NCBI GenBank assembly: GCA_013373595.1
Contig: JABXHO010000096.1
Span: forward strand, 1 to 32,106
From: Flavobacteriales bacterium
GTDB taxonomy: Bacteria; Bacteroidota; Bacteroidia; Flavobacteriales_D; Crocinitomicaceae
DNA: 32,106 nucleotides
Direction: 5' to 3'
Each line of letters opens with the position of its first letter. Positions within the stretch are counted from its first letter, which is position 1. Below, one piece after another: positions 1 through 32,106 of this stretch. A program made the translations under genes and the position numbers. Under the pieces are notes generated by a model. The model made no database searches. It worked only from the letters and a program-made list of their open reading frames with translations, and was not told where the DNA came from.

Positions 1-804
1 AACTTCGAAGGTGGTTGTTACGCGAAAACAATCGATTTGTCGCAAGAGAAAGAACCACAAATCTTCGATGCAATTAAGTACGGTGCAATTTTGGAAAACA
101 TTGGATTCAAAGATGGATCATCTATTCCAGATTACACGGATTCTACAATTACGCAAAATACACGTGTTTCGTACCCGATTTATCACATCGATAACATCAT
201 GAAACCATCAGTTGGACCAGCTCCAAAGAATATCTTCTTCCTAACGGCAGATGCATTTGGTGTGTTACCTCCAATCTCAAAATTGACAAATGCTCAAGCG
301 ATGTACCACTTTATGTCGGGTTACACAGCGAAAGTAGCAGGAACGGAAATGGGAGTAACAGAGCCTCAAGTAACATTCTCTGCAGGATTTGGAGCGGCAT
401 TCTTGCCATTGCACCCAGCAAAGTATGCTGAATTGCTAGGAAACAAATTGGAAGGTTCTGATGTGAACGTTTGGTTGATCAACACAGGATGGTCCGGAGG
501 ATCATTCGGTGTCGGTAGTCGAATGAAATTGTCGTACACACGTGCAATGATCACAGCTGCCATGGAAGGTAAATTGGATAACGTAGAGTACCAAACACTT
601 CCTGTATTCGAATTGGCAATGCCAACTTCATGTGAAGGTGTTCCTTCAGAAGTGTTGAACCCAAGAGATACGTGGACAGATAAAGCTGCGTATGATGATA
701 CAGCAAATAAATTGGCTTCGCAGTTCGTTAAGAACTTCCAGCAGTTTGAAGCTGAATCAAGTGACGAAATCAAATCTGCTGCTCCGAAAGTAGAGGTGGC
801 ATAA
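1..804 (+). CDS. pckA: Phosphoenolpyruvate carboxykinase (ATP), C-terminal part
   Basis: This enzyme interconverts oxaloacetate plus ATP with phosphoenolpyruvate, CO2 and ADP in the cytoplasm, the entry step of gluconeogenesis. The gene is cut by the left window edge; the last 267 residues are present, about half of the usual 530-540. Seen: the opening segment NFEGGCYAKT, then NTRVSYPI, FLTADAFGVLPPISKLT, a GYTAKVAGTE-type segment, FSAGFGAAFLPLHP and INTGWSGGSFGVGSRMKLSYTR, all in the order known for ATP-type PEPCK. The P-loop (GLSGTGKTT) lies upstream of the window. E. coli has Cys in FSACFGAAF where this protein has Gly. The C-terminus ends in a short charged tail. A strong hairpin terminator follows, so transcription ends here. 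Confidence 0.96.
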   Translation, partial: NFEGGCYAKTIDLSQEKEPQIFDAIKYGAILENIGFKDGSSIPDYTDSTITQNTRVSYPIYHIDNIMKPSVGPAPKNIFFLTADAFGVLPPISKLTNAQAMYHFMSGYTAKVAGTEMGVTEPQVTFSAGFGAAFLPLHPAKYAELLGNKLEGSDVNVWLINTGWSGGSFGVGSRMKLSYTRAMITAAMEGKLDNVEYQTLPVFELAMPTSCEGVPSEVLNPRDTWTDKAAYDDTANKLASQFVKNFQQFEAESSDEIKSAAPKVEVA

Positions 805-824
805 TTTGAATCATATACTTTTGA

Positions 825-862
825 AAATCGCTCGTCCCAATTTGGGGCGAGCGATTTTTTTT
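825..862 (+). terminator. Rho-independent terminator of pckA
   Basis: The 10-bp arm AAATCGCTCG at 825-834 pairs with CGAGCGATTT at 848-857. The stem is extended by TCCCA/TGGGG with one G-U pair around a 3-nt loop. A run of eight T follows the stem (855-862). It sits 21 nt after the pckA stop codon. Confidence 0.93.
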
Positions 863-947
863 GATGTGTATACTTTATCGTACATTTCCATCATTCTGGT
901 TTGTAGTGCATTTAAATCTTGTGAAATTGCAAGAAAAAAATAGCACT

Positions 948-2504
948 ATGATAAGATTTATACTTTTTTCGATTGGCGTCTCTTTGATTTCTCAGTCAAA
1001 CGCCCAAGTAATTTCACAAGCACTTCTTGATCTGAATAATGTTGAAGCCATGGTAAATGATGGGGGCGTATTCTTCAATGATCATGGAAATGCCGATCCT
1101 GGATACGAAGTTCCAAAAGGATCTGGATTGAACGCAATTTTTGCCTTGGCCTTTTGGTACGGAGGAACGGATGTAAATGGTCAGTTGAAGCTTTCAGCGC
1201 AGAAATACGAAAACCTGACGGATCAATTTAAAGGGCCACTTTCGACTGATGGCACCGCACAAGCGTCAACTTCAAGTGCATGGGCAAATCAAGCATTGTT
1301 TTCCGTTACACAAGAAGAGATTGATTATCATCTGGCGAATTATATGACTCCAGGGTACCAACCGAGCTCCGCAATTGCCAATTGGCCAGCTCACGGTGAT
1401 GTTTCAGTTCAAGAGGATTTTTATTTAGCTCCATTTGTGGATTCTGACGGAGATGGAATTTACAATCCTATGACGGCGGATCATCCATGTATTCGAGGAG
1501 ATAAAGCGATTTATGTCATTATGAATGACAAAGGCGATCTTCATGCTTCGGGAGGTGATCCAATAGGACTCGAAATGCACTATATGTTTTATGAATATGT
1601 TGGAATTCCCGAGATCGAGAATACAACGTTTGTTCACCTAAAAATAATCAATCGTGGAGTACAAACCCTAAATGATTTTAAGGTGTCAACGTTCTTAGAT
1701 GCCGATCTTGGTTTCTTCGGAGATGATTATTTCGGTTCCGATGAAAGTCGAAACATGATGTTTTTCTACAATGGAGATAATCTGGATGAAGATAATGCAG
1801 GGACTCCAGGATATCAAACGGCACCTCCAGCTATTGGATTGGTTTCATTAGCGAACGACTTTGAATCCATCGGAATTACAGATGCGGGCTCTACAGCTCC
1901 TGAGTTTTGGTCGAATATGAACGCAAGAAATGCAAGTGGAGCGTTATGGGAAGATCCAGTAACCATGACTCCGACTAACTTCATGTTCCCTTCAGATCCT
2001 GGAAATGTTTCGCAACCAAATTCAGAAGTGACCTTGGCTAATGCTCCTGGAGATCGAAAAGGGATTGCAAACATCAACTTGGGAACGTTGGTCTCATTTT
2101 CGGAGTATACATTTGACTATGCGGTTATTTACAATCGAGAAGCGGGAGGAGACAACATTCAGAATGCAAGTGGATTAAAGAATGTGGCGGATGCCGTTCA
2201 AGATTTCTTTGATACTACGTTCGTTGATGATTGTTTATTGCAAACGGCAGCTATTGATGAATTGGAGGAAGTGAATTTCTCGATTCATCCGAACCCATCA
2301 GTAGGGGAATTTGTCATTGCATTGGGAGATGATTTTACAGATGCAAGCGTGATGATTTCCGATCTTTCAGGAAGAGTTGTGATGCAAGAGAAAGAGTTGA
2401 ATTCGACAGAAACGCTTATCCAATTGGATCAACCTTCGGGAGTTTACCTTGTTCACTTAACGAGCGATGGAAGAACAACTGTGAAGCGAATGGTATTGAA
2501 CTAA
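948..2504 (+). CDS. T9SS-exported protein with C-terminal sorting domain
   Basis: A secreted protein of 518 residues and unknown function. The ATG at 948 is chosen because it directly starts a signal peptide (MIRFILFSIGVSLISQSNAQ, likely cut after Ala19); an upstream in-frame TTG at 861 lies against the previous terminator and would bury the signal. Residues about 440-518 form a type A T9SS sorting domain: the HPNPSVGEF start, a DLSGR-like turn, a GVYLVHL strand and the final KRMVLN. This domain is known to direct passage through the type IX translocon and is then cleaved. The middle part has DSDGDGIYNP, a calcium-binding-type loop also seen in thrombospondin type 3 repeats. It probably ends at the cell surface or in the medium. 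It appears monocistronic, between two terminators. No catalytic motif was recognised. Confidence 0.88.
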   Translation: MIRFILFSIGVSLISQSNAQVISQALLDLNNVEAMVNDGGVFFNDHGNADPGYEVPKGSGLNAIFALAFWYGGTDVNGQLKLSAQKYENLTDQFKGPLSTDGTAQASTSSAWANQALFSVTQEEIDYHLANYMTPGYQPSSAIANWPAHGDVSVQEDFYLAPFVDSDGDGIYNPMTADHPCIRGDKAIYVIMNDKGDLHASGGDPIGLEMHYMFYEYVGIPEIENTTFVHLKIINRGVQTLNDFKVSTFLDADLGFFGDDYFGSDESRNMMFFYNGDNLDEDNAGTPGYQTAPPAIGLVSLANDFESIGITDAGSTAPEFWSNMNARNASGALWEDPVTMTPTNFMFPSDPGNVSQPNSEVTLANAPGDRKGIANINLGTLVSFSEYTFDYAVIYNREAGGDNIQNASGLKNVADAVQDFFDTTFVDDCLLQTAAIDELEEVNFSIHPNPSVGEFVIALGDDFTDASVMISDLSGRVVMQEKELNSTETLIQLDQPSGVYLVHLTSDGRTTVKRMVLN

Positions 2505-2557
2505 TATTATCATGATATGGTAGGGAGTTTTACATAGTTTACTCCCACTATTCACGG

Positions 2558-2585
2558 AAAGACTGCTTTAACGAGCAGTCTTTTT
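2558..2585 (+). terminator. Rho-independent terminator, possibly bidirectional
   Basis: Perfect 10-bp stem AAAGACTGCT (2558-2567) with AGCAGTCTTT (2574-2583), 6-nt loop, and a run of five T at 2581-2585 on the plus strand. It ends the T9SS cargo gene. Read on the minus strand it could also stop the operon whose last gene ends at 2665, although the T tract is shorter there. Confidence 0.88.
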
Positions 2586-2664
2586 GCTTATATAAACGTA
2601 TGACGTTCAATATTGAAAGATACCGATACGTCGAGTTGGATTTCCTTTCGGATCGTTCACAAGG

Positions 2665-3585
2665 TTACAAATGAACCATCAAGTAGCGATACAACTCAAC
2701 CATACACATCATATCGTGTTTGAAGACTTTTTCATCTGGTGTGTGCACATTATCTTCAGGAGCACCAATAAAACACCAATCCATCGGTAAATCGGAATGT
2801 TGCAATACACCGCCGTCACTACCACCCGCTGATTCAACTTCCAATTGGTAGTCGACACCTGATTCCTGTGCGAGTTTGATGATTCTGTTCAAATATGAGC
2901 GTCTCGGAAGTCCTTTGTCACGCATGGAAATGGCAACACCGCCTCCATGTTTCACTCCATTGGTCACCCATGTGATATCTGAAATCAAATTTTGAATGAG
3001 GCCATATTTCTCGTAGAGATAGCGCGCACAAAATCCAACAGAGTTTCCTCCGTGTTCTTCGTAGGTGGAAAAGACAATGGCACCATCCTCCAATGTTTCG
3101 GCTACTTTGAGTGCGTTCCAAACACCTAAACGGTTGTCCATATAGGGTGACTGAACGAATTCCTCCGTTTCTCTAAAGTTCGGTTTGAAGGTGAGGAGTG
3201 TTCCTCGGTCAAGCACACGATCTGAAACATATTGAATACTTTGTTCTTCATCGGAATCGATCACGATTAACTCGGTTTCAATTTCACCTTGACTATCCGC
3301 ACCCACAAGTTGCATTCCGTCAACTGTACGAGGTCCGCCCACTTTAATCAACTCTTTTCCATACCCAACGGAAAAACCGATGCTATCCATGTGGGCATAA
3401 ATCGCCGTTCGTGGATTTCCGAAAATGAGAATCAAACAGTCTTGAAACCCTTTTCCATACACCAATTGGGGTTGAACCTTCCAATTAGGAGAATTCAATT
3501 TTACGTAGTCAATGATAAAATCTCTCATTGGCGCCTCATCACTTGCGGCTGCTCGAATCTCCACTAATTTTTTTAATAAATCCAT
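2665..3585 (-). CDS. M42-like zinc aminopeptidase
   Basis: Probable cytoplasmic zinc-dependent aminopeptidase of the M42 (FrvX/PepA-glutamyl) type, 306 residues, somewhat shorter than the usual 340-360. Motifs match the family in order: YAHMDSIGF (His65, Asp67), the YMDNRLG segment (Asp150, bridging ligand position), STYEEHGG (Glu176/Glu177, general base and ligand), Asp203 in the ISDITWV segment, a GGSDGG segment at 254-259, and HTPDEK (His281). These residues would bind two metals. Substrate is unknown. It is the last gene of a four-gene operon; its ATG shares one base with the TGA of the preceding yigZ gene (TGATG), suggesting translational coupling. No signal peptide. An M20 or M28 peptidase is the alternative, but the SDGG and EEHG context fits M42 best. 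Confidence 0.82.
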   Translation of the reverse strand: MDLLKKLVEIRAAASDEAPMRDFIIDYVKLNSPNWKVQPQLVYGKGFQDCLILIFGNPRTAIYAHMDSIGFSVGYGKELIKVGGPRTVDGMQLVGADSQGEIETELIVIDSDEEQSIQYVSDRVLDRGTLLTFKPNFRETEEFVQSPYMDNRLGVWNALKVAETLEDGAIVFSTYEEHGGNSVGFCARYLYEKYGLIQNLISDITWVTNGVKHGGGVAISMRDKGLPRRSYLNRIIKLAQESGVDYQLEVESAGGSDGGVLQHSDLPMDWCFIGAPEDNVHTPDEKVFKHDMMCMVELYRYLMVHL

Positions 3586-4199
3586 CAGTACTGTCCAATT
3601 ACATCAATATTTACTGTGTCCAGCGCACTCAACTCAGCTTTAATTTCCTCAGCGAATTTAAGGCTTAGATTTGTTTTTATCGTACAACTTATTTCGAATT
3701 CATGCTCGACCATTTCCAGTTGGTGTTTTTTGATGAGGTTCATCACGGTTGGCATGTCGGCATATTCAAAGCGAATGTTTACCCATTCAAATACTTCTCG
3801 TTCCACAATCTTTCCGGCGAGAATGGCTTCCTTCGCGCCTGTTCGATACGCGTTGATTAATCCTCCAACGCCAAGTTTTGTTCCACCGTAATAGCGCAAA
3901 ACAATAATCAGAACATTGGTCAATTCAAACGATTGCAACTGTCCCAAAATAGGTGCTCCAGCTGAGTTTGAAGGCTCGCCATCATCGTTTGCACGGTATT
4001 CATCTCCATTCAATCCAAAGCGGTAAGCGTAGCAAAAATGACTTGCCTTGGGGTGTTCAGCGCGAAGTGCCTCCAAGTGTTCTTTTGCTTCATCTGCATT
4101 CGAGCAGGGGAGGGCCACACCGATAAACTTCGATCCTTTTTCCGCATAAAAGCCTTCAGATCGTTTGCTTAATGTTTGATATGTCGCGATTTCTCCCAA
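3585..4199 (-). CDS. yigZ: YigZ/IMPACT family protein (UPF0029)
   Basis: A 204-residue protein of the IMPACT/YigZ family. Residues about 50-130 hold the family signature: FCYAYRFG, then EYRANDDGEPSNSAGAPIL, then VLRYYGGTKLGVGGLINAYR. The C-terminal third (about 135-204) fits the DUF1949 ferredoxin-like domain that follows in bacterial YigZ. The eukaryotic IMPACT relative regulates the GCN2 kinase; the biochemical role of the bacterial protein is not settled, with nucleic acid or ribosome binding proposed. It lies 12 nt after the SRPBCC-GyrI gene and overlaps the M42 peptidase start by one base, so all three are probably co-transcribed. Confidence 0.93.
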   Translation of the reverse strand: MGEIATYQTLSKRSEGFYAEKGSKFIGVALPCSNADEAKEHLEALRAEHPKASHFCYAYRFGLNGDEYRANDDGEPSNSAGAPILGQLQSFELTNVLIIVLRYYGGTKLGVGGLINAYRTGAKEAILAGKIVEREVFEWVNIRFEYADMPTVMNLIKKHQLEMVEHEFEISCTIKTNLSLKFAEEIKAELSALDTVNIDVIGQY

Positions 4200-4211
4200 T
4201 TCCTTCTCGAA

Positions 4212-5135
4212 CTACTTCAACGGAAAATGAATCTTCGTTACCAATTCATTAGCAGCAACTTCATTCGGGTTGTTGTGGTACGTTTCCAATGGATGAATTT
4301 TCTTGTTTACAGGAATCTCTTTATTTCGTTGCATGTTGTACATGGTACTCCAAGCATTTCCGAGATGGTGGTACGGACCAACGTGCTCCAACGTGTAAAC
4401 ATTCGTGGCTGGAATTGTTCCAACATAAAATCCTTCAGGAAGATTCGACGGAGCCGAATTTACGGGAATAGCAGAGCTATATTCAGCTCGACCATTTTTC
4501 ATGTCCCATTTGTGATACTGTGTAAACGGAGCTCCTGAGATCTCAAGCTTGTTCTCCAAAACAAAGGCATGAATTCGAGGCAAATCTTCGGCCATTTTCT
4601 TACCCATTTCCGCTATGGAACATGAAGTACGAACACCAATAAATGTCTGCTCAGGAAGAGATTCTTTCCCAACGAAATTTAACTTTGAGTGAACTTCCCC
4701 ATCTTCAGCCAAATCTTTGAGAAGACGCAAGCCACGGTCGTAGTCCATGCCGATAAGCATCTCCATCATTTTCTTCATCCAAAACATGAAAAAGGGCAAT
4801 GAGCTATTCATCACCCATTTCACGTCTGTTTTATTTCCTTTTTCTGTAAGGTAGAAATACGTTTTTGCCTTCGATTTCCAAGGTTTTAGGAATTGTAAAT
4901 CAATCGAAAGGGATGTGTTTTCCTCTTCCTTAACGATTTTCATTTCACCAGAACCCGAACGCGGACCTTCCCACTCGTAGGATTTCTTGTCCTCCGAAAC
5001 GGTAACTTTCGCTTCAGGGTCCATGATTAACCAAGGTGACCATGTTTGCCACGTCGAAAAATCATTCAAAATGTGAAATACCGTATCGATAGATGCGTTC
5101 ATTTCAATGCTGCGTGTAACGGTTAATCGTGGCAT
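4212..5135 (-). CDS. SRPBCC-GyrI-like effector-binding fusion protein
   Basis: A 307-residue two-domain cytoplasmic protein. Residues 1 to about 145 look like an SRPBCC (polyketide cyclase/START-like) hydrophobic-ligand pocket: the start RSIEMNASIDTVFHILNDF and the WSPWLIMDP turn are typical. Residues about 155-307 look like a GyrI/BmrR effector-binding domain (FIGVRTSCS, then GPYHHLGNAWSTMY and an ETYHNNP end, which match the family). Such fusions occur in Bacteroidota, and both halves bind small hydrophobic or cationic molecules, so a sensing or sequestering role is inferred. There is no DNA-binding domain. It follows the hydroxyacyl-CoA dehydrogenase gene by 20 nt and precedes yigZ by 12 nt, on the same strand. 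Confidence 0.8.
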   Translation of the reverse strand: MPRLTVTRSIEMNASIDTVFHILNDFSTWQTWSPWLIMDPEAKVTVSEDKKSYEWEGPRSGSGEMKIVKEEENTSLSIDLQFLKPWKSKAKTYFYLTEKGNKTDVKWVMNSSLPFFMFWMKKMMEMLIGMDYDRGLRLLKDLAEDGEVHSKLNFVGKESLPEQTFIGVRTSCSIAEMGKKMAEDLPRIHAFVLENKLEISGAPFTQYHKWDMKNGRAEYSSAIPVNSAPSNLPEGFYVGTIPATNVYTLEHVGPYHHLGNAWSTMYNMQRNKEIPVNKKIHPLETYHNNPNEVAANELVTKIHFPLK

Positions 5136-5155
5136 AACGTATTGTTTTGTCTGTC

Positions 5156-6043
5156 TTATTTCTTGAAGTTGTCGGCAACAACCAACTCTTTTGGATTAGC
5201 CCAGTTGTAGAATCCTTCACCTGTTTTGGCTCCTTTTTTACCAGCGGTAACCATGTTTACAAGCAATGGACACGGTGCGTATTTTGGATTTCCAAGTCCT
5301 TCGTGAAGTACTTCCATAATCGCTAAACAAACATCCAATCCGATGAAATCAGCTAATTTTAATGGTCCCATTGGGTGTGCCATTCCGAGCATCATTACGG
5401 TGTCAATTTCTTCAACTCCAGCAACACCTTCATTCAATGTGATAATCGCTTCGTTGATCATTGGCATCAAAATACGGTTCGCAACAAATCCTGGGTAATC
5501 GTTCACTTCCACAGGAACTTTGTTCAATTTGCGCGATGTTTCCATGATCAATTCGGTTACTTCGTCAGAAGTTGAATATCCACGGATAATTTCGACCAAT
5601 TTCATAATTGGAACCGGATTCATGAAGTGCATTCCGATCACTTTGTCTGGACGTGATGTTACCGCCGCAATTTTCGTAATCGAAATAGATGAAGTGTTTG
5701 TTGCCAAAATCACATGGTCATCTGTCATGTCATCCATGTCCTTGAAAATTTTCAATTTCAAGTCAACGTTTTCCGTTGCTGCTTCCACAACTAAATCCAC
5801 ACCTTTCAATCCTTCTGACATTTCAGTGTATGTCGTGATGTTTGCTAACGTCGCTGTTTTATCGGCTTCAGAAATCTTCTCTTTTGCTACTTGACGATCT
5901 AGATTTTTGGTAATCGTTCCGATTCCTCTGTCCAAATTACCTTGTGAGATATCTACCAATGATACATTATATCCAAATTGTGCGAATGTATGGGCGATTC
6001 CATTCCCCATTGTTCCTGCTCCAATAACTGCTACGTTTTTCAT
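5156..6043 (-). CDS. hbd: 3-hydroxybutyryl-CoA (3-hydroxyacyl-CoA) dehydrogenase
   Basis: NAD(H)-dependent oxidation of L-3-hydroxyacyl-CoA to 3-ketoacyl-CoA, or the reverse, in fatty-acid or butanoate metabolism. The length of 295 residues is right for the stand-alone enzyme. The N-terminal Rossmann domain has GAGTMG (8-13) and Asp31 after beta-2. The catalytic region has NTSS (116-119) and MHFMNPVP with catalytic His139, paired with Glu151. The C-terminal helical domain has YPGFVANRILMPMINEA and DxxMMLGMAHPMGPLKLAD, which match the 3HCDH C-terminal family. First gene of the minus-strand operon, with a TAnnTTTG box 20 nt upstream. The rest of the operon has no other beta-oxidation gene, so its pathway partner is elsewhere. 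Confidence 0.93.
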   Translation of the reverse strand: MKNVAVIGAGTMGNGIAHTFAQFGYNVSLVDISQGNLDRGIGTITKNLDRQVAKEKISEADKTATLANITTYTEMSEGLKGVDLVVEAATENVDLKLKIFKDMDDMTDDHVILATNTSSISITKIAAVTSRPDKVIGMHFMNPVPIMKLVEIIRGYSTSDEVTELIMETSRKLNKVPVEVNDYPGFVANRILMPMINEAIITLNEGVAGVEEIDTVMMLGMAHPMGPLKLADFIGLDVCLAIMEVLHEGLGNPKYAPCPLLVNMVTAGKKGAKTGEGFYNWANPKELVVADNFKK

Positions 6044-6063
6044 GCTTTTTCTTTTTTGTGTAA

Positions 6064-6071
6064 CAAAGATA
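6064..6071 (-). promoter_or_regulatory. Bacteroidota -7 promoter box for the hbd operon
   Basis: TATCTTTG on the minus strand matches the Bacteroidota TAnnTTTG consensus exactly, 20 nt before the hbd ATG. No good -33 TTTG was seen at the expected distance. Confidence 0.6.
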
Positions 6072-6159
6072 ATAGAAGAATTTATCTCCTAGATATTTGT
6101 TGAAAATCAATAGGGAGGATAGGTGAAAACAATTATCTTCGTTTCATAAGCACATTGCG

Positions 6160-6471
6160 ATGGATAAATTGACACTGAACCTGATTAATCAACTCTTTGA
6201 AATTGAACGAAAATTGACATCGAAAAAAATCGATGTAGCCGATCGTAATTTGGAGCGAATCAAGCACGATTTGGAAGCCAATAATATCAAAGTGATCGAC
6301 CCGACAGGTGAAAAATACGAAGATACTCGAACCGATTGTCAGGCAAATATTGTGGGAGAGTTGGGGCGAAATATGGTCATCACCCGAACGATGAAGCCGA
6401 TTGTGATCGAAAATGGTCCGAATGGCATGGAGCTCATTCAGAGAGGGACAGTAATTGTGGAAAAAGTATAG
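6160..6471 (+). CDS. Small GrpE-like partner of divergent Hsp70
   Basis: A 103-residue cytoplasmic protein. The first half is a charged amphipathic helix (residues about 1-45, likely coiled coil). The second half is predicted beta-rich, ending in a segment like VIENGPNGMELIQRGTVIVEK. That order, helix then a short beta unit ending in xGxVxVEK, resembles a much shortened GrpE nucleotide-exchange factor (GrpE is normally 180-200 residues). The resemblance is weak by eye; the context is stronger, since its stop codon TAG is separated by one base from the ATG of the Hsp70 gene. Role inferred: release of ADP from, or regulation of, that Hsp70. An 8-bp TATCTTCG at 6134-6141 is a near match to the -7 promoter box. 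It could instead be an unrelated hypothetical. Confidence 0.72.
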   Translation: MDKLTLNLINQLFEIERKLTSKKIDVADRNLERIKHDLEANNIKVIDPTGEKYEDTRTDCQANIVGELGRNMVITRTMKPIVIENGPNGMELIQRGTVIVEKV

Positions 6472-6472
6472 G

Positions 6473-8974
6473 ATGAAGACAATAAATTATGCCATCGACT
6501 TGGGAACAACCAATTCCCTAATTTCAAGAAATGACAACGGTGAAGTGCGTGTGTTCAAAAATCCATTTGGACAACGAGAAGAATTACCTTCTGTTGTTGG
6601 ATTTAGGGGAGAACGTATTTTAATTGGTGATAAAGCGCTTGAATATTTGGAGAAAGATCCCGGAAATGTTTTTGGAGGATTTAAACGAAAAATGGGGACG
6701 GATGAAAGTTTCTGGATCGAATCTCAAATGCGTTCCATTTCCGCCATTGAATTGTCTTCCATTGTATTGAATGAACTCAAAAACTTTGTTCAAGACGATA
6801 AGAACATCACGCAAGTCGTAATTACAATTCCTGCTTCGTTCGACACGGTTCAGTCGAATGCAACAAAGAAAGCGGGATACGAAAGCGGTTTCAAGAATGT
6901 TGTTCTCTTGCAGGAGCCAATTGCGGCGTGTCTGGCGTTTGCAAATGCGCACAAAAACATCGATAAAAAAGGAAAATGGTTGGTCTACGATTTAGGTGGA
7001 GGAACATTTGATGTAGCCATTGTGAATATCGACGATGAAGAACTCAAAGTAATCGATCACAAAGGAGATAACTACCTCGGAGGGATGGATTTCGACAATG
7101 CCATTGTAGAGAAAATTCTCCTTCCAAAAATCATTTCAACGGAACGTTGCGAAACGTGGAAAGAAAAGGCCGAGCAGAAAACGAGTGCGTTTCAAAAGTT
7201 GTACTACGTTTTGTTGAATAAAGCGGAGACGATCAAGAAGGAATTATCCACTTCTGAGGTGGCAATGCTCGATCTGACGATTGAAAATGATGGAGGAGAA
7301 GAGGTTGACCTCTATTTCGATGTCACACGCGATCAATTCAACGAAGTGATTTCAGAAAAAGTCAATTACTCGATGGACATCGTAGATGATCTTCTAAAAG
7401 CGAATAACCTGCAAATTTCCGATATCAAGCAGGTTGTTTTGGTGGGAGGAAGTACGCTTGTCCCGCTCGTAAAACAATCGATTGAAACCAAATTGGGAGC
7501 TTCCGTCAATCAATCCGTGGACCCAACGAATGCAGTGGCCGTTGGAGCGTCACATTATGCTGGGACGAAAATTGCGCAAGCCGAAGAAGTGGTGGATAAA
7601 GAAGAAGTAGTTCTCAATCAAGAGCTTCCATTTGAGGTCGAAATGTCTTACTTGAAGGCGTCAAGAGAACCAAGTGAAATGGTCTTATTGAAGTTTTCGG
7701 GTGATTTTAATGGTGTTTACTACCGAATCGTTCGTTCTGACAAGGGATTTGACAGTGGATTGAAGCCTGCAGGACAGAAAAGCATGGAGATGGTCAACCT
7801 CGTTCCAAATGTGGCGAATCATTTCGAAGTGCTGTTTTTTGGAGCGGATCAATCGCCGATTGTGGGAAGTACGAAGAATTTAATGATTGTTCATGGACAG
7901 TACAATGTAGACGGTCAGCCGCTTCCGAATGATATCTGTCTTGAAATCGACGATTTTGATTACGACCGAACGAAACTTGAAATTGTCTTTAAGAAAAATG
8001 ACATCCTTCCACTGAAAAAGCGATTGTACAGAGAGTTATCGAAAACAATCGTGAAATCGGGAGAAAATAGTTTGGTCATTAACGTAGTAGAGGGAGATGG
8101 ACAGAGTTCTCCATCTTCTAACCAGGTGATCGGATGCATTGAGATCCATCCAGATATGTTGGATTTTGATTTGATCAAAGGAACTGAAGTAGAAATTGAT
8201 ATTGATGTTTCCGAATCAAGGGATTTGACCGTCAGTGTCTTCTTACCGATGACCGATCAGGAATTCAAAGAAGTGTTTAGTCCAACGTCTAGAAACGTTA
8301 GTATTAGTCGCTTGAATGAAGAGCTTCGTATCTTGTCACGAAAAGTTGAAAAGGAATTCAATTCACTTCAATCAACAGAAAACTACGAGCAGCTTCAAAA
8401 AGTAGCGAACATGCGAAAGGAGCTGATTGAGATTAGTCATGAGTTGGATACGGCTGAAAAGTCGATGAATTCCGACTTAAAATATCAGTTAGAAGAACGA
8501 AAACGTCGTGTTGCACAGAAATTCGACACGATGGAAAGCGAAGGCAAAGGCTCTGAGGAAAAATCGAGGTATTTGGATGAGAAGGGACATACACTTGAAT
8601 TGTTCGAGAAATACCCAGAAATGGATCGTAAATACCGTGCTCAATTCAATCAAATTGTCGCTTCAGAAGAAGACATGATGAAATCAGACATGGCGCATTT
8701 TGCTCGCGTGAAGGCAGATGAACTGAGAAGCTTGAACAGGCAAATGGGATGGGAGTCGAATGAACACGTTTCTTCGATTTACTTCTCGTACAAACTTTTT
8801 TATGCGAACGATTTTACCGATCAGCAAAAAGCCAAAAAGTTGATAGAAGCTGGCGATCAGGCCTTGGACAATAACCGCATGGATGAAGTGAAGATGGTGA
8901 TTAATCAGTTACATCTTCTGCTACCTGACAACATGAAGGACAATGTCTCGATTAAGGGAACAGGCTTGGGATAG
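6473..8974 (+). CDS. Divergent Hsp70-family chaperone with inserted domain
   Basis: ATP-dependent chaperone of the Hsp70 superfamily, 833 residues versus about 640 for DnaK. Start ATG at 6473 puts IDLGTTNS at residues 8-15; the alternative GTG at 6455 overlaps the upstream gene. ATPase domain (about 1-367): phosphate-1 IDLGTTNS, then VVITIPASFD and LLQEPIAACLAFA, phosphate-2 YDLGGGTFD (172-180) and adenosine loop VLVGGSTLVP (about 322-331). DnaK has a short hydrophobic linker after this; here about 105 residues (367-473) of beta-type sequence intervene. Residues about 473-605 match the beta-sandwich substrate domain (LPNDICLEI, then IPL-like ILPLKKRLYRE and LVINVVEGDG). Residues 605-833 are long charged helices, longer than the DnaK lid. 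This is not the housekeeping dnaK. Probably forms an operon with the 6160 gene. Confidence 0.9.
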   Translation: MKTINYAIDLGTTNSLISRNDNGEVRVFKNPFGQREELPSVVGFRGERILIGDKALEYLEKDPGNVFGGFKRKMGTDESFWIESQMRSISAIELSSIVLNELKNFVQDDKNITQVVITIPASFDTVQSNATKKAGYESGFKNVVLLQEPIAACLAFANAHKNIDKKGKWLVYDLGGGTFDVAIVNIDDEELKVIDHKGDNYLGGMDFDNAIVEKILLPKIISTERCETWKEKAEQKTSAFQKLYYVLLNKAETIKKELSTSEVAMLDLTIENDGGEEVDLYFDVTRDQFNEVISEKVNYSMDIVDDLLKANNLQISDIKQVVLVGGSTLVPLVKQSIETKLGASVNQSVDPTNAVAVGASHYAGTKIAQAEEVVDKEEVVLNQELPFEVEMSYLKASREPSEMVLLKFSGDFNGVYYRIVRSDKGFDSGLKPAGQKSMEMVNLVPNVANHFEVLFFGADQSPIVGSTKNLMIVHGQYNVDGQPLPNDICLEIDDFDYDRTKLEIVFKKNDILPLKKRLYRELSKTIVKSGENSLVINVVEGDGQSSPSSNQVIGCIEIHPDMLDFDLIKGTEVEIDIDVSESRDLTVSVFLPMTDQEFKEVFSPTSRNVSISRLNEELRILSRKVEKEFNSLQSTENYEQLQKVANMRKELIEISHELDTAEKSMNSDLKYQLEERKRRVAQKFDTMESEGKGSEEKSRYLDEKGHTLELFEKYPEMDRKYRAQFNQIVASEEDMMKSDMAHFARVKADELRSLNRQMGWESNEHVSSIYFSYKLFYANDFTDQQKAKKLIEAGDQALDNNRMDEVKMVINQLHLLLPDNMKDNVSIKGTGLG

Positions 8975-9010
8975 GTGTTATCCAGCGCAAATTGGTCGAT
9001 CAAAAGCAAA

Positions 9011-9030
9011 GGAGATGAAATGTCATCTTT
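9011..9030. terminator. Weak hairpin between convergent genes
   Basis: AGATGA (9013-9018) pairs with TCATCT (9023-9028) around an AATG loop, in the 68-bp gap between the Hsp70 gene and the convergent membrane-protein gene. Flanks are A-rich on one side and TTT on the other, so it might stop transcription in both directions, but the stem is only 6 bp. Confidence 0.3.
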
Positions 9031-9042
9031 CAAACTCTTACA

Positions 9043-10641
9043 TCAATAACTGTAATTTACATAACTCCCTCCTTGGAACAGTTGATAGTTGTCCTTGAGG
9101 ACGAGATCCTTGGTTCTGTTGCCGTTCAACGAATAGTACTTTTTGGTTAGAACAATATCTTGTGGGCTAACAAGAGCAAAATAACCATTAAACTGTATGT
9201 CTTGGGTCTTCTGGGTCCGCGGAGATCGATGGGGGTGTGTAATCGTTTTCGAGTCGCTCCATGCTTTGCCAGAATAGATGAAAAAACATGCGTCATCAGC
9301 GGCCTTAAAATCAATTGTATTTCCTGCTTTTACAAAGTGTGAAGTGAGTCCGTCGCCGTACCACATAATCAGAATAGCATCCGATTCGGTTTCGTTTGCA
9401 AGGGTGTAATCGAATTCGATAGCAGAAGGTGGAAATGCCGAAAGAATCTTGGGATTCCCTACCGTACTAATTGGGTTTTTCTCATATCGAGATAGACCAA
9501 TAGAGGCGATCACGTTATGATGTAAATCCAAAAAGGAATTTTCATCGAAATCTACTGTGCCAGGGCGAGTTGGAGGAACACTTCGATAGGTTTGTGTGTT
9601 CGGTTGCACTTGTGGAACAGGTTGCGGCTGCGTTTGTTGGTTCCCGCGCTGTTGTCGAATTTGTTCTCGAATACGTTCGAACATTTCTTGCTGAGATTCA
9701 TTACTTGGAAGGTCGTAAGAAGACGAACTGCCTGAATCGCATCTGCTGGCAACCCTGAAAATCATGAGGATTCCTACGATAACTCCAATAATTACACGCC
9801 ATGCTGTGTTCGGGTTGTATGAAGTCGATTCTTCCTTGGAGCGACGATAGACTTTGCCGTTTTCAGCAATTAACTGACGGAGATGTTCTGAGCAATTAAG
9901 TGTCAATAATTGATTCGTGATATCAACCAAGTTTTTCCCTCTGTCGGGTTTGTGTTGACACATGACCATGAAATTGATAATACCCGCAGCTAACACGTTC
10001 GGAAGATTCGGATAAAACGTTGAAACCGTGTTGACGCATTTGTAAAATACGCCATAACTCAAAAATGCGGTGTCTTTTTCAGGATAACGTTTGCTTTTGG
10101 AAGCGAGCATTTTCAGTCGCTCACTAAGGGTGATGCAAAAGTTATTCAGCTTCCGAAATGCATGAACTCCGTCGATAGGAGTCAGTAATTTAGTGAAGTG
10201 CATCACTTTGTCGAGTTCCCAGAAACTCGATTTAAGAATCACTTTCGACATCATTTTATCAAAGGAAAAAGTCAAATATGGAGAAACAAAACGGGTGAAG
10301 TCATCCCATTCTTCTTGTGTGTCAAAATGGATGAATTGTTGTTTGGTACTCTGTGTTGTGACATTCGCATGCTCTAAAAAGTGAAGCAAGACTGGATGGT
10401 CAAAAATGGCCTGGTGATACGCTAAATTGGATATGTTCTCGAGTTGGTCGAACAATTCTATAACATCGTTCTTTCCAAGTTCCTTGTCCCCCAGCATTGT
10501 TGTTTGGGTGTCAGAAATTTGAATTTCCAACAACAAACGTTTTCGTTCCATCCGAAGCTTCACAGGGTCTATATTCTCCGTTGAAATACCTAGAGATTCA
10601 AAGGTGCGGATGGGAGATTGGTATGCAGGGTAAGTTGTCAA
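9043..10641 (-). CDS. Single-pass membrane protein facing the Hsp70 gene
   Basis: A 532-residue protein of unknown function. Layout: a helical N-terminal domain (1 to about 265); one membrane segment at about 281-298 (WRVIIGVIVGILMIF); a Gln/Pro-rich linker with RQQRGNQQTQPQPVPQVQP; and a beta-rich C-terminal domain (about 370-532). The first 80 residues (TFESLGIS, then KLRMERKRLLLEI, then NDVIELFDQLEN) have the spacing and hydrophobic pattern of a degenerate J-domain but no HPD motif. With no signal peptide, the N-terminal half is probably cytoplasmic. Start is TTG at 10641: there is no ATG before residue 30, and a perfect TATCTTTG box lies 19 nt upstream. It converges with the Hsp70 gene, so it is not in the same operon but may belong to the same system. 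Function uncertain. Confidence 0.82.
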   Translation of the reverse strand: MTTYPAYQSPIRTFESLGISTENIDPVKLRMERKRLLLEIQISDTQTTMLGDKELGKNDVIELFDQLENISNLAYHQAIFDHPVLLHFLEHANVTTQSTKQQFIHFDTQEEWDDFTRFVSPYLTFSFDKMMSKVILKSSFWELDKVMHFTKLLTPIDGVHAFRKLNNFCITLSERLKMLASKSKRYPEKDTAFLSYGVFYKCVNTVSTFYPNLPNVLAAGIINFMVMCQHKPDRGKNLVDITNQLLTLNCSEHLRQLIAENGKVYRRSKEESTSYNPNTAWRVIIGVIVGILMIFRVASRCDSGSSSSYDLPSNESQQEMFERIREQIRQQRGNQQTQPQPVPQVQPNTQTYRSVPPTRPGTVDFDENSFLDLHHNVIASIGLSRYEKNPISTVGNPKILSAFPPSAIEFDYTLANETESDAILIMWYGDGLTSHFVKAGNTIDFKAADDACFFIYSGKAWSDSKTITHPHRSPRTQKTQDIQFNGYFALVSPQDIVLTKKYYSLNGNRTKDLVLKDNYQLFQGGSYVNYSY

Positions 10642-10660
10642 TTGTTGTGTTAAGTTAAGT

Positions 10661-10668
10661 CAAAGATA
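10661..10668 (-). promoter_or_regulatory. -7 promoter box of the TTG-started membrane-protein gene
   Basis: TATCTTTG on the minus strand, an exact TAnnTTTG match. It leaves roughly 13-19 nt before the TTG codon, which supports that start because no ATG exists between box and codon. Confidence 0.55.
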
Positions 10669-10703
10669 AACGACTTTGACAATTTAGCTTAAATTCGTAA
10701 AAG

Positions 10704-11102
10704 ATGGAAGAGCAAAGAACGTATGTTTTGTATGATGGTGATTGTGGATTTTGTAATCGCTCGGTTGCTTTTATTTTGAAGCACGAGCGCGATTCAAGTA
10801 TTTACTTTGCCGCAATTCAATCATCGTTTACGCAAGAGTTGTTTAAGAAGAATGGATGGGAAGCTCCCAATTTGAGCACTTTCTATTTGATTCGAGATGA
10901 TATTAAGTTTGAGCGATCTTCCGCAGCATTCGAGGTACTGAAAAACTTGAAGGCTCCCTATCGCTGGCTACGCATTTTTCGTTTTTTACCGAGAAGTTTT
11001 ACGAATTGGATGTACGACCAAGTAGCAAAACGCCGACAGCGAATTTCAAAAGGATTTTGTGTGATGCCAACACCTGAGCAGCGCGAACGCTTTATTCGAT
11101 AG
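10704..11102 (+). CDS. DCC-family thiol-disulfide oxidoreductase-like protein (DUF393)
   Basis: A 132-residue soluble protein of the DUF393/DCC family. The defining motif is at the N-terminus: YDGDCGFCNRSV, with Asp11, Asp13, Cys14 and Cys17, a thioredoxin-like CxxC. Later family features are a STFYLI strand, SSAAFEVL and the LRIFRFLPRSFTNWMYD segment. Members are presumed to be redox-active thioredoxin-fold proteins, but substrates are unknown. It is divergent from the 532-residue membrane-protein gene (62 bp apart); TAAATTCG at 10690-10697 is a one-mismatch -7 box giving a very short leader. It seems to be a single-gene unit ended near the hairpin at 11136-11168. Confidence 0.93.
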   Translation: MEEQRTYVLYDGDCGFCNRSVAFILKHERDSSIYFAAIQSSFTQELFKKNGWEAPNLSTFYLIRDDIKFERSSAAFEVLKNLKAPYRWLRIFRFLPRSFTNWMYDQVAKRRQRISKGFCVMPTPEQRERFIR

Positions 11103-11135
11103 GCCGCTCTCCTAATGAAATCAATAATTTCTATC

Positions 11136-11168
11136 AAAAAAAACCGCTCCAGTTAATGGAACGGTTTT
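11136..11168 (-). terminator. Bidirectional terminator between convergent genes
   Basis: AACCG and TCC (11142-11150) pair with GGA and CGGTT (11158-11166) with one internal mismatch. Flanking A8 (11136-11143) becomes a T8 tract on the minus strand, so it best serves the outer-membrane protein gene ending at 11191; the TTTT at 11165-11168 also allows use by the plus-strand DCC gene. Confidence 0.82.
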
Positions 11169-11190
11169 CAAAAATGTGCAAATCTATTTC

Positions 11191-11844
11191 TTAGTAAGTT
11201 GGCACCTTCACTGAAAGTCCAAATTGAAGCAATCCTCCACCGAAAGCTCCAAGCTCAACGTGTGCACCAATATTCTGGGTGAAGTAAATACGTGCTCCTA
11301 CAGCTAATCTCAAAGATACTGGTATGAGAGCTCCTATAGTAGCTATGTCGTATTCTGCGTTTGGATCAGTTGACCTGAACTGACGATTAGCATGTTTGTA
11401 ACCTCCAGCGAAAGCAGTATATGCATCAACACGATCGTTTTGAACGAAGTGATAATTTAATCGAAGCATCGCGCGGAATTTCTTTGCTGTGTAATCGTAG
11501 TTGTATTTTACATCTTGATACGTCATTGATGTAGTATCATAAACTGAATAACGTTGGTTGTAGTTAAAACCAGAAACTTCGTAGTTGAAATCGAGTCCAA
11601 TTCCAAAATCATCGGATACCATGTATTCAACGCGCGCTCCATAGCCTAGTTGTCCTCCGTTTACTTTGTAATCGGTAACATCGTCAGTATCTTCTCCATC
11701 ATATTGATTGTATAAAATACTATTTGCCCAGTTTGGAACACCAATATAAGGATCAATCAAAACAGAACCTTCCTGAACTTGTGTTTGTGCCATAGATGCA
11801 GTACTCAACGTAACGGCTCCTATGATTAATAAAATCTTCTTCAT
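11191..11844 (-). CDS. Outer-membrane beta-barrel protein
   Basis: A 217-residue protein with a clear signal peptide (MKKILLIIGAVTLSTASMAQ, likely cut after Ala19). The mature part is built of alternating aromatic/hydrophobic strands such as YGARVEYMV, GIGLDFNYEVSGF, AMLRLNYHF, SLRLAVGARIYFT and AHVELGAFGG, ending in a hydrophobic/aromatic strand (FGLSVKVPTY). This fits the OmpA/OmpW-like 8-stranded barrel family common in Bacteroidota, sited in the outer membrane. Ligand or function is unknown. Upstream, a one-mismatch -7 box (CATCTTTG on the minus strand, around 11898) may drive it. It is followed by a strong terminator and looks monocistronic. Confidence 0.85.
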   Translation of the reverse strand: MKKILLIIGAVTLSTASMAQTQVQEGSVLIDPYIGVPNWANSILYNQYDGEDTDDVTDYKVNGGQLGYGARVEYMVSDDFGIGLDFNYEVSGFNYNQRYSVYDTTSMTYQDVKYNYDYTAKKFRAMLRLNYHFVQNDRVDAYTAFAGGYKHANRQFRSTDPNAEYDIATIGALIPVSLRLAVGARIYFTQNIGAHVELGAFGGGLLQFGLSVKVPTY

Positions 11845-11971
11845 AATTATATTGTTAGTCGTGTAATCGTTTGGCTCTCATTTGCAAAGGGTGTGCCAAA
11901 GATGTAAAAAAATGTTAATTAATCGACAGGATTAGTTCTTCCGACGAAGTCATTAGCAGTATCCACATGTT

Positions 11972-12781
11972 TTACACTGCCACATTATGCTCTCTCAAAG
12001 CATCATTTAATGAAGTTTTTAAGTCAGTCGAAGCTTTTCGTTGACCGATAATCAACGCACATGGAACCTGAAATTCTCCTGCTGGGAATTTTTTCGTGTA
12101 CGATCCTGGAATCACAACGCTGCGTTCTGGAACATATCCACGGATCTCTTTGGGTTCTTCTCCGGTTACATCAATGATCTTTGTTGACTTTGTCAAAACA
12201 ACATTCGCTCCTAAAACGGCCTCTTTACCAACGCGAACTCCTTCAACTACAATACAACGCGATCCAATGAATGCACCGTCTTCAATAATAACAGGAGCGG
12301 CTTGCAGAGGTTCAAGTACGCCACCAATTCCAACGCCGCCACTTAGGTGTACATTTTTTCCAATTTGAGCACATGATCCAACAGTTGCCCATGTATCAAC
12401 CATGGTTCCTGAATCAACATATGCACCGATATTAATATAAGAAGGCATCATGATAACACCAGAAGCAACAAATGCACCGTATCGTGCAACCGCATGAGGT
12501 ACTACGCGAACACCAAGTTCCTTATAATTCGTTTTGAGCGCCATTTTATCGTGAAACTCGAAAGGACCCACTTCAATAGTCTCCATTTTTCGAATTGGAA
12601 AATACATGACAACGGCTTTCTTTACCCACTCGTTCACTTGCCATTCACCATTCTCTAACGGCTCTGCTACGCGTAAGTGACCTTTATCAATAGATTCTAT
12701 TACATGCTCAATAGCTTCAATGGTTTTCGGATCGCTCAATAAGGCGCGGTTTTCCCAGGCTGCTTCTATTAATTCTCTCAT
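11972..12781 (-). CDS. dapD: Tetrahydrodipicolinate N-succinyltransferase
   Basis: Transfers succinyl from succinyl-CoA to 2,3,4,5-tetrahydrodipicolinate in the succinylase branch of lysine and meso-diaminopimelate (peptidoglycan) synthesis; cytoplasmic trimer. 269 residues, the usual size. The N-terminal helical domain (MRELIEAAWENRALL) is followed by a left-handed beta-helix of hexapeptide repeats from about residue 95: PSYINIGAYVDSGTMVDTW, then GSCAQIGKNVHLSGGVGIGG, then EDGAFIGSRCIVVEGV, which carry the family's active-site Asp and Gly residues. The ATG at 12781 is used; an upstream in-frame start at 12802 would add seven residues not found in the family and overlap the promoter box. It is divergent from ruvX. 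Confidence 0.97.
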   Translation of the reverse strand: MRELIEAAWENRALLSDPKTIEAIEHVIESIDKGHLRVAEPLENGEWQVNEWVKKAVVMYFPIRKMETIEVGPFEFHDKMALKTNYKELGVRVVPHAVARYGAFVASGVIMMPSYINIGAYVDSGTMVDTWATVGSCAQIGKNVHLSGGVGIGGVLEPLQAAPVIIEDGAFIGSRCIVVEGVRVGKEAVLGANVVLTKSTKIIDVTGEEPKEIRGYVPERSVVIPGSYTKKFPAGEFQVPCALIIGQRKASTDLKTSLNDALREHNVAV

Positions 12782-12799
12782 ATTTCTAAGTTTCTGGCA

Positions 12800-12807
12800 C
12801 AAAAATA
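12800..12807 (-). promoter_or_regulatory. -7 promoter box of dapD
   Basis: TATTTTTG on the minus strand, an exact TAnnTTTG match ending 18 nt before the dapD ATG at 12781; this also argues against the upstream start at 12802. Confidence 0.6.
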
Positions 12808-12865
12808 AGCATCAGATTGAGTGTTTGGTTGTCTTAATTGCGATTCTTTGCCGATCTTTGCTCCA

Positions 12866-13273
12866 ATGGGAAAAGTAGTTAGTCTTGATTTTGGTTTGAA
12901 ACGCACAGGAGTGGCGATTTCAGACGACAGTAGAATTTTTGCATTTGGTTTGGATACCATCGAGTCAAAAAACTTGATGCCTTTTTTGGTCAATTTAAAA
13001 TCGAAAGAGCAATTTTCTACGATTGTGCTGGGAATGCCAAAACGATTGAATAATCAAGATAGTCACGTTTCTGAAAACGTACGACTTCTCAAGTCAGCGT
13101 TGGAAAAACAATTTCCCGATTGCGAGGTCGTTTTGCTCGATGAACGATTTACCTCGAAGATGGCATCCGCATCCATGCACAGCGCGGGAGCATCGAAAAA
13201 GCAGAAAAAACAAAAGGAGTTGGTCGATAAGGTGAGTGCTACAATTATTTTGCAGTCATATCTGGGACAGTAA
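12866..13273 (+). CDS. ruvX: Putative pre-16S rRNA nuclease / Holliday junction resolvase YqgF
   Basis: RNase H-fold nuclease of the YqgF/RuvX family, 135 residues (normal length), thought to mature the 5' end of 16S rRNA. Seen: LDFGLKRTGVAIS with the first catalytic Asp at the start, VLGMPKRLNNQDS, the LLDERFTSKMA motif with catalytic Asp and Glu, and a final DKVSATIILQSYL carrying the last Asp. The ATG at 12866 gives the standard MGKVVSLDFG start; the upstream in-frame TTG at 12821 only adds non-family sequence. It precedes def by 85 nt, with a separate -7 box in front of def. Confidence 0.94.
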   Translation: MGKVVSLDFGLKRTGVAISDDSRIFAFGLDTIESKNLMPFLVNLKSKEQFSTIVLGMPKRLNNQDSHVSENVRLLKSALEKQFPDCEVVLLDERFTSKMASASMHSAGASKKQKKQKELVDKVSATIILQSYLGQ

Positions 13274-13332
13274 GAGTTGTATAAATCAAGTCTGAAATCA
13301 CAACTTGAGATAGGAATTTGCTAGGAAAGCAC

Positions 13333-13340
13333 TAATTTTG
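13333..13340 (+). promoter_or_regulatory. -7 promoter box of def
   Basis: TAATTTTG, an exact TAnnTTTG match, 18 nt before the def ATG. Confidence 0.55.
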
Positions 13341-13358
13341 TGAAACAATTTAGAGAGC

Positions 13359-13952
13359 ATGATTTTACCAATTGTAGCGTACGGAGATCCGATACTTAAA
13401 AAAGAAGCTGAGGAAATAGATAAAGATTATGAGGGACTTGATGAACTCATAGAGAACATGTTTGAGACCATGTATGAGGCCTCAGGTGTGGGATTGGCAG
13501 CCCCTCAAATTGGTAAATCAATTCGCTTGTTTATTGTCGATGGATCACCATTTGCGGAAGATTCTGAAGAAGATGATCCTCTCGCTGAAGGATTGAAAGA
13601 CTTCAAAAAAGTATTTATCAACCCAATTATCGAGGAAGAGACTGGAGAAGAGTGGGCGTTTAATGAAGGATGCTTGTCTATTCCAGAAATTCGCGAAGAG
13701 GTCTATCGAAAAGAGCGCATTGTTATTTCCTATTACGACCAAAACTGGGAGTTGAAGGAGGAAACGTACGACGGTTACGCTGCGCGTATTATTCAACACG
13801 AATACGATCACGTGGAAGGAGTATTGTTCACAGACAAAATTTCGCCACTCAAAAAACGCTTGCTCTCTAAAAAGTTAGCGAATATCTCCAAAGGAATTGT
13901 GAAGGTACACTACCGAATGAAGTTTCCTTTGAAGAAAAAACAACGAACATAA
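13359..13952 (+). CDS. def: Peptide deformylase
   Basis: Metal-dependent removal of the N-formyl group from nascent proteins at the ribosome. 197 residues. All three family motifs are present: GVGLAAPQIG (43-52), EGCLSIP (103-109, metal ligand Cys105) and QHEYDHVEG (146-154, ligands His147 and His151, catalytic Glu148). An acidic insertion (about 63-83, rich in Glu and Asp) lies between the first two motifs, as is common in Bacteroidota deformylases. The C-terminus is Lys-rich. A lipoprotein gene follows only 10 nt downstream and is probably co-transcribed. Confidence 0.98.
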   Translation: MILPIVAYGDPILKKEAEEIDKDYEGLDELIENMFETMYEASGVGLAAPQIGKSIRLFIVDGSPFAEDSEEDDPLAEGLKDFKKVFINPIIEEETGEEWAFNEGCLSIPEIREEVYRKERIVISYYDQNWELKEETYDGYAARIIQHEYDHVEGVLFTDKISPLKKRLLSKKLANISKGIVKVHYRMKFPLKKKQRT

Positions 13953-13962
13953 TCAGTAAACG

Positions 13963-14541
13963 ATGAAATATTTTTTAGGATTTGCAGTAATCATGGCTTT
14001 TTTCGTCAGTTGTGGCGATGGAGGAGAAGCGGATAAGGATGTGGAGTTTTATGAAACAGACGTTCCAAATGCCGATGTTTTACGGGTTGGAATCAAGGAT
14101 TTGGAGGACTCGTTGATGCTACTTTCTGAGGATCAAACGGCAGATCGAACACTTACGAACTTGGTGCAGCAAGCTTACGTCGAAAAACTCAAGCTAATGT
14201 ACCGAATGTATCCAGAGGACAAAGATGCTGCTCACTCACTAAGAAAAGTGTACATGATGTATTCGGCAATGGGAGCACCTGAATTGTCGGTAAAATACGC
14301 AGATTCACTCGTAGAAAAGTACCCGAAATACGAGGAAGGTTGGCTGGCGCTTCAAAGCAATGCGATGTATTATGATATGGAAGCAAAGCCTAGAGATAAA
14401 GAGAAAGTGCGTTACTATTTGGAGAAGCTGTTGAAGGATTATCCAAATTTAGATCCTCAAATTATCGAACAGGTAAAGTCTAGACTGGAAACAATTGATC
14501 TGACTTTTGAAGAATTGATCCAACAGAATAACCCAAGTTAA
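13963..14541 (+). CDS. Lipoprotein, TPR-like
   Basis: A 192-residue predicted lipoprotein. The start MKYFLGFAVIMAFFVSCG ends in a Bacteroidota-type lipobox with Cys17; the acidic residues after it (DGGEADKD) resemble the lipoprotein export signal that sends such proteins to the cell surface in this phylum. The mature part is helical, with patterns like AAHSLRKVYMMYSAMG and YADSLVEKYPKYEEGWLALQ suggesting about two to three degenerate TPR units. It lies 10 nt after def, an association often seen in Flavobacteriales. Its TAA stop lies inside an 18-bp palindrome. Function unknown. Confidence 0.85.
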   Translation: MKYFLGFAVIMAFFVSCGDGGEADKDVEFYETDVPNADVLRVGIKDLEDSLMLLSEDQTADRTLTNLVQQAYVEKLKLMYRMYPEDKDAAHSLRKVYMMYSAMGAPELSVKYADSLVEKYPKYEEGWLALQSNAMYYDMEAKPRDKEKVRYYLEKLLKDYPNLDPQIIEQVKSRLETIDLTFEELIQQNNPS

Positions 14542-14565
14542 CAGCGCTGTTAACGATGTGTTAAA
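14537..14565. repeat. GTTAAC palindrome and phased GTTAA repeats before DUF1573 gene 1
   Basis: A perfect 18-bp palindrome, GTTAACAGCGCTGTTAAC (14537-14554), overlaps the stop codon of the lipoprotein gene. GTTAA starts at 14537, 14549 and 14560, spacings of 12 and 11, close to one helical turn. It lies about 27 nt upstream of a TATATTTG promoter box. No T tract follows, so a terminator is unlikely; a protein-binding site is inferred. Confidence 0.55.
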
Positions 14566-14591
14566 AATAGGGAGGCTTCGAAAAGATGCAT

Positions 14592-14599
14592 TATATTTG
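14592..14599 (+). promoter_or_regulatory. -7 promoter box of the first DUF1573 gene
   Basis: TATATTTG, an exact TAnnTTTG match, 34 nt before the ATG at 14634. Confidence 0.65.
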
Positions 14600-14633
14600 T
14601 TTAGAAAGAATTTAGAAATTAACAACTATCAAA

Positions 14634-15077
14634 ATGAAAAAAGTACTATTCTCTTTAATGATGATTTTCGTAGCAGGTTCAATGTCTACGGCTATGGCAC
14701 AAGAAGTTGCTAAAGGTCCAAAAATTGAATTCGAAAAAGAAACACACGATTACGGTGAGGTTAAATACGGAGGAAACGGTCAATGTACATTCGAGTTCAC
14801 GAACACAGGTACTGAAAACTTGATCATCTCAAATGCGAAAGGATCATGTGGATGTACTGTACCATCTTGGCCAAAAGAGCCACTTGCTCCAGGAAAAACA
14901 GCTTCAATCACTGTAAAGTATGACACGAAGCGTCCAGGTGCAATCAACAAAAGCGTTACAATTACATCAAACGCTGTAAATACACCAACTAAAGTGATCC
15001 GAATTAAAGGAAACGTGCTTCCAAAACCAACATCTGGAGCACCAATCAACAATTCAGGAGCACCTGCAAATAACTAA
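14634..15077 (+). CDS. DUF1573 protein, paralogue 1
   Basis: A 147-residue exported protein: signal peptide MKKVLFSLMMIFVAGSMSTAMAQ without the last residues, then one DUF1573 domain (about 30-125), an Ig-like fold of the PapD/MSP type found widely in Bacteroidota. Family hallmarks: the HDYGEVKYGGNG start, FEFTNTG, the SNAKGSCGCTVPSWPKEP core with Cys72 and Cys74, then KTASITVKYDTKRPG and a final strand VIRIKGNVL. A short Pro/Gly/Asn tail (TSGAPINNSGAPANN) follows. Periplasmic or surface location is inferred. Function is unknown; such domains often mediate protein contacts. First gene of a tight three-gene unit: the next ATG begins right after its TAA. Confidence 0.92.
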   Translation: MKKVLFSLMMIFVAGSMSTAMAQEVAKGPKIEFEKETHDYGEVKYGGNGQCTFEFTNTGTENLIISNAKGSCGCTVPSWPKEPLAPGKTASITVKYDTKRPGAINKSVTITSNAVNTPTKVIRIKGNVLPKPTSGAPINNSGAPANN

Positions 15078-15455
15078 ATGAGGCTATTTTTCGCGATCAT
15101 AATTATAGCATTGAATTCCGCCCTTGGCTTCGGTCAAGTGGCGGAATTTAGTATTGATAAGTCTGTACATAAGTTCCCCAATACAAAACAAGGTGAGCTT
15201 CTCACACACGACTACTTGATCACAAACACAGGGGATGCTCCTCTAATCATCTCCGATTACAAAGTAGGATGTACTTGCACAAAAGCAGTGCTTCCAACAG
15301 AACCAATCCAACCGGGCGACACCTTTGCTCTCACCGTATCATTCGATACAAAGGATAAATACTACTTTCAAGACCGAACCATTCTTCTCGTTACAAACAC
15401 AAAGAAGAAAATGCACAAGATTCGATTCAAAGTGAAAGTAGTGCCCAATGAGTAA
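15078..15455 (+). CDS. DUF1573 protein, paralogue 2 (short)
   Basis: A 125-residue exported DUF1573 protein, more divergent than its three neighbours. Signal peptide about 1-20 (MRLFFAIIIIALNSALGFGQ). The domain keeps VHKFPNTKQGE, YLITNTGDAPLIIS, the VGCTCTKAVLPTEPIQPG core with a CxC pair, and LTVSFDTKDK, but lacks the WPKEP version of the core and the Gly/Pro tail. ATG lies immediately after the stop of paralogue 1. Its end overlaps the next gene by 8 nt (ATGAGTAA), so all three are surely one transcript with coupled translation. Confidence 0.9.
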   Translation: MRLFFAIIIIALNSALGFGQVAEFSIDKSVHKFPNTKQGELLTHDYLITNTGDAPLIISDYKVGCTCTKAVLPTEPIQPGDTFALTVSFDTKDKYYFQDRTILLVTNTKKKMHKIRFKVKVVPNE

Positions 15456-15966
15456 ACCAATACTCTTCATTCTATCTGATATTTACGGGACAATCGAACA
15501 AAATTGGATACTTGAATATGAATCACGTTTATTGCGTTCTTTTCAGGTGGAAGTATTCGATTGTAAAGAGTTAGCCAACATCAAAGCAAACGATGTGTCA
15601 GATGTACATGCCGAATTTCTGAATGGCGGAATCGAACGCGCTGTGATGGAATTAGAAAGCCTAGAACACCGACCTACAGTAATTCTTGGATTCAGTATTG
15701 GCGGCACAATTGCGTGGAAGTTTGCATCGAAAACGAAGACTCCCTCCATATATCTTGTTTCTGCTACACGCATCCGAAAAGAATCATGGAAGCCATTATC
15801 AGATATTTCACTGTACTTCGGTGAAAATGATGCGTATCGGCCAAGTGAAAAGTGGATGAATAAGCTCAACCTTAAGGCGACAATTCTAGAGGAAGAGTCT
15901 CATGAATGTTACCGACACGAAAAGGTCGTAGAGCTAGTATGTGCAGATATCTTAGAGCCTAAGTAA
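15448..15966 (+). CDS. Small alpha/beta hydrolase-like protein
   Basis: A 172-residue protein with alpha/beta-hydrolase features but smaller than most. The nucleophile elbow GFSIGG (81-86) places Ser83 as the likely nucleophile. The acid and base may be Asp128 (in LYFGENDAYRP) and His152 or His157 (in ESHECYRHE), spaced as in dienelactone-hydrolase or BAAT-type small hydrolases. There is no signal peptide, so it should be cytoplasmic although both adjacent DUF1573 products are exported. It overlaps the upstream DUF1573 gene by 8 nt. Substrate unknown. Confidence 0.75.
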   Translation: MSKPILFILSDIYGTIEQNWILEYESRLLRSFQVEVFDCKELANIKANDVSDVHAEFLNGGIERAVMELESLEHRPTVILGFSIGGTIAWKFASKTKTPSIYLVSATRIRKESWKPLSDISLYFGENDAYRPSEKWMNKLNLKATILEEESHECYRHEKVVELVCADILEPK

Positions 15967-16022
15967 GCTTCTTAAACAATTTGTGCGAAAGAAGTGGCGC
16001 TTTTTTAGTGAATATCAAAATT

Positions 16023-16038
16023 TGGAACCATCTTTGCA
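16023..16038 (+). promoter_or_regulatory. Possible sigma-54-type promoter before DUF1573 gene 3
   Basis: TGG-AAC-C then N4 then TTGCA matches the sigma-54 pattern TGGCACG-N4-TTGCA at most positions with the correct GG-to-GC spacing; +1 would fall near 16049, 20 nt before the ATG. The same stretch contains CATCTTTG (16029-16036), a one-mismatch housekeeping -7 box, so the assignment is ambiguous. Confidence 0.3.
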
Positions 16039-16068
16039 ATTGATACTACAAATCAGAATATAGACGTT

Positions 16069-16692
16069 ATGAAAAAATCAATTTTATCACTTTTGATGAT
16101 CCTCGTAGCAGGAATGACATCAACACTTATGGCGCAAGAAGTGCGTCAAGGAGCCATTATTGAATTCGAAAAAGATGCGCACGATTATGGTGTAATTCCA
16201 CACTTGGGGAACGGAACATATTCGTTTGTATTTAAGAATGAAGGAACTGAGCCTTTGGTGATTTCAAACGCGAAAGGATCGTGTGGATGTACGGTTCCAT
16301 CTTGGCCAAAGGAGCCAATCGCACCTGGAAAATCAGCTAAAATTGATGTGACGTATGATACGAAGAGAGTAGGGCCAATCAGTAAGAGTGTGACAATTAC
16401 CTCAAATGCAGTAAATACTCCCGTAAAAGTATTGCGTATTTCAGGAACGGTATCGGCAGAAGCGGCTCCAGAAGAAGCTGTTGAAGCAGTCGAGGAAGTT
16501 GTTCCAGTTATGGAGGTCGTGGAAACAGTAGAGGAAGTTGTTCCAATGACGAAAGCAGAACTCAAAGCAGAGAAGAAGCGATTGAAAAAGGAAGCAAAAG
16601 CGAAAAAGAAAGCGGAAAAAGCATCAAGAAAATTGGCGAAGAAAGAAGATAAAATGACGAAGAATCGCCAGAAAGAAGAGAAGGAAAAATAA
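16069..16692 (+). CDS. DUF1573 protein, paralogue 3, with charged C-terminal tail
   Basis: A 207-residue exported protein. Signal peptide about 1-22 (MKKSILSLLMILVAGMTSTL, then MAQ). A DUF1573 domain follows (about 30-122), nearly identical at its core to paralogue 1 (SNAKGSCGCTVPSWPKEPIAPG). Instead of the Gly/Pro tail there is an acidic, Val/Glu-rich segment with imperfect repeats (two copies of a VEEVVPM-like unit, about 140-163), then a highly basic Lys-rich stretch to residue 207. Such a tail could bind nucleic acid, cell wall or membrane surface; this is not established. Own promoter region 16023-16038 and own terminator 16720-16757. Confidence 0.9.
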   Translation: MKKSILSLLMILVAGMTSTLMAQEVRQGAIIEFEKDAHDYGVIPHLGNGTYSFVFKNEGTEPLVISNAKGSCGCTVPSWPKEPIAPGKSAKIDVTYDTKRVGPISKSVTITSNAVNTPVKVLRISGTVSAEAAPEEAVEAVEEVVPVMEVVETVEEVVPMTKAELKAEKKRLKKEAKAKKKAEKASRKLAKKEDKMTKNRQKEEKEK

Positions 16693-16719
16693 TCCAATTT
16701 TATTCTGAAAAACAGTGGG

Positions 16720-16757
16720 AGTCCATGCTAGTTTAGTTAGCATGGACTTCTTTTTTT
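16720..16757 (+). terminator. Rho-independent terminator after DUF1573 gene 3
   Basis: Perfect 10-bp stem AGTCCATGCT (16720-16729) with AGCATGGACT (16739-16748), 9-nt loop, then TTC and seven T (16751-16757). Confidence 0.92.
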
Positions 16758-16775
16758 GCTTCGAATTCATAAAAA

Positions 16776-16826
16776 TCTGTTAGTATCCAGTTAAAAGCTT
16801 GTTAAGCCTGTTAAAGCCTTGTTAAT
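16776..16826. repeat. Five helically phased GTTA(A) repeats before DUF1573 gene 4
   Basis: GTTA occurs at 16779, 16790, 16801, 16810 and 16821, the last four as GTTAA; spacings are 11, 11, 9 and 11 bp, i.e. on one face of the helix. Copies share flanks such as CTTGTTAAGCC and CCTGTTAAAGCC. The array lies between the preceding terminator and the ATG at 16886, just upstream of a TTTTTTG (16831-16837) and a one-mismatch -7 box TAGATTGG (16854-16861). A regulator-binding array is inferred. Confidence 0.6.
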
Positions 16827-16885
16827 GAACTTTTTTGTGCGTGTTTTCCGACTTAGATTGGCTGAAACAATTTAAAACACATCTT

Positions 16886-17335
16886 ATGAAAAAGTTTATT
16901 TCGTCAGCACTAACAGCTCTGACATTGATCGCGTTATCTTTTAACGCTTCAGCACAAAATGCCTCTGTGGAAAAGGGAGCAAAAATTGAATTCAGCAAAG
17001 AAGTACATGATTATGGTGAAGTGGAATTCGGTGGAGATGGCTCCTGTACCTTTGAGTTCAAAAATACGGGGAATGTTCCCTTAGTTCTTAGCAGCGTAAA
17101 AGGTTCTTGCAGTTGCACCGTTCCGTCATGGCCGAAGGAACCAATTGCTCCGGGAGAAACAGGTGTTCTAAAAGTGAAGTACAATACGAGTAGAGCAGGA
17201 GCAATCAATAAAAGTGTAACCATTAACTCGAATGCGGTCAATGCTCCAGTAAAAGTTGTTCGCATCAAAGGAAATGTTCTGCCAAAACCAACGTCGGGAG
17301 CTCCTGTAAATACCTCAGGTGCACCTGTAAAATAG
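16886..17335 (+). CDS. DUF1573 protein, paralogue 4
   Basis: A 149-residue exported protein. The ATG at 16886 starts the signal peptide (MKKFISSALTALTLIALSFN then ASAQ); the upstream in-frame start at 16835 would bury it and overlap the promoter. One DUF1573 domain: VHDYGEVEFGGDGSCTFEF, VKGSCSCTVPSWPKEPIAPG with the CxC pair, and VVRIKGNVL. Its C-terminal tail (LPKPTSGAPVNTSGAP) is almost the same as that of paralogue 1, so these two appear closest in that part. Single-gene unit, preceded by the GTTAA array. Confidence 0.92.
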   Translation: MKKFISSALTALTLIALSFNASAQNASVEKGAKIEFSKEVHDYGEVEFGGDGSCTFEFKNTGNVPLVLSSVKGSCSCTVPSWPKEPIAPGETGVLKVKYNTSRAGAINKSVTINSNAVNAPVKVVRIKGNVLPKPTSGAPVNTSGAPVK

Positions 17336-17351
17336 AGTGAAAATGAATCGA

Positions 17352-17384
17352 GTGCGCATCTCATTTTTTAGTGATGATGCGCAC
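17352..17384 (+). terminator. Hairpin after DUF1573 gene 4
   Basis: GTGCGCATC (17352-17360) pairs with GATGCGCAC (17376-17384), with a T-rich loop. It lies 16 nt after the stop. There is no T tract after the stem, so termination may be inefficient. Confidence 0.5.
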
Positions 17385-17505
17385 ACATTCTAAATGCTTC
17401 CGTTCAACTTGCTGCCTCGTTCAAAACCTGTTAATATTTCGTCTACTTTCTTTAAAAACATCCCTTCAATTTTCACTAACTTTATTCTCTTGAATTCTAC
17501 GGGAT

Positions 17506-20500
17506 ATGTACATTATATTTGATACGGAAACGACGGGTTTACCCAGGAATTGGAATGCTCCAATAACAGACACGGATAACTGGCCACGCGTCATTCAGAT
17601 GGCTTGGCAGTTGCACGATGACATGGGACGTCTCATTGAGCATCGTGATTTTCTGATCAAACCTGATGGCTTCGACATTCCATATGACGCAGAACAAATT
17701 CACGGTATTTCAACGGAATTAGCGCGTGAGAAAGGAATTGATCTCGTTGATGGACTGCACGAATTCAATAAAGCACTCGAGAAGGCGAAGTTCGTCGTTG
17801 GTCAAAATATTCAATTCGATTTAAATGTATGGGGCTGTGAATTCCATCGTATGGGGATTGAAACCGCGATGAATGACATGCCCATCCTCGACACCTGTAC
17901 GGAAGTCACGGCAAATTTGTGTCAAATCCCCGGTGGACGTGGTGGAAAGTTCAAGTTGCCCACACTAACGGAATTACACGATTACCTCTTCAATCAACCG
18001 TTTGCTGAAGCGCATAATGCCACAGCCGATGTGGAAGCAACAACTCGCTGTTTTTTCGAATTGCTGCGCCGAGGCGTTTTTCGTCCTGATGAACTACAGC
18101 AAGAAGAGCAATACATTGCCGATTTTCAGGAAGCGAATCCGGAGACAATTGAAAACATTGGACTGGAACACCTCAACCTAAAGGAAGAAAGTGCACGTAT
18201 TAGAGAAGCACTCCCCACAGAGGAAAGTGTCATCCCGACAGTCGATAAAAGTGAGGCGCAAAAACGCTTGGATGCGTGTTCGTTCGCCCATCTGCATAAC
18301 CATTCCCAGTTTACGATTCTTCAATCGACAACGCAGGTCAACTCCTTGGTGGCGAAGGCTGTTGGACATGGGATGAGAGCCGTAGCCCTGACGGATACAG
18401 GGAACATGATGGCGGCATTTCACTTTGAAAAAGCAATTTCTGGCTACAATAAAGGTGTTCAGGCTCGAAGAAAAGAAGCAGAAGAAAATGGTGAAGATTT
18501 CAATGAGCAAGAACTACTTCCCATCATTGGTTGTGAGTTCAATGTTTGTCAAGATCTCACCAATAAATCGCAAAAAGACAATGGATATCAAGTTGTTCTA
18601 TTAGCGAAAAATAAAAAAGGATACCACAACTTAATCAAGCTGGCGTCCATCGCATATACGGAAGGAATGTACTACGTTCCGCGTATCGATAAAAATGTGA
18701 TCGAGAAGCACAAGGACGAAATCATCGTGTTAACGGGGAACTTGTACGGAGAAATTGCCAGTAAGATTTTGAATGTCGGTGAAAAGCAGGCAGAAGAAGC
18801 ACTTATTTGGTGGAAAGAGCAATTCGGTGATGATTTATACATCGAGATCATGCGTCACGGACAAGACAACGAGGATCGTGTGAACGAAACATTGATCCGC
18901 TTTTCGCAAGAACATGGAGTGAAGCTTGTTGCCACAAATAATACATTTTACCTCGATCGAGAAGATGCCACAGCACACGACGTACTATTGTGTGTAAAGG
19001 ATAACGAGCTGGTTTCGACACCAAAAGGTCGTGGTAGAGGTTTCCGTTATGGACTAGACAATGAAGAATACTACTTCAAATCACAAGAAGAGATGAAGGA
19101 GTTGTTCATGGATTTGCCAGAGGCAATTGAGTCCATTGATGAAATCATTGATAAGTGTGAGCACTACGCACTTGCACGTGACGTACTTTTGCCAGCCTTC
19201 GATATTCCCGAAGAATTCCGCTTTGAAGAGGATGAGGTAGATGGAGGTAAACGAGGGGAGAACAAGTACTTGCGCCACATTACCTACGAAGGAGCAAGAA
19301 AGCGATACGGTGAAATTACGCCAGAGATTGAAGAACGATTGGACTTCGAGCTGAGTGTTATTGAGAATACGGGATATCCAGGGTATTTCTTGATTGTAGA
19401 AGATTTTATTCGTGCTGCGCGAGAAATGGGTGTTTCGGTAGGACCTGGACGTGGATCGGCTGCAGGATCGGCCGTTGCTTACTGTTTATGGATTACAAAC
19501 CTCGACCCAATTAAGTACGACTTACTTTTTGAGCGTTTCCTGAATCCTGATCGTATTTCGATGCCCGATATCGATATCGACTTCGATGATGAAGGACGTG
19601 GCGATGTGATCAAATGGGTAATTGACAAATACGGTTCAAACCAGGTGGCGCAGATCATTACCTACGGTACAATGGCAGCGAAATCGTCGGTGCGTGATAC
19701 TTCACGTGTGATGGATTTACCCTTAGGCGAGGCGGATCGTTTGGCAAAGCTAATTCCTGATATTTCACTTAGCAAATTGTTCGGTTTGTCGGATAGTGAG
19801 CTGCGCGATAAACTGAAAAACAATACCGAAGACATCAACCGTGCAAACGAGTTGAAAAATATAGCGAAAGGAACCGATCTCACGGCTCAAGTACTAAATC
19901 GTGCTCGAGAATTGGAAGGCTCGGTTCGAAATACGGGGATTCACGCCTGTGGTGTCATCATTACACCTGATGACATTACCAATTACGTTCCTGTGGCTTT
20001 GGCGAAAGATTCAGACATGTTCTGTACGCAGTACGATAACTCTGTTGCGGAGGAAGCAGGACTGCTGAAAATGGACTTCCTTGGACTTAAAACGTTGACG
20101 CTCATCAAGCACGCAGTAAACAATGTGCGTGAACGGCATGGAGTCGAATTAGATCCTGAGGCCTTCCCAATTGATGATACTCCAACGTACGAGTTGTTCC
20201 AGCGCGGTGAAACAGTTGGTATCTTCCAGTATGAATCTGCCGGGATGCAGAAATACATGCGTGAGCTGAAGCCAACAGTGTTTGCCGATCTCATCGCTAT
20301 GAACGCTTTGTATCGTCCCGGACCGCTTGAATACATTCCGTCGTTTATTCGTCGTAAACATGGTGATGAAGAGATTCTGTACGATCTTGATGCCTGTGAA
20401 GAATACTTGGGAGAAACGTATGGAATTACGGTCTACCAAGAGCAAGTAATGTTGCTGTCTCAGAAGTTGGCTGGTTTTACCAAGGGTGAAGCCGATACGC

Positions 20501-21873
20501 TGAGAAAGGCGATGGGTAAGAAGCAGAAGCACGTTCTGGATAAAATGAAGCCTGCGTTTATTGAGCGTGGTGGAGAACGTGGTCACGATGAAGCTGCACT
20601 CGAGAAAATTTGGAAGGATTGGGAGGCATTTGCATCCTACGCCTTCAACAAATCGCACTCGACGTGTTATGCGTGGATTGCCTATCAAACGGCTTACCTC
20701 AAAGCAAACTACCCAGCCGAATACATGGCGTCTGTTCTGAGTAACAACATGAACGACATCAAGCAAGTTACCTTCTTTATGGAGGAATGTAAGCGAATGG
20801 GAGTTCCTGTACTTGGACCAGATGTGAACGAATCCAATTATCACTTTACGGTAAACAAAGAAGGCGCAATTCGCTTCGGACTGGGAGCAATTAAAGGATT
20901 GGGGTCTGCACCTGTAAATGCGATTATTGAGGAGCGAAATGAAAAAGGTCCTTTCTTGTCAATCTTCGATATGGCGAAGCGCGTAAACTTGAGAGTTTGT
21001 TCCAAAAAAGCATTCGAAAGTTTGGTTTACGCAGGTGGATTCGACTCGTTTGAGAACGTTCACCGTGCACAGTTTTTCAAAGAAGATGGAAACGGAAGAA
21101 CATTCCTTGAGAATCTGGTTCGTTTCGGATCTGGATTTCAAGACAGTGAAAACTCGTCACAGGCGTCTTTGTTTGGAGAAGATACGGGAGCAAAATTGCC
21201 TGAGCCAGTCATTCCTCAATCGGAAGAGTGGGGGAATATCTACGCTTTGAACAAGGAGAAGGAAGTGATCGGAATTTTTATTTCTGGACACCCGCTTGAT
21301 GACTACAAAATGGAGATTGAAGCGTTCTGTACGGGAAATGTTTCCATGCTGAACGACATGCAGTCGAATCTCAATAAGGAAGTATTGATTGCGGCAATCA
21401 TTTCTGATGCTGAGCACCGATTCACGCGAAAAGGAGATCCTTTTGGTACAATCACCTTGGAGGATTACAACGATTCGTATAAAGTCTTCTTGTGGAGAGA
21501 GAATTACTTGAAATACAAGCACTTTTTGAATCCTGGCACATTTGTTTCGCTGAAAGGTAGAATTGAAGTTCCTCCGAGAAGATCAGAGGTGGAGTTCACG
21601 ATTCATTCGATTGATTTGCTGTCGAATTTGAAAGACGCGAAGGCAAATAGTCTGAATTTGAAAGTTTCCATGAAGTCGCTCGATCAAATCATGATTACCG
21701 ACTTGTCGAAATTATTTGATGCGAATACAGGATCTGTTCCGGTGCGATTCACAGTATACGATCCATTGGACAATGTTGAGGTGCATCTGCCTTCAAAATC
21801 ATTAAAGGTAGATTTAACAAATGAATTGTTTAACGAGCTACAGAAGTTTGATCTAGACGTCCAGATCAAATAG
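17506..21873 (+). CDS. dnaE: DNA polymerase III alpha subunit with N-terminal proofreading exonuclease
   Basis: Replicative polymerase, 1455 residues versus about 1160 for E. coli DnaE. Residues 1-200 form a DnaQ-type exonuclease: FDTETTG (Asp6, Glu8), NIQFDLNVWG and HNATADVEAT as the DEDDh motifs. After a linker comes the PHP domain (HLHNHSQF at about 262-269; CxH-type metal residues partly altered against HLHVHSEYS). The polymerase core has GPGRGSAAGSAVAYCL, then PDIDIDFDDEGR from about 687 with catalytic Asp residues, and NTGIHACGVII. The C-terminus holds the helix-hairpin-helix and an OB-fold (IAAIISDAEHRFTRKGDPFG). The exonuclease fusion is a Bacteroidota feature, giving editing without a separate epsilon subunit. 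Its last 21 nt overlap the convergent SirB1-like gene. Confidence 0.97.
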   Translation: MYIIFDTETTGLPRNWNAPITDTDNWPRVIQMAWQLHDDMGRLIEHRDFLIKPDGFDIPYDAEQIHGISTELAREKGIDLVDGLHEFNKALEKAKFVVGQNIQFDLNVWGCEFHRMGIETAMNDMPILDTCTEVTANLCQIPGGRGGKFKLPTLTELHDYLFNQPFAEAHNATADVEATTRCFFELLRRGVFRPDELQQEEQYIADFQEANPETIENIGLEHLNLKEESARIREALPTEESVIPTVDKSEAQKRLDACSFAHLHNHSQFTILQSTTQVNSLVAKAVGHGMRAVALTDTGNMMAAFHFEKAISGYNKGVQARRKEAEENGEDFNEQELLPIIGCEFNVCQDLTNKSQKDNGYQVVLLAKNKKGYHNLIKLASIAYTEGMYYVPRIDKNVIEKHKDEIIVLTGNLYGEIASKILNVGEKQAEEALIWWKEQFGDDLYIEIMRHGQDNEDRVNETLIRFSQEHGVKLVATNNTFYLDREDATAHDVLLCVKDNELVSTPKGRGRGFRYGLDNEEYYFKSQEEMKELFMDLPEAIESIDEIIDKCEHYALARDVLLPAFDIPEEFRFEEDEVDGGKRGENKYLRHITYEGARKRYGEITPEIEERLDFELSVIENTGYPGYFLIVEDFIRAAREMGVSVGPGRGSAAGSAVAYCLWITNLDPIKYDLLFERFLNPDRISMPDIDIDFDDEGRGDVIKWVIDKYGSNQVAQIITYGTMAAKSSVRDTSRVMDLPLGEADRLAKLIPDISLSKLFGLSDSELRDKLKNNTEDINRANELKNIAKGTDLTAQVLNRARELEGSVRNTGIHACGVIITPDDITNYVPVALAKDSDMFCTQYDNSVAEEAGLLKMDFLGLKTLTLIKHAVNNVRERHGVELDPEAFPIDDTPTYELFQRGETVGIFQYESAGMQKYMRELKPTVFADLIAMNALYRPGPLEYIPSFIRRKHGDEEILYDLDACEEYLGETYGITVYQEQVMLLSQKLAGFTKGEADTLRKAMGKKQKHVLDKMKPAFIERGGERGHDEAALEKIWKDWEAFASYAFNKSHSTCYAWIAYQTAYLKANYPAEYMASVLSNNMNDIKQVTFFMEECKRMGVPVLGPDVNESNYHFTVNKEGAIRFGLGAIKGLGSAPVNAIIEERNEKGPFLSIFDMAKRVNLRVCSKKAFESLVYAGGFDSFENVHRAQFFKEDGNGRTFLENLVRFGSGFQDSENSSQASLFGEDTGAKLPEPVIPQSEEWGNIYALNKEKEVIGIFISGHPLDDYKMEIEAFCTGNVSMLNDMQSNLNKEVLIAAIISDAEHRFTRKGDPFGTITLEDYNDSYKVFLWRENYLKYKHFLNPGTFVSLKGRIEVPPRRSEVEFTIHSIDLLSNLKDAKANSLNLKVSMKSLDQIMITDLSKLFDANTGSVPVRFTVYDPLDNVEVHLPSKSLKVDLTNELFNELQKFDLDVQIK

Positions 21874-22737
21874 ATTACGTAAATCGATCAGTTCGTTTAC
21901 CTTGTCGAGATTTCCTACTTGCTGGAACGAGTTGATCAAATTCGTTAGCATACGTTTGATAATCGCCGAATTCGAACAGGGTTCAAAGTATTCGCGTAGT
22001 TCAGGCTTCTTCAACCCTTTCAAGAAAGCACGAATTTCTTCTGCATCAAAAATGCCTCCTTTGGAAAATGCATTGATGTAAAAGAGGTTGCCGTACTTGT
22101 TTTCAGGATCAATGAAGGAAATCATTTTGTCTTCATCCAAATACGTCAGTATAAAGTGATTGGGAAGATTTACACCATAAACAGGCATATCCAACGACCG
22201 CGCAATAACGGAATATAGGACGCACAAGCTGAGCGGATTTCCTTTTCGCATTTGTATCACCGTGTTGATACACGAGTTGAGCGGGGAGTGGTAATCTTTC
22301 GAATTCCCTGAAAAACCGTACTTCCCGAAAAATACTTTATTGAAGATGCGCACTTTTTCATACGCCGTTTGATCATCGCTAATTTCTAACCAAATATCTT
22401 TTCGAATGGCTTGAATTTTCTGATGAATTTCTTCTTCGACAAGATTCGGATATTGGTAACGAGCAATAATGATCGCACCAGCCAAAAGGTCTTTTGATGA
22501 GGAAGCAATCCATTGTTTGAGATCGTTCTTCACTTCCGATAATTGAATTTCGTGAATCAACGATTCAACTCTCGATTGAAAGATCAAGCCATAGTCTTCT
22601 GTTTCCCAAGAAGATTCCAAAAAGGGAATGACGCTACTACCGCAACTCATTAATTCATCTCGAACGTGACCATAGATGGTTTCGTCTGGATCTTCGATCA
22701 AACGTACAAGTGCTTCTATGGATTTTGGGTCTCTCAC
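21853..22737 (-). CDS. SirB1-like transglutaminase-fold protein
   Basis: A 294-residue cytoplasmic protein of the SirB1/transglutaminase-like family (Transglut_core2). The key region is about 155-205: YHSPLNSCINTVIQMRKGNP, then LSLCVLYSVIARSLDMPVYGV and LPNHFIL, with the Cys-His arrangement of the family (Cys177 region; His in NHF). N-terminal HEAT-like helices precede it. It lacks the C-terminal TPRs of longer members. Its cellular role is unclear. Start is GTG at 22737; there is no ATG before residue 30. A TAATTTTG box ends 4 nt upstream, so the transcript may be leaderless. The 3' end overlaps dnaE by 21 nt. Confidence 0.85.
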   Translation of the reverse strand: MRDPKSIEALVRLIEDPDETIYGHVRDELMSCGSSVIPFLESSWETEDYGLIFQSRVESLIHEIQLSEVKNDLKQWIASSSKDLLAGAIIIARYQYPNLVEEEIHQKIQAIRKDIWLEISDDQTAYEKVRIFNKVFFGKYGFSGNSKDYHSPLNSCINTVIQMRKGNPLSLCVLYSVIARSLDMPVYGVNLPNHFILTYLDEDKMISFIDPENKYGNLFYINAFSKGGIFDAEEIRAFLKGLKKPELREYFEPCSNSAIIKRMLTNLINSFQQVGNLDKVNELIDLRNLFDLDV

Positions 22738-22741
22738 AGTT

Positions 22742-22749
22742 CAAAATTA
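22742..22749 (-). promoter_or_regulatory. -7 promoter box of the SirB1-like gene, 4 nt before GTG
   Basis: TAATTTTG on the minus strand, an exact TAnnTTTG match, ends 4 nt before the GTG at 22737. If used, transcription would start at or near the start codon. Confidence 0.45.
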
Positions 22750-22844
22750 CGCTGAAAGTCAACGGTTTTGAGAGGAAGGGAAAATACTTTTTAATGGCGA
22801 ATTGTTAATTCTGAAGAAAACGACTAGAAAAAAGTGAAACCTTT

Positions 22845-22860
22845 TGGCATGATAATCGTT
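22845..22860 (+). promoter_or_regulatory. Sigma-54-like promoter of a candidate small RNA
   Basis: TGGCATG-ATAA-TCGTT fits the sigma-54 pattern TGGCACG-N4-TTGCT with the right 10-nt gap between the GG and the -12 G. Mismatches at the C after CA and in TTGC (TCGT). Preceded by TTT. Expected +1 is about 22871. Confidence 0.4.
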
Positions 22861-22870
22861 TATATATGCA

Positions 22871-22934
22871 CGGATCAATTATTAACACTTACAGGTTAAA
22901 ACGGAAGGGTCTCGACTAAGGTCGGGACCTTTTT
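22871..22934 (+). ncRNA. Candidate small RNA, about 64 nt
   Basis: A short transcription unit inferred from a sigma-54-like promoter (22845-22860) and a strong rho-independent terminator (22908-22934) in a 293-bp intergenic region. The body is A/T-rich (ATTATTAACACTTACAGG) and unstructured by eye before the hairpin. No downstream gene is on the same strand within 600 bp. A 17-codon reading frame (22866-22919) overlaps it but would start upstream of the predicted +1. The rest of 22738-23030 holds no gene that I can support. Confidence 0.4.
22908..22934 (+). terminator. Rho-independent terminator of the candidate small RNA
   Basis: GGTCTCGAC (22908-22916) pairs with GTCGGGACC (22921-22929) with one G-U pair, loop TAAG, then five T (22930-22934). 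No annotated plus-strand gene precedes it closer than dnaE, more than 1 kb upstream and separated by an oppositely oriented gene. Confidence 0.88.
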
Positions 22935-23030
22935 GGTTATAAAAGGTTTTTTATTGTTGGGATAAGTAAAATGAAAAGAGCGTCCTATTTATCTAGCAAG
23001 AGAACCTACGTCACACCTTAGACGCGACAT

Positions 23031-23438
23031 TCAAAGTGATACTTCTTCGTCTAAAATCATTAATTCGAAGGGAATTTTTGCTAGCTCACATGCATCAGTC
23101 ATTACTTCAATATATGGCGCAACTTGCATGTCTTTATCAATCCAATGAGAGTGAAAAACAATGGAAATTCCTTTGTGCTGTTTCAACTGTTTCGCCACAG
23201 TTTTACCCAAACGATTGGTTTCAAATGCTTTTAAAAGATGATCGTAGTACGGAATTTTCGTCGAAGGTTCCAACAACCCGAATTTTCCAGATAGAATCAT
23301 GAAACGCGCTTTGTCCTGTTTCGCAAGTGCGTGAACATAGTCAATACGATCGCTTTCGTAGCGGTCAATTGCCGGAAGGTCTTTTGTCTCTTTCGATTTT
23401 TCTGCGGAGCAGTATGTCACGTATACTTTCTTTGCCAT
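23031..23438 (-). CDS. DUF6884-like protein
   Basis: A 135-residue soluble protein. The start KKVYVTYCSAEKSKET and the segment FMILSGKFGLLEPSTKIPYYDHLL match, by pattern, the DUF6884 family, in which a Cys-containing first strand and SA/GKYGLL...PYD are the hallmark. The family fold suggests a nucleotide- or base-related ligand, but no activity is established. The C-terminal half is predicted alpha/beta. ATG at 23438 lies 4 nt after an exact TAAATTTG promoter box, so the mRNA may be leaderless. It is alone on its strand, between the candidate small RNA and a divergent membrane-protein gene. Confidence 0.72.
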   Translation of the reverse strand: MAKKVYVTYCSAEKSKETKDLPAIDRYESDRIDYVHALAKQDKARFMILSGKFGLLEPSTKIPYYDHLLKAFETNRLGKTVAKQLKQHKGISIVFHSHWIDKDMQVAPYIEVMTDACELAKIPFELMILDEEVSL

Positions 23439-23442
23439 GCAT

Positions 23443-23450
23443 CAAATTTA
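23443..23450 (-). promoter_or_regulatory. -7 promoter box of the DUF6884-like gene, 4 nt before ATG
   Basis: TAAATTTG on the minus strand, an exact TAnnTTTG match with only four bases (ATGC) before the ATG at 23438; suggests a leaderless or nearly leaderless transcript. Confidence 0.5.
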
Positions 23451-23541
23451 AGATGAATATTGAATATTTCAGCTTTAGATGTGTTTGAACCAGATCAGAA
23501 GTGAGGTGTACAGAAGGCCAAATCACATGAAAATGCATTTT

Positions 23542-24210
23542 ATGAAAACACTTCTCATCATACCTTTTCTGGCAGTAACGCTCTTTAGCTTTGGGCAAAC
23601 CGATATTATCGAACTTCGTTCTAGAAATGCAGCTCTCCATAAGTACAAAAAGTCAACGGAACGGACATTTTATGATCATGCCTCGTCCAATTTCGGGATG
23701 GCGCCCACTATTGAGGTAAAAACAGCTGTGTTAGATTCTGTAAAAGCTATTTCAGACACTGTTGCTGTTATGTATACAAGTCGTTATTGCTCACAACGAA
23801 ATCGGTATGAGGAATATTACCAGCTCGATTTAGTATTGGATACCAATGGGCAGAACAAGAATGTAAATTCCCCAACCAGAGTTCGTCCGAATCCGAGAGT
23901 CGGGTCCATGTGGAGACCTGGAGTGGATACAGTTGTGCATCATCCCTTGTTTTCACAGACACATTCTTTGGATAGCGTTAAGCGAGTTCTTGATGAAGAA
24001 TATTATTTCAATTTGCCTTCAGATTCTATTCGATTTATTGGGTTCGACAATAATCAAGCGATTCAAAATGAAGATGCCGTAACCCCAGTGAAACACAAAC
24101 GCGAAAAGAAGAACTCCTTTGGATGGGAATTGTTGTTCATGATTCTTTCTCCCATTCTGTTGTTTGTTGGAATGAGTAAATACGTATGGCCAAGTTCATC
24201 ACCGAACTAG
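23542..24210 (+). CDS. Exported protein with C-terminal membrane segment
   Basis: A 222-residue protein of unknown function. The chosen start (23542) gives a clean signal peptide MKTLLIIPFLAVTLFSFGQ; in-frame ATGs at 23527 and 23533 would add up to five residues, and earlier starts lengthen it with polar sequence. A second hydrophobic stretch near the C-terminus (ELLFMILSPILLFVGMSKYV) is preceded by a basic patch (KHKREKK), so the chain is probably anchored in the inner membrane with the middle part in the periplasm. No domain was recognised. Single gene, divergent from the DUF6884-like gene. Confidence 0.68.
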   Translation: MKTLLIIPFLAVTLFSFGQTDIIELRSRNAALHKYKKSTERTFYDHASSNFGMAPTIEVKTAVLDSVKAISDTVAVMYTSRYCSQRNRYEEYYQLDLVLDTNGQNKNVNSPTRVRPNPRVGSMWRPGVDTVVHHPLFSQTHSLDSVKRVLDEEYYFNLPSDSIRFIGFDNNQAIQNEDAVTPVKHKREKKNSFGWELLFMILSPILLFVGMSKYVWPSSSPN

Positions 24211-24334
24211 AACTCTTTTGTGGAACCTTTTGAAAAGATTGAGGCATGATTGTGAAAATCGTGTTCATAACATCTTTTTGCGTTCGCTCATTTTCCTTGA
24301 ACAGATTGTTTATCTTAGATAAAAAATGTAGCCT

Positions 24335-25741
24335 ATGTTCGATGACGGAGAAGAGGACGATTACAACGAGGGGAGAATACAGGAAGATTTAAAACGATTT
24401 GAAGCCTTTTTGAATGGGGGCGAAATGGGCTTTTTAGACAGTGACCGCTGGGAAGCTCTATTGGATCATCTCGTAATTAGTGGGCAATACCAAAAAGCGA
24501 TTCTGGCAAGCGATGAAGCATTGTCGCAGTTTTCATACAACGGACTTTTCAAGTTGCGTCGTGCGCAAGCATTCTCTGGATTGGGGAAGTTGAAGGAGTC
24601 GATTCAATTGCTCAGTGAGCTTGAAAGAATGGGAATGCCTTCGTTTGAGTTACTTCTTACCAAAGCATCCGTTTTTAGTCAACTGAAGGATTCGAACAAT
24701 GCCATAAAGTATTTCAGAGCAGCCATTAGCCAAGCGGAACCAGAAGATCGAGACGAAATATACCTCGATTTAGCGGTTGAATATGAGAATATTGGACAAT
24801 GGAACGAAGCGCTGAATGTTTTGCAAGAGGCCATTCAGAAGAACCCGCATAATGAAGGAGCGATTTATGAAATTGCTTTCTGCTACGATCAACTCGGAAA
24901 CTACGAGAAATCCATTGAATGTTATTCCAATTTTATCGATGAAAATCCTTATTCATTCACGGCGTGGTACAATCTGGGAAATGCTTTTCTGAAAGTTGAA
25001 AAGTACGAACAAGCAATATGGGCATACGATTATTGTATTTTGATCAATGACGATTTCGGTCCGGTTTACTTCAACATGGGGAACGCCTATCTTTCACTAG
25101 ATAAATACACCAAAGCCATTGAAAGCTTTCAAATGTCGATTGACTTGGACGGAGATGATCCAATGGCGTATTGTTACATCGGTGAAAGTTATGAGCAACT
25201 TGAACGATTAGATCTCGCGAAAAAATTCTACCAAAAAAGTCTAGAGTTGGCGCCCTTACTACCGGAAGGTTGGCTGGGGCTTGGAATTGTTGAAGATTTA
25301 GAAGGAAGAACCAAAGAAGGACTGGTTTTATTGCAAAAAGCAGCGGATTTAGCACCAGAAAATGCGGGAATCCTTCATGTGCTCGCAGGAGCGTATGAGA
25401 AGCTCGAAGAATACGAATTGGCGGCAGATTACTATCAATTAGTACTGAAATTGGACCCAACCGATTCCGAATGTTTGATGAATTATGTGAATTTATTGAG
25501 TCAAACAGTTTCACTTGTAGAGGCCAAATCTTTCCTCAATGAATTCGAAGAAACTGATGCGGATAACGCTTATATTCCGCTACTTAAGATTAACTTGTGG
25601 TGGAAGCTAGGGGAGAAAAGCGGAGCGCTTGAATTGTTCAAACAGTGCATCGAAAGAGATCGCGAACATGCCTTGGAGCTATTTGAAATCAACCCAGAGT
25701 TGAAAAACGTCACAGAATTTGTACTTTTGGCGGATAATTAG
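24335..25741 (+). CDS. Tetratricopeptide repeat protein
   Basis: A 468-residue soluble protein made of about ten to twelve TPR units from residue 45 to the end. Clear units include EIYLDLAVEYENIGQWNEAL, AIYEIAFCYDQLGNYEKSIE, AWYNLGNAFLKVEKYEQAIW, VYFNMGNAYLSLDKYTKAIE and GILHVLAGAYEKLEEYELAA, with the canonical W/L-G-Y-A-P positions. The N-terminus is very acidic (FDDGEEDDYNEG). No signal peptide. TPR stacks serve as protein-binding scaffolds; the partner is unknown. First gene of a three-gene operon: comA starts 5 nt after its stop. Confidence 0.93.
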   Translation: MFDDGEEDDYNEGRIQEDLKRFEAFLNGGEMGFLDSDRWEALLDHLVISGQYQKAILASDEALSQFSYNGLFKLRRAQAFSGLGKLKESIQLLSELERMGMPSFELLLTKASVFSQLKDSNNAIKYFRAAISQAEPEDRDEIYLDLAVEYENIGQWNEALNVLQEAIQKNPHNEGAIYEIAFCYDQLGNYEKSIECYSNFIDENPYSFTAWYNLGNAFLKVEKYEQAIWAYDYCILINDDFGPVYFNMGNAYLSLDKYTKAIESFQMSIDLDGDDPMAYCYIGESYEQLERLDLAKKFYQKSLELAPLLPEGWLGLGIVEDLEGRTKEGLVLLQKAADLAPENAGILHVLAGAYEKLEEYELAADYYQLVLKLDPTDSECLMNYVNLLSQTVSLVEAKSFLNEFEETDADNAYIPLLKINLWWKLGEKSGALELFKQCIERDREHALELFEINPELKNVTEFVLLADN

Positions 25742-25745
25742 TGAG

Positions 25746-26579
25746 ATGAAAAATTTCGAATTAACCTACATACCCGATAGGTCGGAGAAACCTAGAAACA
25801 AAGGAGTAACCATGGTGATGGATAAAGGTCTCAGCCTTAGACAGGTTGAAGACTTCATCAGCAGTTCAGGTCACCTTTGTGACGTTGTAAAGTTTGGTTT
25901 TGGAACGTCGTACGTAACCAAAAACCTTCAAGAGAAAATCAACTTATATAAGTCAGCAGATATTCGTCCGTACTTCGGTGGGACCTTGTTTGAGGCTTTT
26001 CATGCAAGAGGAATGACGGAAGATTACCTCCGTTTACTTGACAAGTACAATTTGGATTTGTGCGAGGTGTCGGACGGTTCAATCATTCTTGATCACAATG
26101 AAAAATGTGAGTTGATCAATCGCTTTTCAAAAGACAGAACAGTAATGTCTGAAGTGGGATCAAAGGATTCCGGAATCATCGTATCCCCTGCAAAATGGGT
26201 TCGAATGATGTCAACTGAGTTGGAAGCGGGTTCATGGAAAGTAATTGCTGAAGGAAGAGAATCAGGAACAGTAGGAGTGTTTAGACCGAATGGAACAGCA
26301 CATACCTTATTGATCAACCGTATCATTTCTAAGGTGAAACCTGAAGATATTCTATGGGAAGCACCAATCAAGAAGCAACAAGCTTGGTTCGTAAAATTGT
26401 TTGGACCTGAAGTAAACCTCGGAAATATCGCTCCTCATGAATTGATTCCTTTGGAAACACTTCGACTTGGATTAAGAGGAGATACTTTCTTTGATTTTAT
26501 GCCAGCTGATTATGCCGAGCGCTTGAAACAAGTGAACGACGAAGACGCTGAACTCGAATTGGAGGACGAAGAGGAATAG
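25746..26579 (+). CDS. comA: Phosphosulfolactate synthase (ComA family)
   Basis: A ComA-family TIM barrel; known members add sulfite to phosphoenolpyruvate to form phosphosulfolactate, the first step toward sulfolactate and, in methanogens, coenzyme M. 277 residues. Family motifs in order: KPRNKGVTMVMDKGL, VKFGFGTS, PYFGGTLFE, EVSDGSI, SEVGSKDSG, IAEGRESG, LWEAPIKKQQ, FGPEVNLGNI and ETLRLGLRGDTF. A Glu/Asp-rich tail follows. ATG at 25746 is 5 nt after the TPR gene stop; an earlier in-frame TTG at 25719 overlaps that gene. ComB/C/D/E are not nearby. The product may serve sulfonate or sulfonolipid metabolism, but that is inference. Confidence 0.9.
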   Translation: MKNFELTYIPDRSEKPRNKGVTMVMDKGLSLRQVEDFISSSGHLCDVVKFGFGTSYVTKNLQEKINLYKSADIRPYFGGTLFEAFHARGMTEDYLRLLDKYNLDLCEVSDGSIILDHNEKCELINRFSKDRTVMSEVGSKDSGIIVSPAKWVRMMSTELEAGSWKVIAEGRESGTVGVFRPNGTAHTLLINRIISKVKPEDILWEAPIKKQQAWFVKLFGPEVNLGNIAPHELIPLETLRLGLRGDTFFDFMPADYAERLKQVNDEDAELELEDEEE

Positions 26580-26588
26580 TCTACTTCG

Positions 26589-27476
26589 ATGTCTTCTTTT
26601 AAAAAGTTTAAGGAAATTTCAGGACACGCAGGAGCTATTTATGCATGTGCGTGTCATGATGGACTCATTTATACTGGAAGCGCGGACAACTATGTAGCTC
26701 GATGGAACCCGAAAACGGGAGAGCAAGATAAGTTCGCGATTCAGTTTGGACAATCCGTTTATTCCTTGGTCTTCCTGGATCAGAACAGGTTGGTAGTTGG
26801 CCTTTCGAATGGTCATATTCATGTATTTGATTTAGGCGAGAATAAAGAAGTCAAGTTTTTTACGCAACATACCAAAGCGATTTTTGCACTTGCATTTAAC
26901 GAGTTCAAACAACAATGGTATGCAGCAGATGCAGATGGAAATTTGTCTATCTGGGATGCACAAACATTGAATCAACTGATTTATCTTCCATTAGATTGCG
27001 GAAAAATTCGTGATATCGCGATAAACAAATCGGGGAATCAATTTACCTTGGCATGTCAGGATGGAACGCTTCGTGTGTTTGAAAGTGAATTTTTTAATGA
27101 GATTCACACCTTCAAGGCACACAAGGAGGGAGCAACAGCTGTTCTGTATCATCCGCACCACGAAAATCAACTTATTTCAGGCGGAAAAGATGCAATGCTG
27201 CGTTTGTGGGATGTGCCTGCAGAGATGCAACTAAAGGAAGTTCCTGCGCATAATTTTGCCGTTTATGGTATTCAAGCCATCGATGATGGACAAACGATTC
27301 TTTCGGCAAGCCGTGATAAAACAATTAAAGTCTGGTCGCCTGATTTGGATTTTCAGCAACGATTGGATCTAAAAGTAGGAGGACACAAACACTCCGTGAA
27401 TAAAATTCGTCCGCTAAACAATCACACCTTCGTTTCCGTTTCTGATGATAAAAAGATCATCGTTTGGGAGCGGTAA
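26589..27476 (+). CDS. WD40 repeat protein
   Basis: A 295-residue cytoplasmic protein with about seven WD40 blades, enough for a closed propeller. Blade ends with the WD-type signature: DNYVARWNPK, GHIHVFDLG, GNLSIWDAQ, GTLRVFESE, AMLRLWDVP, KTIKVWSPD and KKIIVWER. Each is preceded by the GH or xH dipeptide (SGHAGAIYA, QHTKAIFAL, AHKEGATAV, GHKHSVNKI). WD40 proteins bind partners in complexes; the partner is unknown. It follows comA by 9 nt, so the TPR, comA and WD40 genes probably form one transcript. It converges with the lipoprotein gene ending at 27492 without an obvious terminator. Confidence 0.94.
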   Translation: MSSFKKFKEISGHAGAIYACACHDGLIYTGSADNYVARWNPKTGEQDKFAIQFGQSVYSLVFLDQNRLVVGLSNGHIHVFDLGENKEVKFFTQHTKAIFALAFNEFKQQWYAADADGNLSIWDAQTLNQLIYLPLDCGKIRDIAINKSGNQFTLACQDGTLRVFESEFFNEIHTFKAHKEGATAVLYHPHHENQLISGGKDAMLRLWDVPAEMQLKEVPAHNFAVYGIQAIDDGQTILSASRDKTIKVWSPDLDFQQRLDLKVGGHKHSVNKIRPLNNHTFVSVSDDKKIIVWER

Positions 27477-27491
27477 TTTTAATGGAGGAGT

Positions 27492-28100
27492 TTACTTCGG
27501 CCAAGCGTCAATTTGCCACATCCCATTCTGATTCACCCAATTAAGCTGTCCTCGCTCTGAGAAACGTACAAGTGCTGTGCTATCAGTTTGCTCTACCACA
27601 CTATACTCCAACGAGTCGATCATTTCTTTGCTCGGACGTTCTTGCATCTTAAAGAAAACATCGCCTTCAAAAAGACAAGGTGGCGGACCTACAAAGTGCT
27701 CTTTTTTACGCGCTTTTTCTCGCATTTTGTTGGCACATTCTGTCGTCCACCGATCGTATTCGCTTGCTATAAAATCTTCTGAAAAGAATGCTGTTTTTTT
27801 CAACCAATCGATGTACTCTTCGAGTTTTTTCTTGTCGAGAGCGTGATATCCGTTTTCCGAGCCAATGCTCTGACTTCTCATTTTGTACAACATGCGACTA
27901 TTGTCATTGTACCAATCGAAGAACTGTTCCGAGCGCGAAAGAACCGAACTCGCATCATATACTTTATCATTGCCCTTTTCATTTTCCGCCTTCTGTTCTG
28001 ATTGGCCTTCGTTTGAAGTGGCTGCTGCATCCTTATCCTGATCGTTGGAACAACTGACAATTAGTGCGAGGATAGAAATCAAAAATAGATACTTAAACAT
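27492..28100 (-). CDS. Lipoprotein, possibly DUF3828-like
   Basis: A 202-residue predicted lipoprotein. MFKYLFLISILALIVSCSN gives a signal and a lipobox with Cys17; ATG at 28100 is chosen because the longer frame (to 28163) overlaps the glycosyltransferase stop region and disrupts the signal. A polar linker rich in Glu, Lys and Asn (about 20-48) precedes a globular domain (FFDWYNDNSRMLYKMRS near its start, VRFSERGQLNWVNQNGMWQIDAW at its end), which resembles DUF3828 proteins by pattern. TAACTTTC (28125-28132, minus) is a one-mismatch -7 box. Function unknown. Confidence 0.8.
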   Translation of the reverse strand: MFKYLFLISILALIVSCSNDQDKDAAATSNEGQSEQKAENEKGNDKVYDASSVLSRSEQFFDWYNDNSRMLYKMRSQSIGSENGYHALDKKKLEEYIDWLKKTAFFSEDFIASEYDRWTTECANKMREKARKKEHFVGPPPCLFEGDVFFKMQERPSKEMIDSLEYSVVEQTDSTALVRFSERGQLNWVNQNGMWQIDAWPK

Positions 28101-28140
28101 AGCTGTTGTGTAAAATAATTGGACGAAAGTTACCCATTTT

Positions 28141-29154
28141 TCATGCAAAGAACCAAAAATCATCCACGGGTTTTTTACCCCATTGAGTTAACTGTTCTAA
28201 AATCTCTTTTTTTCCATCTGGAGAGGAAACAACGGGGATAATTTGGGGGCGTTCAAGTTCTGGAATGATCGAGTAGTGTTGCATCCGAACATCGTAAATA
28301 TCTTTCCCAATTTTTCGTTCATTGTCGCACACCCAATGAAAGGTATCATTGTAAGATTGAAGCAATCGGGCCATGTCTTTTCCGTTTCTTCCTGCTCCCC
28401 AGAGTACAAGTGGACGAGAAGTATCGCGATCCAACTCGTAGAAGAAGCGTAGCTTTAAGTCGAAGTAACGGTTGTCTTTATATTCGTCCCATGTCCTCGA
28501 AATTCGATTGGAACGATCGCGCCAAAAATGCAAAACTTTATCAATTCCAACAACGTTCAATCCATGTCGATAAAAGCGAAAACACAAGTCGTAGTCTTCG
28601 GGATAAACCAATGGATGAAAGGCATCAACAGCGTCAAAATCATCTTTGTGAATGATCCAGCAATGTGAGGGAATCACGCACTCTTTGTAAATCTCCTGAT
28701 AATGCGAACTCGTTCGGGCCACTTCGTTCAACCAGCGCTCATACTTCAGAAAACCATCGCCCACTTCGCCTTCTTCCACAAAATGTTCTGTTCCTCCCGC
28801 AATCACGGTTCCTTTGCCATATTTTAACCATTCGCGAACGAGTGTTTCAATTTTATCCAATGGCATTTTATCGTCCGAATCCATCCGATTGATCAACTCT
28901 CCTTTGACGTGAGCATAACCAACTTGCAATGTTGGAATCAACTTCGGACGATTGCTGTCGAAGTAACGTACGCGCGAATCTTTCTCTGAGTAGGCCTTCA
29001 AAATAGCTGGCGTTTCATCCGAAGAGTGGTCATTAACAGCAATTAATTCCCAATTTTGATACGTTTGGTTGAGTATAGAGTCGAGACAATCGGGAAGGTA
29101 AGGAGCTGTGTCCTTTACCGCCATTACGATTGAAACAAGTGGTTGCTGATTCAT
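28141..29154 (-). CDS. Family 2 glycosyltransferase with C-terminal Rossmann-like domain
   Basis: A 337-residue GT-A glycosyltransferase that should transfer a sugar from a nucleotide donor to a surface glycan. N-terminal half: VSIVMAVKDTAPYLPDCLDSI, ELIAVNDHSSDET (Asp42) and MDSDDK (Asp92, Asp94, Asp95, the DxD site), then a YPEDYDLCFR acceptor-side motif (Glu-Asp). From about residue 247 a second unit begins with RPLVLWGAGRNGKDMARLL, a GxGxxG dinucleotide-type turn, so the C-terminus looks like a small Rossmann domain. ATG at 29154 overlaps the epimerase TGA as ATGA (coupling); an upstream ATG at 29169 would overlap it by 19 nt. No membrane segments. Donor and acceptor unknown. Confidence 0.9.
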   Translation of the reverse strand: MNQQPLVSIVMAVKDTAPYLPDCLDSILNQTYQNWELIAVNDHSSDETPAILKAYSEKDSRVRYFDSNRPKLIPTLQVGYAHVKGELINRMDSDDKMPLDKIETLVREWLKYGKGTVIAGGTEHFVEEGEVGDGFLKYERWLNEVARTSSHYQEIYKECVIPSHCWIIHKDDFDAVDAFHPLVYPEDYDLCFRFYRHGLNVVGIDKVLHFWRDRSNRISRTWDEYKDNRYFDLKLRFFYELDRDTSRPLVLWGAGRNGKDMARLLQSYNDTFHWVCDNERKIGKDIYDVRMQHYSIIPELERPQIIPVVSSPDGKKEILEQLTQWGKKPVDDFWFFA

Positions 29155-30179
29155 TGTTGAGCTTTCCATGAGTTGGGAAGATTTTGTTCGATTTCAATTC
29201 CATTAAAGGAAGCACTTTCTTTTGCTCCGTGGCGTTTCACCCATTCGTACATTTCTTCGAGTCCTTCTTGTAGTGGAACGTGCTCATGAATATTGAAAAA
29301 GCGTTCAAATTTGAGATGGTTCGCATATGCATGATCTACTTCTTCACGCTCTTCCAAATACTCAATTTCTGGTTGTACATCTATGACATCACCAATTAGC
29401 TGTGCGAGAGTATTCACAGAAAAAACGGAATCGCTTCCGATGTTAAAGGTTTCGTTGTATGCTTCGTGGATCTCCACCGAGCGGGCGATATGGGGCGCAA
29501 CATCTCGAATGTGTGTGAAGGCCCTTGTTTGATTTCCATCGCCAAAAACAGTCAGTTTTTCATTGCGAAGGAGTTGATTCATGAAGATACCAACCACGTT
29601 TCGATACTTATCGCCAATATTTTGACGGGAACCGTACACGTTGTGAGGTCGGAAGATAATGGAATTTAATCCGAAAAGTTCTTGGGCATTTTTTAGATCC
29701 AATTCAACCGCGTATTTGGCAATTCCGTACGGATCGACAGGACTGGGTTGTGTTCTTTCAGACATCGGAGGAACGGCGTTTCCATAAACCGCAATAGACG
29801 AAGTAAATACGAAGCATTTCACCTTGTGATTTACCGATGCATTGATCAGGTTGATGCTGCCTATCAAATTGTTTTCGTAGTTAAACCGTCGGATAAAATG
29901 GCTGAGACCTTCTGCGGCATAGGCAGCAAGATGATAGACGTATTCAATTTGATGTTGCTCGAATAAAGCGTTGATTAACTCGACATCAGTAATGGAACCT
30001 TTGACAAATAGGGCGGCTGAGTGAATATTTGCTTCGAATCCACCAGATAAATCATCCAGAACTATGACATGATGCTTCAAACGAAGCAATTCGTCAACTA
30101 CGTGCGATCCGATAAACCCAGCGCCTCCTGTTACTAATGAAACGGGATTTTCGCCAAATGCGTTTTTACTTGTTGCCAT
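29151..30179 (-). CDS. NAD-dependent sugar-nucleotide epimerase/dehydratase
   Basis: Extended short-chain dehydrogenase of the UDP-glucose 4-epimerase type, 342 residues, cytoplasmic. NAD-binding GGAGFIG at 18-24, Asp42/Asp43 after beta-2, YHLAA at 82-86, Ser127/Ser128 and catalytic Tyr151-xxx-Lys155 (PYGIAKYAVE). Substrate-side residues FRPHNVYGSRQN and FGDGNQTRAFTHIRDVA match this group; specificity (galactose, GlcNAc, glucuronate) cannot be read off. It likely supplies the donor for the glycosyltransferase with which it overlaps by 4 nt (ATGA). A small reading frame (30166-30282) overlaps its start. Confidence 0.93.
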   Translation of the reverse strand: MATSKNAFGENPVSLVTGGAGFIGSHVVDELLRLKHHVIVLDDLSGGFEANIHSAALFVKGSITDVELINALFEQHQIEYVYHLAAYAAEGLSHFIRRFNYENNLIGSINLINASVNHKVKCFVFTSSIAVYGNAVPPMSERTQPSPVDPYGIAKYAVELDLKNAQELFGLNSIIFRPHNVYGSRQNIGDKYRNVVGIFMNQLLRNEKLTVFGDGNQTRAFTHIRDVAPHIARSVEIHEAYNETFNIGSDSVFSVNTLAQLIGDVIDVQPEIEYLEEREEVDHAYANHLKFERFFNIHEHVPLQEGLEEMYEWVKRHGAKESASFNGIEIEQNLPNSWKAQQ

Positions 30180-30282
30180 TGTCTATATTATCGGAGTCTT
30201 GCGAATTCTTTTTTTCATCTACTGTTGAATAAGAACAATGATACGACCAACGACTGCCACCGATGGCTGCACCTACTAACAT
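30166..30282 (-). CDS. Small 38-residue ORF ahead of the epimerase
   Basis: A 38-codon frame (MLVGAAIGGSRWSYHCSYST at its start) begins with ATG at 30282 after GGAAAGGT and ends 14 nt inside the epimerase gene. The Gly-rich start and Asp/Asn-rich end match no family I know. It may be a leader ORF coupling to the epimerase or a chance frame; support is weak. Confidence 0.2.
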   Translation of the reverse strand: MLVGAAIGGSRWSYHCSYSTVDEKKNSQDSDNIDNGNK

Positions 30283-30322
30283 ACCTTTCCGTTTTGATGA
30301 GACTCAAAAATAACAATTTCAG

Positions 30323-30757
30323 TTATTCTTCTGAGCGAGTAAATATAATCGGAAAGCGAATACGCATCCGTACTGGTCCATAATTGTCGCGTGCTGGAAT
30401 CCATCTGGGCATTTCCTCTACAATGCGTAGCATCACATCATCCAATTCGGGAGAAATTCCCCGAACTACCTTAATATCCATCAATCGACCGTCAGCTTCC
30501 ACAATGCAAGATACGTATCCTCGCTTTTGTGGGAAAGAATCTAGCCAATCGGGATTGAAATCATAGGATTGAATGTGCTTTCTTAATTCGATGATGCCTC
30601 CAGGGTATTCGGGTTCAGGGTAATTGATGAATTGAATAATGGAATCATTCCAAGGTGTGACAGGCTCAGGGCTCGGTAATTCAAGCTCGGGAGGAGGAGC
30701 TATTTGTCCCGTGGAATGAAAGCTAAACACTATAAATAGAAGCGGTAAAATTTTCAT
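30323..30757 (-). CDS. Periplasmic protein with TonB C-terminal-like domain
   Basis: A 144-residue protein: signal peptide MKILPLLFIVFSFHSTGQ (the frame extends to 30793, but that adds polar residues ahead of the signal), a Pro/Glu-rich linker (PPPELELPSPEPVTP), then a TonB-C-like domain of about 95 residues. Signature: EPEYPGGIIELRKHI, GYVSCIVEADGRLMDIKVVRGI, ELDDVMLRIVEEMPRWIPA and VRMRIRFPIIF. Such domains bind TonB-dependent receptors or other envelope partners. It lacks the usual TonB N-terminal anchor, so it is probably a free periplasmic form. TAATTGTG (30770-30777, minus) is a one-mismatch -7 box. Confidence 0.85.
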   Translation of the reverse strand: MKILPLLFIVFSFHSTGQIAPPPELELPSPEPVTPWNDSIIQFINYPEPEYPGGIIELRKHIQSYDFNPDWLDSFPQKRGYVSCIVEADGRLMDIKVVRGISPELDDVMLRIVEEMPRWIPARDNYGPVRMRIRFPIIFTRSEE

Positions 30758-30843
30758 GTGTTGATATCCCACAATTATCGAACCACTTATCACACATTAG
30801 TAGCGCTTGTCCGAATGAAACGCAACTTTCATAGAATCTGCCT

Positions 30844-30851
30844 TACTTTTG
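30844..30851 (+). promoter_or_regulatory. -7 promoter box of the DUF4412-like lipoprotein gene
   Basis: TACTTTTG, an exact TAnnTTTG match, 55 nt before the ATG at 30907. Confidence 0.6.
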
Positions 30852-30906
30852 CTTATTGAAAAACAGATCACTACGATCACTAATTGACAAACCAAAAACC
30901 AAAAAA

Positions 30907-31821
30907 ATGAGAAAAATAGCAGGAATTTTCGCGTTGGCACTCGCAGCGACTGTTACAAGTTGTGGGGGAGCAGATGCTGATACTTCACCCTTTGTCGGAA
31001 AAATTGACTTTCAAGCTGAAATGATGGGGATAAACACCAAAGGTTCGGTGACAATGGACGCTGAAAATGAGCGTATGACGTACCGCTTGGATGCCCTGGA
31101 GCTGTTTATGGGTGTAGACATGACAATGATGGTGGATATGAAAAACAATATGACTTATACTATCTGTCAAAGCAAGGGTATTTACATGGAACAGCCAATT
31201 GAAAAGGAGGAAATGAAAAAGGAGCTTCCTTCCAAAGAGGAGGTGGAAAAAGCGAAAAACGAGTTCTTTTCAAAAGTGAAGAAAACGGGAAATTCCAAAG
31301 AAATCAATGGCTTGACATGTGAAGAGTATACGTTAAAAGAGCCAGTGGAAAATTTAGAAAGTGGCACGATTTGGGTAAGCCCAACTCTGCTGAACCGAAT
31401 GACCGTGAACATGGAAATGATGGAAGAACTCAAGAAATTAGGAGCTGAAGAATTGATGATTGGTTTCCCTATGAAGGGATCGTTCCAAGCAGAAGAAGGA
31501 AAAGGATCGTTTGAGGTAACAAAGATCACCGAAGGTGAAGCGGCATTAAACGACTTCGATTTGTCGAAAATGAAAAAGCTCAGCGCAAAGGAGTTTTCAA
31601 AAAAAATGATGGAAGATTCTGCTATTGGAAATATGATGAATGGATTTGACGACATGGAGAAGGAAGGATTCATGGAAGGTTTGGAAGGAGACATGGAAAG
31701 CATCCAGAAGGACTTGGAAGGGTTGAAAAACGTCGATACAGAAGAATTGGAGAAAATGCTTGAAGGCATGAAGGATTTGGATCCAAAAGAAGTAGAAAAA
31801 ATGATGGAGGCATTTCAATAA
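30907..31821 (+). CDS. DUF4412-like lipoprotein
   Basis: A 304-residue predicted lipoprotein. MRKIAGIFALALAATVTSCGG has a lipobox with Cys19; ATG at 30907 is chosen over the in-frame start at 30856, which adds a basic non-signal stretch. Residues about 25-215 resemble the DUF4412 beta-rich domain (GKIDFQAEMMGINTKGSVTMD, then NNMTYTICQSKGIYME and NGLTCEEYTLKEP). The last 85 residues are Met-, Glu- and Lys-rich helical repeats (EGLEGDMESIQKDLEGLKN and LEKMLEGMKDLDPKEVEKMM), probably coiled coil. A promoter box lies upstream and a terminator downstream, so it is a single-gene unit. Confidence 0.82.
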   Translation: MRKIAGIFALALAATVTSCGGADADTSPFVGKIDFQAEMMGINTKGSVTMDAENERMTYRLDALELFMGVDMTMMVDMKNNMTYTICQSKGIYMEQPIEKEEMKKELPSKEEVEKAKNEFFSKVKKTGNSKEINGLTCEEYTLKEPVENLESGTIWVSPTLLNRMTVNMEMMEELKKLGAEELMIGFPMKGSFQAEEGKGSFEVTKITEGEAALNDFDLSKMKKLSAKEFSKKMMEDSAIGNMMNGFDDMEKEGFMEGLEGDMESIQKDLEGLKNVDTEELEKMLEGMKDLDPKEVEKMMEAFQ

Positions 31822-31842
31822 CCTGCTTCACAATGAATATAG

Positions 31843-31874
31843 AAATGCTCATCCTTTTCGGGTGGGCGTTTTTG
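31843..31874 (+). terminator. Rho-independent terminator of the DUF4412-like gene
   Basis: AAATGCTCATCC (31843-31854) pairs with GGGTGGGCGTTT (31860-31871) including some G-U pairs, loop TTTTC, followed by more T. Confidence 0.8.
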
Positions 31875-31880
31875 CTTTCA

Positions 31881-32106
31881 CCTCGAGAGTTTAACCAAAA
31901 CAAGCTGTTTTTTTACCACAAAGAACGCCAAGACACAAAGGTATAATGCACATCACAACAGATTCCCTGATAACTTCCTTGTGTATCAGCCGCAGGATGA
32001 TCCGTGTCCTTGTGGTTTGATTTTTGCCTCGAGAATCTAAGCAAAACAAGGTGTTTTTTCACCACAAAGAGCGCCAAGACACAAAGATATAATGCGTATC
32101 ACAACA
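31881..32106. repeat. Intergenic direct repeat, 80-nt units at a 146-bp period
   Basis: Unit 1 (31881-31960) and unit 2 (32027-32106, cut by the window end) both start CCTCGAG and end ATCACAACA, equal length with about nine to ten differences. Each holds CACCACAAAG or ACCACAAAG and GCCAAGACACAAAG. Within the period, ACCACAAAG (31915-31923) is mirrored by CCTTGTGGT (32008-32016), an inverted-repeat frame of about 100 bp. No gene was found from 31822 to the window end. The array may continue beyond. Confidence 0.8.

Follow-up and report, generated by a model that had tools for sequence, protein, structure and literature searches.

A divergent Hsp70 encoded beside a GrpE-like protein and a membrane protein with a J-like head in some Bacteroidota

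The J-domain is a four-helix structure that carries an HPD motif between helices II and III, and the passages of PMC7289447 on its action treat HPD as the invariant core and R167 of the Hsp70 as the key receptor. In the part of PMC8215388 that describes the contacts of DnaJ, D35 bonds to R167 and Q378 and H33 bonds to L391 of the linker; the same source, in its passages on the GrpE signature, describes this signature as deleted in HscA and absent in Escherichia coli HscC. Hsp70 systems with dedicated duties have also been reported. Myxococcus SglK (MXAN_6671) is a second Hsp70 that has a second GrpE homologue, MXAN_6672, at the neighbouring locus number (from the relevant parts of PMC8265645 and PMC11019930). 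Cyanobacterial DnaK1–DnaJ3–GrpE is a dedicated Hsp70 system for envelope work, serving type IV pili and polysaccharide according to the abstract of PMC9239167.

Here, we describe a locus in a window of 32,106 nucleotides (contig JABXHO010000096.1 of a Flavobacteriales bacterium; the window is the whole stretch of DNA that was analysed) in which a 103-residue GrpE-like protein, a divergent 833-residue Hsp70 and a 532-residue membrane protein with a J-like head are encoded side by side. The locus shares a second Hsp70 and a second GrpE-like partner with the SglK system. It differs in that SglK belongs to the PRK00290 type of DnaK and can rescue a dnaK mutant of E. coli (PMC8265645), and the passages on SglK describe no HPD-less J-like partner. 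The cyanobacterial system is likewise of the DnaK type and works with DnaJ3 and GrpE, and the abstract of PMC9239167 mentions no gene trio of this kind. The Hsp70 system described here is real and conserved, and no existing name for it was found. The trio is undescribed in the open-access titles and abstract starts that were searched, subscription papers and bioRxiv lying outside that literature.

Gene layout and conservation of the trio

The features of the locus are collected in Table 1. An initial sequence-only reading of the window had proposed a 1 nt spacing of the first two genes and a convergent third gene, and the ORF coordinates confirm both: the GrpE-like and Hsp70 genes are separated by base 6472 alone, and 68 nt lie between the Hsp70 gene and the J-like gene. 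The 833 residues of the Hsp70 are counted from the ATG at 6473, the mechanically delimited ORF beginning earlier at a TTG (6455). The J-like ORF has a TTG start, which is the first start codon of its frame in the window (10641); locus L042 apparently also has a TTG start, judging by the leading Leu of the translation. Predicted promoters and terminators were not clearly more numerous than in shuffled sequences (5 versus 10.3 and 5 versus 4.2, respectively). The J-like gene is adjoined by a gene for a DCC1-like thiol-disulfide oxidoreductase (10704–11102; PF04134, E = 7.2e-23), which by eye is absent from the 25 most widespread neighbour clusters listed.

Table 1. Features of the Hsp70 locus, in window positions
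Feature	Position	Strand	Basis
GrpE-like nucleotide-exchange factor (predicted activity), 103 aa; two helices and beta-wing, without the long N-terminal helix	6160..6471	+	
Divergent Hsp70, 833 aa	6473..8974	+	PF00012, E 1.5e-63; NBD clade apart from DnaK/HscA/HscC, support 1.0
Hsp70 nucleotide-binding domain (NBD), about aa 1-370	6473..7582	+	D8, T11, K70, E171, D194, T199 kept; R151, R167, N170, Q378 replaced
Insertion of about 110 aa at the NBD/SBDbeta junction, limits approximate	7586..7918	+	Alignment with 12 DnaKs; conserved columns in eight relatives
SBDbeta-like substrate-binding domain, limits approximate	7919..8272	+	hhalign to DnaK SBD
Hsp70 C-terminal region, presumed helical lid and extension, by eye	8273..8971	+	Alignment of relatives
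J-like membrane co-factor (putative), 532 aa	9043..10641	-	ORF; family of 110 detected proteins
J-like head, no HPD	10369..10641	-	AlphaFold2 model, profile links
Helical bundle of the J-like protein, N-terminal of the span	9796..10368	-	AlphaFold2 model; generic helical matches only
Predicted single membrane span, about aa 283-301	9739..9795	-	Hydropathy; K/R 5 on N side versus 0 on C side within 20 residues
J-like C-terminal region beyond the span, with family-specific domain of about 100 aa	9046..9738	-	Comparison among long relatives

A scan of a genome collection returned 252 pattern matches and 230 relatives; the best 80 of the 230 were kept as named loci, which are therefore biased towards close relatives. 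The closest relative among the matches listed is Fluviicola sp. NORP8 (77% identity). The GrpE-like gene lies directly upstream of the Hsp70 gene on the same strand in 79 of the 80 named loci, with a median gap of 6 nt; in the single exception, L089, the Hsp70 is broken and starts 204 nt away from a locus end. A J-like gene is found at most 600 nt from this pair in 72 of the 80, where it is convergent (49 loci), co-directional downstream (14), divergent upstream (8) or co-directional upstream (1). The remaining eight are L046, with a more distant J-like gene, the short loci L089 and L116, and five loci in which no J-like neighbour is seen. By comparison, the runner-up neighbour family within 7 kb is present in 12 of the 86 loci entered, a count that omits L015, L035, L105 and six distant loci. 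No fixed fourth partner gene was found in the tight clade (neighbours within 7 kb, 86 loci); across the same loci the flanking genes differ from lineage to lineage, look by eye like ordinary chromosomal genes for the most part and include no constant effector. In L032 (11587–16127) and L035 the trio sits downstream of a gliding/T9SS-looking gene cluster, the genes of which, judging by their protein starts, are presumably gldK–gldN.

Across Bacteroidota, the GrpE-like profile was matched in seven of 390 genomes, with the Hsp70 adjacent in all seven, and the C-terminal half of the Hsp70 was matched in 13 of 395 (seven close, E = 2.3e-90 or better, and six distant). For the J-like profile the count was 11 of 390: the Hsp70 is present in seven of these, three are orphans and one is a marginal match. 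The 395-genome and 390-genome samples overlap, without genome-by-genome pairing. By eye, no such Hsp70 occurs in the 15 kb around each of the three orphans, and their genomes are absent from the Hsp70 and GrpE-like matches. The 532-residue protein was found in three of 150 genomes of the order, the window's own included; in one of the others (L015) the J-like gene occurs alone, and in the second (L016) all three families lie in a single operon, J-like first, then GrpE-like, then Hsp70. The L016 operon (315–4130) continues with TerB (PF05099), a 778-residue protein and a 156-residue protein with a match to the PADLOC model mREase_II. J-like genes near which neither the Hsp70 nor the GrpE-like gene was seen lie at L015 7295–9811, L122 7317–8651, L123 7121–7969 and L124 7151–7999, and the J-like family may also serve an independent function. 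Close relatives carry the system patchily, in 2 of 15 genomes counting the window's own.

The 103- and 532-residue families thus do not occur mostly apart from this Hsp70 (7 of 7 and 7 of 11 with it), and the neighbourhood survey (79 of 80 for the pair, 72 of 80 with the J-like neighbour) bears out the earlier grouping of the three genes. The GrpE-like, Hsp70 and membrane-protein genes are a real unit, conserved beyond chance.

The distant-clade loci L036–L041 (genomes G324, G352, G289, G292, G160 and G362) contain a related, richer module with a distant Hsp70. In these loci a GrpE-wing (by eye) either stands alone or forms the C-terminus of a coiled-coil membrane protein, and it is accompanied by a J-domain-like protein that often starts near NP[FY]; several also encode a fusion of a protein kinase with an AAA+ ATPase (L041:2371–4155 by Pfam, the others by eye) and TerB-like genes.

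One reading of the trio is that it is an anti-phage or conflict module in which the Hsp70 is a threshold device, like the HSP70–GrpE–DnaJ theme of the GAP1-N2 systems. Conflict modules of this composition are described in a section of PMC7159879, the distribution is patchy as given above, and the PADLOC mREase_II match downstream in the L016 operon has E = 1.2e-9. However, none of the three window proteins has a PADLOC match at E up to 0.1, the GrpE-like/Hsp70 DNA is unmatched in the plasmid collection, the C-terminal half of the Hsp70 is unmatched in phage records and viral contigs, and the flanks vary by lineage as described above. We regard a conflict module as very improbable. The PADLOC, plasmid, phage and viral-contig searches lend no support to a defence-island, phage or plasmid origin.

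Sequence and predicted structure of the three proteins

On other contigs, the genome (4.69 Mb, 99.92% complete) also encodes a separate housekeeping set, with DnaK (858 bits) and GrpE (156 bits) of the canonical kind and six J-domain ORFs, all with HPD. The sequence-only reading had suggested that the local proteins may be unrelated to that set. This part has to be revised, as the Hsp70 is a distant DnaK homologue and the GrpE-like protein is probably related to GrpE, the fold of which it shares.

The ATPase motifs noticed initially in the Hsp70 correspond to a PF00012 match of 215.5 bits (gathering cut-off 20.6) over aa 8–386. The protein misses the cut-offs of the DnaK families (NCBIfam TIGR02350, 218.1 versus 822.55; PRK00290, 222.3 versus 648). 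In an alignment of 87 Hsp70s of the family that includes E. coli DnaK, from which the broken Hsp70 of L089 is excluded and in which two genomes are counted doubly (L031/L112 and L035/L120 look like the same genomes), the ATPase residues given in Table 1 are intact in 87 of 87, T199 being the Thr of GGGT. The HPD-reading residues R167, N170 and Q378, and R151 as well, are replaced just as consistently. R167 is never Arg (Val in 48, Leu in 15, Tyr in 11, Phe in seven, Ala in two, Thr in two, Gln in one and Ile in one), and N170 is Gln, Q378 is Tyr or Phe and R151 is Ser, Thr or Ala in every sequence; 12 of 12 DnaKs, as well as E. coli DnaK, HscA and HscC, retain all four. No use was made of the D211 column, in which every other row has a gap; the columns for L391 and D393 fall within the insertion and depend on the alignment. 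A tree of the NBD, built from 108 rows and 392 columns, splits the window family together with the distant clade from DnaK + HscA + HscC with a support of 1.0, HscA and HscC being represented by one E. coli sequence each; the support of the family itself is 0.99, and the six distant sequences do not form one clade. The Hsp70 therefore looks like an active ATPase that belongs to a separate clade.

Beyond the NBD, the alignment with the 12 DnaKs places the insertion at the expected site of the NBD–SBD linker. The region that follows resembles SBDbeta: hhalign to the DnaK SBD scores 29.9, which is reached by none of 40 column shuffles (maximum 21.4), at an hhalign probability of 9.35. A search of PDB sequences with the profile of the Hsp70 C-terminus (eight sequences) gave no DnaK match. 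The stretch of the GrpE signature loop has 37–41 aligned residues in 80 of the 87 Hsp70s and 35–36 in seven, compared with 40 in the window protein and 41 in 12 of 12 DnaKs. R or K at position 55 together with E267, which form a salt bridge in DnaK (K55–E267), occurs in 77 of 87, position 55 being Leu in the window, and the R56 position of the second cleft salt bridge of DnaK is never Arg in the 87. The cleft salt bridges are thus only partly kept, which leaves the need for an exchange factor unproven.

These features could also be those of a signalling or cytoskeletal ATPase that is not a chaperone, its SBD-like part merely scaffolding the membrane protein. The linker is replaced by the insertion and both R151 and R167 are lost, so classical NBD–SBD allostery may be absent. 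The SBDbeta resemblance found by hhalign speaks against this alternative, as does the neighbouring GrpE-like gene, since a dedicated GrpE fold would make sense mainly with a client-release cycle; we consider a non-chaperone ATPase distinctly unlikely.

For the 103-residue protein the predicted fold is clear and the sequence resemblance is weak. Pfam does not list PF01025 for it at E up to 1 (gathering cut-off 25.8 bits), the NCBIfam GrpE model NF010737 scores 14.2 bits (E = 0.029) against a cut-off of 164, and a search of PDB sequences with the GrpE-like profile (28 of the 87 proteins) returned no GrpE. The same profile scores 24.7 against 14 canonical GrpE sequences, with a shuffle maximum of 23.8. 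The AlphaFold2 model, compared using Foldseek/VIA, has the GrpE fold in its helix-bundle/beta-wing part, as the sequence-only reading had anticipated, although no Foldseek match falls below E = 0.001. The long N-terminal dimerization helix of GrpE is missing, the six best matches aligning from GrpE residue 82–108 onward.

The J-like role of the membrane protein is the weakest link in this reading of the trio. Pfam gives nothing for the 532-residue protein at E up to 1, PF00226 included. An AlphaFold2 model built on 85 homologues has a mean pLDDT of 91.7 for aa 1–306 and contains a head with helices at 10–17 and 26–42, a beta-hairpin at 48–55 and helices at 57–68 and 70–80, followed by the helical bundle. 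In the model, the order of the helices is consistent with a J-domain, with the beta-hairpin at the place expected for HPD; when the 306-residue model was compared using Foldseek and VIA, the bundle filled the matches, and those listed are all generic helical proteins, so that the lack of J-domains among them carries no weight. HPD is missing from the head loop in 110 of 110 members; the letters HPD occur in two of the 110 heads, both at position 70, outside the loop.

The profile comparisons were made with 27 of the 110 J-like proteins, 53 heads (including that of orphan L122), six distant heads and 85 references from 100 listed (103 found). Neither the profile of the 300-residue N-terminal part nor that of the head finds a J-domain among PDB sequences, and the hhalign score of the head against J-domains (12.4) is reached by 18 of 263 real-protein decoys and two of 60 column shuffles. 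The heads of the distant-clade partners (six sequences), on the other hand, match J-domains above 263 of 263 decoys, and heads of the window type match these distant heads over 77 columns, again above 263 of 263. The distant-head profile has 18 PDB sequence matches at E up to 10, and DnaJ is the name of 13 of these (E = 0.087–1.4); the top match is a designed protein (E = 0.0049), and 2cug (mKIAA0962), which we take to be a J-domain, is matched with E = 0.013. As the direct match between head and J-domain fails and the chain through the distant clade holds, J-domain ancestry of the head is likely yet indirect. The sequence-only reading was right in its essentials; joint action of the three products, possibly at the membrane, is a putative part of it.

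The hydropathy scan predicts a membrane span in 100 of the 110 members. Among the 92 with a single span, the number of Lys and Arg residues is higher on the N side in 54, higher on the C side in 24 and equal in 14, an asymmetry that mildly favours a cytoplasmic head. The C-terminal domain of about 100 residues occurs in one to three copies in 53 of the 64 members with a long C-terminus, the window protein included; it has no Pfam match over the cut-off in four examples, and none at E up to 10 in the window protein.

An alternative reading separates the pair from the membrane protein: the GrpE-like protein and the Hsp70 would be the machine, the 532-residue protein would be a membrane receptor, an adaptor or the main client with no relationship to J-domains, and housekeeping proteins of the DnaJ/CbpA type would provide the stimulation. 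The failed direct profile comparisons and the orphan J-like genes suit this arrangement, and in Edaphocola an HPD-bearing J-protein, presumably CbpA-like, adjoins the trio (L031 11320–12513, L105 and L112), with a small gene in L031 that we take to be CbpM-like. However, an Hsp70 without R167 and Q378 lacks the residues contacted by the HPD of DnaJ (PMC8215388), and the decoy-controlled match of the tight heads to the distant ones, together with the 13 DnaJ names among the 18 PDB matches, points back to a J-like head. We judge a J-independent membrane protein to be unlikely.

A proposed membrane-tethered Hsp70 machine

Taken together, the analyses suggest that the trio is probably a dedicated, self-contained Hsp70 machine of some Bacteroidota that is tethered to the membrane and orthogonal to the housekeeping system. 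The Hsp70 would be an active ATPase that binds its client through SBDbeta, and the 103-residue protein would be its private nucleotide-exchange factor, the beta-wing and short helices of which would open the nucleotide cleft and reset the Hsp70. The 532-residue protein would be its private J-like partner, the head and bundle of which may bring the Hsp70 to the inner membrane, hold it there or gate it, with the C-terminal domain of the J-like protein on the far side. As R167, N170, Q378 and the linker are gone from the Hsp70 and HPD is gone from the head, no cross-talk with housekeeping DnaJ-type proteins is expected; this two-sided loss, of HPD in the one partner and of its receptor residues in the other, speaks for a private contact. 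The computations establish the identity of the genes, their conserved linkage, the predicted GrpE fold, the ATPase residues, the replaced HPD-reading residues and the predicted membrane span; we infer a physical complex, the exchange and stimulation activities, the orientation in the membrane and the orthogonality.

A more specific version is offered tentatively, as a possibility that we would put at somewhat below even. J-coupling would have been rebuilt on both sides, such that the HPD-less membrane J-like protein drives the Hsp70 via another contact, in which the inserted domain takes part; the orthogonal cycle would be gated from across the membrane by a signal or a client and reset by the minimal, possibly monomeric GrpE. 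A natural family that has dispensed with HPD and R167 and kept the ATPase residues, an SBDbeta-like domain and a GrpE fold would show whether an Hsp70 can be driven by another contact. It would also make an orthogonal Hsp70 machine and a minimal exchange factor available to researchers, and it points to a function in proteostasis or the envelope, so far unstudied, in some Bacteroidota.

Comparison with known Hsp70 systems

The GAP1-N2 theme resembles the window trio in that Hsp70 and GrpE genes are linked to a gene for a DnaJ-bearing FNIII protein and the systems are described as acting near the membrane (from the part of PMC7159879 on this theme). It differs in that, in the same text, these systems occur mainly in actinobacteria and firmicutes and include GTPase and FNIII components, whereas no recurrent fourth gene was found for the window trio.

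E. coli HscC with DjlB and DjlC is similar in combining a specialized Hsp70 with dedicated J-proteins of 475–483 residues that, by eye, have a hydrophobic tail. The E. coli djlC gene is convergent to hscC, which is the commonest arrangement here (49 of 80), and DjlB and DjlC have HPE in place of HPD. Unlike the window Hsp70, HscC keeps R167, N170, Q378, L391 and D393 and has 556 residues without the insertion. A passage of PMC8215388 suggests that HscC and GrpE do not interact, and the annotation of the 12 kb around hscC includes no grpE-like gene.

The DnaK–DnaJ–GrpE system shares with the trio its overall composition of an ATPase, a GrpE-fold exchange factor and a J-like partner. In contrast to that system, the linker and the HPD-reading residues of the Hsp70 are replaced in the window trio, the exchange factor is short and the partner is a membrane protein with an HPD-less head.
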